NCBI RefSeq assembly: GCF_031202305.1
Contig: NZ_CP101731.1
Span: forward strand, 310,001-374,000
Length of the DNA: 64,000 nt
Source: Pelagibacterium sp. 26DY04
GTDB lineage: Bacteria > Pseudomonadota > Alphaproteobacteria > Rhizobiales > Devosiaceae
Direction of reading: 5' to 3'
A program made the translations under genes and the position numbers. Positions 1-64,000 of the stretch are shown in pieces (position 1 is the stretch's first letter; every line of letters begins with the position of its first letter). Under the pieces are notes generated by a model that was not told the origin of the DNA, made no database searches, and saw only the letters and a list, made by a program, of their open reading frames with translations.

Positions 1-217
1 CCTTTTGGCCGGGCGGCTCGGTTGAAGCGCGCCAAAAATGGGAAAACCACTTTCGGGCGCGGCATGAAAAAACTCTGCGCGACCCGTAAAGGCCGACCAG
101 AGAAGCCGGCTGTATAAGGAAACGGGGGCCCATTGGCAAGTCGATTCCGTCTCCCGCGTCACAACGGCGCCACTTTAACCGCTTCCCAAGAGCCGTCCTT
201 TGGTTAAAGTCGCGCCC
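1..217. other. intergenic leader, nothing recognised
   Basis: No open frame here looks like a gene, and no tRNA, repeat or convincing hairpin is visible. The stretch presumably carries the promoter of the CAP-domain gene that follows, but I see no clear -35/-10 pair. Confidence 0.4.
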
Positions 218-748
218 ATGTTCGAGATCTCCCGCCGCCGATTCCTCACCCTTTCCGCCCTTGGAGCCTCAGCGACGGCGCTGGCCGCCTGTTCGGGCTC
301 GGTCATCATGACCACCGAACGCGCCGAGCCTGTATCGAGCGTTTCGATCGCCGATGCCACCGCCCAGCTCAACGCCATGCGCGCCGAGCGCGGCCTGCCG
401 CTCTTGTCCCACAACGCTGTCCTTCAGGACGTGGCCGAGGAACAGGCGCGGCTGATGGCCGACAATGCCAATGTCGCCCACACCGCGGCCCCCGAACAGA
501 CGCTCCACACCCGCCTGCGCCGGGCCGGCTTCCTGGGCGCTGCGGGCGAAAACCTCGCCGGCGGCCCGCCGACGCTTGCCACCGCCATCGATGGCTGGCT
601 CAAATCGCCCTCCCACCACCGCACCATGGTCAATCCCGATTACGTGCAGTTCGGCATCGCCATCGAGCGCGGCCGCTCCACGACCTACAATACCTATGGC
701 ACCTATTGGGCGCTGCTCATGGGCATCCGCACCCCGGACATGGCCTGA
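218..748 (+). CDS. CAP-domain (SCP/PR-1-like) lipoprotein
   Basis: The product is an exported protein of about 176 residues with one CAP domain, a fold found in secreted proteins of mostly unknown biochemical role in bacteria. The N-terminus has a twin-arginine stretch (SRRRFL), a hydrophobic segment and a lipobox ending in LAAC, so it is probably Tat-exported and lipidated. CAP hallmarks are visible: an N-R-R-x-x-x-G-L-P-L-like opening after the signal, a GENLAGG motif and a W..SPSHHRTM segment with the conserved histidine. An in-frame TTG at 200 would add six residues. I prefer the ATG at 218 because it starts directly before the Tat signal. It is transcribed alone and convergent with the next gene. 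Confidence 0.85.
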   Translation: MFEISRRRFLTLSALGASATALAACSGSVIMTTERAEPVSSVSIADATAQLNAMRAERGLPLLSHNAVLQDVAEEQARLMADNANVAHTAAPEQTLHTRLRRAGFLGAAGENLAGGPPTLATAIDGWLKSPSHHRTMVNPDYVQFGIAIERGRSTTYNTYGTYWALLMGIRTPDMA

Positions 749-1339
749 TCAGAGCCGCGCCGCCTGGGTGAACCCTGCATCGAACCACTGGGCGACCGGC
801 CCCGACATTCCATCGCCCAGGCTGCGGATTTGTTGGGCCAGCCATATGTCCACGCCGTCGTTGGGGAGGGGCAGCTCGATTTCCAGCCTTTCGGTCAGCG
901 CTGCGATCGCGCGTTCGCCATCGGATGCCTGCGCGATCGCCGCCGCAACGCAGCCGGCGAAAAACCCGGCCTGCTCGGCAAGTGGAAACCACACCGATCC
1001 GTCCTGCCGCTCGGGCTGGCTCAGCGCCTCGATGATCTCCGCATCTGCATCCCCGCCGCCCAGCACCAGCCGGAGCTGATCGGCGAGCCGCGCTTCAAAT
1101 CCCGCTGCGATCATCGCTGTCGTATAGCGCTGGCACGCGCTACGCCCACCGGGCTCGCGTTCGAGCGCATCGGTAATCGCCACCGGACCGGCTTCGAACG
1201 CAGCGGCCGCGCTCTCGAGCGCACTGATTTCCCCCAGCGCTTCGGTGGCCCCCATCCACGCAGTGGCATCCTGCGCATAGGCGGTTGATCCAGCCAGCGA
1301 GGCGCCGAGCACCAGGGAAAACAGTTTCGAGCGAACCAT
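749..1339 (-). CDS. secreted hypothetical protein
   Basis: I do not recognise the family. The protein is about 196 residues long and begins with a typical Sec signal (MVRSKLFSLVLGASLAGSTAYAQ), with cleavage likely after AYA. The mature part is acidic and helical and has two cysteines that could form a disulfide. The ATG at 1339 is chosen over the longer frame because GGAGG lies about 8 bases upstream on the minus strand and the signal peptide starts there. It is divergent from the next secreted gene and shares its short upstream region. Confidence 0.7.
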   Translation of the reverse strand: MVRSKLFSLVLGASLAGSTAYAQDATAWMGATEALGEISALESAAAAFEAGPVAITDALEREPGGRSACQRYTTAMIAAGFEARLADQLRLVLGGGDADAEIIEALSQPERQDGSVWFPLAEQAGFFAGCVAAAIAQASDGERAIAALTERLEIELPLPNDGVDIWLAQQIRSLGDGMSGPVAQWFDAGFTQAARL

Positions 1340-1425
1340 GGATACGCCTCCGGTCAATCGGTCGCAGCACCGACATAATCTTATGTGCACGCTAACGTCC
1401 CGATGACAGCGTTGCGAGGGGTAAA

Positions 1426-2139
1426 ATGCACAAGACGGTTTCGGCTTTTCTGGTCTTTGCCGCCATGGTGCTTCCGGCTCACGCCCAGGATTACCCCTTC
1501 CAGGGGTTTGCCACCGACATCACCATGAATACGCTTCATTCGACGATGCTGAACGCCACGATTCAGTCCTCGCTCGATGACGCCGCCTCGGCCCCCGCCG
1601 CACCGGTCGATCCGAATCTCACGGTCTATACCGCGACCCCTGATGTGAGCGCCCGCGCCCAGGAGCAGTTCATCGCTTTTGTAGAAGAAACGTCGGGCAC
1701 GTTGGGCGCCGATGCCGTGCGCAAGCAATTTGCCAAGCGCTCCCCCGTCGAAAGCTGGGCCGAACTCGTCGCCACCGACGGTCTGCGGCCCGGCGATGCC
1801 GCCGATGCCATCGCCGGCTATTGGGCGCTCAACTGGATCATCGCCAACCGCGCTCATGAAGAGACTTTCCCTGTTGCTCCCATCGCCGAACAGGTGCGGG
1901 CTTCTCTTGCCGCCGACGGCCAGTGGGCCGGCCTCGCGGACGCCCAAAAGCAGGAGATTTCGGAAGTCCTGATGATGAATTTCCTGCTCCAGCAGGCCGT
2001 CTATTCCGATGCGTTGATGACCGGAAATATGGAAATGATGGGCGCGCTGAGCCAAGCAGCGGTCACCCGCTTCCAGAACGACATGGGGGTCGATTTGCGC
2101 GCCATCGTTCCCAGTTCCTCGGGCTTTGTCAGCCGCTAG
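1426..2139 (+). CDS. secreted hypothetical protein (DUF6683-like)
   Basis: This is a periplasmic protein of 237 residues with a Sec signal ending in AHAQ. The mature region carries a run resembling the DUF6683 family: a VYTATPDVSAR-type opening, then a helical stretch with a YWALNWIIAN core. The family has no known function, and the assignment is from memory of its pattern only. GAGGGG sits just before the ATG. It is divergent from the secreted protein at 749-1339, and similar size and signal suggest the two may belong together. Confidence 0.65.
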   Translation: MHKTVSAFLVFAAMVLPAHAQDYPFQGFATDITMNTLHSTMLNATIQSSLDDAASAPAAPVDPNLTVYTATPDVSARAQEQFIAFVEETSGTLGADAVRKQFAKRSPVESWAELVATDGLRPGDAADAIAGYWALNWIIANRAHEETFPVAPIAEQVRASLAADGQWAGLADAQKQEISEVLMMNFLLQQAVYSDALMTGNMEMMGALSQAAVTRFQNDMGVDLRAIVPSSSGFVSR

Positions 2140-2942
2140 TCGGGCCGGAAGGAGATCCTCTCCTTTGTAATCCCCTTGGGCAGATGCGCCAGATGATCGA
2201 ATGCATTGCGCACGCCGCGTCCCAATCGGGGCAGGGTGCGGATGAAAAAGTTCCGCACCGGATGCCGCCGGGCGAAAACATGCCGGCTCCGCTCGCTGTT
2301 GAGGTTGCTCAGGCCGACCCCTCGCGCCCGCTTGTCTGCATCGATATTGCCATACTGGATGCATAAGGCGGGATCGCTGTGATAGCGGACCAACCCTTTA
2401 TAACGCATTCCGTCATAGAGGGCTCGGTCTCCCCCAAGCGCATGCGCGCGGGAATCGTCCAGCATCAAGCGTGCCGCCCTTTCTCCGGTCACATAGCCGG
2501 ACCGCCCCGAGAGGGTCGACCGGAAAGGGCGCAACGCAATCGCCGGTCCCACCGTCCGCACCGCAGGCAGCAGGCGGATCTTCCGGCTGGAGCGCTCGAA
2601 GCGCAAAAGGTCGAATTCGACATCATCGAGGTTTGCCAGAAAGTCCGGCAGCGAGGCGGAAAGCAGCCCATCATCCTCGAGGACAACAGCCCGCGGCTGC
2701 CCAGCGTCCAGCATGGCCCGCCAGGCCTTCTCGTGGCTGAGCGAGCACGCCAGTTGATTGGGCCGTCTATAGAAGGGCTTCGTCTCGTCGCAATAGCGCG
2801 CCAGGTCCTCCGCCGGAATATCGGCGGGCGTCACCGCCTCTATCCGCGTTGCGGTAAGCCCCAGCCGCGCGAATTGCTCATCCATGAAGTCGCGCCTGTC
2901 GGTGCGGCTGGCGAGGTTGATGTAATAGATGGGTATGGGCAA
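2136..2942 (-). CDS. glycosyltransferase family 25 protein
   Basis: A GT25 (LPS beta-1,4-galactosyltransferase-like) enzyme of about 268 residues that would transfer a sugar to cell-surface glycan. The family pattern is clear: an N-terminal PIYYINLASRTDRR, a QLACSLSHEKAW block, then VVLEDD, the acidic motif for nucleotide-sugar and metal binding. The frame stays open upstream, but that part is antisense to polA. The family N-terminus begins at a TTG at 2942 with a weak GGAA upstream, so I start there. The 3' end overlaps the preceding gene's stop by four bases in convergent orientation. The start is divergent from polA. Confidence 0.8.
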   Translation of the reverse strand: MPIPIYYINLASRTDRRDFMDEQFARLGLTATRIEAVTPADIPAEDLARYCDETKPFYRRPNQLACSLSHEKAWRAMLDAGQPRAVVLEDDGLLSASLPDFLANLDDVEFDLLRFERSSRKIRLLPAVRTVGPAIALRPFRSTLSGRSGYVTGERAARLMLDDSRAHALGGDRALYDGMRYKGLVRYHSDPALCIQYGNIDADKRARGVGLSNLNSERSRHVFARRHPVRNFFIRTLPRLGRGVRNAFDHLAHLPKGITKERISFRPD

Positions 2943-3083
2943 GGCGTGTTTCCGTTGGCGCGGTTGCGCGTTATCTACACCCTTGGGCAAGGTTTTGTCC
3001 AAAGCTTGCCCCCCGCGCGCAATCGCGCCAAAGTCCGGCCAAACTAGAATCGCGCGCGCTCCGGCGCCCAGAGGAAGCCCGCC

Positions 3084-5966
<2,883 letters not shown>

Positions 5967-5976
5967 GGAGGATGTC

Positions 5977-7478
5977 TTGCGCCTTACAGATGGGCAACTC
6001 AACTTCGCAAAGAGACACCTCGAAAGATTCGATGACTCAGATTTTTTTCCACGTTTCGACGAATGGGATGCAGTTTGGCAAGATTGGGACAATTTTAGAG
6101 GCCGTCTCACCGCTTCTAATATTGGGAAACTACCTTTATCAGCAGCCCTTTCCATGCCGGTGGCAAAAGGATGGTCAGCTATCGCGTGGTGCACCAACTC
6201 GAACCGATCACATCTTTAATTTACATTTCATTAGTTCACGCTGTGGCGCCGGCGCTAGAAGCGGCGAGAGCAACTAATGAAACCGCGTGTTCGCACCGTT
6301 ATTTGCCCGACGATGGCGCTTTCTTTTCGGGAGGTGCTGGCTACGAGAGCTTTAGGCGACGTTCGTATGAGCTTGCGGAACGGTACGATTATGGCGCTTC
6401 GATCGACATTGCCGACTTCTACAATCAAATATATTCGCATCGTGTTCGAGGATCAATCGAGGCGGCGAGCGCCGAACTCACAGGAATTGCAAAAGACCTA
6501 GAAACGGTCATTCATGCTATCAACTCGCAAGCATCTAAAGGAATTCCAGTAGGAAATGATGCCAGTGCCATCCTCGCCGAAGGAATATTAATTGACGTTG
6601 ATCAACTAATTTCGCGCAGCGGCCTTGATCATACGCGATACGTCGATGATATCCGTATATTCGCTGATAGTCCGCAGCATCTCTTAAGCGCTATCGAAAC
6701 TATTTCAGAATACTTGTATGATCATCATAGACTGCATCTGAATTCGAGCAAAACCAAGCTGCTCGATATAGAGAATTTCGTCAGCGTGGTGATGCAAGAT
6801 CATATGGATGCGGAATCAGAGGCGGCCATGAATAGGTTGAATCTGATAGATCCCTACGGTGAGGAGGAGCTAGGCGAGAACGATGTGCCGGATGAGGAGG
6901 TCTTGGAAGAAATTGGTCAAATAATAAGAAAAAAATATGCTGAGGATGGATTTGTTGATTTAAACCTTATCAAGGCATTTGTTAGAAGGTGCAGATTATT
7001 GCGGTCGTGTGCCTTCGTCGAAGTTGCTATAGAGAATATCCATCCATTTATACCGGCGATCCATGAATTGTGCCGCGCCATTGAAGCTGCAGCAGACCAA
7101 CATGGCCCCGATGCTGTGAAGGGGCTAATTGCTACGATTAGAAGCTCGCCCCACTATCAGCGCAAAGCAGTCAAGATGTGGCTCGATTGGACCTGCGCCG
7201 GGCACGCTGAATTTATTCGTGATCACAGCATTCGTGATGACGTATTTAGTGGAAATGTACGAACTCAAGCTCGCGCCGCATTAGTGTCTCGCGATCTGGC
7301 CTGGGTTAGAGCGCAACGGGGAACGTTTATTCACTTACCGCCCACCCAACGCTCGGCTGTCTTAATGTCAATGCAGTTGTTGGGACAGGATGAACGACGC
7401 GTGCTTTTGGGTCATATCGACGAGTCTAACGGTTCCCCTGTTGATGTTGCTATCAAGAGGTGGCTGATCGCCCGCTAG
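5977..7478 (+). pseudogene. reverse transcriptase, UG/Abi (DRT-like), frameshifted
   Basis: Two overlapping frames together encode one reverse transcriptase of about 500 residues. The first part (5977 to about 6168) starts at a TTG with GGAGG five bases upstream, directly after the polA stop. The second part continues one frame back from about 6168 to 7478. The shift lies at a run of four A (6165-6168), where AAA could slip. RT motifs follow in order: HQLEPITSLIYISLV, motif A IDIADFYNQIY (Asp at 6405 and 6414), motif B GIPVGNDASAILAE, motif C YVDD (6639-6650) and a motif D-like HHRLHLNSSKTKL. About 240 helical residues follow, as in the alpha-repeat tails of UG/Abi phage-defence RTs. There is no maturase or integrase domain, which argues against a group II intron or a retroelement. 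Base composition is clearly AT-richer than the neighbours, a sign of transfer. It may be a broken gene, a sequencing error or a recoded gene. Confidence 0.8.
6163..6173 (+). other. frameshift point in the reverse transcriptase
   Basis: The sequence GCAAAAGGATG marks where the upstream frame (ending VAKG) must pass to the downstream frame (starting MVSYRVVHQLEP). Stepping back one base on AAA restores a continuous RT. The upstream frame otherwise stops at 6219. The ATG at 6171 has AAAAGG immediately before it, too close to be a good ribosome site. Confidence 0.65.
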
Positions 7479-7497
7479 GGTACTGTCCAACGGTTCT

Positions 7498-8241
7498 TCA
7501 CTGCCCATGCTCCGATCCATTCCACCCTTCACCACCCTTCCCCCCACCCCCAAACACCTTCGCCGCCCCCGCCACGGCCTGTCCCACATAAATCACCAGC
7601 GCGCACCCGATCGGCGTGCCCACTTCGGCCACCAACGTCCCGCTCAAAAACACCAGTGACAGCGCCCCGGCCTCTGTAACATGCGCCTGCGTCAAAAGCG
7701 CCGTCACCGCGCCGCCGAACACCAGCCCCACCCCTGTGCCGGTCCAAAGATAAGGCGGCATCCGCGTCACCTCGCGATGCACCAGCAGCGCCAGCAGCCA
7801 GGCGAGCAGCCCGTATTCGATCCCCCGGATCAGCGACACGGTTTCGATGGGGATGAGGTTTGCCGTCTGCGGCGCGTCGATCAGTTCGGCCACAAGTTTC
7901 TGCAGCGCCTTGGCCGCCGCCAGCGCCAAGGGAGCGCAAAGCGCGGCAACCAGCCCGGCCAGAACCCGCCGCGCCCGGCCCACGGCAATGGCGATGGCCA
8001 CGCCCGAGCACACCAGCGCCACCCAGCTCACCGTTTGCGCCGTTTCCACTGCTATCGCCAGTCCCGGCCACGGCCCGCCGGACAGGTTTCGGGCGATGAC
8101 GATAAGCACCTGCATCAAAAGCCCCAGCCCGATGCCCAAAACGGCAACGGTCCCGATCCGTTGCAGCGTGCGCCGGGCCGCCGCGGCCTCCCGGGTCGGG
8201 GGCAGGGGGTGTATGGGGTCCGGGACGGTGGCTTGGCCCAT
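7498..8241 (-). CDS. multi-pass membrane protein, unknown function
   Basis: I do not recognise a family. The product has about 247 residues and roughly six hydrophobic segments, starting near IGTVAVLGIGLGLLMQVLIV, with short loops and a Gly/Lys-rich C-terminal tail. The longest frame starts at 8313, but GGAGGAGAGG lies right before the ATG at 8241, so I start there. It is convergent with the reverse transcriptase, with 19 bases between the stops, and it restores the high-GC codon use of the host. Confidence 0.65.
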   Translation of the reverse strand: MGQATVPDPIHPLPPTREAAAARRTLQRIGTVAVLGIGLGLLMQVLIVIARNLSGGPWPGLAIAVETAQTVSWVALVCSGVAIAIAVGRARRVLAGLVAALCAPLALAAAKALQKLVAELIDAPQTANLIPIETVSLIRGIEYGLLAWLLALLVHREVTRMPPYLWTGTGVGLVFGGAVTALLTQAHVTEAGALSLVFLSGTLVAEVGTPIGCALVIYVGQAVAGAAKVFGGGGKGGEGWNGSEHGQ

Positions 8242-8837
8242 CCTCTCCTCCATTTCCGCACCTTTGCGCGGAAGGCAGCCGGTCCGGTGCGTTGGCCGGC
8301 CGGAGCGGATCATACGCCCCCGGGATCAAACCGCGAAGCGCTTTGGGAGCATCGCGTCACCCTCTCGAAAAAACTTATCCCCGCCCCCAATCACCTGCCG
8401 TAACTTTCCCTCACGGCCGCACCGGGGCAAGGGATGCATACGAACTTCCTGGTGAGGGCAAGAGTGGGGAAGGGGGAAGCGGGGGTCCGGGCCTAGGATC
8501 ACTCAGGTCTCCAGGCGCCTCTCTCTGTCCGTTGGCCGGTTCGAGGGAATGGCGGGTCGCCGCCATTCGGGACGGACTGCGTGGACCAGGTCTGACACCG
8601 AAGGTCATCCGTAAGTCGCTGGTGGCAAGTCAACTGGCCATCAAAAATCGCCGAAGCCCACCAGAAAGGGCGTGTTGACGGCGAGGGCGCTGGGAAAGGG
8701 GAAAAAAGGGTAAGCTCCCCGGGTTGCGCATCTCCGAGATCCAAAAATCCTCGGATGCATGGGGCGATGGTGGCTTCATATTATAAAAACATAATGCGAG
8801 GCGATCATCGCCCCATGCCTGCCCACCTTAAGCAAAA
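8242..8837. other. 600-base non-coding stretch
   Basis: No convincing gene lies here. The open frames seen are short, overlapping and lack family features. I looked for RNase P, tmRNA, SRP RNA and tRNA signatures and found none. The left part presumably holds the promoter of the membrane protein. The right part contains a 13-bp inverted repeat described separately. Confidence 0.4.
8757..8818. repeat. 13-bp inverted repeat around an AT-rich loop
   Basis: GCATGGGGCGATG at 8757-8769 is perfectly repeated in inverted orientation at 8806-8818, separated by 36 bases rich in A/T. No gene starts nearby on the plus strand, and the MFS terminator follows at 8838. It could be a folded RNA, a protein site or a remnant of a small mobile element. 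Confidence 0.6.
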
Positions 8838-8860
8838 CCCTCCGGCCAAAGGCCGGAGGG
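8838..8860 (-). terminator. rho-independent terminator of the MFS gene
   Basis: A perfect 10-bp GC-rich stem (CCCTCCGGCC / GGCCGGAGGG) with a three-base loop is followed on the minus strand by TTTTGCTT. It lies 22 bases beyond the stop of the minus-strand MFS gene. Confidence 0.85.
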
Positions 8861-8882
8861 CGAAAGCGGCTGTCTTGAGAAA

Positions 8883-10121
8883 TCAGGCTGGCTGCTGCGC
8901 CGCGCCCGGCTGCTCTCCATCGGCCCGCTTGGCCGGCGGAAAGGCCAGCGCCATCGCCGCGGCGGCCACGCCAACGGCGGCCGAGGCGATATAGAGCCAG
9001 TGATAGCTTCCGAACGTGTCGTAGAGCCATCCCCCGCCCACCGGCCCGAACGCCATGCCGATCGAGGAGGTCATGGTCGCCGCCCCCAGGACGGTGCCCA
9101 TCACATGCGGCCCGAAATAGTCGCGGGCCAGAACGGCATAGAGCGGCATCACCCCGCCATAGGCCATGCCCAACACCACGGCCAGCATGTAGAAATCGGT
9201 GAGCTGGGTCACATAGATATAGGTGTAGATCCCGATCGCCTGCAGCGCCAGCCCGGCGATCAGCACCTTTTTGACCCCCAGCCGGTCCGCCGCGATCCCG
9301 AAGAACAGCCGCCCGAACAGCCCGGCAACGCCTTCGACGCTATAGATCGAGGCCGCCGCCAGCGCCGGCACCCCGCACAGCATGGCATAGCTCACCGTGT
9401 GGAAGATCGGCCCCGAATGGGCCGCGCAGCAGAGGAAGAACGTTGCGGCCAGCACCACGAATTGCGGCGTCCTGAGCGCCGCGCTCGCCCGGCTCGGCTG
9501 CGGCTCCTGCGGCGCCACATCCACGCCCGTTTGCGGCTGCGCCTCGGCAATCTCCTGCGGCGCCTTGCGGATCAGAAAGCTCGCCGGCACCAGCAGCACG
9601 GTGGCGGCAATCGCCGTCATCGTCATCGCGCTGCGCCAGCCATAGATCTCGATCAGAAGGCTCGCAAACGGGGTGATCACCATCGGCGCCACACCCGCGC
9701 CGATGGACACCAGCGATACGGCAAGGCTGCGATGCTTGTCGAACCAGCCCACCGTCGTCGCCATGATCGGCGCAAAGAACGCGCCGCCCGCCAGCCCCAC
9801 CAGCCCGCCATAGGCGAGCTGGAACACCAGAAGGTCTCTCGATTGGCTGGCGATCAGGAGCCCGATCCCGAGGATCACCGCCGCGATCAGCACCACAGGC
9901 CGCGCCCCTATCCTGTCGGTCAGCGTGCCCCATCCGAAACCAGCCACACCCATGACGACGAACCCAACGGTCATCGCCATGGAAATCCCGGCCCGTGTCC
10001 ATCCCGTCTCCTCGGCAATGGGCGCCAGATAGACCGGCAGGGCAAACAGCGCCCCCATCGCCACGCAAGTGATCAGCGCTCCGGCCGCAACAATCACCCA
10101 TCCGTAATGCAATCTGTTCAT
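8883..10121 (-). CDS. MFS transporter
   Basis: A major facilitator superfamily carrier of 412 residues with about 12 membrane helices. It resembles the oxalate/formate and monocarboxylate branch: it opens with YGWVIVAAGALI and has a G...D..G.R motif between helices 2 and 3 (GWGTLTDRIGARP). A similar loop in the second half (IAADRLGVKKV) separates helices 8 and 9. A soluble central linker with many Gln/Pro residues lies near residue 195. The ATG at 10121 has GGAGGGG upstream, so the 17 extra residues of the longer frame are unlikely. It is divergent from the PLP enzyme. A role in exporting or importing a small carboxylate linked to that enzyme is only an inference. Confidence 0.85.
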   Translation of the reverse strand: MNRLHYGWVIVAAGALITCVAMGALFALPVYLAPIAEETGWTRAGISMAMTVGFVVMGVAGFGWGTLTDRIGARPVVLIAAVILGIGLLIASQSRDLLVFQLAYGGLVGLAGGAFFAPIMATTVGWFDKHRSLAVSLVSIGAGVAPMVITPFASLLIEIYGWRSAMTMTAIAATVLLVPASFLIRKAPQEIAEAQPQTGVDVAPQEPQPSRASAALRTPQFVVLAATFFLCCAAHSGPIFHTVSYAMLCGVPALAAASIYSVEGVAGLFGRLFFGIAADRLGVKKVLIAGLALQAIGIYTYIYVTQLTDFYMLAVVLGMAYGGVMPLYAVLARDYFGPHVMGTVLGAATMTSSIGMAFGPVGGGWLYDTFGSYHWLYIASAAVGVAAAAMALAFPPAKRADGEQPGAAQQPA

Positions 10122-10261
10122 CGCAAGGCCCCTCCATGTGACCTTTCGATAAGACGCGTGGCCATCGCCCATTCCGACAGGGGTGCGGAAAAAAATCTGT
10201 CCACTCGACCCATTTTGCGCCGATACTCACCCAACCGATAGAGGCAAACAGGGGGAAGATT

Positions 10262-11374
10262 GTGAGGACCACAAGCGTTTCGCAGGACAATGCCCGTTTC
10301 GGATATGGAGAAGGCGGCACCATCATCGAAATCGCCGATCCCCTGCCTCCCCGATATTGGGATCACCCCGCCAATGCCTGGTCACCCCTCCTGACTTCCC
10401 GCATCCCCGGCCTGGAAGGTGTCGCCATCAAATATGAAGGCGGTCATCTCAGCGGTTCGTTCAAGGACCGCATCATGGCCGCGACGCTGGGCGAGTTGCT
10501 GGCCCGCGAGCCTCACTGCCCCGGCGTCGTGGTCCCCTCGAGCGGCAATGCCGCCGTCTCCGCCGCTGCGCTCTGCGCCCGCGCCGCCCTGCCCATGGTC
10601 GCCATCGTCCCCGCCGCCACCCCGCAGGAGCGCATTTTGCCGGTCCTTGCCCGTGGCGCGCTCGTGGCGCGCTTCGGGGAAGGCCCCAGCCAATCCTACG
10701 CCCTGGCCGATGAGCTTGGCCAAACCCTGGGCTTTTTTCGCCTCTATTCCACCTTCGCTTCACCCTGGGCCGAATGGGGCTGCCGCTCTCTGGGCCGCGA
10801 AATCGCCGCACAGACCCGGAGCGTGGCCCGTCTCGTCGCCCCGGTGAGCGCCGGCCCGGTCCTGATCGGCACGGCCAACGGCCTACGAGAGGCAGGGCGC
10901 GATCTTCCCCCGCTTGTCGCCGTCCAGGCCGCCGGCTGCGCCCCCATCGCCGCCGCCTTTGCCAGTGGCGCCAATGAAGTGTCCCCCTGGGACAGCCCCG
11001 TCGAAACCGCCGCCGCCGCCATAGCCGATCGCCTGGCGGGATATCCGCAGGACGGCACGCGGGTGCTTGAGGCCGTGCGCGAGAGCGGCGGCAGCGCAGA
11101 AGCCGTAACCGATGCGGAATTGGCCGAGGCCCGCGCGGCGCTGTTTGCCTATGACGGCATCGATGCGGAGTTTTCCGCCTGTGCGGGCATTGCCTGGTTG
11201 CGCCGTCCCCAGACGCCAAAGCTCGAAGGCACCGTCTGCATCGCCACCGCATCTGGCTTCAAGCACACCTTCGCCGGCGACGTTCCGCCCGCGCCCGCCG
11301 CCCCGTCGCCTCTCCGGCACCGGCTCGAAAGCGTCTTGGCCGGGCTTCCCCAACCCGCCATCCTGCTCGGCTGA
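10262..11374 (+). CDS. threonine synthase-like PLP-dependent enzyme
   Basis: A fold-type II PLP enzyme of 370 residues. The cofactor lysine sits in SGSFKDR (about residue 68), the asparagine loop is PSSGNAAVSAA, and a Ser/Gly-rich phosphate loop follows at VSAGPVLIG. This matches the threonine synthase/diaminopropionate lyase group. The long N-terminal domain of housekeeping threonine synthase is absent, so this is more likely a catabolic lyase or racemase-type relative. It starts at a GTG with GGGGGAAG before it. It is divergent from the MFS carrier, with a shared 140-base promoter region. Confidence 0.75.
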   Translation: MRTTSVSQDNARFGYGEGGTIIEIADPLPPRYWDHPANAWSPLLTSRIPGLEGVAIKYEGGHLSGSFKDRIMAATLGELLAREPHCPGVVVPSSGNAAVSAAALCARAALPMVAIVPAATPQERILPVLARGALVARFGEGPSQSYALADELGQTLGFFRLYSTFASPWAEWGCRSLGREIAAQTRSVARLVAPVSAGPVLIGTANGLREAGRDLPPLVAVQAAGCAPIAAAFASGANEVSPWDSPVETAAAAIADRLAGYPQDGTRVLEAVRESGGSAEAVTDAELAEARAALFAYDGIDAEFSACAGIAWLRRPQTPKLEGTVCIATASGFKHTFAGDVPPAPAAPSPLRHRLESVLAGLPQPAILLG

Positions 11375-11503
11375 CTCGTCTTGCCTTTGCCTGCCGGTCA
11401 GCTAGGGATAGCACTGCCCGCTTGGGCTGTTTCCAAGAGATAGAGAATTTCATGTCCGATCCCCTCCAGCACCATCCCCTGACTCAATTGCCCTTCGATC
11501 TTG

Positions 11504-12127
11504 CTAGCTACGCAACGGCTCGACCACGCGTGAGCAGATCCAGAGCACTTCGGCATCTTCGTCCGACGCCTTGAGGAGGGCATGGCCCATGGTGCTGTCG
11601 AAATAGGCGCTGTCGCCGGCAACAAGCCGCGTTGGAGCGTAGAACTGGGTGTGCAGTTCCACCTCACCGGAGAGGACATAGACGAATTCCTCGCCAGGAT
11701 GGGACAGCATCTCTGGAAATCTGGCGATCGTGTTGGCCTTGACCGTCGCCTTGAGCGGAACGAACTGCTTATTGGCCAGATCGGTGCACAACATCTCGTA
11801 GTCATACTGCTCGGTCTGGTGCATCACCCCGCCTCCAGCGCGGGTCACGGTGCGTCGGCCGCTCACCGACGCCGTTTGACGCTCGGAGAACAAATCGGCC
11901 ACATCCACCTCCAGCCCCTCGCCCAGACTGAGGATCGTATCGTAGGTCGGCGACATCTGGCCGTTCTCGATTTTCGAGAGCGTTGAAGGCGCCAAATCGC
12001 ACCGGCGCGCCAGCTCGTTGAGGGTCAGCCCGCGCGCTTGACGCATCTGGCGAAGGGTATCGCCGATCGGTGAGTTAGGCTTCCGCTGCGGCCGGCTTTC
12101 GCTCGGTTTGACAAGGGGATTGTTCAT
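11504..12127 (-). CDS. XRE-family regulator with C-terminal cupin domain
   Basis: A 207-residue transcription factor. The N-terminal helix-turn-helix is at about residues 24-75 (LRQMRQARGLTLNELARR...TLSKIENGQMSPTYDT). The C-terminal cupin barrel at about 125-200 (SHPGEEFVYVLSGEVELH) would bind a small effector. Regulators of this build control amino-acid, polyamine and hydantoin-type catabolic genes. It lies 27 bases after the Ldh2-family gene on the same strand and probably shares its transcript. The palindromes at 13194 and 13384 are the natural candidates for its operators, which would couple both divergent units. Confidence 0.88.
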   Translation of the reverse strand: MNNPLVKPSESRPQRKPNSPIGDTLRQMRQARGLTLNELARRCDLAPSTLSKIENGQMSPTYDTILSLGEGLEVDVADLFSERQTASVSGRRTVTRAGGGVMHQTEQYDYEMLCTDLANKQFVPLKATVKANTIARFPEMLSHPGEEFVYVLSGEVELHTQFYAPTRLVAGDSAYFDSTMGHALLKASDEDAEVLWICSRVVEPLRS

Positions 12128-12154
12128 CAGGCGACCCGTCCTCGATTGCGTTTT

Positions 12155-13165
12155 CTACGCTACGGCCAATGCCTCAAGCGCTGCAAGGTTGTCTTGCGAA
12201 ATGGGAATGCCGTGCCGGGCGGCCTTTCGCCGACATTCGAGCCGCCGGTCCCCCGGCAGTCTCGAAACCCCTGCCGCCTTCATCCGCTCGATGAGCGTCT
12301 CGACCCGCAGCCCGAACCGTTCGGCACCACCGCGGGCCGGATCGATCAGCAGGATGAACTGCCCGGTATGGGGTGTCTGCGCACCCTTATGCCCCGACCA
12401 GTCGAACTCGAAGGAAAAATGGCCGCCCGTGAGCGCCGCGCTCAGCAATTCGACCATCATCGAAATCGAAGAGCCCTTGTGCCCGCCGAAGGTCAGGAGC
12501 GCCCCGCCATCGAGCACCGCCCGCGGATCGGTGGTCGGCTGCCCCTGGGCGTCCACGCCCGAATTGGGCGGCAGGCTCTTGCCGGTCCGGGCTGAAATCT
12601 GGACGTCGCCATTGGCCATGGCCGAGGTGGCAAGATCGAAGACCAGCGGCTCGTCCGCTCCTGCGACCGGCGTGGCAAGGGCAATGGGGTTGGTCCCGAA
12701 CAGAGCGCTCTTGCCATCGAAGGGAACGGTACAGGCAAAGCTGTTGACGGCGCTGAGCGCCAGGAGCCCGTCTTGCGCGAAAGGTTCCACGTCGGGCCAA
12801 AGGGCGCTCAGATGGTGGGAATTGCGGATGGCGAGAATCGCAACCCCGTTCGCCTGTGCCTTCTCGATGGCCATGTCGCGCCCCAGCGCCAGGGCGGCCT
12901 GGGCAAAACCATTGTCGGCGTCCACGCGGCAGAAGGCGGGAGCGACATCCTCGAGCACGGGGTTGGCTTTCCCGTTCACCCAGCCTGAACTGAGGGAATC
13001 GACATAACCCTTCATGCGGAAGATGCCATGGCTATGGGCGCCGTCACGCTCGCACATCGCGCAGTTCTCAGCCAGAAGCGCCGCGACGTCCTTGCGCGTG
13101 CCATGCCGCAGAAAAATGGCCCGCAAGAGAGCGACGAGATCTGAATACGCAAGGGTCGAGGTCAC
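12155..13165 (-). CDS. Ldh2/DpkA-family NAD(P)H-dependent reductase
   Basis: A 336-residue member of the malate/L-lactate dehydrogenase 2 family, which includes ureidoglycolate dehydrogenase and piperideine/pyrroline-2-carboxylate reductase (DpkA). The segment CERDGAHSHGIFRMKGYV with its catalytic-type histidine, and a later FGGHKGSSISMMVELL, are typical of the DpkA side. The start is a GTG with GGAG eight bases upstream. It is divergent from the hydantoinase/ABC operon, so a job in reducing a cyclic imino acid or oxo acid from that pathway is plausible but not proven. Confidence 0.82.
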   Translation of the reverse strand: MTSTLAYSDLVALLRAIFLRHGTRKDVAALLAENCAMCERDGAHSHGIFRMKGYVDSLSSGWVNGKANPVLEDVAPAFCRVDADNGFAQAALALGRDMAIEKAQANGVAILAIRNSHHLSALWPDVEPFAQDGLLALSAVNSFACTVPFDGKSALFGTNPIALATPVAGADEPLVFDLATSAMANGDVQISARTGKSLPPNSGVDAQGQPTTDPRAVLDGGALLTFGGHKGSSISMMVELLSAALTGGHFSFEFDWSGHKGAQTPHTGQFILLIDPARGGAERFGLRVETLIERMKAAGVSRLPGDRRLECRRKAARHGIPISQDNLAALEALAVA

Positions 13166-13193
13166 GAGAAGCTCCGGCGGGTCCAGTCGGAAG

Positions 13194-13209
13194 ATTTCCT
13201 ATAGGAAAT
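13194..13209. promoter_or_regulatory. 16-bp palindromic operator, candidate
   Basis: ATTTCCTATAGGAAAT is a perfect palindrome 28 bases upstream of the Ldh2-gene start. A minus-strand TTGCAA and TATATA pair with 18 bases between them lies just above it, so a bound repressor would cover the transcription start. The XRE-cupin protein is the likely reader. Confidence 0.55.
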
Positions 13210-13360
13210 ATATAGAGTAATGTGGATCAGCTTTGCAATAGGTGGGGAGCGTAAGTCGCCAGCTACCCACATCAGAATTCCCCTTGTAATCAAGAGATCT
13301 TAGCATGTGGTCAAATTGCAGGCTTCTGCGGAAGAGGCTGTTTTTTTGGTCATGGGCTAA

Positions 13361-13388
13361 TTGACAGGGGGTGCGCTACGTGTACTAT
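13361..13388 (+). promoter_or_regulatory. sigma70 promoter of the hydantoinase/ABC operon
   Basis: TTGACA at 13361-13366 and TACTAT at 13383-13388 are separated by 16 bases and lie 110 bases upstream of the binding-protein gene. They form the strongest housekeeping-type promoter I see in the window. Confidence 0.6.
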
Positions 13389-13407
13389 CGGAAAATAGTT
13401 TCCTTTA
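13384..13407. promoter_or_regulatory. second operator-like site overlapping the -10 box
   Basis: ACTATCGGAAAATAGT forms an inverted repeat overlapping the -10 box, and GGAAA/TTTCC arms with a four-base ATAG gap sit inside it. TTTCCTTTAGG resembles one half of the palindrome at 13194-13209. It could be a weaker site for the same regulator. Confidence 0.4.
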
Positions 13408-13497
13408 GGCGCGCTCTTCGAGGGGCGTTGAGAGCGCCCTGGGCACACGTTCGCGTGCACCTATTTTTGACGCCCGCAATTCGAGAGGGATTATCGA

Positions 13498-15084
13498 ATG
13501 CGTATCGGAAACAAAGGGAGGTTGCCGCTCGCGGCGGCGCTTTTGGTTGGCATCAGCGGGTTTTCCGCTCCTGTCTTGGCGCAAAGCTCGGATCTCGTCG
13601 TCAACAGCGCTGTAGCGCCGAGCACGCTCGATCCAGCCTGGGCCTGCGGACTGCAGGAAATCAGCTTTCTGCAAAATTTCTACGTGCGGCTGGTTCAGCA
13701 CGGGACGGCCGAAGGTCCCGAGGGCACCCGGGTCGTCGACTATTCAACCATCGAACCCTATCTCGCCGAGTCCTGGGAAGTGAGCGAAGATGGCTTGGTC
13801 TATACCTTCCATCTCAAGGATGGCTTTACATTCGAAAGTGGCAATCCGGTGGATGCCGAAGCCGTGCGCTATTCCTTCCAGCGCGTGCTGGATATGGCCG
13901 GGTGCGGCCGGTTTTTCCTTACCGACGGCCATATCGATCCGGTGATTTTTGAATCTATTGAGGCTGTCGATCCATCGACGGTGGTCATCACCCTCAACAA
14001 GCCTAACGGCAACATGCTGGGCGATTTGGCAACCCATGCTGCTTCTATCGTCGACCCGTCGGTCGTCGAGGCCAATGGCGGGGTCGTGCCGGGCCAGCCC
14101 AATGAGTTCATGGCGGCCAACGTGACCGAATCCGGTCCCTTCCTGCTCGAGTCCTACACCGCCAACCAGAGCGCCCGCATGGTCGCCAATCCGGCCTTCG
14201 CGGGCAACGCCCCGGCATCGGACGCAATCAACGTCAATTGGATCACCGCCGCCCCGACACTGCTGCTTCAGGCGCGAACCGGTCAAGCCGATATCACCTT
14301 CGGGCTTGCCAAGCAGGCCGTGACCACCATGAGCAATAATCCCGGCACGCGGGTCATCGCCTATAGCAACCCCTTCGTACAGCAAATGATGCTGCCCAAC
14401 ACCAAGGCGCCTTGGGACAATCCACTTTTCCGCGAAGCCGTCGCCCATGCGGTGCCCTACCAGGATATTGTAGATCGCGTGGCTTATGGATATGGCACGC
14501 TTTACTACGGCCCGATCCCACCAAGCCTTCCGGGGTTCAGTGCCGAGTTGAGTCAACCCGTATCGTTCGATCTCGAACGTGCACGCGAGTTGATCGCCCA
14601 AAGCGGCATCGCCACCCCGGTAAATGTCGAAGTGATGATCCAGGAAGGTGATGCCACCCAGCAGCAACTCGCTACCATCCTCCAGAGCACCTGGGCCGAA
14701 CTGGGCATTAATCTTAACATCCGCGTCGCGCCGGCGGCCGAATTCCAGGACCTTTCTCAGTCCCATCAGGTGCAGTCGCTGATGCGCCTCGACGGACCGG
14801 GCGTATTCGAGGTCGGTTATTATTGGGGTTATGACGTCGACTGCGACAACTCCAATAACCTTACCGAATATTGCAATGAAGAGGTCGACAGCCTCATTGA
14901 GCAGCTTCGCGCCTCTTCCGACCAGGCCGAGCGTCAGCAGATCATGGATCAGGTGACCGAAATCTGGCGCGCCGAATATCCCAAGATCCTGTTCTTTGAG
15001 GATCAGCCGGTGATGGTGCTTTCCGATGCGGTGACCGAGTTCACCTTCTCTCCGCTCCCCGACTATCGCTACTGGGCGAAATAG
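13498..15084 (+). CDS. ABC transporter substrate-binding protein, peptide/SBP5 family
   Basis: A family 5 periplasmic binding protein of 528 residues with a Sec signal (cleavage near VLAQ). After the signal come the usual SBP5 features: a STLDPAWA opening, YLAESWEVSEDGLVYTFHLKDGFTF, and a central NTKAPWDNPLFREAVAHAV block. It is the first gene of an operon with hyuA, hyuB, two permeases, two ATPases and an M20 amidohydrolase. Members of this family carry peptides, opines, glutathione or other amides. Here the neighbours point to a cyclic amide or an N-acyl amino acid. Confidence 0.93.
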   Translation: MRIGNKGRLPLAAALLVGISGFSAPVLAQSSDLVVNSAVAPSTLDPAWACGLQEISFLQNFYVRLVQHGTAEGPEGTRVVDYSTIEPYLAESWEVSEDGLVYTFHLKDGFTFESGNPVDAEAVRYSFQRVLDMAGCGRFFLTDGHIDPVIFESIEAVDPSTVVITLNKPNGNMLGDLATHAASIVDPSVVEANGGVVPGQPNEFMAANVTESGPFLLESYTANQSARMVANPAFAGNAPASDAINVNWITAAPTLLLQARTGQADITFGLAKQAVTTMSNNPGTRVIAYSNPFVQQMMLPNTKAPWDNPLFREAVAHAVPYQDIVDRVAYGYGTLYYGPIPPSLPGFSAELSQPVSFDLERARELIAQSGIATPVNVEVMIQEGDATQQQLATILQSTWAELGINLNIRVAPAAEFQDLSQSHQVQSLMRLDGPGVFEVGYYWGYDVDCDNSNNLTEYCNEEVDSLIEQLRASSDQAERQQIMDQVTEIWRAEYPKILFFEDQPVMVLSDAVTEFTFSPLPDYRYWAK

Positions 15085-15109
15085 ACCTTTCCAGGAGAAA
15101 ATATTCAAA

Positions 15110-17131
15110 ATGGCAACGCGTATTGGTGTCGATATTGGCGGCACATTCACCGATCTCGTCTATTTCGACGAGCGGACGGGTAAGACGGTGGAGGGAAAGG
15201 TCCCAACAGTGCCCTCCGCGCCCGAACATGGGGTGGTCGATGCGATCACCCAGCACGTGCCCAACGACATCATCGAGGAAGCCGAGTTCTTTCTCCATGG
15301 AACAACGGTCGGCCTTAACGCCCTGCTCGAGCGGCGGGGCGCCAAGGTCGGCCTGATCACCACCACCGGTTTCCGCGACGTTCTCGAAATCCGTCGCGGC
15401 GACCGGGCTGAGATGTACAATCTGTTCTGGAAGCAGACCGAACCGCTCGTGCCGCGACGCCTGCGTCTCGAGGTCCACGGCCGCATGCTGGGTAATGGAA
15501 CTGAGTACCGGCCGCTCGACGAAGGAACGGTCAAGGCAGCCGCCCAGAAGCTGATCGGCGAACAGGTCGATGCAATCGCCGTCAGCCTCATCAATGCCTA
15601 TGCCAATCCTGAGCACGAATTGGCCGTAGAGCGCATTCTGCGCAGCGAAGGATTCAAGGGCGGCATTTCGCTTTCGCACAAGATTTCGGGCGAATACCGC
15701 GAATATGAACGCACCTCGACCACCTGCATAGACGCCTTTGTGCGCGGCCGCATGTCGAACTATCTGCGGCGCCTCGATGGCCGCTTGCGGGACCTGGGCT
15801 TTAAAGGCACCTCGCTCATCACCCGCTCGGGCTCGGGCTCGATGACCTTCGCAGAGGCGGAGGATCGCCCGTTCGAAACCATCATGTCCGGTCCGGTCGG
15901 TGGTGCACAGGGCGCGAGCGAATTGGCAAAGATGCTAGGCATCAAGGCGCTGGTCACTGCCGATGTGGGCGGCACGAGCTTTGACACCGCTCTGGTGATC
16001 GACGGCAAGCCGCAGGTGCTTTTTGAAGGCGTTATCGACAATATGCCGATCCAGAGCCCTTGGGTCGATGTGCGCTCGATCGGTTCGGGGGGCGGTTCGA
16101 TCGCCCATATCGATCCGGGGGGATTGATGCGGGTCGGCCCGCGTTCAGCCGGCGCCGTGCCGGGGCCTGCCTGCTACGGCAAAGGCGGCACAGAGCCCGC
16201 AATGACCGATGCTGCCGCATGGCTAGGCATGCTTGGGCCTGGGGATCTGGCATCGGGCATCCATCTCGATATCGAAAAGGCACGCGCAGCTCTTCAAGCC
16301 GTGGGTACCCATATCGATCAAGACGTTGAGGCAACCGCAGCCGGGGTCATGCGTATCTCCTCGGCCGCCATGGCCAATGCCATGCGTGAGATCTCCCTCG
16401 ACCAGGGGCTCGATCCGCGCACCATCACGCTGTTGCCTTTCGGTGGGGCCGGTCCGCTGATGGGGACGCTTCTGGCCGACGAACTCGAAATGAACCACGT
16501 CGTGATCCCGCCATTGGCCGGCAATTTCTCGGCCTGGGGCCTTCTGGGCGCCGACATGGTGCAATCGGCGGCGCGAACTCGGGTGATCGATTTCGTGCCC
16601 GGCGCCCTTAGCGAGGTCAATTCGGTGCTCGCCGAGCTCTTTACGACGCTCACCGAACGCAGCGCTGCTCACGCGGACGATGCCGTGCAGTCGGGCCGTC
16701 TCGACCTGCGCTATAAGGGCCAGGAGCACACGCTTTCGATCGAAGTCAAGGTCCAGGACGGCAGAGTGACCGAGACCGAGGACGTTATCCTCGAGCGGTT
16801 CGTGTCCGAATACGCCCGCACCTTTGGGGCCACCATGAACCAGGACGTCGAGCTGGTCTCGGTCCGCGCCAGCACCACCGTGCTGCTCCCGCGGCGCGAG
16901 TTGAGCTACACCCCCAAGCGCTCCGACGGCGAGGACAACCGCGTAATGGACGTCTATTCCTTCGAGAGCAAGGCGCGGGTGCCCTTCCGGATCATTCCGC
17001 GCGGAAAAATCTCGGGCAAAGTTCGCGGACCTGCGATCATCACTGAAGACACGACGACGACCTATGTCGACGTCCAATGGACTATCTCCAACGGGAAAGC
17101 CGGCGAGATCATTCTGGAGCGGACACACTAA
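15110..17131 (+). CDS. hyuA: hydantoinase/oxoprolinase subunit A
   Basis: The HyuA-type subunit (673 residues) of ATP-dependent N-methylhydantoinase, 5-oxoprolinase and acetone carboxylase-like enzymes. It supplies the actin-like ATPase fold: RIGVDIGGTFTDLVYFD at the start, HGTTVGLNALLERRGAKVGLITT, then TADVGGTSFDTALV and a GSGGGSIAHID loop around residues 325-335. It is full length. AGGAGA sits before the ATG. It is followed one base later by hyuB, and the two normally form a complex. The actual ring substrate (oxoproline, hydantoin or similar) cannot be read from sequence. Confidence 0.93.
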   Translation: MATRIGVDIGGTFTDLVYFDERTGKTVEGKVPTVPSAPEHGVVDAITQHVPNDIIEEAEFFLHGTTVGLNALLERRGAKVGLITTTGFRDVLEIRRGDRAEMYNLFWKQTEPLVPRRLRLEVHGRMLGNGTEYRPLDEGTVKAAAQKLIGEQVDAIAVSLINAYANPEHELAVERILRSEGFKGGISLSHKISGEYREYERTSTTCIDAFVRGRMSNYLRRLDGRLRDLGFKGTSLITRSGSGSMTFAEAEDRPFETIMSGPVGGAQGASELAKMLGIKALVTADVGGTSFDTALVIDGKPQVLFEGVIDNMPIQSPWVDVRSIGSGGGSIAHIDPGGLMRVGPRSAGAVPGPACYGKGGTEPAMTDAAAWLGMLGPGDLASGIHLDIEKARAALQAVGTHIDQDVEATAAGVMRISSAAMANAMREISLDQGLDPRTITLLPFGGAGPLMGTLLADELEMNHVVIPPLAGNFSAWGLLGADMVQSAARTRVIDFVPGALSEVNSVLAELFTTLTERSAAHADDAVQSGRLDLRYKGQEHTLSIEVKVQDGRVTETEDVILERFVSEYARTFGATMNQDVELVSVRASTTVLLPRRELSYTPKRSDGEDNRVMDVYSFESKARVPFRIIPRGKISGKVRGPAIITEDTTTTYVDVQWTISNGKAGEIILERTH

Positions 17132-17132
17132 G

Positions 17133-18857
17133 ATGGCCAAAAGACACGAACCCGTTATCCATAACGCAGGCAAGTTCGGCCGCACGACCGAGGCCAAGGC
17201 TGATCCGATCACCACCGAAGTGATCCGCCATGCCCTCAATTCCGCAGCCAACCAGATGAAGCGGGCGCTGATCCGCACCTCGTTCTCACCCATCATTTAC
17301 GAGGTGCTCGATTTCGCCGTGGCGATCTACGACAAGGACATCCGGCTCTTATCCCAGGCGCCGTCGCTGCCCATGTTCATGGGGACGCTATCCTTCTGCA
17401 TCAACGAGGCGGTCAAGGCCAATGGAGGGCCGGAAATGCTAAGGCCCGGCGATGCGCTGATCTATAACTGGCCGTTCGGCACCGGATCACACCCCCAGGA
17501 CATGGTCATCATCATGCCCGTGTTCTTTCGCGACGAAGAACTGATCGGCTATACGGCGATCAAGGGCCATTGGCTCGATATCGGCGCCAAGGACCCCTAC
17601 TGCACCGACACCACAGACGTGTTCCAGGAAGGTGTGATCTTTCCGGGCGTCAAGATCTACAAGGAGAACGTTCTCAACGAAGACGTCTTCCGCATGATTA
17701 TGGCCAACACGCGCGTGCCTCAAATGGTCCGCGGCGATCTCGACGCCCAAGTCACCGGCTGCCGGGTGGGTGTAAAATCGCTCCTCGAAGTTGTTGAGCG
17801 CTTCGGTCTCGACACCTATCGCTCGGCGGTCGATGACATGTTCGACCATGGCGAGCGTATCGTTCGGTCCTATTTCGAGAAAATCCCCGATGGCCGCTAT
17901 GTCGGCAAGGGGGAAATGGACAACAACGGCGTCACCAAGGACCGCATTCCCTTTGAGATCGTGCTCGAGGTCAAGGGCTCGGACGTCACCCTCGACTTCT
18001 CGGGGGTTCCCGATGAACAGGTCGGCCCCACCAACTCGCCGCTGCCCACCACCATCTCGGCAAGCCGGGTGGCGATTACCATGCTCGCCGGCTATGGCGA
18101 AGCGCCCCATGAAGGACACTTTCGGCCGCTGACGGTCATCACCCGTCCCGGTTCGATGTTCGATCCGTTGCCGCCCGCCCCTTCCTTCATCTATGGCTGG
18201 CCGGGCCTGCAGTCGATCGAGGTGATCTACAACGCGGTGTCCAACGCCTTGCCCAAAGCCGTGCCGGCCCAGTCAGGCGGCTGCATCTGCTCGCTGGTTG
18301 CCTGGGGGCAGCGCGAGGAAACACGCGAGCCCTGGGCCGATGGCACCCCGTTGCCCACCGGCCAAGGTGCATGGGACGGCGGCGATGGCGGCACTATGCT
18401 CCATATCGCTGAATCGGCGACCCGCTTCACGCCTGCCGAGGTCTGGGAGCACCGCAACCCCTGGATCATTGAACAGCTTTCCCTGGCCGAGGACTCGGTT
18501 GGTCCAGGCAAGTGGCGCGGCGGGCCTGGGCTCAACCTCGATATCCGCATGACCGAGGACACGCTGATTACCACCGTGTTCGAACGCTCGCTCAACGCGC
18601 CCTGGGGCCTGGCTGGCGGCAGGGAAGCGCGGCCCAACAATTGCTACGCTGAAATGCCCGATGGGGAAGTCCATTCCATCGCCAAGGCGACCCACTTCCA
18701 CATGCCCAAGGACTCGATCCTGCAGATGCGGACCGGTGGCGGCGGCGGATACGGCAATCCGGCCGAGCGCCCCGTCGAGATGGTCAAGCGCGACCTGGAA
18801 GACGGCTACATCACTGAAGCCTACGCGAGAGAGCACTATCCGCACGCCTTTGCGTAA
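17133..18857 (+). CDS. hyuB: hydantoinase/oxoprolinase subunit B
   Basis: The HyuB-type subunit, 574 residues. It opens with DPITTEVIRHALNSAANQMKRALIRTSFSPIIYE, the signature start of this family. It continues with RPGDALIYNWPFGTGSHPQDMVIIMPVF, a metal-binding region in related enzymes, and ends in a glycine-rich RTGGGGGYGNPAERP segment. The longer upstream frame overlaps hyuA; the ATG at 17133, one base after the hyuA stop, is the natural start. A stable hairpin at 18866-18895 separates it from the permease genes. Confidence 0.93.
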   Translation: MAKRHEPVIHNAGKFGRTTEAKADPITTEVIRHALNSAANQMKRALIRTSFSPIIYEVLDFAVAIYDKDIRLLSQAPSLPMFMGTLSFCINEAVKANGGPEMLRPGDALIYNWPFGTGSHPQDMVIIMPVFFRDEELIGYTAIKGHWLDIGAKDPYCTDTTDVFQEGVIFPGVKIYKENVLNEDVFRMIMANTRVPQMVRGDLDAQVTGCRVGVKSLLEVVERFGLDTYRSAVDDMFDHGERIVRSYFEKIPDGRYVGKGEMDNNGVTKDRIPFEIVLEVKGSDVTLDFSGVPDEQVGPTNSPLPTTISASRVAITMLAGYGEAPHEGHFRPLTVITRPGSMFDPLPPAPSFIYGWPGLQSIEVIYNAVSNALPKAVPAQSGGCICSLVAWGQREETREPWADGTPLPTGQGAWDGGDGGTMLHIAESATRFTPAEVWEHRNPWIIEQLSLAEDSVGPGKWRGGPGLNLDIRMTEDTLITTVFERSLNAPWGLAGGREARPNNCYAEMPDGEVHSIAKATHFHMPKDSILQMRTGGGGGYGNPAERPVEMVKRDLEDGYITEAYAREHYPHAFA

Positions 18858-18865
18858 CCGATCCG

Positions 18866-18895
18866 GAGCGACGCGGCCCTCACCCCGCGTCGCTC
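18866..18895 (+). other. intra-operon hairpin without T-tract
   Basis: An 11-bp perfect stem (GAGCGACGCGG / CCGCGTCGCTC) with an eight-base loop lies between hyuB and the first permease gene. No run of T follows, so it is unlikely to terminate transcription. A role in mRNA processing or stabilising the upstream message is more plausible. Confidence 0.55.
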
Positions 18896-18923
18896 ACCAA
18901 TCCAGAACAATAAGAGGCTAGGT

Positions 18924-19772
18924 TTGGTGCGACGCCTTCTTGCTCAATTGGCCAATGATCGGGAACTGCTGTTCGGGGTCTTGCTGTTCGGCATTGTCAT
19001 GTTCCTGGCGCTTTTTGGGCGCCTGTTCTGGCCGGTCGATCCGCTCCGCGTCGACATTCTCAATTCGCTTCTTCCCCCCAGCCTCGAGCACCCCATGGGG
19101 ACCGATGATGTGGGGCGCGATGTCTTTGCCCGCTTCATCCAGGGCGCTCAGGTCTCGATCGGTGTCGCAATAGGCGTCACCATTGCCGGAACGCTGATCG
19201 GCGGTACGCTCGGCCTCCTGGCCGGTCTGATCGGCGGCTGGTTCGACGTTCTCGTCTCCCGCGTCATGGACGCGATCCTCGCCTTTCCGCCGTTGATCCT
19301 CGCCATGGCCGTGGCGATCGGGCTGGGGCCGGGGATCGTTTCGGCGTCGATCGGCGTCATCCTTGCCGCCATCCCCTGGTATTTCCGCCTGTTGCGCTCT
19401 GAGGTGCTGCGGCTGCGCACCCTGATGTACGTCGAATCCGCCCAGGCTTTGGGAGCATCGAACTTCAGGCTGATCCGTCTTCATATCCTGCCTCAGACCA
19501 CTTCGACTATATTCATCCAGGCGTCTTCGGTTTTCTCCTTTTCCATCCTGACCCTCGCCGCGCTCGGTTTTGTCGGCCTGGGTATTCAACCACCGACGCC
19601 CGAATGGGGAACGATGATCACCGAGGGATTGGCTTTTGCCCTGACCGGGCAGTGGTGGCTGGGCCTGTTCCCCGGGCTGGGCATCTTTGCCCTGGCCGTT
19701 TCGGCCAACCTCATTGCCGATCGCTTGCGCGACATCTACGATCCCAAATCCGGCGCGAGCCTGGCGGTATAG
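18924..19772 (+). CDS. ABC transporter permease, DppC/OppC type
   Basis: An inner-membrane permease of 282 residues with about six helices. It has the DppC-type block HPMGTDDVGRDVFARFIQGAQVS near the N-terminus and the EAA loop (EVLRLRTLMYVESAQALGASNFRLIRLHILPQ) that contacts the ATPases. It ends with DRLRDIYDPK, standard for DppC. The start is TTG at 18924 or GTG at 18927, and the sequence does not decide. It works with the permease that follows, unusually placed second (C before B). Confidence 0.9.
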   Translation: MVRRLLAQLANDRELLFGVLLFGIVMFLALFGRLFWPVDPLRVDILNSLLPPSLEHPMGTDDVGRDVFARFIQGAQVSIGVAIGVTIAGTLIGGTLGLLAGLIGGWFDVLVSRVMDAILAFPPLILAMAVAIGLGPGIVSASIGVILAAIPWYFRLLRSEVLRLRTLMYVESAQALGASNFRLIRLHILPQTTSTIFIQASSVFSFSILTLAALGFVGLGIQPPTPEWGTMITEGLAFALTGQWWLGLFPGLGIFALAVSANLIADRLRDIYDPKSGASLAV

Positions 19773-19781
19773 GAGCAAGAG

Positions 19782-20783
19782 ATGATCAACTTCCTGCTTG
19801 CCCGCATCGGATCGGCCATCGTCACCATTTTCGGAGCCTCGGTTCTGGCGTTCGTTGTGTTGCGCGCCGTACCCACCAATCCCGCACGGCTTATCGCCGG
19901 CCCTTTCGCAACAGAGGAGGTAATTGCCCAGGTCACCGCCTCTCTTGGCCTCGATAAGCCGCTGCCGGTTCAGTATTTCGACTATATCGTTTCGTTCTTT
20001 TCCGGCGATTGGGGGTTCTCCTACAGCGCCGGACAGCCCGTGTTGTCGCAGATCCTCCAGCGGCTACCCGCCAGCGCAGAGTTGGCACTTTATGCTTTTC
20101 TCTTTGCGTTCATTGGCGCTGTGGTGATCACGGTGGCGATCAACTACCTCCGCTCGGTCTGGCTTGATCGCCTGCTGCGGCTGGTCTCGTTCATCAGTGC
20201 CGGTGTGCCGCCCTTTTGGCTAGCGCTGTTGTTCCTCATGGTGTTCTTCGAGCAGTTCGGCTGGTTTCCCGGACCGGTCGGGCGCGGGCCAGCGCCCGAA
20301 CACATCCGCACCGGGCTCTTTACGATCGACTACCTGCTCGCCGGCAATTTTTCAGGCTTTGGGGCCGCTTTCCACCATCTGGCGCTGCCATCGCTGGCCC
20401 TAGCGCTCGGGCCGTTCGGCTATCTGGTGCGGCTGCTGCGCGCCAACATGCTCGATGTGGTCAATGAGCCATTCGTTACCGTCCTTCACGCCAAGGGCGT
20501 GGCACCGGTCACCACCCATTTCCGGCATATTCTGCCAAACGCTTTTCTTCCCACGCTGACCGCTGGCGGTCTCATCCTCGCACAATTGCTTGGCGGCAGC
20601 GTTTTGGTGGAGCGCATCTTCGCCTGGCCGGGAATCGGCACGCTGGTGATCGACGGCATCCTGCGCCAGGACTATGCCGTGGTTCAGGCCTTCATCATGC
20701 TCAGCGCCATCATTTATATCGGGGTCAACCTGCTGGTCGACATCCTCTATGGCTATGTCGATCCGCGCGTCAGAAGGAGCTAA
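19782..20783 (+). CDS. ABC transporter permease, DppB/OppB type
   Basis: A DppB-type permease of 333 residues. It opens with a first helix and a [23 protein letters not shown] periplasmic stretch. It carries the usual [11 protein letters not shown] segment and the EAA loop ([26 protein letters not shown]). It ends with [11 protein letters not shown], the family's standard tail. AGGAGCAAGAG precedes the ATG. It pairs with the DppC-type permease nine bases upstream. Confidence 0.92.
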
Positions 20784-20787
20784 GGCG

Positions 20788-21812
<1,025 letters not shown>

Positions 21813-21816
<4 letters not shown>

Positions 21817-22790
21817 ACACGACCACACTTCTCGATGTACGCGGGCTCTCAAAGCGTTTCCCGGTTAAAGGTAAGCCGTTTTCGCGCGAAAAGCGCGTGG
21901 TTCATGCCGTCGACGATGTGAGCTTTGCCATCGGGCGCGGCGAAGTGGTGGGGCTGGTGGGCGAATCCGGTTCGGGCAAGACCACGATCGGCCGCACCAT
22001 CATGCGCCTCACCGATCCCAGCGAAGGCGAGATCGTCTACGAGGGCACCGACATTTCCCGCCTGCCGGCTAAGGATATGCTGGCCTTCCGGCGCAAGATT
22101 CAGATGGTATTCCAGGACCCCTTCGCCAGTCTCAACCCACGCCGAAAGGTTGGTGAGCTCATTGCCGAGGGCATGGAAATACACGGGATTGGTATGCGAA
22201 CCGAACGCGAGGCCGAAGTCCAGCGCTTGCTCGACCTTGTCGGGCTTCCGGCCGACGCGGCGCAGCGATATCCGCACGAATTTTCCGGCGGCCAGCGGCA
22301 GCGTATTGGCATCGCCCGGGCGCTCGCGGTTTCTCCCGGCTTTATCGTTGCCGACGAGCCAGTCTCGGCGCTCGACGTTTCTGTACAGGCCCAGGTGCTC
22401 AACCTGTTGCAGGACCTCAAGGAGCAATTGGGGCTCACAATCTTGTTCATCGCCCACGATCTGGCGGTCGTTGAGCATTTCTGCGATCGAGTGATCGTCA
22501 TGTATCTGGGCCGGATCATGGAGATCGCGCCCAGCCGATCGCTCTATGCTGCACCCAAGCACCCCTATACCGAAGCGCTGCTCTCGGCCGCTCCGGTTCC
22601 CGATCCCGACCGGCGCGGCGATCGCATAGTGCTCGACGGCGATATTCCCAGCCCCATCAACCCACCTTCGGGCTGTGTGCTCAGAACCCGCTGCCGCTAC
22701 GCACTGCCCCAATGCGCGCAGATCCGTCCCGAACTGCGCGAGGTCGCGCCGGGACATCTTAAAGCCTGTATCCGCGACGACATTCTCTAA
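21813..22790 (+). CDS. ABC transporter ATP-binding protein, DppF/OppF type
   Basis: The second ATPase of the importer, 325 residues. Walker A is [11 protein letters not shown], the signature is [15 protein letters not shown], and Walker B is [12 protein letters not shown]. The C-terminal tail again has clustered cysteines ([16 protein letters not shown]). The ATG at 21813 overlaps the stop of the DppD-type gene (ATGA), which indicates translational coupling. It forms the heterodimeric motor with the upstream ATPase. Confidence 0.93.
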
Positions 22791-22801
22791 GGACTGCCAA
22801 A

Positions 22802-23974
22802 TTGCCGATCATCAATTCGATTGCCGATATACATGAGGAGATCACCGCCTGGCGTCGCGATTTCCATGCGCATCCCGAACTGCTCTATGAGGTTCATCGC
22901 ACCGCTGGAAAAATTGCCGAGCTGCTCGAAAGCTTCGGCGTCGATGAAGTGGCGACAGGCATCGGTCGCACAGGAGTAGTCGGCGTCATCCACGGCCGCC
23001 CGGGCGGGCGGACCATCGGGCTACGGGCCGACATGGACGCATTGCCGATTACCGAAGCGACCGGGCTCGAGCATGCCAGCACCAATAAGGGACTGATGCA
23101 TGCCTGCGGTCATGACGGGCACAGCGCCATGTTGCTCGGCGCAGCCAAGCATCTGGCTCAGACGCGCAATTTTGATGGTACAGTGGCGGTGATCTTCCAG
23201 CCCGCCGAGGAAGGAGGAGCCGGCGGACTCGCCATGGCCGAAGACGGGCTGTTCGAGCGCTTCGGCATCGAGGCCGTCTACGGTATGCATAATCTGCCTG
23301 GCCTGCCCGAGGGAGCATTCGCAACATGTCCCGGCGCGATCATGGCCTCTGCCGATGAGTTCGAGATCGCGATCGTGGGAGAAGGCGGTCACGCAGCTTG
23401 GCCGCATCTGGCGGTCGATCCAGTATTGGTGGCGGGACATATGATCACCGCGCTGCAGGCGATCGTCGCCCGCAATATCGATCCGCTGTCTTCAGCCGTA
23501 TTGTCGATAACGCGGATGGAAGCAGGAAGCGCTTACAACGTGATCGCTTCCGAAGCTCGACTTTCGGGCACCGTCCGCACTCTCGATCCGGCTGGCCGCG
23601 ACCTTGTGGAAGAGAGAATGGGCGCCGTGGTCGAGAACATCGCCAAGGCATTTGGGGCTTCCGCGAAGCTCGATTTCCGGCGCGGATATCCGGTCACCGT
23701 CAACCATCCGGACCACATCCGCCTTGCCGGCGAAATCGCGTCGGAAATCGTGGGCGCTGACAAGGTCGATACGGCCATGACCCCCATGATGGGTGGAGAG
23801 GATTTTGCCTTCATGCTTGAACGCCGTCCGGGGGCTTATGTTTTCATCGGCAACGGCGAGACCAGTGGCCTTCATACCGACACCTACGATTTCAATGACG
23901 AGATCATTCCCGTGGGCGTAAGCTATATGGTGCGGCTCGCCGAGGTTGCCACGGCGTTAACAACATCCAAATAG
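22802..23974 (+). CDS. M20-family amidohydrolase (hippurate hydrolase-like)
   Basis: A zinc/manganese-dependent amidohydrolase of 390 residues in the M20D group (hippurate, indole-acetyl-amino-acid and N-acyl-amino-acid hydrolases). Metal ligands are visible in HACGHDGH, PAEEGGAGG and GMHNLPG, with a C-terminal histidine in LHTDTYDFND. The start is a TTG with AAGGA about eight bases upstream. As last gene of the operon it would hydrolyse the open-chain N-acyl or N-carbamoyl product made by HyuAB, or a conjugate brought in by the transporter. Confidence 0.9.
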   Translation: MPIINSIADIHEEITAWRRDFHAHPELLYEVHRTAGKIAELLESFGVDEVATGIGRTGVVGVIHGRPGGRTIGLRADMDALPITEATGLEHASTNKGLMHACGHDGHSAMLLGAAKHLAQTRNFDGTVAVIFQPAEEGGAGGLAMAEDGLFERFGIEAVYGMHNLPGLPEGAFATCPGAIMASADEFEIAIVGEGGHAAWPHLAVDPVLVAGHMITALQAIVARNIDPLSSAVLSITRMEAGSAYNVIASEARLSGTVRTLDPAGRDLVEERMGAVVENIAKAFGASAKLDFRRGYPVTVNHPDHIRLAGEIASEIVGADKVDTAMTPMMGGEDFAFMLERRPGAYVFIGNGETSGLHTDTYDFNDEIIPVGVSYMVRLAEVATALTTSK

Positions 23975-24086
23975 AGAACGGTCGCCTCGGCAAGCGCAAT
24001 TTCTCGCATTGGTTGGAATTATGACCCAGCCAGCAGTCAGTTTGTCACCCCTAAGCTGACCGGTTGCTGTCGACCCTATAAGAAAA

Positions 24087-24115
24087 GGGCGGCAGCGGTG
24101 ACCCCGCTGCCGCCC
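24087..24115 (-). terminator. terminator between the M20 gene and the sugar operon
   Basis: A perfect 12-bp stem (GGGCGGCAGCGG / CCGCTGCCGCCC) with a five-base loop is followed on the minus strand by TTTTCTTAT. It ends the minus-strand sugar operon and may also stop plus-strand transcription from the amidohydrolase gene. Confidence 0.8.
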
Positions 24116-24137
24116 GGCTTTCCGCAATTTTGCGAGG

Positions 24138-25724
24138 TCAGACCCCGCAGAGATTGACCTTGATGCCCAGTTGGGCAGCCAGCGCCGCCTTGGCGGCCAG
24201 CGCCTGGTCGGCTTCGGCGGCCGAACTGGCATAGGCCACCTGGATGTGGTTGGCCTTGTGCCGCGCCATCATCGCGTCGCGGTCGACGCCGGTGAGCACC
24301 GCATGCATGATCGGCCACACCCGGTCGGTCGATTCCGAGCGGCGGCGGGTTTCCTCCTCGGGAAGATCCACCGCCTGGCCACGGCCGATATCCATGTGCA
24401 GCGCATTGTCCATCACATAGATGCGGCTCCAGACCAGCTCGCCCGCCTTGGCCACTCCGCGCAGCGTGCCACCGCCGGCCGGGAAGAACATCGGGGGCTG
24501 GCGGAAGCTTTCCGATTTGTCCCAGCCGCCGTGGTGGGCCGGAGGTGCGGCGCCGGAAATTTCGAACACCCAGACGAAATCGTCGCGCGAGCCGGACCGG
24601 TCGATATCGCCCCAGCGCAGATCGTGAAGCGTGTTTTCCACCGGCTGGCCAAGCGCGCGGTGCACGCGGTTGGTGAGAACGCCATCGACGGCGGCGCATT
24701 CGTCCACTTCGTTGAAATGGACGATAGCCTCGCCCTGCCGGATCACGCTGCCATCGGCGCGTGTGACGTCGGGCCGGTCGTCATTGTTGAGAATGCCTTC
24801 GACAAGATCGGATGCCGGCAGTAGGTCCTTGAGGCCCTGCTGATACTGGATGCCGATGGCCTCGCAGCCAAAGTTATCCCCCATGCGAACCGCTGCGATA
24901 TACATGCGGCACTGCTCGATCACCTGAGCTTCCGTCAGCTCTGTCTTGTGGTCGGTGCCAAGGTGGAAGGTCATGCCCTTGTCGACCATCCACTGATAGA
25001 CGGCGCGGCCCTCCTCCTCGGGCACCTGGGTGGTGGCGTAGTAGAGTGCCGATTGGGACAGCCGCTCCTTGTAAAAGCCCATGGGCATCAGGAGCTCGTC
25101 GGGGATGATGGCATTGTACATGCCCATGCACCCCTCGTCGAAAACGCCAAGGATCACCTTGTTGTGGCGGATATCGGCGGCGATCGATGCGGCCAGTTCG
25201 CGCTCCTTTTCGCCCACCGAAGCGGGATCGAAGGGGCGGACATGGGTGATTTCATGCTCGATTTTGCCGGTTTCGAGCCAGGTCTTCAAACCGGACAGGA
25301 AGAATTCGTCGTCGAAATTCTCGCTCCAGAGCGAGGAGTACTCGACACCGGCCTTGGTGAGCGAGCCGTTGAGGTTCAGGAGCCCCACCAGGCCCGGCCA
25401 CTGGCCGGCCCAGTTGGCGACGGTGAGGATCGGGCCCTTGTGGCTGACGAGGCCTGCCAGAACGTGGTGGGAATACTGCCACACCGCCTCTGCCACGATC
25501 ACCGGCGCGTTGGGATCCATCCTGGCGAAAATATCCATGCCCTCGCGCTGGGACGAGATGAAGCCATGGCCTTCGGGCTTGATGGGATGGGCGCGCTCGA
25601 TTTCGAAGCCCAGTGCTTTGACCGCCTCGAAAATGCGCTCTTCCATGGCCTTCTGGGCGGGCCAGCAATTGGTGTTGGCGCTTTCGCGCAGATCGCCGCT
25701 GGCGACGAGTTGGATCTTGGTCAT
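24138..25724 (-). CDS. L-fucose/L-arabinose isomerase-family protein
   Basis: An aldose-ketose isomerase-like protein of 528 residues, related to the L-fucose isomerase/L-arabinose isomerase superfamily. Classical FucI is nearer 590 residues, so this is a shorter branch. Seen in the sequence are a substrate-region-like [46 protein letters not shown] in the middle, and a C-terminal [10 protein letters not shown] segment. AAGGAGATC precedes the ATG. It is the last gene of the tctCBA operon, so its sugar is likely the same compound family that the FGGY kinase upstream phosphorylates. The substrate is unknown. Confidence 0.75.
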
Positions 25725-25743
25725 GATCCCTGATCTCCTTGGG

Positions 25744-27375
25744 TTATTCGGTTTCGGCCGCGCTCATGATGTCGCGATAGGCGGCGTAATCGTCCTGCAT
25801 CCTTCGGAACACCGCGTATTTGGCGTCATGATAGGCGGCGATTTCTCCGCTGCGCGGTTCGATGGTCTTTGCCGCTCCGCTCATGGTGCCCATCGCCGCC
25901 GTGATGTCGGAATAGGCGCCCGCCGCAGCGGCCGCGATCATCGCCGAACCCAAAAGCACGGGCTCGGTCTGGTCGGGCACCACCACCTTGCAGCCGGTGG
26001 CGTCGGCATGCTCGCGCAGATAGAGCCGGTTGCGGGCCAGCCCGCCGCTCACCACCAGCGTGTCGATCACCACCCCGTTGGCGCTCAGCGCCTCGATGAT
26101 GTGGCGCGTGCCATAGGCAAGGGCCTGCTGGGTCGCCAGATAGTCGAGCGCCAGATCGTCGATGCCGCTCTCGAGCGTGAGGCCGACTATCGCTCCCTTG
26201 CGCCAGGGTTCGGCCAGCGGAGAGCGGTTGCCGTGGAAATCAGGCTGCACATGCCGATTGCGGGTGAGGAAGGCACTTTCCTCGCTCATGGTTTCCAGAT
26301 GCGCATCGAGCGCTTCTGCCAGTCGTCTGCCCTCGGCCTTTTCGATCAACTGGGCCGCGGCCGAATGGCGGGCGATCACTGCGTCGAGCAATGCCCCGGC
26401 CGCGGATTGGCCGCCCTCATTGGCCCACAAGCCGTCGAGCAGCACCGAATAATAGGGGCCCCAGACACCGGGGACGAATTTGGGCTCCCGCGTCAGGGAG
26501 ATGTGGCAGGTGGAGGTGCCGGCGATCACCGCGAGCCGCCCTTCGATCTCGCCATTGCCCTCGCTATCGGCAACGCCGAGCGTACCCAGCGCGCCGGAAT
26601 AGGCATCGATCAGGCCGGTCGAAACGGCAATGCCCGGAACCAGCCCCAATTCGCCCGCAGCCTGCTCGGTCAGCCCGCCCGCGCGGACGCCGGCTGCCGC
26701 AAAGGCGGTGCCGATAGCGTCAAACCCGTCATCGACGAGATCCTCGAGCCCGATCGAAGACAGGAACCCCTTGTCCCAACCCTCCCCATGCAGGCCACGA
26801 TGACCCAGATAGGTCCACTTGCAGACCGGCGAGCAGAGCGAACGCATCGTCGCGCCGGTGGCGCGGTAGACCAGCCAGTCGGGAAGGTCCCAGAGCTTTT
26901 TTGCCGCCTGCCAGCTTTGCGGCAGCTCGCGCTTGAGCCAGACCAGCTTGGGCAGCTCCATTTCGGGGGACATCACGCCCCCGATATGGTCGAGTACACC
27001 CGCGCCGGTCGCGGTGATCGCTTCGGCATCGCCGATCGCCCGGTGATCCATCCAGAGGATCACATCCTGGTCGGCAGCGCCGTCCGGGCTCACCGAAACC
27101 GGACCATCGCCCTCTCCGGCAACCACCAGCGAGCAGGTGGCGTCAAACCCCAATCCTCCGACCGATTCCGGGCTGACGCCTGCAGCCTTTACAGCCTCGC
27201 GAACCGATCTGGCCACCGCCTGCCAAATTTCGGCGGACCGCTGCTGGGCGAAATCGGGTGCGGGGCGAAACGTTTCGATGGGGCAGGCGGACGATCCCAA
27301 AAGCTTACCCTGCCGGTCGAACACACCGGCACGCGCGCTTCCCGTCCCCACGTCGATGCCTATGAAATGATCCAA
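25744..27375 (-). CDS. FGGY-family carbohydrate kinase (ribulokinase-like)
   Basis: A sugar kinase of about 543 residues. The N-terminal FGGY domain has [16 protein letters not shown] (phosphate loop) and [13 protein letters not shown]. The C-terminal domain has [24 protein letters not shown] and VVSGGLARN. The FDATCSLV and FHGNRSPL blocks are typical of the D-ribulokinase-like FGGY subgroup, and the kinase at 49061-50620 shares them. The open frame extends to 27417; GGAG eight bases before a TTG at 27375 favours that start. With the isomerase it would make a ketose phosphate for one of the aldolases. Confidence 0.85.
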
Positions 27376-27420
27376 GATCCGCACTCCATGCTGGCGCCGC
27401 GAAGGCGCGAAATTCAAACT

Positions 27421-28347
27421 CTATGCTGCAATCACCGGCGTGGTCGTCCGCGCCATCAACTCTTCGACGGCAGCACGGCCGGGCGCGCCCAGCCTTCCGC
27501 CGAAAACCGTGCAGCTTATGGCGGCTGCCGTATTGGCAAAAGAGGCCGCATCCGCAATCGATTGCCCCTCGGCCAAAGCCAGCGTGAAGGCGCCGTGGAA
27601 GACGTCCCCCGCCGCCAGCGTATCGACGGCTTCGACCTCTGGCGCACGCCGCTGGAACACCCTGCCGCCCTCGGCCCAGAAACAGCCCTGTTCGCCACCG
27701 GTAACGGCAATGAAGGCATCGAAGCTCTGCGTCAGCGCCCTGACGGCCTCAACAATCGTCTCACATCCGGAAACCGCGAGCGCCGCGGGCTCGGAAAACA
27801 CCACATGGGTGGCGCGCCGCGCCAGCTCCACGATGGTTTGCGACGGTCCCACATCGGCGTCGAGCAGGGCAATCTTGCCCGCCGCCTTGGCGATATCGAG
27901 CACCCGCGCCGCGCCTTCCGGCCAGCGGATATCGACCTGCACGGCATCGGCAGCGGCAATGGCTTCGGCATCGATCCAATCGGGATCGGCCCCCAGTGCC
28001 GGATCGTAATAGGGGACGATCAACCGTTCGCCCCGCTGGTCTACGATCACCGCGCTCAGCGGCGTCGCCACGCCTTCAAAGCGCCGCACCTGGCGGCAAT
28101 CGACCCCTTCGGCCTCGACCTCCGCGAGAAAGCGGTCCCCCATCATGTCGTCGCCGATCCGCGTGATCAGCGCGCATCGCCCGCCAAGCCTCGCGGCCGC
28201 GGTTGCGGCGCTGGTCGCCATGCCATGGGCGACCTGAGCCAGGGCGGTGGGCAGCACCTTGCCAGGCCCGGGCGGAAGCGCTTCGACCTTGAAGATCAGG
28301 TCGACGGTTGCCGCTCCGGCAAAGACGATACGGGGAGGAAGGGACAT
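27421..28347 (-). CDS. PfkB-family sugar kinase, YihV-like
   Basis: A ribokinase/PfkB-fold kinase of 308 residues. The first PfkB pattern (GMATSAATAAARLGG) is followed by ITRIGDDMMGDRFLAEVEAEGV. The catalytic-base motif is DTLAAGDVFHGAF, where the usual DTxGAGD has become DTLAAGD. Blocks such as DQRGERLIVPYYDP, DIRWPEGA and the FSEP segment recall E. coli YihV (sulfofructose kinase) from memory of that sequence. The rest of the sulfoglycolysis set is absent, so I do not claim that substrate. It overlaps neither neighbour and is translated within the operon. Confidence 0.82.
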   Translation of the reverse strand: MSLPPRIVFAGAATVDLIFKVEALPPGPGKVLPTALAQVAHGMATSAATAAARLGGRCALITRIGDDMMGDRFLAEVEAEGVDCRQVRRFEGVATPLSAVIVDQRGERLIVPYYDPALGADPDWIDAEAIAAADAVQVDIRWPEGAARVLDIAKAAGKIALLDADVGPSQTIVELARRATHVVFSEPAALAVSGCETIVEAVRALTQSFDAFIAVTGGEQGCFWAEGGRVFQRRAPEVEAVDTLAAGDVFHGAFTLALAEGQSIADAASFANTAAAISCTVFGGRLGAPGRAAVEELMARTTTPVIAA

Positions 28348-28353
28348 CTGGCG

Positions 28354-29145
28354 TTAGATCGAAGCGATATCGGCTTTCGGGATATCGGCAACCGCCTCGC
28401 CCCGCAACGCTCGTGCCGCATCCGACGCTGCCTTGAAAAGCAGTCCGGCATCGCTGGCCGAAATGGTGAAATTGCACCCTTGATCGCGCCAGTAGTGAGC
28501 CTGCTCGGCGCCGGTGCAGTCGATGCCCACGATCTTTCCGGCCCGATTACAGCGCTTGACGATATCGATGATCGTCGCACGCAGCTTGTCGGACGCCGTG
28601 TAGTGCACCCGGCTCAGACCAAGGCTGAGCGAGAGATCGTTGGGGCCGATATAGATGGCATCGACGCCTTCGACGGCGAGGATGTCATCGAGATTGGCCA
28701 GGCCGTCGGCGGTTTCGATCATCACCACGCAGACCGAGCGCCCATCACCTTCATCGTGCTCGACAAGCCTGCCGCGCGGCACGCTCCAGATCGGTCCCCA
28801 GCTCCGGGTGCCTGCCGGTGCGTAGCGGCAGGCATCGGCCGCGCTCTTGGCCTCCTGGGCGGTGTTGACCATCGGCACGATGACGGCTTCGGCACCCAGA
28901 TCGAGCGCCCGCATGATGTAGTCGGGCGTATTCCACGGCACGCGGACCATGCTGGCCGCCCCGGTCTTGTCGAGCGCATCGATCATCACATTCAGCGACC
29001 CGAAAGTGTTGAAGCTGTGCTGCATGTCGAGCGCGATGAAATCGAACCCGGCCTGTCCCAGGATCTGGACGAGAGAAGGGTGATCGAGGCCGCACCATGT
29101 GCCGTGGAGAACATCGCCGCTGGCCAGACGTTGCTTGAGGGTCAT
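28354..29145 (-). CDS. HpcH/HpaI-family aldolase
   Basis: A class II, metal-dependent pyruvate aldolase of 263 residues. It resembles 2-keto-3-deoxy-L-rhamnonate, 2-keto-3-deoxy-glucarate and 4-hydroxy-2-oxo-heptanedioate aldolases. Key residues are in place: DMQHSFN (His about 45), MVRVPWN (Arg about 70), MIETADGL (metal Glu) and IGPNDLSLSLG (metal Asp). The start codon directly abuts the stop of the DapA-family gene. It would split a 2-keto-3-deoxy acid into pyruvate and an aldehyde. Confidence 0.9.
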   Translation of the reverse strand: MTLKQRLASGDVLHGTWCGLDHPSLVQILGQAGFDFIALDMQHSFNTFGSLNVMIDALDKTGAASMVRVPWNTPDYIMRALDLGAEAVIVPMVNTAQEAKSAADACRYAPAGTRSWGPIWSVPRGRLVEHDEGDGRSVCVVMIETADGLANLDDILAVEGVDAIYIGPNDLSLSLGLSRVHYTASDKLRATIIDIVKRCNRAGKIVGIDCTGAEQAHYWRDQGCNFTISASDAGLLFKAASDAARALRGEAVADIPKADIASI

Positions 29146-30027
29146 TTAGCACACCGTTCCATATTTGGCGTGAAGTGCATCGAGTTCGGCATCGGCCTTG
29201 GCATCGGGCGCGCCAATCGCCATGCGGGCGCGGCCCGCGGCAATCCCCTGCCGGCGCAGGCCGGCCTTGAGCCGTTCGATGTCGCCGAGCAGTCCGTCGA
29301 CGACTGCGTTGATATCGCCCTGCAACTTCTCGCGTTCGGCTGTGTTGCCGCTGGCGATGGCATCGGCCATGGCAACGAAGGGCTCGGGATAGACCGAGGC
29401 GATGCCGGAAATCACGCCCTGGGCGCCAACATCGGTGAGCCGGCCGATCTCGCGGTCCGATCCGGTGAAGACCAGGAAGTCATCGGGCAGCACGGCGCGG
29501 AACTTGCCGACCGTCTCGAGGCTTTCGCCGCTGATCTTGACACCGATGATGTTGGGCAGCTTGGCGATTTCAGCCATCAGCTCAGGCGAAACCGTGATGC
29601 CCGTCCGGTCCTTGAAAATATAGACGAAGACACCGAGCCCGTCCGAATGAGCCGAAACCCTGGTGTAGAAATCGAGCAGCGCAGCATCGGTGGACGGCAG
29701 GAAATAGGGCGTAATGACCGCGATTTCCTTGGCGCCTTCCTCTCGGGTCTGCGCGATCAGCCTTTCCACCTGATGCAGGCTCGGCGCGCCGACATGGACC
29801 ACCACGCGCTTGTTGGCCAGCATATCGAGGCTGAGCCGGGTCAACGTCCGGCGTTCGTCATCGCTGAGCGAGGGAAATTCGCCGGTCGTGCCCAGAACAA
29901 AGGCGCCATCGACACCCGAGGCGGCGCATTTTTTAAGGATCGCCGTATTGCCCTCGATCGAAAGCGAGCCATCCTCGGCAAAGGCAACCGGTATCGCCGT
30001 CAGGATGATGGGTTTGGAGGTAGTCAT
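29146..30027 (-). CDS. DapA-family (dihydrodipicolinate synthase/NAL) aldolase
   Basis: A class I Schiff-base aldolase or dehydratase of 293 residues. Family motifs are GTTGEFPSLSDDER, a tyrosine loop VYIFKDRTG and the lysine in GVKISGES (about residue 165). In biosynthetic DapA the tyrosine loop reads YNxPxRT; here the Asn and Pro are replaced, so the substrate differs from aspartate semialdehyde. Family members in sugar-acid operons act on 2-keto-3-deoxy sugar acids. It is preceded by TctA and followed without gap by the HpcH/HpaI aldolase. Confidence 0.88.
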   Translation of the reverse strand: MTTSKPIILTAIPVAFAEDGSLSIEGNTAILKKCAASGVDGAFVLGTTGEFPSLSDDERRTLTRLSLDMLANKRVVVHVGAPSLHQVERLIAQTREEGAKEIAVITPYFLPSTDAALLDFYTRVSAHSDGLGVFVYIFKDRTGITVSPELMAEIAKLPNIIGVKISGESLETVGKFRAVLPDDFLVFTGSDREIGRLTDVGAQGVISGIASVYPEPFVAMADAIASGNTAEREKLQGDINAVVDGLLGDIERLKAGLRRQGIAAGRARMAIGAPDAKADAELDALHAKYGTVC

Positions 30028-30042
30028 TTAAAAGACAGGTCC

Positions 30043-31545
30043 TTACTCGGAAATGCTTGTGGAAAGGCGCCGCTCGCGGCGGCGCTTGAGGATGGGTGCG
30101 GCAAGCCCGCCAATAACGGCGATGGCGGCCAGAACGAGCAGCGTCGCCGAAATCGGCTTGTCGATCAGCCCTGTCGGCCCATCGATCAGCAGCGAGCGGC
30201 GCAGATTGGATTCGGCAAGCGGACCCAGGATCAGGCCCAGAACGATCGGACCGGCCGGAATGCTCGAGCGTTTGAGGATCAGCCCGATGACGCCGAAGAT
30301 CAGCATCAGGACGACGGTGAAGATGTTGTTGGTGGTGGCATAGGTGCCGACCAGACAGAACACCAGAACCGTCGTCCAGATATAGGGCAGTGGCAGGTCG
30401 AGAAGCTTGACCATGGCCGGCATGCGCACAAGGTTGATGGCGAGCGTCAGGATGGTGGCGAACACCATGATGGTCGCGATGGTGATCACCAGGCTCGGTT
30501 CGTTGACGAACAGGCTCGGACCGGGCTGGATGCCCCAGACGATCATCGAGCCGATCATCACCGCCATTACCGAGTCGCCGGGAATACCCAGCGCCATAGT
30601 GGTGGTGAGCGAGCCGCCCAGCGTGGCGCTCGAGGCGGTGTCGGCTGCCGCAACACCTTCCACCGAGCCCTTGCCGAACTGCTCCTTGTTCCTGGAAACC
30701 GAACGCGCGCGGTCCCAGCCCAGGAGCCCGGCAATGTCGCCGCCCGCACCGGGAATGACGCCGACGATCAGACCCACAAGCCCGCCGATGCCGGTGGGCT
30801 TTGCGATCTGCTTATATTCGTCCCTGGTGGGCCACCAGCGTCCAAGCGCTGAGATCGGCTTGACGTCGTGCTTGCGATGGGTGAGCAATTGGTCGAGCAG
30901 CTCGGCGATGCCGAACAGGCCGATGATCACCGCGATGAAGTCGATGCCGCCGTTGAGATCGCGAATGCCGAATGTGAAGCGCGCATCGCCCGTGATCGGA
31001 TCACGGCCGATGGTGGCGATGAACAGGCCGATGGCGCCGGCCAGAAGGCCTTTGGCCAGCGATTTCGATGCGATCGAAATCATGATGGTCATGGCCAGGA
31101 TCACGACCGCGAACATCTCGCTCGGGCCGAACCGCAGAGCAAGCTGAGCCAGAGGCACGGCGGCAAAGGAAAACATCACCATGCTGGCGACGATACCGAC
31201 TGCGGAGACCAGCGCGGAAACGATCAGCGCCAGACCGGCCCGACCGTCCCTGGCCATGGGGTAGCCATCGAAAGTGGTCGCGATCGAAGCCGGCGTGCCG
31301 GGAGTGTTGATCAGGATCGAGGGAATGCGATCGCCGAAATTGGCCGCGACATAGATGGTCAGCAGCACGGCGAGGCCGGCGACGGGGTCGAGGGTGAGCG
31401 TGAAGGTGCTGGCAAGGGCGACGGCCATCGTCGCGGTGAGGCCGGGAAACATGCCCACGAGCATTCCCACCAGCATGCCGGCGCCCATGCACAAGAGCAC
31501 CGTGGGCTCCAGTACGGCCATCAGGCCGTCAACGAAGGCGGTCAT
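30043..31545 (-). CDS. tctA: tripartite tricarboxylate transporter permease TctA
   Basis: The large membrane subunit (500 residues, about 12 helices) of a TTT importer. The conserved block GMLVGMFPGLTATMAVAL near residues 25-45 and the second copy-like segment VGLIVGVIPGAGGDIAGLLGWDRAR near 275 are both present, as is IPSILINTPGTPASIATTFDGYPMA. The longer frame begins inside tctB; the ATG at 31545 overlaps the tctB stop by four bases. TTT systems import carboxylated compounds, so a sugar acid or hydroxy acid is the likely cargo. Confidence 0.95.
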   Translation of the reverse strand: MTAFVDGLMAVLEPTVLLCMGAGMLVGMLVGMFPGLTATMAVALASTFTLTLDPVAGLAVLLTIYVAANFGDRIPSILINTPGTPASIATTFDGYPMARDGRAGLALIVSALVSAVGIVASMVMFSFAAVPLAQLALRFGPSEMFAVVILAMTIMISIASKSLAKGLLAGAIGLFIATIGRDPITGDARFTFGIRDLNGGIDFIAVIIGLFGIAELLDQLLTHRKHDVKPISALGRWWPTRDEYKQIAKPTGIGGLVGLIVGVIPGAGGDIAGLLGWDRARSVSRNKEQFGKGSVEGVAAADTASSATLGGSLTTTMALGIPGDSVMAVMIGSMIVWGIQPGPSLFVNEPSLVITIATIMVFATILTLAINLVRMPAMVKLLDLPLPYIWTTVLVFCLVGTYATTNNIFTVVLMLIFGVIGLILKRSSIPAGPIVLGLILGPLAESNLRRSLLIDGPTGLIDKPISATLLVLAAIAVIGGLAAPILKRRRERRLSTSISE

Positions 31546-32075
31546 AGCGGAATCCGCAGCAGGTAGTGGAACAGACCGTAGATGAAGGCGGTGGTCAGAA
31601 CCGGATAGAGAACAAGGGCGATCGGGTTGCGATTGCCGAATACCCAGAGGAGGGCGAAGAGATAGATCGGCGTTGGCACCAGAAAACCAATCTGCCACCA
31701 GGCAAAGACATAGAGCGAGCTCAGCCCGAGCGCGACGAGCATGCGCACCCAGCCGTCCTTTTGAGACCCCTCAAGATCTTCGCGCTGCGCAACAGGCATG
31801 AAAAGCGCGGTGCCAAGAATGATGGCCGAAAGAACCGCCGCGCTCGAAGAGAGCACCGTCGGCCACCATTTGGCATCGATTCCGCCACCGCCCATGCGCA
31901 GATCGATGCTGCGCGAGAGATAGATGGCCAGGACCGAAAGCGCGAGCGCTATGGCGCCGATGGCGATTTCCATGCGGCGCGATGGTGCCGCTGCGAATTC
32001 GTAATCCGAGATGGCATCGTCCGGCGGCACTTGCGCGCCGCCGGACGTTTCCCGGAGCTTGCTCCGATCGGTCAT
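31542..32075 (-). CDS. tctB: tripartite tricarboxylate transporter subunit TctB
   Basis: The small membrane subunit, 177 residues with four predicted helices. After a polar N-terminus, helix 1 leads into SIDLRMGGGGIDAKWWPTVLS, and the last two helices end at LLRIPL. TctB is poorly conserved. Position between tctC and tctA and the helix pattern make the call. Its stop overlaps the tctA start. Confidence 0.88.
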   Translation of the reverse strand: MTDRSKLRETSGGAQVPPDDAISDYEFAAAPSRRMEIAIGAIALALSVLAIYLSRSIDLRMGGGGIDAKWWPTVLSSSAAVLSAIILGTALFMPVAQREDLEGSQKDGWVRMLVALGLSSLYVFAWWQIGFLVPTPIYLFALLWVFGNRNPIALVLYPVLTTAFIYGLFHYLLRIPL

Positions 32076-32079
32076 TTGT

Positions 32080-33018
32080 TTAGTTCAGAACCTCTGCATA
32101 GCGAGCCGCTTCGCTGGCGATGAATTCTTCGAACTCAGCGCCGGGCCGGAAAACGGGGAGAATGCCGGCCGGGCTGACCGCCTCGCGGAATGCGTCGGAC
32201 TGGGCAGCGGTTTCAACCGCATCCTGGAGCACGGCGACCACGTCTTCGGGAATGCCGGCCGGGCCATAGACACCGCCCCAGGCGCCGAACGTCAGATCGA
32301 AGCCCTGTTCTTGGGCGGTCGGAACATCGGGCATTGCCGGGTGCCGTTCGGTGTCGAAGATCGCCAGAACCTTCAGCGTGCCGTCGGTATAGGCGGTAAC
32401 CGTTTCACCGGCGCCGGCCGCCACCGCATCAACGTGCCCGCCGAGCGCTGCCGCCACGGCCGGAGCGCCGCCATCGAACGGCACCGGGCTGAGCTGGGCG
32501 CCGGTCATGTTGGCGAGGGTAACGGTCGCCGCGGCGAACGAGGAGGCCGAACCCGAATTGGAGACCGAAAGCCCGCCTTCCTGAGCGCCGGCGATGAACT
32601 CTTCGAGCGTATTGTAGGGGCTCTCGGCGGGAACAGCGAGCACCACCGGGCTGTTCATGATCTGACCCAGATAGGTGTAGTCGGCGCGGTCGAAATCATA
32701 GCCGATGTTCTCGAGGATCGCGAATTCCACCGGCGCAAAGCCGATAGTGTAGCCATCGGGTTCCTGCTCGGCCACATGGGCGAAAGCCACGGTGCCCGAG
32801 GCGCCGGGCCGGTTCTCGACGATGAAGCTGACGCCGAGTTCCTTTTCCATCTCGGACACCAGCGCCCGCGAGGAGCGGTCCGATGCGCCGCCTGCGGCCG
32901 CCTGGACGACGAAGGTGATGTCCCCAGCTGGGAAATCCTGGGCGAAGGCCGTCGTCGACAGAGCCATCGCGATCAGGGCGGCGCCAGAAACGGCACCAAA
33001 GATGTTGAGGGTTTTCAT
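32080..33018 (-). CDS. tctC: tripartite tricarboxylate transporter binding protein TctC
   Basis: A Bug-type periplasmic receptor of 312 residues with a Sec signal ending in TAFAQ. After the signal are the family features ITFVVQAAAGGASDRSSRAL, VENRPGASGTVAFAHVA and a later DVPTAQEQGFDL. It captures the carboxylate ligand for TctAB. The residues around AAGGASD contact the ligand's carboxylate in related structures. GGGAGAGAG sits before the ATG. It is the first transport gene after gntR. Confidence 0.94.
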   Translation of the reverse strand: MKTLNIFGAVSGAALIAMALSTTAFAQDFPAGDITFVVQAAAGGASDRSSRALVSEMEKELGVSFIVENRPGASGTVAFAHVAEQEPDGYTIGFAPVEFAILENIGYDFDRADYTYLGQIMNSPVVLAVPAESPYNTLEEFIAGAQEGGLSVSNSGSASSFAAATVTLANMTGAQLSPVPFDGGAPAVAAALGGHVDAVAAGAGETVTAYTDGTLKVLAIFDTERHPAMPDVPTAQEQGFDLTFGAWGGVYGPAGIPEDVVAVLQDAVETAAQSDAFREAVSPAGILPVFRPGAEFEEFIASEAARYAEVLN

Positions 33019-33074
33019 AGGTTCTCTCTCCCGAAAGATCGTGGGTTGTTAGTCTTGTTCTGAAAGTTGGGTTT

Positions 33075-33761
33075 TCAGCTATTGGTCCTTCGTCTATCGA
33101 GCGCCGTTTCCCAGACCGTGACCATCCGCTGGCGCGACCCTTCGAGGTGGTTGGCCAATTCGGCCTCCGCCGCGACAGGATCGCCAGCCTTGATCAAGTC
33201 GAAGAGTTCGCGGTGCTTGACCGCGTTGGCATCGAGATTTTGATGAAGGAAAACGGTGAGACGCAGCAGCGTCATCATGATCTCTTTGTATTGCTGCCAC
33301 ACATCGGTCAGCCTGCGGTGACCGGAAAGGGCGCAAATCTCGTTGTGAAAATCGATGTCGGCCAACCCGAACGCTTCGGGGTCCTTGGCCTCTGCCGCAC
33401 GCTCCATGGCCTCGACGGTTTCCTCGAGCCGGGCAAGCGAGTTCCTGTCGCCGCCCTTCATCACGAGGCGCACGGCCAGGGCTTCCAGCGTTCCGCGTAG
33501 CGAATAGAGCTCGTTGATGTCGTCCGGCCCGATGCCGGTGACCACGACGCCCTGGCGTCTGCTTTCAACCAGCCCTTCGGCCTGAAGAATCCTGAACGCA
33601 TCGCGGACCGGACCGCGGCTGACGCCGTAGCGCTCGGCCAGATCGGCCTCGATCAGCCGCTCGCCCGCCGGCAAGTCTCCCATGACGATCGCCTCGCGCA
33701 GACCAGCGGCGACACGCGGACCCAGGGACTCTCGTATGATGACTGTCGGGCTCAAACTCAC
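33075..33761 (-). CDS. GntR-family regulator, FadR/FCD type
   Basis: A 228-residue regulator. The N-terminal winged helix covers about residues 10-75 (LREAIVMGDLPAGERLIEADLAERYGVSRGPVRDAFRILQAEGLV). The C-terminal all-helical FCD domain has metal/effector histidine positions in DIDFHNEI, ALSGHRR and VKHRELF, and binds small acids. The start is a GTG with GGAGG before it. As first gene of the unit it is 56 bases ahead of tctC, and a 20-bp palindrome lies 28 bases upstream of it. It most likely represses the operon and itself until the sugar acid is present. Confidence 0.92.
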   Translation of the reverse strand: MSLSPTVIIRESLGPRVAAGLREAIVMGDLPAGERLIEADLAERYGVSRGPVRDAFRILQAEGLVESRRQGVVVTGIGPDDINELYSLRGTLEALAVRLVMKGGDRNSLARLEETVEAMERAAEAKDPEAFGLADIDFHNEICALSGHRRLTDVWQQYKEIMMTLLRLTVFLHQNLDANAVKHRELFDLIKAGDPVAAEAELANHLEGSRQRMVTVWETALDRRRTNS

Positions 33762-33789
33762 GCGCCCTGCTCCTCCATTTTGGACGACG

Positions 33790-33809
33790 GTAAACGGTTA
33801 ACCGTTTAC
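33790..33809. promoter_or_regulatory. 20-bp perfect palindrome, likely GntR operator
   Basis: GTAAACGGTTAACCGTTTAC is perfectly symmetric and sits 28 bases upstream of the gntR start, where a repressor would block transcription of the whole tct operon. The AACGGTT half is longer and more symmetric than usual FadR-type sites, so a LacI-type reader cannot be ruled out. Confidence 0.7.
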
Positions 33810-33935
33810 GAGTCAAGCCGGCGGTATGAATTGGAGTCGCACAGGCCACGGTCAGTCCTACATGACCGGACTCAGCCACCGACGTCCCCGGGTGCAGCTA
33901 CTTGCTTGGAGGCTGCCTGGCGCATTGATCTTGGG

Positions 33936-34796
33936 TCAGAACCCGTGCTGTTCCGTGATCTCGGCGAGTTTTCCCGAAGCCGTCATTTCGGCGATGGCCT
34001 GGTCGATCAGCTCGCGCAGGAAGGTGTTCCGTGTCAGCATCACTATGCCGAAGCTGACCGAAGGCACGCGCGGCCCGCCTGTCATCAGCGACCAGGTGAC
34101 CGGGCCATCGCCTCCAGCGGCCGCCAGGGTCAGCGCCGGCTCCCAAACGAACGCAGCCTCGATTGTTCCTCCGTTGAGACTGCGGAGCAGTGAGCGGTGA
34201 TCGGGATAGGGAATACGTCGCCAACGCCCCTCCTCAACGGTCCCGACATAAGCAGCGAAGATCGCATCGGCGCCGGTTCCCACCCGCGTTCCGATGCGCG
34301 CGCCGGCCTCGGCAGCCTCCAGTGTCTCGGCTCTGCCTTCCCTGGTCGCAAGCACATAGCGAGTGACCAGATAGGGTTCGCTTACCGTTAGCCAAGTGGG
34401 AAAGGTCAGGTGGTTCATGGCGAAGCCCGTGAACACGTCGCACCGGTTGTTGAGCGCGGTAAATAGCGATTCCTCGCTCAGCGCGATCTGGAAATCATAA
34501 GGCGGAGCGGGGAAGGGATAGCGGATTTCCAGCCACTCGGTTTCGAGCAGAAGCAGCTTGCCGATCTCCTCGGCCACCGCGCGGTCGAACGGTTGCAGCG
34601 CTGAGGCCGACGACGCGCAGAAGCGGATACTGTCCCCGACCGGTCTGCGCGTCGTGTCGAGATAGTCGTCGGGAACGAAGGGTGTATCCGAAGCCTGTGG
34701 TGCCTGCCCCAAGGCCTGTGCCGCAAAGATACAGGTCAGCCCCAGCGCGAGCGCAGCGCCGGAAAGGCGAAGGAACATGGAGTGGGCTCTGGTCAT
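33936..34796 (-). CDS. periplasmic solute-binding protein next to the PQQ dehydrogenase
   Basis: An exported protein of 286 residues with a signal ending in ALGQ. The fold is that of family 3 binding proteins: RFCASSASALQPFDRAVAEEIGKLL early, and a switch region ARIGTRVGTGADAIFAAYVG. Such MoxJ/XoxJ-like proteins are encoded beside PQQ dehydrogenases and may help load or assemble the enzyme rather than feed an ABC transporter. No permease or ATPase lies nearby. It is 53 bases downstream of the dehydrogenase and probably in the same transcript. Confidence 0.75.
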   Translation of the reverse strand: MTRAHSMFLRLSGAALALGLTCIFAAQALGQAPQASDTPFVPDDYLDTTRRPVGDSIRFCASSASALQPFDRAVAEEIGKLLLLETEWLEIRYPFPAPPYDFQIALSEESLFTALNNRCDVFTGFAMNHLTFPTWLTVSEPYLVTRYVLATREGRAETLEAAEAGARIGTRVGTGADAIFAAYVGTVEEGRWRRIPYPDHRSLLRSLNGGTIEAAFVWEPALTLAAAGGDGPVTWSLMTGGPRVPSVSFGIVMLTRNTFLRELIDQAIAEMTASGKLAEITEQHGF

Positions 34797-34849
34797 GGGA
34801 AGTCCGGGACCCGGCCGCCCGGAGCAGTCCGGGCGGCGAAAAGATTGGC

Positions 34850-36622
34850 TCAGGTGTTAGGCAGGGCGAAGACGAACAAATTGCTGTCCGTCGAAGGCTG
34901 AAATTCGGGCGCCAATCGCAGGGCCGAGCCTCCTGCCAATGATGGGCCGGTTGAGACGGCGACATACTGCCGACCGTCGACCTCGAACGTAACCGGGTAG
35001 CCCGACACCTGGGCGCCGAGATTGACCTCCCAAACGGCCTCGCCGGTGTTCTGGTCATAGGCACGGAAAAAGCCCGCCACGTCGCCCGCAAACAGCAGTT
35101 CGCTACCCGTGGTCAGCACCGACAGGGTTGCCGCCGGAGTTTCGTTGACCCATAGGGTCTCGCCGGTCGAAACGTCGATACCGCGCATGGTGCCCACGAA
35201 CTCCGAACCTGGAGACACGCGCTGGTCGGTCATCGCAATCTGGTAAACCCCGCCGCCACCGACACCTGGAACGGTTCCCAGCGTAGTTACGTCCATGCAG
35301 GTGTTGAACAGTGAGTAGTACATCGCGTTATTTACTGGGCTGTAGGCGCCAGTGAAGAAGTTCTTGCCGCCGTTCTGGCTCGGGCAGACTGCCACGGTCT
35401 GCTCCGGGCCATCGGGCACCACCGCGGCGTTGGTCGTCACCGCACCGGTCTCACCGTCGATGGATTCGACCACGTTCTGGTACACGGTCGGCGTCGCCCA
35501 CAGGAACTCACCGGTCTCCCGATCAAGCGTATAGACGATGCCGGTCTTGCCCGGCACACCCGTCACGACGCGGTACTCACGGCCCTCCTCGATGTTGGGG
35601 TTGATCCAGGCCACCTCATCGGAGTTCGGTGCTACGACCGTATCGACCAGCAGGCGCTCGAACGGATGGTCGAGATCCCAATTGTCGATCAGGTGCTGGT
35701 AGTACCAGACGCGCTCGCCGGTATCGGCATCGAGTGCGATAGTCGAGTTGTGGTAGAGGTGTTGGTTTTCCGTGCCGCCCAGCATGAACTTGGGCGCGGG
35801 AGCGGTCACCGAGGTGCCGTAGATGATGAGGTTGAGTTCAGGGTCGTAGCTGGGGGCCATCCACGCGCCGACGTGCCAGCGGCCTTCATAGGGCACGTCA
35901 CCCCAGGTGTCGTCACCTTCTTCGCCGATGCGCGGAATGTTGAGCGTGCGCCACAGCAGCTCACCCGATTCCGCGTCATGGGCCACCACTGCGCAGGCTT
36001 CCGGTCCTGCAAAAGGCTCGCAGCCGGAGGTCGAGATGATCTTGCCATTGACGATGATCGGACCGGTCGTGTGCTGCGCGGGGGTCACCTGATAGTCGTT
36101 GATCTGAGTTTCCCAGGCGATCTGCCCGGTCTGCGCGTCCAGCGCCAGCAGATAGTTATCGCCGGTCGTATCGATGATGATATCGCCGTAGATCGCTACG
36201 TTGCGATTGATCTGGGTGAACGGCATGTATTCGCTGAGGTCGGCAGGCAGCTCGCGCTCGTAACGCCAGGCCAACGCGCCGGTGGCGGCGTCATAGGCCT
36301 CGATGATGTCGTTGGTCTGGGGAAAGAACATCCAGCCGTCATAGACCAGCGGCGTGCCTTCGCCGATGCCGGAGGCAAGGCCTCGAGTCCAGACGAGTTG
36401 AAGCTGGTCCACGTTATCGGCCGTGATCTGATCCAGCGGGCTGTAGCCCCAACTGTTGACGGTACGTCGGAAGTTGAGCCAGTTCGCAGGATCGGGATTA
36501 AGAATCATTTCGTCGGTTACCGGCTCCCACTCCTCGCCCGGGCCAGCAATCGCGGAACCTGCCCCCAGGGCTGCAGCAAGCACCAAAATCGAGGCCCCTC
36601 TGACCCAGACTGAATTTGTCAT
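34850..36622 (-). CDS. PQQ-dependent alcohol dehydrogenase, lanthanide-type signature
   Basis: A periplasmic quinoprotein of 590 residues (signal peptide cleaved near AIAG), with an eight-bladed propeller built from W motifs such as DAATGALAWRYERELP and DAQTGQIAWET. Metal-site residues include Glu202 in TSGCE, and W-D-L-D at 315-318 has the Asp-x-Asp spacing that marks lanthanide-dependent XoxF/PedH enzymes. The adjacent cysteine pair of methanol dehydrogenase is missing, and the usual GTGNPxPW loop reads GTSVTAP, so the calcium/lanthanide Asn is not in its usual place. GGAGG precedes the ATG at 36622. No cytochrome c gene adjoins it, so the electron acceptor is encoded elsewhere. Confidence 0.88.
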   Translation of the reverse strand: MTNSVWVRGASILVLAAALGAGSAIAGPGEEWEPVTDEMILNPDPANWLNFRRTVNSWGYSPLDQITADNVDQLQLVWTRGLASGIGEGTPLVYDGWMFFPQTNDIIEAYDAATGALAWRYERELPADLSEYMPFTQINRNVAIYGDIIIDTTGDNYLLALDAQTGQIAWETQINDYQVTPAQHTTGPIIVNGKIISTSGCEPFAGPEACAVVAHDAESGELLWRTLNIPRIGEEGDDTWGDVPYEGRWHVGAWMAPSYDPELNLIIYGTSVTAPAPKFMLGGTENQHLYHNSTIALDADTGERVWYYQHLIDNWDLDHPFERLLVDTVVAPNSDEVAWINPNIEEGREYRVVTGVPGKTGIVYTLDRETGEFLWATPTVYQNVVESIDGETGAVTTNAAVVPDGPEQTVAVCPSQNGGKNFFTGAYSPVNNAMYYSLFNTCMDVTTLGTVPGVGGGGVYQIAMTDQRVSPGSEFVGTMRGIDVSTGETLWVNETPAATLSVLTTGSELLFAGDVAGFFRAYDQNTGEAVWEVNLGAQVSGYPVTFEVDGRQYVAVSTGPSLAGGSALRLAPEFQPSTDSNLFVFALPNT

Positions 36623-37243
36623 TATGTCCTCCTCCAAGGTCTTCCAAAATTATTGTTCAAGCGCACGAACTGCGCACTTGGATGTGCGTTTAGGGGCGTG
36701 GCCGAGCAACAGAACGACTTCACCGCACGAGGCTACTCCTCCCCAAGAGACCTTCCAGCATTTGAAGCCTACGGCGGCGTCTCGCATCTCGCCTGCATGA
36801 TCGTGATGCACGACCTGCACAAAATGCTTTCAGTCAGTTGGTTGGGAGTTCGCCGCCCAAACCGATCTGCGTGCTGCTGGGTTTTACGCGTTCTGCCCGC
36901 CCAGGCGCGTTGGTTGCCGTCGAAGTCGCGATCCAGGATCGCACGCCGCGAATGCCGGTCCCGTGTCCGCAAATGCTTGCTCGACTACCAAGATCAGCTT
37001 CCATGCCCTTTCCGGGCCGTCCGCTTGTTCCATGTACGCAACGACCTGCGGATATCCGAACTGCGCAGGCGATCGATCAGGTCCATCGGCCCCGCCTTGC
37101 GAAACCAGACCGGACCTCGCCGGTGAACAAGGGATGGTGTAGCACCAAACAAGGAATAAGCACTCACGTCGCTGCGACGGGCATGCTGTGACAGAATCCG
37201 CTTTGGTTCGGATTCTACCCTGGCAACTTCCATGGCTTAGGAA
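36623..37243. other. 620-base non-coding stretch
   Basis: The left part presumably holds the dehydrogenase promoter. Open frames on both strands are short, overlap each other and show no family features. Segments around 36850-37130 look like an eroded coding region because frames switch, but I cannot name a parent gene. No repeat was found. Confidence 0.35.
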
Positions 37244-37333
37244 TGGCGGAGAGAGAGGGATTCGAACCCTCGAGACGGTTCCCCGCCTACACACTTTCCA
37301 GGCGTGCGCCTTCGACCACTCGGCCATCTCTCC
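37244..37333 (-). tRNA. tRNA-Ser(GGA)
   Basis: On the minus strand the acceptor stem GGAGAGA pairs with TCTCTCC, the discriminator base G precedes an encoded CCA, and the T-loop reads GGTTCGAATCC. The anticodon loop CTGGAAA gives anticodon GGA. The 90-base length with a long variable arm is typical for tRNA-Ser. This tRNA reads UCC and UCU codons. Confidence 0.95.
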
Positions 37334-37344
37334 GTGTGCGTGCC

Positions 37345-37373
37345 CGATTATCCGTCTTTGCCCGCGCTGCCAA
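37345..37373 (-). promoter_or_regulatory. promoter of tRNA-Ser
   Basis: On the minus strand TTGGCA (37368-37373) and TAATCG (37345-37350) are spaced by 17 bases, and the -10 box ends 12 bases before the mature tRNA 5' end. Confidence 0.6.
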
Positions 37374-37534
37374 GGGGCCAAGTGCAAAAAGCTGCAAAAA
37401 TCTCTGGTTTGCCGGATCGTTTTCATCGTCGACGCGTTGCGCCTTGGCAATTAAGCAAGACTCGTAAAACCCGTTGTGCGCCGCCGGGCGGGGCATGCTA
37501 GAAAGATGGGCCGGTTGAGCCGAGGATATAAGTG

Positions 37535-37858
37535 ATGCGTGTGGTGATGAGAATTCTGGCGGCTGCGTTTCTGGCCTTGGCGCTGGTGCTGCTGGTGGCC
37601 GATGGCACAGCCATGCTCGCGGCGAATGCCTTTATCGCCACCCCACTCGCCACCACCATCTCGAACCTGCTGCCTGGCACGCTCGAAACGTTTCAGTCCG
37701 CGATTCAACAAAATGTGCATCCCTTGCTGTGGGAGCCTACGATCACCACATTGTTAGGGTGGCCCGGCTGGGTCGTAATCGGCGGCATCGGCTTGGTTCT
37801 GGCCGTTCTCGGGCGGTCGCGGTCGCGCCGTCGCATGGTCAGTATCGACCAGTTCTAA
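37535..37858 (+). CDS. small membrane protein, two hydrophobic segments
   Basis: A protein of about 107 residues with an N-terminal hydrophobic helix (ILAAAFLALALVLLVADG) and a C-terminal one (WVVIGGIGLVLAVLG), followed by an arginine cluster. The region between is probably periplasmic, with both ends in the cytoplasm. I do not recognise the family. GAGG lies nine bases before the ATG at 37535; an ATG at 37547 is also possible. It lies 54 bases ahead of msrA on the same strand and may be co-transcribed. Confidence 0.65.
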   Translation: MRVVMRILAAAFLALALVLLVADGTAMLAANAFIATPLATTISNLLPGTLETFQSAIQQNVHPLLWEPTITTLLGWPGWVVIGGIGLVLAVLGRSRSRRRMVSIDQF

Positions 37859-37912
37859 GCTTTCATGCAGTTGCGCCATCGGCCGGGCGCTCAAGCGTCA
37901 TGGAGTTCGCGC

Positions 37913-38563
37913 ATGATCTTTTCGCTGTTTTCCAAGCCCACCACCGTTCCCGCTTCCGGCGAAGCCTTGCCCGGGCGGAGTACGGAAATGGATGTGGCTG
38001 CCGACCATTTCGTATCGGGCCGTCCGCTCAAGGGCCCTTATCCTGCCGGCAGCGAGACGATCTATTTCGGTCTTGGCTGTTTCTGGGGCGCAGAGCGCCT
38101 ATTCTGGCAGCTTCCAGGCGTCTATGTCACCGCGGTGGGATATCAGGGCGGGCTCACCCCCAATCCGAGCTATGAGGAAGTCTGCTCGGGCCATACCGGT
38201 CATACCGAGGCGGTGATGGTGATTTACGAACCCGACAAGATCTCCATCGACACCCTGCTCAAGACATTCTGGGAGGAGCACGATCCCACCCAGGGCATGC
38301 GGCAGGGCAATGATATCGGAACGCAATATCGCTCGGCGATCTATACGACTACCGATGCCCAGGCCGAGGCGGTCCGGGCCAGCCGGGATCGCTATGCCCA
38401 AGGTCTAAAGGCTGCGGGCAGGGGCGAAATCACCACCGAGATCGCGCCAGCCGGACCGTTCTATTTCGCTGAGACCTATCACCAGCAATATCTGGCCAAA
38501 AATCCAAACGGCTATTGCGGGCTGCAGGGCACTGGCGTTTCCTGCCCCATGCCGGCGCAATAG
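37913..38563 (+). CDS. msrA: peptide-methionine (S)-S-oxide reductase
   Basis: MsrA repairs oxidised methionine. The 216-residue product has the active-site block [13 protein letters not shown] with the catalytic cysteine. It continues with [25 protein letters not shown] and QYRSAIY. The C-terminal [16 protein letters not shown] carries the resolving cysteines. The longer frame adds residues with no family match, and GGAG lies before the ATG at 37913. The peroxiredoxin and SelW genes downstream make this a small oxidative-stress neighbourhood. Confidence 0.95.
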
Positions 38564-38575
38564 CCTTGCCAGACG

Positions 38576-38607
38576 ATGAAGGCCCGCCTTATCCTTCGGG
38601 CCTTCAT
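38576..38607 (+). terminator. hairpin terminator after msrA
   Basis: An 11-bp stem (ATGAAGGCCCG / CGGGCCTTCAT) with a ten-base loop starts 13 bases after the msrA stop and is followed by ATTTGAGG. The T-run is short, so termination may be partial and feed the lipoprotein gene. Confidence 0.65.
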
Positions 38608-38626
38608 ATTTGAGGTGGAGGCACAT

Positions 38627-39208
38627 ATGTCTCGTTGGCTGCTTGCCGTGCTTGGACTGGCGATCGGAGGCGTGCTAGGTTCCTGCGCCACGCTGAGCGA
38701 AGAACAGTGCCAAGCGGGCAACTGGCGGGCGATCGGGATGACCGACGGCGCCCAAGGCCGGCCCGCTGGCTATGTCTCCAATCACGTCGATGCGTGCGCC
38801 GAATATGGGATCGGGCTGGATCAGGCCCTTTACCAGGCTGGCCGTGCCGAGGGGCTGCAGACCTATTGTCGGCTGGACGTCGCGGCGGAGGAAGGCCGGG
38901 ACGGGGAGCGCTACTATGGCGTGTGCGAGGGCAATATGGGGCTCGCCTTTGCTCGCGTGCATGCGGCCGGCCAGGATATCTATGAGCTCGAAGCCGAACT
39001 CAATTCCATCGACAGCGAGATCAGCAGCCTCGTAAGGCGCCTCGGACAGGGCGGGCTCACCGAAGCCGAGGCCGCGCGCATCGCATCTGAAATCCGCTCG
39101 CTCGAGCGCGACGAGGATTCACTGCGGCGCCAGATCCGGCTTGCCGAGAGCCGGCTGCGGGCGATCCAGCGGCAAGAGCAATTGCGCCTCGCCCAGACCG
39201 GAGCATGA
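38627..39208 (+). CDS. DUF2799-type lipoprotein
   Basis: A lipoprotein of 193 residues. The signal ends with a lipobox LGSC at about residue 20. The mature part has DUF2799 features: QCQAGNWRAIGMTDGAQGRPA, then CAEYGIGLDQALYQAGRAEGLQTYC, then YYGVCEGN. The C-terminal third is a charged coiled coil (about residues 115-185) that may reach toward the cell wall. GGTGGAGG precedes the ATG at 38627. The function of this family is unknown. Confidence 0.85.
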   Translation: MSRWLLAVLGLAIGGVLGSCATLSEEQCQAGNWRAIGMTDGAQGRPAGYVSNHVDACAEYGIGLDQALYQAGRAEGLQTYCRLDVAAEEGRDGERYYGVCEGNMGLAFARVHAAGQDIYELEAELNSIDSEISSLVRRLGQGGLTEAEAARIASEIRSLERDEDSLRRQIRLAESRLRAIQRQEQLRLAQTGA

Positions 39209-39233
39209 AAAGGGCCCGATCGGGCCCTTTTTT
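39208..39233. terminator. bidirectional terminator
   Basis: A 24-base perfect palindrome centred on GGGCCCGATCGGGCCC, flanked by four A on the left and six T on the right, lies between the convergent lipoprotein and peroxiredoxin genes. Both strands have a T-run after the stem. It starts on the last base of the lipoprotein stop codon. Confidence 0.88.
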
Positions 39234-39242
39234 CTGGAGCCG

Positions 39243-39875
39243 TCAGGCGCTGGGCTGCTTGACGATGCGCAAATAGGGGCGCACCTCGTCCCACCCTTCG
39301 GGGAATTTCTCCTTGGCCTGCTCGTTGGAAACGGCCGGTACGATGATGACGTCCTCGCCATTCTTCCAGTTGACCGGCGTTGCCACTTGGTGCTTGGCGG
39401 TCAGTTGCAGGCTATCGATCACGCGCAGGATCTCGTCGAAATTCCGGCCGGTGGAGGCAGGATATTCGAGCTTGAGCTTGACCTTCTTGTCCGGCCCGAT
39501 GACGAACACCGAGCGTACGGTCAGTGTGTCGTTGGCGTTGGGGTGAATCATGTCATACTGGCGGGCGATGGTGCCATCGTCGGCGATCAGCGGGAAATTG
39601 AGGGCCGCGCCCTGGGTTTCCTCGATGTCCTTTGCCCAGCCGTCGTGGTCTTCGATCTTGTCGACCGAAAGGCCCAGCACCTTGACGCCGCGCTTTTCAA
39701 ATTCGGGCTTGAGCTTGGCAGTGTAGCCGAGTTCGGTCGTGCAGACTGGGGTGAAATTCTTGGGGTGTGAAAAAAGCACGGCCCAATGGCCGTCGATATA
39801 GTCGTGGAAGCGGATTTCGCCTTCAGTGGTCTGGGCGGTAAAATCCGGGGCGGTGTCTCCGATGAGGATGGCCAT
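39243..39875 (-). CDS. 1-Cys peroxiredoxin (Prx6 type)
   Basis: A thiol peroxidase of 210 residues. The peroxidatic cysteine is in NFTPVCTTELG (about residue 47), and TAPDFTAQTTEG opens the thioredoxin fold. The Prx6 C-terminal domain includes VATPVNWKNGEDVIIVPAVS. No resolving cysteine at the Prx1-type position is visible. AGGAGAAG precedes the ATG at 39875, so the 80 extra upstream residues of the longer frame are not used. It reduces organic and hydrogen peroxides. Confidence 0.95.
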   Translation of the reverse strand: MAILIGDTAPDFTAQTTEGEIRFHDYIDGHWAVLFSHPKNFTPVCTTELGYTAKLKPEFEKRGVKVLGLSVDKIEDHDGWAKDIEETQGAALNFPLIADDGTIARQYDMIHPNANDTLTVRSVFVIGPDKKVKLKLEYPASTGRNFDEILRVIDSLQLTAKHQVATPVNWKNGEDVIIVPAVSNEQAKEKFPEGWDEVRPYLRIVKQPSA

Positions 39876-40047
39876 CGCTACGCTTCTCCTTGTTGTCGCG
39901 CCGCATCGGGCACGCGCTGCATTGCGGCTATAATATCGGGTAGGACAGACCTTGGGTAAAGCGCTGAACAGAGAAACGTTTTGGGGAAATCGGTTCTCCC
40001 GTGGCATGGGGTTTCCGCTGCCGGCCACATGGCGCAATAGTGCGGTT

Positions 40048-40338
40048 TTATCTGTCGATATGCCCCAGATCCCGCTGGGGATCGATAAGGTCGCGTACCG
40101 CCTGTTTGAGCGTTTTGACATCGGGAAACCCGCCGTCGCGCTTGCGCTCCCAGATCAGGGTTTCTCCGGCGCGGATTTCGAAAATGCCCCCAGTGCCCGG
40201 CACCAGTATGACGGCATCGAGTTCGGTTCCAAAAGTCGAGAGTAGTTCCTGGGCCATCCAGGCCGAACGCAGCAGCCAGTTGCACTGGGTGCAGTAGGTG
40301 ATGGTTATCGTGGGTCGTTCCTGTGTCATCGCCGTCAT
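40048..40338 (-). CDS. SelT/SelW/SelH-family (Rdx) protein
   Basis: A thioredoxin-like protein of 96 residues with ITYCTQCNWLLRSAWMAQELL at the N-terminus, the Cys-x-x-Cys form of the selenoprotein W motif. GTGGIFEI follows in the centre. The redox partner is unknown. ATG codons at 40338 and 40329 are both possible, and neither has a good ribosome site. It lies upstream of the peroxiredoxin on the same strand with a 170-base gap. Confidence 0.88.
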   Translation of the reverse strand: MTAMTQERPTITITYCTQCNWLLRSAWMAQELLSTFGTELDAVILVPGTGGIFEIRAGETLIWERKRDGGFPDVKTLKQAVRDLIDPQRDLGHIDR

Positions 40339-40683
40339 CCATGAGCCAATCTGGGCGCGTTTCGTCGTCGGTGCGGCAGTTCTGTGGACAATTACACGAA
40401 CAAAGCGTTAGCGGATTTCAAATTTGTAGGGCGTTTTCAATGGGTTGTGGCGTGACGAATGGCAAAGCCGTTCCTGTTGAAAACGGTATAACGGTTTATG
40501 CACTTGTCAGGACAAGTACGTATAAGTTATTGATATTTTTAACTAAAATTTTAACTGCCGATTTCGGGTTCATCAGAGGGCGCGCCTCGAAACTGTTTCA
40601 CTGCGCATCGGGTTAGCCAAGTCCACCACTTGTGCCATATTTGCTCCAGCAGAGGATCTCGCCAAGGGGGCGGAGCGGGGACG
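40339..40683. other. AT-rich intergenic region with inverted repeats
   Basis: No gene is visible. CGTTTTCAA at 40432-40440 is repeated inverted at 40477-40485. ACTTGTC and GACAAGT at 40502-40517 form an inverted repeat with a two-base gap. The stretch 40520-40560 is very AT-rich for this genome, as expected for a promoter pointing at the sugar-transferase gene. Confidence 0.45.
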
Positions 40684-40787
40684 ATGTTTGATGACATATC
40701 GCGGTTCAAGCCGCGTGCGCGGCAAAGACCGCTTGGCGAAATCCTGGCGGAGGCAATGGCGCGGCGGCGCACGATCCTTGGCTGCGA

Positions 40788-41183
40788 TTGGCGATTAAAC
40801 GCGGCATCGATATCGGCTTTGCTCTGCTGGCGCTGCTTGCCCTGTGGCTGCCGATCCTGGCGCTGTGCCTCATCTTTCGGCGAGTCTTGGTACAAATCCC
40901 GACGCGGGGACGTCATGGCAAGGTGTTCACCCGCATTAATTTCAGCTTTCCATCGGGCGATTTCGCCCGCTTCATGCGCGACAGCGGACTTTCGCGATTG
41001 CCCGAGCTCATCAACCTTCTCAAGGGCGACATGTCGCTTGTCGGACCATTCCCCAATGGCGGGGTCCGGGCCATGATGCGGCCGGGGCTCATCGGCTGTG
41101 ACGATGCCGATTACGCCAGAAAATTCTCGCTTCGAGGCGACCTTGCAATTGCCTTTTCCGCAGTGCTGGGTCGGCGGCACTAG
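40788..41183 (+). CDS. short, degenerate bacterial sugar transferase
   Basis: A 131-residue relative of polyprenyl-phosphate sugar transferases (WcaJ/ExoY family), which normally need about 200 residues for the catalytic domain. What remains is one N-terminal helix (IDIGFALLALLALWLP), a LPELINLLKGDMSLVGPFPNGG block, the MRPGLIGCDD segment and an RKFSLRGDLAIAF tail. The middle, normally with the FRQxRxGxxG and KFRSM motifs, is compressed. The start here is a TTG. An ATG at 40684 in another frame (MFDDISRFKPRARQRPLGEIL) looks like the lost N-terminus, so the gene may be frameshifted and decayed. Confidence 0.55.
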   Translation: MAIKRGIDIGFALLALLALWLPILALCLIFRRVLVQIPTRGRHGKVFTRINFSFPSGDFARFMRDSGLSRLPELINLLKGDMSLVGPFPNGGVRAMMRPGLIGCDDADYARKFSLRGDLAIAFSAVLGRRH

Positions 41184-41248
41184 GGTCGCCATTCTTTTCA
41201 TCACGCCCGATTGGAGTATATCTCTATGCTCCAACAGGGGGATAAGAT

Positions 41249-42202
41249 TTGCCGCCGCGCTCCGAAACAACGCGTAACAAGCTCGACGATGCCGCACGGG
41301 CCGGTTGGCTCTATTACGTTGCCGGCAACACCCAGGACGAGATCGCGACCAAGCTCGGGGTCTCGCGCCAGAGCGCGCAACGCCTTGTTTCCCTTGCCAT
41401 TTCCGAGAAGCTCATCAAAGTGCGGCTCGACCATCCGATGGCCAATTGCCTCGAACTAGGCGCCCGGCTCAGGGAGCTGTTCGGCTTGCGATTTGTCGAA
41501 ATCGTTCCCTCCGATCCCGGCCATCCGGACGCTACCCTCGGCGTAGCGGACGCTACGGCGTTGGAGATAGAAAAGATTCTGGCCTCTCCCGCCCCTGTGG
41601 TCATGGGGATCGGAACCGGGCGAACGCTCAAGGCGGCGGTCGAGATGCTGCCGGCCATGGATTGCCCGCAGCACAAGATCGTTTCGCTCACTGGCAACAT
41701 CGCGCCGGACGGGTCGGCGGCCTATTACAACGTCATCTTTTCGATTGCCGACAAGGTAAAAGCGCCAAGTTTTCCAATGCCTTTGCCGGTGATCGCGGTC
41801 TCGGAACGCGACAAGGACCTGCTGCACAGCCAGGTGGGAATCGAAAAGAACCTGGCGCTCGCGGCCCAGGCCCGCGTGTGGTTCGTCGGCGTCGGCGATC
41901 TTGGTCCAAACGCTCCGCTCTATGAGGATGGATTCGTGACCAAGGCCGAGCTCAAGGCGCTGCAAAAGGCTGGAGCGGTGGGCGAGATGATCGGCTGGGT
42001 CTTTGATTCCAAAGGGGAATTTATCGCCGGAATGACCAATGACCGCGTCGCCTCGGCGCCACTTCCGTCGCGCGAAACCACCCTCGTGATCGCCGCGGCG
42101 CGGGGTGAAAACAAGGTCGAGGCGATGCGGGCGGCCTTGGGACGGGGGCTGGTCAACGGGTTGATCACCGACGAGGATACCGCCGCAAGGCTGTTGGCAT
42201 AA
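41249..42202 (+). CDS. SorC/DeoR-family sugar-binding regulator
   Basis: A transcription factor of 317 residues. The N-terminal helix-turn-helix at about 25-55 (NTQDEIATKLGVSRQSAQRLVSLA) and the C-terminal SorC sugar-binding domain are complete. The latter has VVMGIGTGRTL, VSLTGNIAPDGSAAYY, a VGVGDLGP loop and a C-terminal KVEAMRAAL helix. The start is TTG at 41249 after GGGGGATAAGA. It is directly upstream of the smoEFGK-like operon, as smoR-type regulators often are, and a sugar phosphate would be the expected inducer. Confidence 0.92.
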   Translation: MPPRSETTRNKLDDAARAGWLYYVAGNTQDEIATKLGVSRQSAQRLVSLAISEKLIKVRLDHPMANCLELGARLRELFGLRFVEIVPSDPGHPDATLGVADATALEIEKILASPAPVVMGIGTGRTLKAAVEMLPAMDCPQHKIVSLTGNIAPDGSAAYYNVIFSIADKVKAPSFPMPLPVIAVSERDKDLLHSQVGIEKNLALAAQARVWFVGVGDLGPNAPLYEDGFVTKAELKALQKAGAVGEMIGWVFDSKGEFIAGMTNDRVASAPLPSRETTLVIAAARGENKVEAMRAALGRGLVNGLITDEDTAARLLA

Positions 42203-42292
42203 ACCCAATATACGGGTTGAGATCGGCGAATTTGCCGATGATCGGCGGGTCTATACGGCGTCCGCCGCAATGGTCGTGCCAGATCGCATTAT

Positions 42293-42391
42293 TTGCTGAG
42301 CAATTTCCCAGGCGGTGAGCAAAAGGGCTTGACTTTTTGTCGCAGGAAGTGAGTTATTGCCCATGCGTATAGCAAATGCTCAAACGAGCAT
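42293..42391 (+). promoter_or_regulatory. smo-type operon control region
   Basis: TTGCTGAGCAA at 42293-42303 is a short palindrome. ATGCTC and GAGCAT at 42376-42391 form a second one with an AAAC spacer, and a single TGAGCAA lies at 42316-42322. All share the TGCTC/GAGCA half, so they are candidate SorC operators. A TTGACT at 42329 gives a plausible -35 box between them; the -10 box is poor. Confidence 0.5.
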
Positions 42392-42407
42392 ATGGGAGGA
42401 TTACCAT

Positions 42408-43721
42408 ATGAGATTGCGCTCGATCATCATCGGGTCGTGCTCGCTGCTAGCCCTTGCGGCCGGCGCGCAGGCCCAGTCCCTGACCATCGCCACCGTCAAC
42501 AATGGCGACATGATCCGCATGCAGGGTTTGTCGGACCGGTTTACCGAACAAACCGGCATCGCGCTCGAATGGGTGACGCTCGAGGAGAACGTCCTGCGCC
42601 AGCGCGTCACCACCGACATCGCCACCGGCGGCGGGCAATATGACGTCATGACCATCGGCGCCTATGAAACCCCGATCTGGGCGGCGCAGGGCTGGCTGGC
42701 CCCGCTCGACGATCTGGGTGCGGACTACAATGCCGACGATCTGATTCCGGCCGTGCGCGAGGCGCTTTCGGTGGATGGGGTGCAGTATGCGTCCCCGTTC
42801 TATGCGGAAAGCGCCATGATCATGTACCGCACCGATCTCTTTGAAGAGGCGGGGCTGGAAATGCCGCAGGAGCCTACCTGGGAATTCATCGGCGAAGCGG
42901 CGCGGGCCATCCACGACCCGGAAAACGAAGTCTATGGCATCTGCCTGCGCGGCAAGGCCGGCTGGGGCGAGAACATGGCGTTCATCACCGCCCTTGCCAA
43001 TTCCATGGGCGCGCGCTGGTTCGACGAGAACTGGGAGCCCCAGTTCGACAGCCCCGAATGGGGTGAGGCGCTCAACTATTATGTGAGCCTGATGACCGAG
43101 GCAGGCCCTCCGGGCGCGTCCTCGAACGGGTTCAATGAAAACCTCGCGCTGTTCCAGCAGGGCCGGTGCGGCATGTGGATGGACGCGACGGTCGCGGCCT
43201 CATTCGTCTCCAATCCCGAGGAAAGCCAGGTGGCCGACAACGTCGGTTATGCGCTGTTCCCCACCAATGGCGAGTTCGACAATCACGGCAATTGGCTGTG
43301 GGTCTGGTCGCTGGCGGTGCCGTCCTCGAGCCAGAATGTCGAGGCAGCCAAAGAGTTTATCGCCTGGGCCACCTCGGCGAGCTATCTCGAGATGGTGGCC
43401 GAGGAAGAAGGCTGGGCCAACGTGCCGCCGGGAACCCGCACCTTACTCTACGAAAACCCGCAATACACCGAAGCGGCTCCCTTCGCCGAAATGACGCTGG
43501 GCGCCATCGAAGCGGCCAACACCACCAACTCCTCGGTGCAGGAAGTGCCCTATGCCGGCGGCCAGTTCGTGGCTATCCCCGAATTCCAGGGCATCGGCAC
43601 GGCTGTGGGCCAGCTCTTTTCGGCGGCTCTTGCCGGGCAGACGCCGGTGGACCAGGCTCTGCAGCAGGCCCAGCAGGTGACCCGCATGGAGATGGAACGC
43701 TCGGGGTATTACAACCAGTAA
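42408..43721 (+). CDS. smoE: polyol ABC transporter substrate-binding protein
   Basis: A family 1 periplasmic sugar-binding protein of 437 residues with a Sec signal ending in AQAQ. The mature protein starts LTIATVNNGDMIRMQGLSDRFTEQTGI, as SmoE/MtlE sorbitol-mannitol receptors do. It contains DVMTIGAYETPIWAAQGWL and a GNWLWVWSLAVPSSSQN block near residue 310. GGGAGGA precedes the ATG at 42408. The gene starts the operon with two permeases, SmoK-type ATPase and mannitol dehydrogenase, which supports a polyol as ligand. Confidence 0.93.
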   Translation: MRLRSIIIGSCSLLALAAGAQAQSLTIATVNNGDMIRMQGLSDRFTEQTGIALEWVTLEENVLRQRVTTDIATGGGQYDVMTIGAYETPIWAAQGWLAPLDDLGADYNADDLIPAVREALSVDGVQYASPFYAESAMIMYRTDLFEEAGLEMPQEPTWEFIGEAARAIHDPENEVYGICLRGKAGWGENMAFITALANSMGARWFDENWEPQFDSPEWGEALNYYVSLMTEAGPPGASSNGFNENLALFQQGRCGMWMDATVAASFVSNPEESQVADNVGYALFPTNGEFDNHGNWLWVWSLAVPSSSQNVEAAKEFIAWATSASYLEMVAEEEGWANVPPGTRTLLYENPQYTEAAPFAEMTLGAIEAANTTNSSVQEVPYAGGQFVAIPEFQGIGTAVGQLFSAALAGQTPVDQALQQAQQVTRMEMERSGYYNQ

Positions 43722-43734
43722 GGCTCCTCCCGGG

Positions 43735-43761
43735 CCGGCGCGGGCGGGGTCCTCGCGCCGG
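43735..43761 (+). other. hairpin after the binding-protein gene
   Basis: CCGGCGCG and CGCGCCGG form an eight-bp stem with an 11-base loop, 13 bases after the binding-protein stop. Such hairpins usually protect the abundant binding-protein mRNA from 3' decay. No T-run follows. Confidence 0.5.
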
Positions 43762-43801
43762 CTTGAGGTGCTTCCTCTCTGTCTCCGCGTTCCTGGCATG
43801 G

Positions 43802-43900
43802 ATCCTCGGGTCAAGCCCGAGGATGACGAGGGGTGGTGGGGAGCGTGTGTGCTCTCCATCCGGCGCTGCAGGTTACTGGGTCCCGGATCAAGTCCGGGAC
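43802..43900 (+). repeat. two REP-like elements (TCAAG loop)
   Basis: The first element has ATCCTCGGG / CCCGAGGAT around a TCAAG loop (43802-43824). The second has GTCCCGGA / TCCGGGAC around the same loop (43880-43900). Both are followed by GACGAGG, so they belong to one family. They lie between the binding-protein and permease genes. Confidence 0.75.
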
Positions 43901-43987
43901 GACGAGGTGGAGAAGTTGAAGCGCCCTCACGGGTATGAGTGGCGGCGGATGCGAAAGATCGCTGAAACGATCCTGAGGGGAGACGCA

Positions 43988-44860
43988 ATGGCAACGCTAC
44001 AGACCCAGACCGCGGCGCGGTTCATGATGGCGCCGGCTGTGCTGCTGCTATTGGCCTGGATGATCGTGCCCCTGGCCATGACGCTGTGGTTCTCGTTCCA
44101 GCGCTATAATCTTCTGATGCCGGGGATGGAGTATTTCACCGGCTTCGACAATTACCGCTATTTCTTCTCTAACCCCAATTTCCTGGCCGCGCTGACCAAC
44201 ACGCTGATCCTGGTGGGCGGGGTGCTGGCCATCACGCTTGTCGGCGGCACATTGCTGGCGCTGCTGCTCGATCAGCCGATCTTCGGGCAGGGAATCGTGC
44301 GGCTCCTGGTAATCGCGCCGTTTTTCGTGATGCCCACGGTTTCGGCCCTGGTCTGGAAAAACATGCTCATGCACCCGGTCAACGGGTTCTTCGCCTTTCT
44401 GGCGCGGGCCTTCGGATTGCAGCCGGTGGATTGGTTCGCGCAGGTGCCGCTCCTGAGCGTCATCATCATCGTCGCCTGGCAATGGCTGCCCTTTGCCACG
44501 CTGATCATTCTGACCGCGCTGCAATCGCTCGACGAGGAACAGCGCGAGGCCGCCGAAATGGATGGGGCCAAGCCGTTTGCGATGTTCTTTTACATCATCC
44601 TGCCGCACCTGGCGCGCGCCATCACCGTAGTGATGCTGATCGAGACCATCTTCCTATTATCGATCTTCGCGGAAATCCTGGTGACCACCAATGGCGGACC
44701 GGGGACGGCCACCACCAACCTCACCTTCCTCATCTACATGCAATCGCTGTTGCAATTCGATGTGGGACTGGCCTCGGCCGGCGGCATCGTGGCGGTGATC
44801 CTTGCCAATATCGTCGCGATCTTCCTTCTGCGGATCGTCGGCCGGAACCTGGAGGCGTAG
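43988..44860 (+). CDS. smoF: polyol ABC transporter permease, SmoF type
   Basis: A MalF-family permease of 290 residues with six membrane helices. It has the EAA loop EEQREAAEMDGAKPFAMFFYIILPHLAR and ends in a helix finishing at VGRNLEA. The upstream frame runs through the repeat region, and GAGGGGAGA lies before the ATG at 43988, which also gives the normal length. It is followed without gap by the second permease. Confidence 0.93.
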   Translation: MATLQTQTAARFMMAPAVLLLLAWMIVPLAMTLWFSFQRYNLLMPGMEYFTGFDNYRYFFSNPNFLAALTNTLILVGGVLAITLVGGTLLALLLDQPIFGQGIVRLLVIAPFFVMPTVSALVWKNMLMHPVNGFFAFLARAFGLQPVDWFAQVPLLSVIIIVAWQWLPFATLIILTALQSLDEEQREAAEMDGAKPFAMFFYIILPHLARAITVVMLIETIFLLSIFAEILVTTNGGPGTATTNLTFLIYMQSLLQFDVGLASAGGIVAVILANIVAIFLLRIVGRNLEA

Positions 44861-45691
44861 ATGGCGCGCGCTGTTTCGATCCGCCGCAAGATCGTCGTCT
44901 CGATAATCGCCTGGGCGATCGGGCTGGTGATCTTCTTTCCGATCCTCTGGACGATCCTGACCAGCTTCAAGACCGAGGGCGAGGCGATCTCCATTCCGCC
45001 CAGCTTCCTGTTCTTCGACTGGACGCTGGAAAATTACGAGACCGTGCAATCGCGCTCGAACTATTTCCGCCATTTCACCAATTCGGTGATCTCGGCGGTG
45101 GGCTCGACACTTTTGGGGCTGTTGATCGCCATTCCTGCCGCCTGGGCGATGGCCTTTTCGCCCACGAGGCGCACCAAGGACGTGCTGATGTGGATGCTCT
45201 CCACCAAGATGCTGCCAGCGGTGGGCGTTCTAGTGCCGATCTATCTGATCTTCCGCGATCTGCGCCTGCTCGACAGCCATATCGGGCTGATCGTGGTTCT
45301 GACCATGATCAATTTGCCCATCATCGTGTGGATGCTGTTCACCTATTTCAAGGAAATCCCGGTCGATATCCTGGAAGCGGCGCGCATGGACGGGGCCAAT
45401 CTGCGCCAGGAGGTGATCCACGTGCTCACCCCCATGGCGGTGCCGGGCATCGCCTCGACGCTCCTGTTGAACATCATCCTCGCCTGGAACGAGGCGTTCT
45501 GGACGCTGAATCTGACGACCACCAACGCGGCTCCGCTGACCACGTTCATCGCGTCCTATTCCTCGCCCGAGGGGCTGTTCTGGGCCAAGCTTTCCGCCGC
45601 CTCGACGCTGGCGATCGCACCGATCCTCATCATGGGCTGGTTCAGTCAGAAGCAATTGGTCCGCGGCCTGACGTTCGGCGCGGTGAAATAG
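44861..45691 (+). CDS. smoG: polyol ABC transporter permease, SmoG type
   Basis: A MalG-family permease of 276 residues with six helices. It has the PILWTILTSFKTEGEAISIPP opening that is common in this group and the EAA loop VDILEAARMDGANLRQEVIHVLTPMAVPG. It ends with LVRGLTFGAVK, the standard MalG tail. The ATG follows the stop of the first permease directly. Together they form the channel for the polyol importer. Confidence 0.95.
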   Translation: MARAVSIRRKIVVSIIAWAIGLVIFFPILWTILTSFKTEGEAISIPPSFLFFDWTLENYETVQSRSNYFRHFTNSVISAVGSTLLGLLIAIPAAWAMAFSPTRRTKDVLMWMLSTKMLPAVGVLVPIYLIFRDLRLLDSHIGLIVVLTMINLPIIVWMLFTYFKEIPVDILEAARMDGANLRQEVIHVLTPMAVPGIASTLLLNIILAWNEAFWTLNLTTTNAAPLTTFIASYSSPEGLFWAKLSAASTLAIAPILIMGWFSQKQLVRGLTFGAVK

Positions 45692-45709
45692 AAAAAGGGG
45701 AGAAACGTC

Positions 45710-46708
<999 letters not shown>

Positions 46709-46756
46709 TGGCGGTGTTGGGGATCGGTACGGGCACTGGCGGCTGTGGAAACGCTG

Positions 46757-46809
46757 CGCCCCCTTCATCCGCCCCTTCGGGGCACCTTCTCCCACCAGGG
46801 GAGAAGGGC
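46757..46809. repeat. intergenic repeat, CCCTTCATCCGCCCC type
   Basis: The element CGCCCCCTTCATCCGCCCC is followed by TTCGGGGCACCTTCTCCC and ACCAGGGGAGAAGGG. The CTTCTCCC and GGGAGAAG arms pair. Similar copies are at 52601-52650 and 61248-61291, so it is a dispersed family. Confidence 0.75.
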
Positions 46810-46862
46810 AGATCGCGGCAGATGCTGCCAGATACAGCGACCCAGTTTCCGGGATATCCTAG

Positions 46863-48338
46863 ATGAGTATCAAGCTTTCGGCTTCCGCTCTGCATGCCCT
46901 ATCCGCGCAGGTTGCGGTGCCGCGCTATCGCCATGAGGACCTTGCCCCCGGGATCGTCCATTTCGGGGTGGGCAATTTTCATCGCGCGCATCAGGCGATC
47001 TATCTCGACGATCTGTTCAATCTCGGGCGCGACCAGGATTGGGCCATCGTGGGGGCGGGGGTGCGCGAGAGCGATGGGCAGATGCGGCAGATTCTGGCGG
47101 GGCAGGATTTTCTCTCTACCGTGGTCGAGCAGGAGGCGGGGGGGACGAGCGCCAGGATCACCGCGCCGATGATCGATTTCCTCGATCCCGGCGAGGGCGC
47201 GGCGATCATTGCCAAACTTGCCGATCCGGCGATCAGGATCGTGTCGCTCACCATCACCGAGGGCGGGTATTATCTCGATGCCAAGGGGCATTTTAATCCC
47301 ACCCATCCCGAGATCGTCGCCGATGCCGCCAATTTCGAGACGCCCAGGACCGTGTTCGGGCTGATCCTGGCCGGGCTCAAGGCGCGGCGGGAAAAGGGCG
47401 TGGTGCCCTTTACAGTGATGAGCTGCGACAACATTCCCCACAACGGGGTGGTGACCATGAACGCGGTGGCGGGGTTGGCCGATCTGATCGATCCCGCACT
47501 GGCCGGCTGGGTGCGGCAAGAGGTGGCGTTCCCCAATGGCATGGTGGACCGCATCACCCCGGCTACGTCCGACCGCGAGCGGGAGTTCGTGGCTTCCGAG
47601 TATGGCATAGCCGATGGCTGGCCGGTGTTTTGCGAGACGTTCAAGCAATGGGTGCTCGAGGACAATTTCCCCGCCGGGCGGCCGGCGCTGGAAAAGGTCG
47701 GGGTGACGTTCGTGGACGACGTTTCGCCCTGGGAGCTGATGAAGATCAGGATTCTCAATGGCGGGCACGCGGCGATCGCCTATCCTTCGGCGCTCATGGA
47801 TATCCATTTCGTCCATGAGGCGATGGAGCATCCGCTGGTCGCCGCCTATCTGGAAAAACTCACGGTCGAGGAGATCATCCCCGTGGTGCCGCCGGTGCCC
47901 GATACGGACCTTGACCAATATCGCCGGTTGATCGCCGAGCGCTTCGCCAACCCCAAGATCGGCGACACCATTCAGCGGCTCTGTCTCGACGGTTCGAACC
48001 GGCAGCCCAAGTTCATATTGCCCTCGGTGGAGGACCGGCTGGCGGCGGGAGCGTCGGTCACCGGGCTGGCGCTGGTTTCGGCCTTCTGGTGCCGCTACTG
48101 CTATGGGATAAGCGATTCCGGGGCGCCGATTGCGCCCAACGATCCGAGCTGGGACAGGCTGCAGACCGCGGCGATTGCCGCCAAGGACGATCCGAGGGCG
48201 TTTCTCGCCATGAAGGACATCTTCGGCAGCGTGGCCGACAATGCCGATTATGTGGCGGCGTTCTCCCATGCGCTCAGGACGATCTGGGAGGTCAGCGCGC
48301 GCGAGACGCTGACCCGCTATATCGAGAACCGGTTGTGA
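46863..48338 (+). CDS. mtlK: mannitol dehydrogenase family protein
   Basis: A long-chain polyol dehydrogenase of 491 residues that oxidises D-mannitol to D-fructose, or D-arabitol to D-xylulose, with NAD+. Motifs are GVGNFHRAHQAIYLDDLF at the N-terminus, NGMVDRITPAT in the middle, and KIRILNGGHAAIAYPSALM in the C-terminal domain with the catalytic lysine and histidine. Length fits the family. It is encoded with the smoEFGK-like transporter. Its stop overlaps the start of the HAD gene (TGATG). Confidence 0.94.
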   Translation: MSIKLSASALHALSAQVAVPRYRHEDLAPGIVHFGVGNFHRAHQAIYLDDLFNLGRDQDWAIVGAGVRESDGQMRQILAGQDFLSTVVEQEAGGTSARITAPMIDFLDPGEGAAIIAKLADPAIRIVSLTITEGGYYLDAKGHFNPTHPEIVADAANFETPRTVFGLILAGLKARREKGVVPFTVMSCDNIPHNGVVTMNAVAGLADLIDPALAGWVRQEVAFPNGMVDRITPATSDREREFVASEYGIADGWPVFCETFKQWVLEDNFPAGRPALEKVGVTFVDDVSPWELMKIRILNGGHAAIAYPSALMDIHFVHEAMEHPLVAAYLEKLTVEEIIPVVPPVPDTDLDQYRRLIAERFANPKIGDTIQRLCLDGSNRQPKFILPSVEDRLAAGASVTGLALVSAFWCRYCYGISDSGAPIAPNDPSWDRLQTAAIAAKDDPRAFLAMKDIFGSVADNADYVAAFSHALRTIWEVSARETLTRYIENRL

Positions 48339-49030
48339 TGGAGGCTTCCGAACCCGAACTCGTAATCTTCGATTGCGACGGGGTGCTGGTGGATTCCGAG
48401 CCCATAGCCATCGACGTTCTGATCGAAACCGTGGCGGCGCGGGGCGTGCGGATCGGGCGCGACGCGGCCTATCGCGATTTTCTCGGGCGGACGCTCAAGA
48501 CCGTTTCGGCGGCGCTTTGGGCCGACTATGGCGTTGAAATGGACGAAACCGCGCTCGACGAGATGCGGCACCGGCTTTATGCGCGCTACCGGGACGCGCT
48601 GAAGCCGATGGCCGGCGTTTTCGATATGCTCGACCGGCTTGATGCAGCGTCCTGCGTGGCATCGTCGAGCGTTTATGAGCGGATCGAGGTGAGTCTGAAG
48701 CTCACTGGGCTGCACGATCGCTTCGCGCCCCACATCTATTCGGCGACCGCCGTGCCGCGCGGCAAGCCGGCGCCCGATCTCTTTCTCCATGTTGCCGAGC
48801 GTATGGGCGTTGCGCCGCGCGACTGCGTGGTGATCGAGGACAGCCCGGCCGGGGTGATGGCCGCCAAGGCGGCGGGGATGGCGGTGATCGCCTTTACCGG
48901 GGGCGGGCATGTGGGACCGGCCCGGCTGGAGGCGCAATTGGCGGGGCTCAAGCCCGATGCGATCTTGGGCGATATGCAGATGCTGCCCGATCTTTTAAGC
49001 TCGCTCCGGGAATGCCAAAAGCGCGCCTGA
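48338..49030 (+). CDS. HAD-superfamily phosphatase (beta-phosphoglucomutase-like)
   Basis: A HAD subfamily IA hydrolase of 230 residues. The nucleophile motif is IFDCDGVLVDSEP, then a serine in VASSSVYERI, a lysine in GKPAPDLFLHVAE, and acidic residues in VIEDSPAGVMAAKAAGM. The cap domain is alpha-helical (about 20-80). The ATG overlaps the mtlK stop. In related smo/mtl operons this gene class sits beside the dehydrogenase and may remove a stray sugar phosphate. Confidence 0.9.
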   Translation: MEASEPELVIFDCDGVLVDSEPIAIDVLIETVAARGVRIGRDAAYRDFLGRTLKTVSAALWADYGVEMDETALDEMRHRLYARYRDALKPMAGVFDMLDRLDAASCVASSSVYERIEVSLKLTGLHDRFAPHIYSATAVPRGKPAPDLFLHVAERMGVAPRDCVVIEDSPAGVMAAKAAGMAVIAFTGGGHVGPARLEAQLAGLKPDAILGDMQMLPDLLSSLRECQKRA

Positions 49031-49060
49031 GCGCGCGCTGCAGAAATCTCGGGGGAAGCC

Positions 49061-50620
49061 ATGTCAGCCCTTCTGGTTGCCGTCGATGTCGGCACGACCA
49101 GCGCCCGTGCCGGCGTGGTGACGGCGGCCGGCGGGCTGCTGGCCCGTGCCCAGGCACCGATCGCCATGCGCCGAGAGGGGGCTGGGCGGGGCGAGCACGA
49201 TTCCGAGGACATCTGGCGCGCCGTCTGCGCGGCGGTGCGCGAGGCGGTGGCGCAGGCAGGGTGCGACCCGGCAGAAATCGCGGCGATCGGCTTTGCCGCC
49301 ACCTGTTCGCTGGTGGTGCGCGACGGCGAGGGGCGGCCGCTGCCGGTGGGGGGCGAGGGGTGGGACACCATCGCCTGGTTCGATCATCGCGCCATTGCCG
49401 AGGCCGGCGAGATCAATGCGACCGCGCATTCAGTGCTCGGCTTTTCGGGCGGGGCGCTGTCGCCGGAGATGGAAATCCCCAAGCTCCTCTGGCTCAAGCG
49501 TAACCGGCCCGAGATATGGGCGCGGGCGGGAATGATGTTCGACCTCGCCGATTTCCTGACCTGGAAAGCGTGCGGGTCGGGCGCGCGCAGCCAATCGACG
49601 CTGACGGGGAAGTGGTGCTTTCTCGCCCATGAGGAGCAGGGCTGGCGGGGCGACTTTCTCTGTGCGGTGGGGCTCGATGACCTGCTGGAGCGCGCGAAGC
49701 TGCCGCAACAGGCGGCGCCGGTGGGAACGCGGCTGGGCACGCTCACCCCTCATGCCGCCAAGGCGCTGGGGCTTTCGAGCGGTACGGCGGTGGCCGGCGG
49801 CATGGTCGATGCGCATGCCGGTGCACTGGGATTGTTGGGCGGGGAGACCGAGACCGACAAGCATCTGGGCCTGATTGCCGGAACCTCCAGCGCGGTGGTG
49901 GCGTTGGCCGGGGAACCGCGCCCGATGCGGGGCATCTGGGGTCCGTATTACGGGGCTGTGCTGCCGGGCTTGTGGTTTTCCGAGGGCGGGCAGTCGGCCT
50001 CGGGGGCGGCGCTCGACTATGTGCTGGGGCTTTACGGGCTCAAGGGGCCAGAGGCGCATGAGGAGATGATCGCGCGCATCGAGCGGCTGCGCCAGGACGA
50101 GCCCGTGCTTGCGCCCCGGCTGCATGTGCTGCCCGATTTCCATGGCAACCGCTCACCGCTCGCCGATCCTCACGCGCTGGGGGTGATTTCGGGACTGACG
50201 CTGGATGGCTCGCTCGACGGGCTGGCGCGGCTGTATTGGCGCACCATGGTGGGGCTGGCGCTGGGGGTGCGGCACATTCTCGAAACGCTCAACGCCAATG
50301 GCCATGCCATCGATACGCTGCATGTGGCAGGCGGGCATACGCGCAATCGGCTGCTGATCAGGCTTTATGCCGATGTAACCGGTTGCGCGGTTCGCCGGCT
50401 TTCCGGCGGTGACGCCATGCTGCTGGGCGCGGCCATGGCGGCGGCGAGCGCGGCAAGGATTTATCCCGGCCCCGCGCAAGCGGCGCGGGCAATGCGGAAC
50501 GGGACGGATGCGCGCGCGCCCGACCCCTCGGTCAAGGCGCTCTATGACCGCGATTATGCGGTGTTCCTGCGCATGCAGGAGCATCGGGCCGAGCTCGAGG
50601 CGATCACCAAAGGCGGCTGA
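49061..50620 (+). CDS. FGGY-family pentulose kinase
   Basis: A sugar kinase of 519 residues. The ATP phosphate loop is VAVDVGTTSARAGVV, then [38 protein letters not shown] and VAGGHTRNRL. These blocks match the D-ribulokinase-like branch rather than classical XylB, and are shared with the kinase at 25744-27375. In this operon it would phosphorylate the ketose made by the dehydrogenase (D-xylulose or D-ribulose from a pentitol). No fructokinase is in the operon, which favours pentitols over mannitol. Confidence 0.88.
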   Translation: MSALLVAVDVGTTSARAGVVTAAGGLLARAQAPIAMRREGAGRGEHDSEDIWRAVCAAVREAVAQAGCDPAEIAAIGFAATCSLVVRDGEGRPLPVGGEGWDTIAWFDHRAIAEAGEINATAHSVLGFSGGALSPEMEIPKLLWLKRNRPEIWARAGMMFDLADFLTWKACGSGARSQSTLTGKWCFLAHEEQGWRGDFLCAVGLDDLLERAKLPQQAAPVGTRLGTLTPHAAKALGLSSGTAVAGGMVDAHAGALGLLGGETETDKHLGLIAGTSSAVVALAGEPRPMRGIWGPYYGAVLPGLWFSEGGQSASGAALDYVLGLYGLKGPEAHEEMIARIERLRQDEPVLAPRLHVLPDFHGNRSPLADPHALGVISGLTLDGSLDGLARLYWRTMVGLALGVRHILETLNANGHAIDTLHVAGGHTRNRLLIRLYADVTGCAVRRLSGGDAMLLGAAMAAASAARIYPGPAQAARAMRNGTDARAPDPSVKALYDRDYAVFLRMQEHRAELEAITKGG

Positions 50621-50684
50621 TCCTTGGAACGCGATGGGCGTCCCATGCCTTGAGAGGGAGACCTGAGAAGGGAGCGTTTCGGCA

Positions 50685-51244
50685 ATGGTTCATATCGTCC
50701 TGTTTCATTCGGTGCTCGGCCTGCGGCCGATCGAGGGGGAAATCGCCGCCGTGTTCGAGGCGGATGGGCACAGTGTGACGCTGCCCGACCTCTATGGCGG
50801 GCAGGCTTCGGACGATTACGATGCGGGGTTTGCGCTGCACCGCGAAATCGGGGAGGAGGCAATTGCTGCGCGTGCCGAGGCGGCGATGAAGGGCGTGCCC
50901 GAGGATGCGGTGCTGGCCGGGGTCTCGTTCGGCACGACGCTGGCGAGCCGATATTGCGCGCGGCGTCCTGAAGCAAAGGGGTGCTGTTTTTTGCAGGCGT
51001 CGCGCCCTGGGAGGCGGCGCCGCGCTCTGGATTGCCGGTTTCGGCGCATGTGGCAGAGCCCGATCCGTTCGATGATGAGGATTATTTCGCGGACTGGGTG
51101 GAAAAGGCCGGGGAGGCGGAGGTGGAGCTGTACCGCTACCCTGGGGTGGGGCACTATTTCCTCGATCCGGCGCTGGAGGATTATGACGAAGAGGCGGCAA
51201 GGTTGTGCCTCGATCGATCGCGGGCGTTTTTGAAGGCGGTGTAG
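50685..51244 (+). pseudogene. dienelactone hydrolase family protein, frameshifted
   Basis: The first frame (50685 to about 50978) encodes MVHIVLFHSVLGLRP, a DLYGGQAS loop and GVSFGTTLA with the nucleophile. The second frame (about 50981 to 51244) continues with VLFFAGVAPWEAAPRSG, DPFDDEDYF and GVGHYFLDP with the catalytic histidine. One base lost around the AAAGGGG run at 50975-50981 explains the break. The nucleophile elbow has Ser, whereas classical dienelactone hydrolase has Cys. Without the shift it would be about 185 residues. Confidence 0.75.
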
Positions 51245-51562
51245 GGGCGCGGCGACATCGGCTGCGGAGGCGGAACGCACATCTTCTGAACTGCGTGGAT
51301 GTCTTGCGGGTCTCCGGGCCAATCCCGAAGACGATGAAGGGGAGGTCCGTGGGAAGAGGCCGAGAGCGGCGCGCATACCTTGCCCCGGGGTGACACGGTG
51401 GACGAGGAGGCGAGGTGGGCGAAACTGCAACCAGAGAGCTGGTTTCGTCGCCGTTACCGTATTAACTCGTCATTGTCGGGCGTGATCGACAATCCGCAGG
51501 GCTGCCGCGGAGGGTAGTAGCTGCGGGCCTCCGCTTACGCTTCGGACGTGGGCTCGCTGCCT
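51245..51562. other. non-coding stretch with a degenerate REP-like element
   Basis: No gene is supported. Around 51303-51335 the sequence TTGCGGGTCTCCGGGCCAATCCCGAAGACGATGA resembles, imperfectly, the TCAAG-loop elements at 43802-43900. The remainder lies between the convergent hydrolase and ABC ATPase genes and shows no clear terminator. Confidence 0.4.
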
Positions 51563-52564
<1,002 letters not shown>

Positions 52565-52600
52565 TTGGTGTGTCCTCTCGTATTCCAAGGCGCCTTCGGC

Positions 52601-52712
52601 GCCCCCTCATCCGCCCCTGCGGGGCACCTTCTCCCCAGGGGGGCGAAGGAAAGAAAGGGCGTGGCGGTCACGGAAGCCCCTCGCCCCTTTGGGTGAGGGG
52701 CGCCCGGGGGCG
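52601..52712. repeat. intergenic repeat cluster, CCCTCATCCGCCCC type
   Basis: GCCCCCTCATCCGCCCCTGC followed by GGGGCACCTTCTCCCC and a GGGGGGCGAAGG arm (52601-52650) is the second copy of the family seen at 46757. A further CCTCGCCCCTTTGGGTGAGGGG hairpin follows at 52679-52700. Confidence 0.7.
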
Positions 52713-52735
52713 CATGCGTATCCAATGGACCGCCA

Positions 52736-53785
52736 TCACAGATCCACCGGCTTGCCCGTGCGCACCGACTCATCGGCGGCAAGGCAGATGCGCAGGGATT
52801 GGACGGCGTCCTGCATGTGGCGGGAAAGGTCGATATCCTCGGTGATGGCGCTGTGGACATAAGCCTGTTCGGTGGCGCAGAGCGCGTCGTGGCCCGGCTC
52901 GCCTTCCATCGAGAGCATCTCGTCCTCGTGGATGAATTCGCCCTTTTCCCCCAGATCGGCGCGGTGGATGCGGATGCGATCGGTCTTGGTGTGGGTTTCG
53001 TGGTCCGACGATTTCGCGCCCTCGTCCATGACGATCGAAACCGAGCCTTTCGGCGTCATGATGTCTTTGACGAAGAACGCGGTTTCCGAGATCATCGGGC
53101 CCCAGGCGGCCTCGTACCAGCCCACCGACCCGTCATCGAACAGCACCTGCAGATGGCCGTAATTGTACATGTTCGGGGCGATATCGTCGGATAGGCGCAC
53201 GCCCATGCCGCGCACCTGGACGGGCTTGGCGTCGGTGATCTGGCACATGACGTCGACATAATGCACCCCGCAATCGACGATGGGGGAGGTGGTCTCCATC
53301 AGCGTCTTGTGGGTCTGCCAGAAGCGACCGGCCGATTGCTGGTTCAAATTCATGCGGAACACGTAGGGGCCGCCGAGCTTGCGCGTCTCGTCGATCAGCC
53401 GCACCCATGAGGGGTGGTGGCGGAGAATGTAGCCGACGACGAGCTTTTTATTGAGGCGCTTGGCCGTTTCGACGACCCGTTCGGCATCGGCGACGGTGGT
53501 GGCCAGGGGCTTTTCGATGAACACATGCGCGCCCTGTTCCATCGCCGCGACGGCGTAGTCGGCGTGGGTATCCGAATAGGTGTTGATCGAAGCCAGGTCA
53601 GGGCTGGTAGCGGCGAGCGCCTCGGTGAAATCGGTGAAGTGGGGATAGGATTCCATGCCCGCGGGCACTGGCGCGGTGCCGCGGGTCACGAGCCCCACGA
53701 TCTCGTAGCCGGGGTGGTTGTGATAGGCCATGGCGTGGGCCCGGCCCATATTGCCGAGGCCCGCGACGAGGACGCGGATGGTCAT
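52736..53785 (-). CDS. Gfo/Idh/MocA-family oxidoreductase
   Basis: An NAD(P)-dependent sugar oxidoreductase of 349 residues. The Rossmann start is VLVAGLGNMGRAHAMAYHNHP, and the catalytic-type lysine is in HVFIEKPLATTVADAERV. It continues with YILRHHPSWVRLIDE and VDCGVHYVDVMCQITDAKP. Its start overlaps the stop of the upstream permease gene by four bases, which shows that it belongs to the transporter operon. A role in remodelling the imported amino sugar or its lactyl derivative fits the murQ context but is an inference. Confidence 0.9.
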   Translation of the reverse strand: MTIRVLVAGLGNMGRAHAMAYHNHPGYEIVGLVTRGTAPVPAGMESYPHFTDFTEALAATSPDLASINTYSDTHADYAVAAMEQGAHVFIEKPLATTVADAERVVETAKRLNKKLVVGYILRHHPSWVRLIDETRKLGGPYVFRMNLNQQSAGRFWQTHKTLMETTSPIVDCGVHYVDVMCQITDAKPVQVRGMGVRLSDDIAPNMYNYGHLQVLFDDGSVGWYEAAWGPMISETAFFVKDIMTPKGSVSIVMDEGAKSSDHETHTKTDRIRIHRADLGEKGEFIHEDEMLSMEGEPGHDALCATEQAYVHSAITEDIDLSRHMQDAVQSLRICLAADESVRTGKPVDL

Positions 53786-54624
53786 TTGACGGCTCCCGAG
53801 GTGATGCCGCGGATCAGCTGCCGCGAGAAGATGAGATAGAGGATCAGCACCGGCACGATGGCGAGGGTCAGCGCGGCCAGCACCGCGTTCCAATTGGTGA
53901 CGAACTGGCCGATGAAGACCTGCGCGCCCAGGGTCACTGTCTTGGTGGCTTCGGCGGGGGCGAGGATCAGGGGGAACCAGAGATCGTTCCAGATCGGGAT
54001 CATCGTAAAGACCGCAACCGTCGCCATGGCTGGACGGACCAGGGGCAGGACCAGGGTGAAAAAGATGCGGTATTCGGAAAGTCCGTCGACGCGGCCGGCG
54101 TTTTTGAGATCGTTAGAGACCGTTCGCATGAATTCCGACAGGATGAAGATGGCGAGCGGCAGCCCCTGGGCGGTGTAGACCAGGATCAGCGCGGTCAATG
54201 TGTTGACCAGCCCCGAAGCGACCATCATCTGCAGGATGGCGACCGTGCCCAGGCGAATGGGGATCATGATGCCTAGCGCCAGGTAGAGCCCCATCAGCGG
54301 GTTGCCCCTGAAGCGGTATTCGGAAAGGGCAAACGCGGCCATGGCGCCGAACAACAGTACGCAGGCGAGCGAAACGACGGTGACGATCAGCGAGTTCTGG
54401 AAGTAGAGCAGGAAATCGCCCTGGCTGGTGACGGTCTCAAATCCCACCAGCGAGAAGCTTTCGGCGTTGGGGAAGGCTAGGGGATCGTTGAAGATGTCGC
54501 GCCGGGCCTTGAAGGCGTTGATGACGATGACGAACACCGGAAACAGCGCGATCAGCGTATAAGCGATCAGCACGGCGTGGGCGGCGATCGCGCGCGGCAG
54601 CGAGGAGCGGGCGGTGGAAGCCAT
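53782..54624 (-). CDS. sugar ABC transporter permease, MalG type
   Basis: A permease of 280 residues with six helices. It has PVFVIVINAFKARRDIFNDPLAFP near the start and the EAA loop SNDLKNAGRVDGLSEYRIFFTLVLPLVRP. It ends with LIRGITSGAVK. Its start overlaps the stop of the MalF-type gene by one base. It pairs with that permease in the operon's importer. Confidence 0.94.
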   Translation of the reverse strand: MASTARSSLPRAIAAHAVLIAYTLIALFPVFVIVINAFKARRDIFNDPLAFPNAESFSLVGFETVTSQGDFLLYFQNSLIVTVVSLACVLLFGAMAAFALSEYRFRGNPLMGLYLALGIMIPIRLGTVAILQMMVASGLVNTLTALILVYTAQGLPLAIFILSEFMRTVSNDLKNAGRVDGLSEYRIFFTLVLPLVRPAMATVAVFTMIPIWNDLWFPLILAPAEATKTVTLGAQVFIGQFVTNWNAVLAALTLAIVPVLILYLIFSRQLIRGITSGAVK

Positions 54625-55553
54625 CAGAACTGATACCTCCGCATGCGGGTCTGGATGCCGAAGAGATAGATGCAGACCCCGACCAGGATGATCAGGAACA
54701 TCATGGTGGCGATGGTCGAGCCCATATTGACGTCGCCCTGCTGGAGCTGGAAGCCGAAGAAGGTGCGGTAGAGCAGCGTCCCCAATATGTCGGTGGAGAA
54801 ATTGGGGCCGGCCTGGGCGCCTTGCGTCACGTAGATGAGGTCAAAGGCGTTGAAATTGCCCACGAAGGTGAGAATCGAGATGATGCCAATGGTGGGCAGG
54901 ATCAGCGGAAGCTGGATCTTGAAGAACTGTTTGGCGCCGGTGACGCCATCGATCTCGGCCGCTTCGATCACCTCGTCGGGGATCGAGAGCAGGGCCGCAT
55001 AGATCAGCATCATGGGGATGCCCACGAACTGCCAGACCGAGACGAGTGCGAGGGTGGTGAGCGCCGCGCCTTCCTGGCCCAGCCAGGGGGCAAAGAGGAA
55101 GCGCAGGCCGATGGCGTCGAGCATGTTGGGGGCGATGCCCCAGAGCGGGGAGAGGATCAACTGCCAGGCAAAGCCCACGATCACGAAGGAGAGGATGGTG
55201 GGGATGAAGATGGCGGTGCGGTAGAAACCCCTCAGGCGCAGATTGGGATTGGAAAGGATGGCGGCCAGAAGGACGCCGATGGGGTTCTGCACAACCATGT
55301 GGATAAAGAAGAACCAGAAATTGTTGTAGAGCGCGTTCCAGAACGAAGCGGCCCAGCGCGGATCGAAGAACAGGGTCTGGAAATTTCTGAGGCCCACGAA
55401 GGCGCGCTCGCCGTCGACCGGGCCGAAGAGCGATTGGAAAAGGGTCGAGAACAGCGGGACGATCATGATGGCGGTGTAGACGAGCACCGCGGGCGCCAGA
55501 AACACCGCGATGTGCCAGCGGCGCGGGGGCTTGTGCTCGATGGTTGCCGCCAT
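54624..55553 (-). CDS. sugar ABC transporter permease, MalF type
   Basis: A permease of 309 residues with six helices. The region SLFGPVDGERAFVGLRNFQTLFFDPRWAASFWNAL after helix 1 and the EAA loop PDEVIEAAEIDGVTGAKQFFKIQLPLILPT identify it. About 200 bases of hairpin and repeat sequence separate it from the binding-protein gene upstream, a spacing often seen where the receptor mRNA is made in excess. Confidence 0.93.
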   Translation of the reverse strand: MAATIEHKPPRRWHIAVFLAPAVLVYTAIMIVPLFSTLFQSLFGPVDGERAFVGLRNFQTLFFDPRWAASFWNALYNNFWFFFIHMVVQNPIGVLLAAILSNPNLRLRGFYRTAIFIPTILSFVIVGFAWQLILSPLWGIAPNMLDAIGLRFLFAPWLGQEGAALTTLALVSVWQFVGIPMMLIYAALLSIPDEVIEAAEIDGVTGAKQFFKIQLPLILPTIGIISILTFVGNFNAFDLIYVTQGAQAGPNFSTDILGTLLYRTFFGFQLQQGDVNMGSTIATMMFLIILVGVCIYLFGIQTRMRRYQF

Positions 55554-55580
55554 GTCGGTTGGTTTCCCTCGTGGTAAGGA

Positions 55581-55609
55581 CGGGCGGCTGGCGCCGCCCG
55601 GAGTTTTTT
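55581..55609. other. GC-rich hairpin between binding-protein and permease genes
   Basis: CGGGCGGC and GCCGCCCG form an eight-bp stem with a TGGC loop. Six T follow on the plus strand, so it would terminate antisense transcription. On the coding (minus) strand there is no T-run, and it more likely stabilises the binding-protein message. Confidence 0.5.
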
Positions 55610-55615
55610 GAACGG

Positions 55616-55748
55616 TCCCCTCACCCTGGCCCTCTCCCCGGCGGGGAGAGGGAATTGTGGGTGTGGCAGTTCAGGTTCTTTCCCGCGCGCCTGGGTAGGA
55701 CCCACCCTCGCCCCTTCGGGGAGAGGGTGGCCGGCAGGCCGGTGAGGC
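55616..55748. repeat. two intergenic repeat units, CCCTCTCCCC type
   Basis: CCCTCACCCTGGCCCTCTCC with GGAGAGGG (55616-55652) and CCACCCTCGCCCCTTCGGGG with GAGAGGGTGGCCGGC (55699-55748) are self-complementary elements related to those at 46757 and 52601. They fill most of the gap between the binding-protein and permease genes. Confidence 0.65.
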
Positions 55749-55752
55749 GCGC

Positions 55753-57024
55753 CTACTCTTCGTACATACCCGGCGTATACCAGCTATCGAGACCTTCCTG
55801 GATCGCCGCGGCGGCGTCGGCAGGGGTTTCGGTGCCGGCGAGTACGTTGGCGGCGTGCAGCCAGTTGTCGTTCTCGAGGTTCGGCGTGCCGCGCGAGAGG
55901 ATCTGGTAGGTCGGCCGGATGGTCGATTCACAATTTTCGCGCCAGGAGACGAACTCGTTGGCAAGCTCGTTTTCCAGCGTCACCGGTTCGTTGGAAAGCG
56001 CGAAGAAGCCGGGGAGCGCGTTGGAATAAAGCTCGGCGAATTCGGCCGAAGCCACCCAGTTGAGGAAGGTGCGGCCCGCTTCGGCGTTGGGGCTGGCGGC
56101 GTTCAGGCCGATGCCGATATCGGTGTGGTCCGAGATGTAGCAGGTGTCACCCTCGGCCGGGACCGGCGGGGGGAAGGCGCCCATGGCGAAATCGGCCTGT
56201 TCCTCGAACAGCGCGATCTCCCACGAGCCGGCCGGGAAGATGGCGGCGCGGCCGAGCGTGAACAGGTTCTGGCTGTCGGGATAGGTCTGGGCCTGGTAGC
56301 CCTCGCCGGCATATTCGCCCCAGCGGGCGAGGACTTCGAGCGGCTCGACCCACTCCTCATCGGTGAACTTGGCCTCGCCGGCGATCAGCGCCTGGCGGCC
56401 TTCTTCGCCCGCCCAATAGGCCGGGCCGATATTGTGATAGCCCATGGAGGCCGCTTCCCACTGATCGACGGCGCCGATGGCGAGCGGGATATAGGTGCCG
56501 TCCTCCTGGATGGCGTCGAGCACGGCGAAGAATTCTTCCTCGGTGGTGGGCTCTTCGAGGCCCAGTTCGGCGAAGGCGTCGGCGTTGTAGATGAAGCCAT
56601 GGATCACCGAGGCCATGGGAACGCAGAAGGTCTGGCTGCCATCGTCGGTTGACCAGGCCGATTTGGCGACGTCGGAGAAATTGGCCATGCCTTCGAGGTC
56701 GGTAAGATCGGCCAGATGGTCTTCCTGGAACAGGGCCAGCGAGGCATCGAAGGGGCGGCAGGTGATGATGTCGCCGGCCGAGCCCGCTTCGAGCTTGGCG
56801 TTGAGCGCCGCATTGTATTCGGTGGGCGCGGTGGGCTGGAATTCGACGTTGATCTCGGGATGGGCGGCCTCGAAGGCCGGGATCAGGGTCTGTTGCCAGA
56901 TGGTCAGATCGTCATTGCGCCAGCTTTCGATGACGAGGGTGGTTTCCTGCGCCAGGAGCGGCGTGGCCGCGAGCGCAAGAACGACCCCGGCACTGCCGCT
57001 GAGCAGCTTCGATTTCGAAATCAT
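55753..57024 (-). CDS. sugar ABC transporter substrate-binding protein (family 1)
   Basis: A periplasmic receptor of 423 residues with a Sec signal ending in LLAQ. The mature region has SWRNDDLTIWQQTLIPAFEAAHPEINVEFQPTAPTEYNAAL. A GDIITCRPFDASLALFQ segment and a C-terminal AADAAAAIQEGLDSWYTPG helix follow. The operon context (MurQ, NagA, SIS enzyme) suggests GlcNAc, MurNAc or a related glycan fragment as ligand. Confidence 0.93.
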   Translation of the reverse strand: MISKSKLLSGSAGVVLALAATPLLAQETTLVIESWRNDDLTIWQQTLIPAFEAAHPEINVEFQPTAPTEYNAALNAKLEAGSAGDIITCRPFDASLALFQEDHLADLTDLEGMANFSDVAKSAWSTDDGSQTFCVPMASVIHGFIYNADAFAELGLEEPTTEEEFFAVLDAIQEDGTYIPLAIGAVDQWEAASMGYHNIGPAYWAGEEGRQALIAGEAKFTDEEWVEPLEVLARWGEYAGEGYQAQTYPDSQNLFTLGRAAIFPAGSWEIALFEEQADFAMGAFPPPVPAEGDTCYISDHTDIGIGLNAASPNAEAGRTFLNWVASAEFAELYSNALPGFFALSNEPVTLENELANEFVSWRENCESTIRPTYQILSRGTPNLENDNWLHAANVLAGTETPADAAAAIQEGLDSWYTPGMYEE

Positions 57025-57090
57025 GATGCTTCCTCTCTTTGTTATCCCATCGGGCGAACCGGATGGGGGATTCCCTTTTGTTGCCGGGAG

Positions 57091-57993
57091 CTAGGCCTGG
57101 CCCATAAGGGCCAGCGCCGCGCGCACGACACCGCCCGATCGCAAGAGCAGGTCCCGCGCCTCGGCCGGATTCTTGGCGCCCGCGGCCAGAAGGATCGCGG
57201 GTTTGACTTCATTGTTGGCGGCGCGCAGCGCGTCTGCGGCGACATCTGGATCGACGCCGGCGACGCGCGCGACGATGCCGGTGGCGCGCAGGACGAGCTT
57301 GGCGTTGTCGGCGGTGACGTTGACCATGAGATTGTCGTGGATATGCCCCATGCGCACCCCGATCAGGGTGGAGAGCATGTTGAGGGTGGCTTTTTGCGCC
57401 GTGCCCGCCGCCATGCGCGTGGAGCCGGAAATCACTTCCGCGCCGGTGGAAAGAAGAATGGCGACATCGGCCTGGTCAAGGAGCGGGGTATTGGCGTTGC
57501 CGGCGATGCCGGCCGTTTTGGCGCCGGCGGCCTTGGCGGCGGCAAGGCCGGCGACCGTGTAGCGCGTGGTGCCGCTGGCTGACAGGCAGATGACGAAATC
57601 ATTGGGGCCGACGCCGGCCTGGGCGATATCGGCTGCACCCGCTTCGGTGTCGTCTTCGGGCCCGCCGAGCAGTTCTTCGGTCATCGCCTGGCCGCCGGCC
57701 ATGAGGATCACGATACGATCGCGAGCGATGCCATAGGTCTGGGGGATTTCGAGTGCGTCCGATAGGGCGATGAGGCCGGGGCTGCCGGCGCCGAGATAGA
57801 CGAGGCGCCCGCCGGCCCTGAGCGCGGCGACGGCGAGTTCGGCCGCCCTGGCGATGTCGGGAATAACGGTGGTGACGGCGTCGAGGCCACGCTTCTGGCC
57901 GTCGAGCAGGGCCGAGAGGATTGCTTCATCCTCCCAGGCATCGAGCCCGGCATAGCGCGGATCGGCGGCTTCCGTGGACGCAAGCGCGCTCAT
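57091..57993 (-). CDS. murQ: N-acetylmuramic acid 6-phosphate etherase-like protein
   Basis: MurQ cleaves the lactyl ether of MurNAc-6-P to give GlcNAc-6-P and D-lactate. The 300-residue product has a SIS fold, the signature GSTRMAAGTAQKATLNMLSTL, and HDNLMVNVTADNAKLVLRA near the C-terminus. The N-terminal phosphate loop differs: GAGSPGLIALSDALEIPQTYG stands where classical MurQ has GAGTSGRLG...E.PPTFG. The substrate may therefore be a variant. It is the first gene of the minus-strand transport operon, divergent from the GntR regulator. Confidence 0.85.
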   Translation of the reverse strand: MSALASTEAADPRYAGLDAWEDEAILSALLDGQKRGLDAVTTVIPDIARAAELAVAALRAGGRLVYLGAGSPGLIALSDALEIPQTYGIARDRIVILMAGGQAMTEELLGGPEDDTEAGAADIAQAGVGPNDFVICLSASGTTRYTVAGLAAAKAAGAKTAGIAGNANTPLLDQADVAILLSTGAEVISGSTRMAAGTAQKATLNMLSTLIGVRMGHIHDNLMVNVTADNAKLVLRATGIVARVAGVDPDVAADALRAANNEVKPAILLAAGAKNPAEARDLLLRSGGVVRAALALMGQA

Positions 57994-58084
57994 GGCCGGA
58001 TGTCCCGCGCCGCTGTTCCGATCTGCATGTCACCCCTACGCTTCATGCAATTCCTCCTGACAACTCGATAATGCCAAAAAAATA

Positions 58085-58099
58085 CCACTTGTCCAGTGG
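58085..58099. promoter_or_regulatory. operator-like site in the murQ/gntR gap
   Basis: CCACTTGTCCAGTGG (arms CCACT/AGTGG) lies in the 255-base gap between the divergent murQ and gntR genes. It resembles in layout the NagR/DasR-type sites of HutC-family amino-sugar regulators, with CCACT/AGTGG arms, though the centre differs. Confidence 0.5.
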
Positions 58100-58248
58100 G
58101 GTGTTACGATTTTGTGATGATCGCAGATGGGGAGGGCCCATGGTTCCCCGATTTCTGCCGCTTTTTCCGTCTTTTGCGAATTTTCCGTTCTCATGGCTTT
58201 TCCAATGGCCTGATATTGGTATTATGTGGATCACAGGAGCGCTTCGTC

Positions 58249-59025
58249 ATGAAGCGGGGCGGGGAGCGGGCAATGACTCTGAGCATCGAGGACATTTTCC
58301 GGCAGACCGCCGCAGCGCCGGGCGGCGGGCCGCTCTATCTCAAATTGCGCCGTTCGATCGAGGATGCGGTCAGATCCGGGCTCATCAATCCCGGCGACGC
58401 GCTGCCTTCGGAGCGCGATATCGCCGCGACCGCCGACGTTTCTCGGGTGACGGTGCGCAAGGCGGTGCAGAACCTGGTGGCCGACGGGATTCTGATCCAG
58501 CGCCATGGCTCGGGAACCTTCGTTGCCCCGCGCATCGAACGCGTCGAGCAGCCGCTTTCCAGCCTCACCTCGTTCACCGAGGACATGGCGCGGCGGGGCC
58601 GGACGATGACCAATCAATGGCTCGACCGTGGGCTTTACGATCCCTCCCCGCAGGAAGCTGTGGTGCTGGGCCTGGGGGCCGGAGAGAAGGTGGCGCGGGT
58701 CAACCGGCTGCGCATGGCCGACGGCAATCCGCTGGCCATCGAGCGCGCTTCGCTCGCCGCCTCGATTCTGCCCGACCCCGACGGCATCAGGGCCTCGCTT
58801 TACGCGCATCTGGAAAAGACCGGCAATCGCCCGGTGCGCGCCATCCAGCGCATCGCCGCGGTCAATCTCGGAGGCCAGGACGCCGATCTGCTCGATGTAG
58901 CGGCAGGGGCGGCCAGCCTCAAGATCGAGCGCACCTCTTACCTGGCTTCGGGGCGGATCGTCGAATTCACCCGCTCCATCTATCGCGGCGACGCCTACGA
59001 CTTTGTCGCCGAACTGCGTATCTAA
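58249..59025 (+). CDS. GntR-family regulator, HutC/NagR type
   Basis: A regulator of about 258 residues. The winged helix at about 30-90 (YLKLRRSIEDAVRSGLINPGDALPSERDIAATADVSRVTVRKAVQNL) precedes a UTRA effector domain (RVEQPLSSLTSFTEDMARRGRTM...YLASGRIVEFTRSIYRGD). UTRA proteins of amino-sugar loci bind GlcNAc-6-P or GlcN-6-P. ATG at 58249 (AGGAG nine bases upstream) or 58273 (GGGGAG six bases upstream) are both possible. It likely controls both divergent units. Confidence 0.9.
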   Translation: MKRGGERAMTLSIEDIFRQTAAAPGGGPLYLKLRRSIEDAVRSGLINPGDALPSERDIAATADVSRVTVRKAVQNLVADGILIQRHGSGTFVAPRIERVEQPLSSLTSFTEDMARRGRTMTNQWLDRGLYDPSPQEAVVLGLGAGEKVARVNRLRMADGNPLAIERASLAASILPDPDGIRASLYAHLEKTGNRPVRAIQRIAAVNLGGQDADLLDVAAGAASLKIERTSYLASGRIVEFTRSIYRGDAYDFVAELRI

Positions 59026-59042
59026 AAGGATTTGTGGCCCGC

Positions 59043-60071
59043 ATGACTCAGACCACCCATATGAAGCGCGAAGTGGCCGAGATTCCCAAGGCCGTCGAAC
59101 GGCTCCTGACCGACGGACGCGGCGCGCTCGATGCGGCGGCGCGGGCGCTCAAATCCGCCGATCCCAATGTGATCGTGACCGTGGCGCGCGGGTCTTCCGA
59201 CCACGCAGCGACCTATTTCAAATATGCGTGCGAGCTGGCGACGGGGGTGCCGGTGGCTTCGGTCGGGCCCTCGGTTGCATCGATCTACGGGGTCGATCTC
59301 AAGCTGGATCGGGCCGGAGCTATTGGGATTTCCCAATCGGGGAAAAGCCCCGATATCGTCGCCATGCTCTCGAGCGCCCGGCGCTCGGGGGCGACGGCGA
59401 TCGCCATCACCAATTCGGTGGACTCGCCCATGGCCGAAGCGGCCAATCACGTCGTCGACATCTGCGCGGGGGCGGAACATTCGGTGGCCGCGACCAAGAC
59501 CTTCGTCACCTCGGCGGTGGCGGGGCTGGCGATCGTTGCCGGCTGGAGCGGGGACGAGCGGCTGATCCGGGTGCTCGATGCCTTGCCCGAGGCGCTGGAC
59601 AACGCGCTCTCATGCGATTGGTCGGCGCTGGTGGAGGCGACGGCGGACGTCAGCTCCCTCTATGTGCTCGGGCGCGGGCCGGGCGCGGCGATCGCCAGTG
59701 AAGCGGCCCTGAAGTTCAAGGAAACCTCGGGGCTCCATGCAGAAGCCTATTCGACCGCCGAAGTACTGCACGGGCCGGCCGCGATCGTCGAGCGCGGTTT
59801 TCCGGTTCTGGCGCTCTCGGTCGCCGACAAGGCGCGGCCCTCGATCCTCGAAACCTGTTCGCGGCTGGCGCAGCAGGGGGGCACCGTGTTCGTGACCGAT
59901 CCCGAACCGGGGGCCGGGACCGCGCTGCCGGTGGCCCGTACCGGGCACCCGCTGACCGATCCGATCGCGCTGGTGGTTTCCTTCTATGGCTTCATCGAAG
60001 CCTTGGCGCGCAAGCGCGGCTTCAACCCCGACGAGCCTCCCCATCTGCGCAAAGTGACGGCCACCCTATGA
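59043..60071 (+). CDS. SIS-domain glucosamine-6-phosphate isomerase/deaminase (GlmS-like)
   Basis: A 342-residue protein with two SIS domains and no glutaminase domain. The first domain has VARGSSDHAATYFKY, ISQSGKSPDIVAML and AATKTFVTS. The second has LGRGPGAAIASEAALKFKETSGLHAEAYSTAEVLHGP, the sugar-phosphate-binding and catalytic region of GlmS-type isomerases. It would convert GlcN-6-P to Fru-6-P and ammonia (NagB-II/GlmD-like activity). Its stop overlaps the start of nagA by four bases. Confidence 0.92.
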   Translation: MTQTTHMKREVAEIPKAVERLLTDGRGALDAAARALKSADPNVIVTVARGSSDHAATYFKYACELATGVPVASVGPSVASIYGVDLKLDRAGAIGISQSGKSPDIVAMLSSARRSGATAIAITNSVDSPMAEAANHVVDICAGAEHSVAATKTFVTSAVAGLAIVAGWSGDERLIRVLDALPEALDNALSCDWSALVEATADVSSLYVLGRGPGAAIASEAALKFKETSGLHAEAYSTAEVLHGPAAIVERGFPVLALSVADKARPSILETCSRLAQQGGTVFVTDPEPGAGTALPVARTGHPLTDPIALVVSFYGFIEALARKRGFNPDEPPHLRKVTATL

Positions 60072-61216
60072 CGACAATATCGATTTCCGGCGCGCCGATC
60101 TTCGATGGCGAGACCTGGCACGAGGGGCGGGCGCTGCTTGCCGCCGATGGCGTCGTGAGCGGTATCGTGCCGCTGGAGGATGTTCCCGCCGATGCCGAAC
60201 GGATCGAATTGGCCGGGGGCATGCTGGTGCCCGGCTTTGTCGACCTGCAGGTGAATGGCGCGGGTGGGGTGCTGTTCAATGAGGACCGTACGGTCGAAGG
60301 GCTGGAGCGGCTTTGCGCGGCCAATTTCCAGTTCGGCACCACGGCGCTGTTGCCGACGCTGGTGACCGATACGCGGGAAGTGACGCGCGAGGCGCTCGAT
60401 GCGGGTATCGCGGCCCATGCGGCGGGCGTCAAAGGTTTTGCCGGGCTCCATATCGAGGGGCCGCATCTTTCCGTGGCGCGCAAGGGTGCGCACAATCCCG
60501 ATTATATCCGGCCCATGGAGGAGGCCGATCTCGCGGCCCTGCTCGACACGCGGGCGAAAATGCCGGCCCTGCTCACCACCGTGGCCGTGGAATCGGTTGC
60601 GCCCGATCAGATTGCCCGGCTCGCGGCAGGGGGGGTGACGGTTTCGCTGGGTCATTCCGATACCGGACACGCGGGCGCGGTGGCCGCATTTGATGCGGGC
60701 GCTTCGATGGTGACGCATCTGTTCAACGCCATGAGCCAGTTGGGCAATCGCGAGCCGGGGCTGGTGGGGGCGGCGCTCAGCCAGGGCGTCTGGGCCGGGC
60801 TGATCGCCGACGGCATCCATGTCGATCCGGCAAGCATCGGGGTGGCGCTGCGGGCCAAGACCGGGCCGGGCAGGATCTTCCTTGTGACCGACGCCATGTC
60901 GCCCATGGGGACCGATATGGACGGATTTACTCTTAACGACCGCCGGATCGTACGGGCCGATGGAGCCTTGCGGCTGGCCGATGGGACATTGGCGGGGGCC
61001 GATCTCACCATGATCGAGGCGGTGCGGTATATGTACCGCACTCTGGGATTGTCGCTCGACGAAGTGCTCAGGATGGCATCGCATTATCCGGCGCAGGCGA
61101 TAGACGCCGGCGCGATGGGGCATCTGGGCGCCGGCGCAGCGGCGTCGATGGTGCACCTGTCCGATGGGGTGGAGGTGGCAGGTGTTTGGGTGAAGGGCGA
61201 GAGGGTGGTGGGGTAG
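60068..61216 (+). CDS. nagA: N-acetylglucosamine-6-phosphate deacetylase
   Basis: NagA turns GlcNAc-6-P into GlcN-6-P and acetate. The 382-residue product contains PGFVDLQVNGAGGVLFN (a Gln-x-Asn pair, as in E. coli NagA, where many homologues have His-x-His), LHIEGPHLS with the metal glutamate, SLGHSDTGH, THLFNAMSQLGNREPGLVGAAL and LVTDAMSPMGTDM with the catalytic aspartate. It is translationally coupled to the SIS gene. It connects MurQ product to central metabolism. Confidence 0.95.
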   Translation: MTTISISGAPIFDGETWHEGRALLAADGVVSGIVPLEDVPADAERIELAGGMLVPGFVDLQVNGAGGVLFNEDRTVEGLERLCAANFQFGTTALLPTLVTDTREVTREALDAGIAAHAAGVKGFAGLHIEGPHLSVARKGAHNPDYIRPMEEADLAALLDTRAKMPALLTTVAVESVAPDQIARLAAGGVTVSLGHSDTGHAGAVAAFDAGASMVTHLFNAMSQLGNREPGLVGAALSQGVWAGLIADGIHVDPASIGVALRAKTGPGRIFLVTDAMSPMGTDMDGFTLNDRRIVRADGALRLADGTLAGADLTMIEAVRYMYRTLGLSLDEVLRMASHYPAQAIDAGAMGHLGAGAAASMVHLSDGVEVAGVWVKGERVVG

Positions 61217-61247
61217 GCCGCTGACGGTGGGGATTGTGCTGGCTCAG

Positions 61248-61291
61248 CGCCCCCTCATCCCCGCCCCTTCTCCCACCAGGGGAGAAGGGGC
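61248..61291. repeat. intergenic repeat, CCCTCATCCCC type
   Basis: The element CGCCCCCTCATCCCCGCCCC ends in CTTCTCCC ACCAGG GGAGAAGG. It is a shortened copy of the repeat at 46757-46809 and lies between nagA and the convergent Rrf2 gene. Confidence 0.7.
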
Positions 61292-61352
61292 TCTCCTTGC
61301 GGTGCCAGTGCTCCTGCTTAAGCGCTGCCCGAGTTGTCCTCTCAACGGCGTT

Positions 61353-61802
61353 TCACGCACTCACTGCCCGGTCCAGCACGTCCATCTCGCCGACGGCGTC
61401 GGCGAGGGTCGTGCGGTCGAGGACGGCGCGCGTGGCGTCGGTGACCTTGGAGAAGACGTGGCGGATTTCGCAATCGGCCTCGCTCTTGCAATCGATGCAG
61501 CGGCGATAAGCAATTTTCGAAAGGCATGGGAGCGGGGCGATGGGGCCGTCGATGATGCGCAACACCTCCCCGAAGCTGATCTGGCCGGGGGCCTTGAGCA
61601 GCAGATAGCCGCCCGACTTGCCGCGCTTGGACATGACGATGCCGTTGCGCTTGAGTTCGAGCAGGATCTGTTCGAGGAATTTTTTCGGGATGTCCTGATC
61701 GGCGGCGATTTCCGAGATCATAAGGCTTTCGCCCTCGCCGGCGCGAGTGAGCGCCACAAGCGCACGCAACGCGTAGCGGGCTTTCTGCGAGATCATCGAC
61801 AC
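61353..61802 (-). CDS. Rrf2-family iron-sulfur transcriptional regulator
   Basis: A regulator of about 149 residues. The winged helix opens with SQKARYALRALVALTRAGEG, and ISEIAADQDIPKKFLEQILLELKRNGIV follows. The C-terminal part has clustered cysteines (PCLSKIAYRRCIDCKSEADCEIR) that can hold an iron-sulfur cluster, as in RirA and IscR. The frame extends to 61841; a GTG at 61802 after AAAGGAG and an ATG at 61796 are closer to the family start. It is monocistronic and convergent with nagA. Confidence 0.85.
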   Translation of the reverse strand: MSMISQKARYALRALVALTRAGEGESLMISEIAADQDIPKKFLEQILLELKRNGIVMSKRGKSGGYLLLKAPGQISFGEVLRIIDGPIAPLPCLSKIAYRRCIDCKSEADCEIRHVFSKVTDATRAVLDRTTLADAVGEMDVLDRAVSA

Positions 61803-61953
61803 GGAAACGCGCGCTCCTTTCGAAAGAGGTGAGGCAACCACGGCAGTCCTGTCATAATTGCCGCGGCAAATGGGCGCAAGGACTATACCACTTGACCTTT
61901 CGTCGAGGTTTCGCGTTGGGTGCGATCAGGCGGGAGTTCGAAAGGAGGGCGCC

Positions 61954-62301
61954 ATGGCGCGGGCGACGGGAATTGGAGGCGTGTTCTTTCGCGCCGGCGA
62001 CATCGAGGCGCTGGCCAGATGGTATGAAACCCATCTGGGCGTCACGGGCTTTTGGGAGCAGGAGGCGGGAATGACCGTTTTTGCCCCATTCCGGCGGGAC
62101 ACCGATTATTTCCCGCCGGACAAGCAGTGGATGATCAATTTCCGCGTCGACGATCTCACAGCGCTCATGGACGAGCTTGCCGCGGCCGGCATCGCCATCG
62201 AGACGCGGGCCGAGTGGGATACGCCCGAGACCGGGCGCTTTGCGCGCATCCATGATCCGGACGGCAATCCGATCGAGCTTTGGGAGCCGCCGGCGGGGTG
62301 A
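61954..62301 (+). CDS. VOC-family (glyoxalase/bleomycin resistance) protein
   Basis: A single-module VOC protein of 115 residues. It begins IGGVFFRAGDIEALARWYETHLGV and ends RIHDPDGNPIELWEPP, where the glutamate would bind metal. The middle has an INFRVDDLTALMDELAAAGI block. The ATG at 61954 has GGAGG upstream; the longer frame starts in non-coding sequence. Substrate is not predictable; glyoxalase-like or dioxygenase-like roles occur in the family. Confidence 0.9.
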   Translation: MARATGIGGVFFRAGDIEALARWYETHLGVTGFWEQEAGMTVFAPFRRDTDYFPPDKQWMINFRVDDLTALMDELAAAGIAIETRAEWDTPETGRFARIHDPDGNPIELWEPPAG

Positions 62302-62331
62302 TCTCGGCGCTGGAGTGGCTGGTGCCGCGCC

Positions 62332-62350
62332 TCCGGGAACAAGTCCCGGA
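62332..62350. repeat. REP-like hairpin (variant of TCAAG family)
   Basis: TCCGGGA and TCCCGGA form a stem around ACAAG, 30 bases after the VOC stop. It is close in sequence to the elements at 43802-43900, with one changed loop base. Confidence 0.6.
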
Positions 62351-62413
62351 ATGTCAGGCAGAGGTGTGGGCGGCTGTGCCGGACGACCGCCGCGTCGCCG
62401 GAAACCGGATGCC

Positions 62414-63361
62414 CTAGCGGCCGGCGGCGGAGAGTGCTTGGATCTGGTCGGCGGTGAGCTCGAGCCGGGCGCCGCGGGCGAGGCTTTCCACCTGCTCGAC
62501 CGAAGTCGCCGAGGCGATGGGGGCCGTGACGCCAGGCTGGGCGGCGAGCCAAGCCAGTGCGATTTCCGCATGGCTGGCGCCGGTCTCCCCGGCCACCTTG
62601 TCCATGGCGGCGAGGATGGCAAAGCCCTTCTCGTTGAGATATTTGCCCATGGCGCCACCGCGCTGGGATTTGTCGAAATCGGCCTTGCTGCGGTATTTGC
62701 CGGTGAGGAACCCCGAGGCGAGGCCGTAATAGACGATCACTCCGATCTTTTCGGCCAGCACCAGCTCCTGCACCTCGCTCTCGAAGCTCTCGCGCGAATA
62801 GAGATTGTATTCGTTTTCCAGCACCTGATAGCGCGGCAGGCTTTCGCTGGCCGAGACCTCGAGCGCCGCCGAGAGCAGGGGCGCATCGTAGTTCGAGCAG
62901 CCGATATGGCCGACCTTGCCGCTCTCGATCAGCTTTTCGAAGGCGCGCAGCGTTTCTTCATGGGTGACCTCGGGGTCGGGCCAATGGGCGAAATAGAGAT
63001 CGATGTGATCGACGCCGAGCCGGCGCAGCGAGGCTTCGCAGGCCTGTTCGACATAGGCGGCCGAAAGATCCTTTTCGTCCCGGTCGAGACGTGTGCCGAC
63101 CTTGGTGGCGATGGCCATCTTGTGGCGGTCGCCGCGTGATTTGAGCCAATTGCCGATGATGGTTTCCGAGACGCCGCCCGGATTGCCCGGCACCCATTTG
63201 GAATAGGAATCGGCGGTGTCGATCATTGTGAAACCCTCCCCGGCATAGGCGTCGAGCACCGCAAAGCTCTGCGCTTCATCCAGCGTCCAGCCGAAGACAT
63301 TGCCGCCCAGAACCAGCGGTTCGATGGAAATGGACGTTTGGCCGAGGCGGCGGAGGGGCAT
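62414..63361 (-). CDS. aldo/keto reductase
   Basis: An NADPH-dependent oxidoreductase of 315 residues with the (beta/alpha)8 fold. Catalytic tetrad candidates are Asp in MIDTADSYSKW, Tyr in the same loop, Lys in ATKVGTRL and His in YFAHWPDP. Further features are GHIGCSNYDAPLL and an ASATSVEQVE cofactor segment near the C-terminus. AAGGAG precedes the ATG at 63361, so the longer frame is not used. Its substrate is unknown. Confidence 0.93.
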   Translation of the reverse strand: MPLRRLGQTSISIEPLVLGGNVFGWTLDEAQSFAVLDAYAGEGFTMIDTADSYSKWVPGNPGGVSETIIGNWLKSRGDRHKMAIATKVGTRLDRDEKDLSAAYVEQACEASLRRLGVDHIDLYFAHWPDPEVTHEETLRAFEKLIESGKVGHIGCSNYDAPLLSAALEVSASESLPRYQVLENEYNLYSRESFESEVQELVLAEKIGVIVYYGLASGFLTGKYRSKADFDKSQRGGAMGKYLNEKGFAILAAMDKVAGETGASHAEIALAWLAAQPGVTAPIASATSVEQVESLARGARLELTADQIQALSAAGR

Positions 63362-63408
63362 GGGAAGCTCCTTTTTACACTGGAGGGGCAGGAGGAGGGG
63401 CGGGCTGG

Positions 63409-64000
63409 TCAATCCCGGCGCGGCGGAAAGGTGGAATGGAAATGTTCGAGCCCCTCGGGGGTAAACAGCACGGCGCGGCTTTTGGCGTCGCGCCGGGCCC
63501 AGCCCAGGGTTTCGATGCGGGAAAACAGCGCGCGGCCAAGGCTGCCGGCCAGATGCGAGCGGCGCTCGCTCCAGTCGAGGCATTCGCGGCAAAGCGCGCC
63601 GCGCGCGCGACCGAGCGCGCCAAGATCGATGCCGAAGGCTTCAAGGAACGAAACCCCTTGTGGCGAGACGCCCAAACCATCGGCGGAGAGTTCGAGCACC
63701 TGCCGGGCGCGAAGGCTTTCGAACATCTGCACGCCCAGATCGCCGGCCAGATGGTTGTAGCAGACCCGCGCGGTGCGCAGGGCGGTGTCGGCAGGGCCGG
63801 TGCGGGTGCGCAGATGGCCGGAGCGGGCGGCAAGGCCCATGAGCGTTTCGAGCGCGCTCGCCACATCGGAACTGGCCAGGGCGAAGTAGCGATGCCGGCC
63901 TTGGCGGCGCATGACCAGCATGCCGCCCTCGCGCAGCTTGCCCAGATGGGCGCTGGCGGTTTGCAGTGTGATGCCCGCTTCCGAGGCGAGCTCGGTTGCG
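63409..64000 (-). CDS. ArsR-family transcriptional regulator, 5' end beyond the window
   Basis: The frame stays open to the right edge of the window, so the N-terminus is missing. The visible start ATELASEAGITLQTASAHLGKLREGGMLVMRRQGRHRYFAL is the DNA-binding winged helix of ArsR regulators, with the recognition helix at TLQTASAHLGKL. The C-terminal extension of about 130 residues has clustered cysteines in ALCRECLDWSERRSHLAGSLG. Extended ArsR proteins of this kind often sit with aldo/keto reductases and other redox genes, as here. An internal ATG at 63921 would cut the DNA-binding helix and is rejected. Confidence 0.85.
   Translation of the reverse strand, partial: ATELASEAGITLQTASAHLGKLREGGMLVMRRQGRHRYFALASSDVASALETLMGLAARSGHLRTRTGPADTALRTARVCYNHLAGDLGVQMFESLRARQVLELSADGLGVSPQGVSFLEAFGIDLGALGRARGALCRECLDWSERRSHLAGSLGRALFSRIETLGWARRDAKSRAVLFTPEGLEHFHSTFPPRRD

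Follow-up and report, generated by a model that had tools for sequence, protein, structure and literature searches.

In Pseudomonas aeruginosa, cDHS1 and cDHS2 are places fixed by core genes that hold many unrelated defence systems and no single mobile element, according to the accessible part of PMC10250203. The defence island hotspots of Escherichia coli, as described in the accessible part of PMC10121019, likewise consist of single places reused by different defence genes; many of them carry mobile elements or integrases, whereas hotspot 37 is mostly without a detectable element. The polA gene is not mentioned in the main text of PMC10121019, and, among the matches listed, a defence hotspot at polA is not named in the titles or abstract openings of the open-access literature. 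Several defence-associated reverse transcriptase (DRT) systems depend on a non-coding RNA (PMC13213688, in the part available), and DRT10 is among those that require one (PMC12632851, likewise). For DRT8, no mechanism is given in the parts of the reviews examined, including PMC13213688.

Here we describe a reverse transcriptase (RT) gene that lies directly behind polA in a 64,000-nt stretch of DNA (the window) from Pelagibacterium sp. 26DY04, a member of the Devosiaceae within the Hyphomicrobiales. The region that it occupies appears to resemble cDHS1 and cDHS2, as far as these are described in the part of PMC10250203 available, in that the place is fixed by a core gene, receives many unrelated defences, and has no single mobile element. 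It differs in being more compact, with cassettes mostly of about 1-2 kb, in having a stop codon as its left edge and a right flank that is not fixed, and in being used across a family. As in the E. coli hotspots, a single place is occupied repeatedly by different defence genes.

The reverse transcriptase gene and its family

The polA gene occupies 3084-5966 on the forward strand (960 aa; TAA stop at 5964-5966), and its product is closest, among named proteins, to PolA of Pelagibacterium mangrovi (92% identity). A polA match was found in 39 of the 41 genomes searched, the window's own included. The RT gene starts 10 nt further on, extends from 5977 to 7478 on the same strand, and is divided between two frames. 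The N-terminal frame (5977-6219) encodes 80 aa from a TTG start at 5977, of which about the first 65 are homologous to DRT8 by the PADLOC profile and by alignment. The C-terminal frame (6171-7478) opens with an ATG at 6171 and encodes 435 aa, which comprise the greater part of the RT core together with the helical tail. The frames meet, with a -1 offset, at an AAAA run at 6165-6168, as located by three-frame translation against relatives. A first-pass annotation, made from the letters alone, had noted this frameshifted RT, the shift at four A residues, and a GGAGG ribosome site beginning at the base after the polA stop codon (5967-5971), all of which were confirmed. The motifs IDIADFYNQ (6402-6428) and catalytic YVDD (6639-6650), which it had called intact, are both present in the translation of the second frame.

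The same annotation had described the gene as AT-richer than its neighbours, and this holds: GC content is 0.47 and 0.49 in the RT region, compared with 0.68 in the gene that comes next and 0.64 beyond it, so that a low-GC cassette can be delimited from 5967 to 7497. Its right edge is a convergent ORF of 271 aa on the reverse strand (7498-8313, from the ORF list), separated from the RT stop codon by a gap of 19 nt (7479-7497). This ORF had no match at E ≤ 1e-8 in 12 other genomes of the genus, which indicates that the right flank, too, is particular to the window genome. No terminator-like site was found within 5500-8400, and no promoter-like site was found at the polA/RT junction. Across the window Rfam gave a single match, to a tRNA at 37 kb, and nothing near the RT. 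ARAGORN found tRNA-Ser(GGA) at 37244-37333 as the only tRNA in the window.

The first-pass annotation had held that the gene could not be assigned to a UG group, a view that profile searches have superseded. The C-terminal piece matches PADLOC Drt8 with an E value of 4.5e-103 (344 bits, profile positions 66-490 of 493), and the next-best PADLOC model, RT_UG21, reached 1.7e-28 (97.6 bits). The N-terminal piece matches Drt8 at profile positions 2-71 (E 1.3e-8); since both pieces match the Drt8 profile, far beyond chance, they are parts of one gene. In Pfam, the C-terminal piece matches RVT_1 (E 1.2e-12) and the N-terminal piece has no match. No NCBIfam model reached its cut-off for the C-terminal piece. 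Retron and group II intron identities, whose finding would have contradicted the early description, were rejected, because the scores are far below the curated cut-offs (45 of the 235 bits needed for retron St85, and 43 of 300 for group II intron RTs). By profile and by its catalytic motifs, YVDD included, the RT is assigned to the DRT8 family, and its putative anti-phage role is read from that membership.

A protein search returned 211 relatives among 7998 scored candidates, of which the best 120 are listed. Among the matches listed, the nearest besides the window's own (P0002-P0005, from the sources ena, lgn, and jgi) are 56-63% identical, and P0002-P0012 are 46-63% identical to the C-terminal piece; P0008 and P0009 are named Mesorhizobium. 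Like the window RT, which matches Drt8 best over its whole length in its two pieces, all ten RTs scanned singly (seven relatives and three from fetched loci) have Drt8 as the best model. In a 48-row tree the window RT groups with P0002, P0003, P0004, P0007, and P0011 (support 100/99), although the deep forks are weak and several branches are long (DRT6, DRT2, L112, and others), such that deep groups are not orderable. The window RT differs from other DRT8 members in belonging to a divergent subclade and in its frame break.

At E ≤ 1e-40, a Drt8 match was found in 7 of 136 Devosiaceae genomes, the window genome included. The six other genes lie away from polA, on another contig or, in G022, 0.8 Mb distant, and are 26-34% identical to the window RT. 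Their remote positions and low identity imply that the window gene came in separately. The proposal of a horizontally acquired, defence-type RT, made in the first-pass annotation, is supported.

The frame break

The window RT lacks a single intact reading frame, and yet its conserved residues are retained. The two pieces were placed separately on an alignment of relatives with 44 rows. Of the invariant positions, 32 of 32 were found to be kept, and of the near-invariant ones 44 of 46, each in the frame that covers it. Conservation in both frames points to selection on the gene that acted until recently or is still acting. In an 18-row alignment, two rows of which are the pieces of the window RT, relatives of full length pass the AAAA site in a single frame; P0002, P0009, P0011, and P0012 have short N-terminal ends and are uninformative at the break point.

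Three accounts of the break were weighed. If it were a programmed -1 frameshift, the protein would still be made; the conservation in the two frames agrees with this, and AAAA allows slippage. Programmed -1 frameshifting follows a canonical slippery-heptamer rule. No such heptamer was seen at the site, the RNA 3′ of it folds no better than shuffled sequences (z 0.11), and the aligned full-length relatives are unbroken at this position, which makes programmed frameshifting very unlikely. An indel introduced in sequencing or assembly, with the gene whole in the cell, would account for the full conservation of the key residues, and we regard it as possible, if rather unlikely. The break falls in a run of only four bases, while a 7-T run in the same gene (6043-6049) reads in frame; this tilts slightly towards a genuine mutation and away from a homopolymer reading error. 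That the assembly consists of one contig also speaks against an indel of this kind, and neither point is decisive.

The gene thus looks either freshly broken or altered by a sequencing indel. In the first case, the window copy would yield an 80-aa peptide and, at best, also a 435-aa product, begun at the ATG at 6171 and without the first 66 residues. With such truncated products its DRT8 defence is probably off, and the window RT is best described as a member of DRT8 by descent that is probably broken.

The variable region behind polA

The DNA behind polA was compared in 97 genomes (that of the window, a set of 16, and a set of 80), a non-random sample, with long contigs preferred, from the 125 Devosiaceae genomes in which polA was matched. 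Mean GC in the first seven 250-bp bins past polA was 0.571, 0.556, 0.572, 0.566, 0.565, 0.577, and 0.594, and from 2.5 kb on it was about 0.63. In 65 of the 97 genomes, GC fell by 0.07 or more below the genome's own baseline over a 500-bp stretch (G004 and G115 count as negative only through too little DNA fetched), and in 60 of 97 a 500-bp stretch of GC below 0.55 was present within 1.2 kb. Upstream of polA, 2 of 16 relatives had such a GC<0.55 stretch. Sixteen genomes were taken from other families of the order, and a GC drop of more than 0.09 was seen in 3 of the 12 with a usable measure; with a different baseline, a comparable drop was seen in 51 of 94 Devosiaceae genomes. The hotspot claim is confined to the Devosiaceae.

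Conserved genes were used as controls in 30 genomes, a hand-picked set rich in cassette carriers. Within 1.2 kb behind the gene, a 500-bp stretch of GC below 0.55 was found for polA in 25/30, recA in 5/30, uvrA in 12/29, and gyrA in 2/30. Protein-level matches in the first 1.2 kb were shared by 7 of 435 genome pairs behind polA (428 pairs having no common match), compared with 435 behind recA, 192 behind uvrA, and 154 behind gyrA. None of the 85 longest ORFs behind recA, uvrA, and gyrA matched PADLOC at 1e-10 (90 places, five of which had no ORF of 115 aa). The matched polA set gave 28 ORFs from the 30 genomes and matches to 20 PADLOC families, its cut at 1.43 kb having dropped the window RT and shortened other ORFs. 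A wider polA set of 103 ORFs gave 132 PADLOC families, 42 of which were matched by the window RT and by no other ORF. The unit of these tallies is the family, not the protein.

One might argue that the region is not special, and that it reflects ordinary turnover at gene ends or the scars of larger mobile elements. The surroundings of gyrA and uvrA also vary, and single transposases do occur behind polA (IS3 and IS481, one each, and one Pfam rve match). However, polA lies far outside the controls in shared pairs, the control ORFs are without PADLOC matches, and neither an att-like copy of the polA end nor, among the families listed (best 25 per library), a site-specific integrase was found there. 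We consider this explanation quite improbable.

The genes behind polA are diverse. Twenty large ORFs, chosen by hand and starting from the polA stop codon itself to about 1.4 kb past it, were scanned singly, and 13 matched PADLOC. Strong matches were obtained for DRT2 in another genus of the family (G016, L047:6757-8067, about 290 nt past the polA stop; E 3.1e-125), DRT6 (G084, L139:1973-3598, about 0.9 kb past polA; E 6.2e-138), an antiphage dCTP deaminase (G079, E 2e-155), HEC-07 (G104, E 5.9e-183), HEC-01A (G125, E 8e-195), AbiU (G126, E 6.2e-97), and NsnA (G105, E 2.9e-69). Matches to AriA (G086, 8.7e-24) and HerA (G094, 1.3e-25) were weaker, and those to pAgo (G080 and G113), REase (G128), and RmrA (G078) were low. 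Three DRT families (DRT8, DRT2, and DRT6) therefore occur less than 1 kb behind polA, each in another genome. Pfam domains include a caspase domain (G097), Schlafen AlbA_2 (G080), and DUF4365 (G007). Over the 103 ORFs, the families listed (best 25 per library) include HSDR_N (5), Peptidase_M78 (4), SLFN_AlbA_2 (4), antiphage dCTP deaminase (3), SocA (3), GIY-YIG (3), IS3 (1), and IS481 (1). Seven of the 20 ORFs had no PADLOC match (G083, G097, G059, G110, G129, G136, and G082). The large low-GC ORFs behind polA at L152, L148, L160, L184, L179, and L133, which have no PADLOC match at the thresholds used, are candidates for undescribed anti-phage genes.

With polA as a constant flank and a variable region beyond it that holds many unrelated defence systems, we think it likely that this region is a defence-gene hotspot starting at the polA stop codon, with the window RT as its present tenant. 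That estimate covers the joint reading, in which an acquired, frame-broken DRT8 gene sits in a Devosiaceae polA hotspot; its elements, namely the family, the frame break, the conserved residues, the gene turnover, and the defence genes behind polA, are direct results of sequence comparison.

The first-pass annotation had proposed that placement in the polA transcript ties the RT to polA. Read-through would then express the RT, and defence would follow the expression of DNA polymerase I. The shared strand, the 10-nt gap, and a junction at which nothing resembling a promoter or a terminator was found agree with such a tie. Orientation was examined in a different set of 65 genomes, made up of the window and of those in which a low-GC ORF of at least 115 aa begins no more than 2.2 kb past polA: 29 ORFs run with polA and 36 against it, and among the 40 that lie at most 100 nt from polA the numbers are 19 and 21. 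The near edge of the ORF lies at most 50 nt from the polA stop codon in 32 of the 65, and overlaps it in seven. Because the ORFs lie on either strand, and because no other Devosiaceae genome has DRT8 behind polA, coupling within a polA operon was rejected, and a functional tie is extremely improbable. Judged from these positions, the location of the RT is explained by the family hotspot rather than by coupling to polymerase I. A same gene behind polA across the family, which would have told against acquisition, was not seen; the place is common and the gene is not.

The edges of the cassettes bear on how they are exchanged. The end of polA, at most its final 60 nt (all 60 in 51 of 97 genomes), was compared with up to 4.5 kb downstream, and no att-like copy beyond chance was found: the longest common word averaged 9.3 nt, compared with 9.1 in mismatched pairs, with two cases of 13 nt. 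Integration at an att site in the polA 3′ end was rejected on this basis. Besides polA itself, the polA end has only weak partial matches in its own genome (best 43 bases at 82%, E 0.02). In the genus, polA is followed by a gene that we take to be DUF1810-like; this gene was sought in 13 genomes. It is near full length in five (G002, G005, G003, G011, and G012), partial in three (G006, G008, and G009), and was not found at E ≤ 1e-8 in five (G000, G001, G004, G007, and G010), although a short remnant of its end could be read by eye in G007. This variable state indicates that the cassettes keep polA whole at the left and cut variably at the right. At loci L300-L307, the gene after polA was observed near whole in some genomes and cut down beside cassettes in others. 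Palindromic intergenic repeats of the GTCATCCTCGGGCTTGACCCGGGGATC type were observed at the right cassette edge in G007 and G008 (loci L033 and L035).

In the simplest reading of this turnover, recombination would swap cassettes of mostly one or two genes in the region behind polA. Since polA has to remain whole, the left break would stay fixed at its stop codon, and the right break would wander into the next gene. A bolder version, which we regard as speculative and on balance unlikely, is that the polA stop of the Devosiaceae is a true landing site, to which a trans-acting recombination route delivers single anti-phage genes in either direction without an att site, and that most of the unnamed genes there are undescribed anti-phage systems.

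Predicted mechanism of DRT8 and significance of the probable hotspot

A structural model of the intact relative P0003, rather than of the window copy, consists of an RT core and a C-terminal helical tail, in support of the early remark that the tail is like that of UG/Abi RTs. The model matches DRT6, DRT4, Abi-P2, and AbiK along its whole length, whereas DRT9 and DRT2 align over the RT core only in the VIA-align list, which is no proof that their tails differ. DRT6, DRT4 (UG15), Abi-P2, and AbiK differ in sequence, at 12-16% identity, and belong to another profile family. The N-terminal piece of the window RT contains no tyrosine; Y84 of P0003, which is invariant in the relatives, is only a candidate counterpart of AbiK Tyr44.

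The whole-length fold match suggests ncRNA-free, protein-primed DNA synthesis by DRT8. Intact DRT8 would be a single-gene enzyme, with RT core and helical tail, that works like AbiK, Abi-P2, DRT4, and DRT6. It would synthesize DNA with no RNA as template and with the protein itself as primer, and infection by a phage would turn the DNA product harmful to the infection.

DRT8 might instead depend on an ncRNA, as do DRT2, DRT3, DRT9, and DRT10, the window copy having lost it or hiding it in a neighbouring coding region. The ncRNA requirement of several DRTs (PMC13213688) and of DRT10 (PMC12632851), in the parts of these sources available, lends weight to this alternative, as do reviews (PMC13213688 among them, likewise in part) that term the DRT8 mechanism unresolved, and many of the RTs examined have 100-400 nt free upstream. 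The window RT, however, has no space on either side; the absence of room for a downstream ncRNA had been recognized from the start, and an adjacent ncRNA was rejected, there being also no nearby Rfam match. Some distant relatives are tightly placed as well, with 15 nt upstream in L049 and 6 nt downstream in L108 (mechanically called ORFs), and the fold comparison favours DRT6, DRT4, and AbiK over DRT9 and DRT2. Dependence on an ncRNA is thus unlikely, and protein-primed synthesis is the reading suggested by the model.

The DRT8 fold match provides a testable prediction of mechanism, and the three DRT families found close to polA in different genomes form a natural comparison set. The hotspot is the more interesting result than the RT itself. 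A polA landing site, if true, would make this spot a trap in which new defences, DRT8-like polymerases among them, could be discovered. With its position set by a single housekeeping gene and with different compact defence genes gathered there across the Devosiaceae, the place would offer a cheap route to new anti-phage systems.
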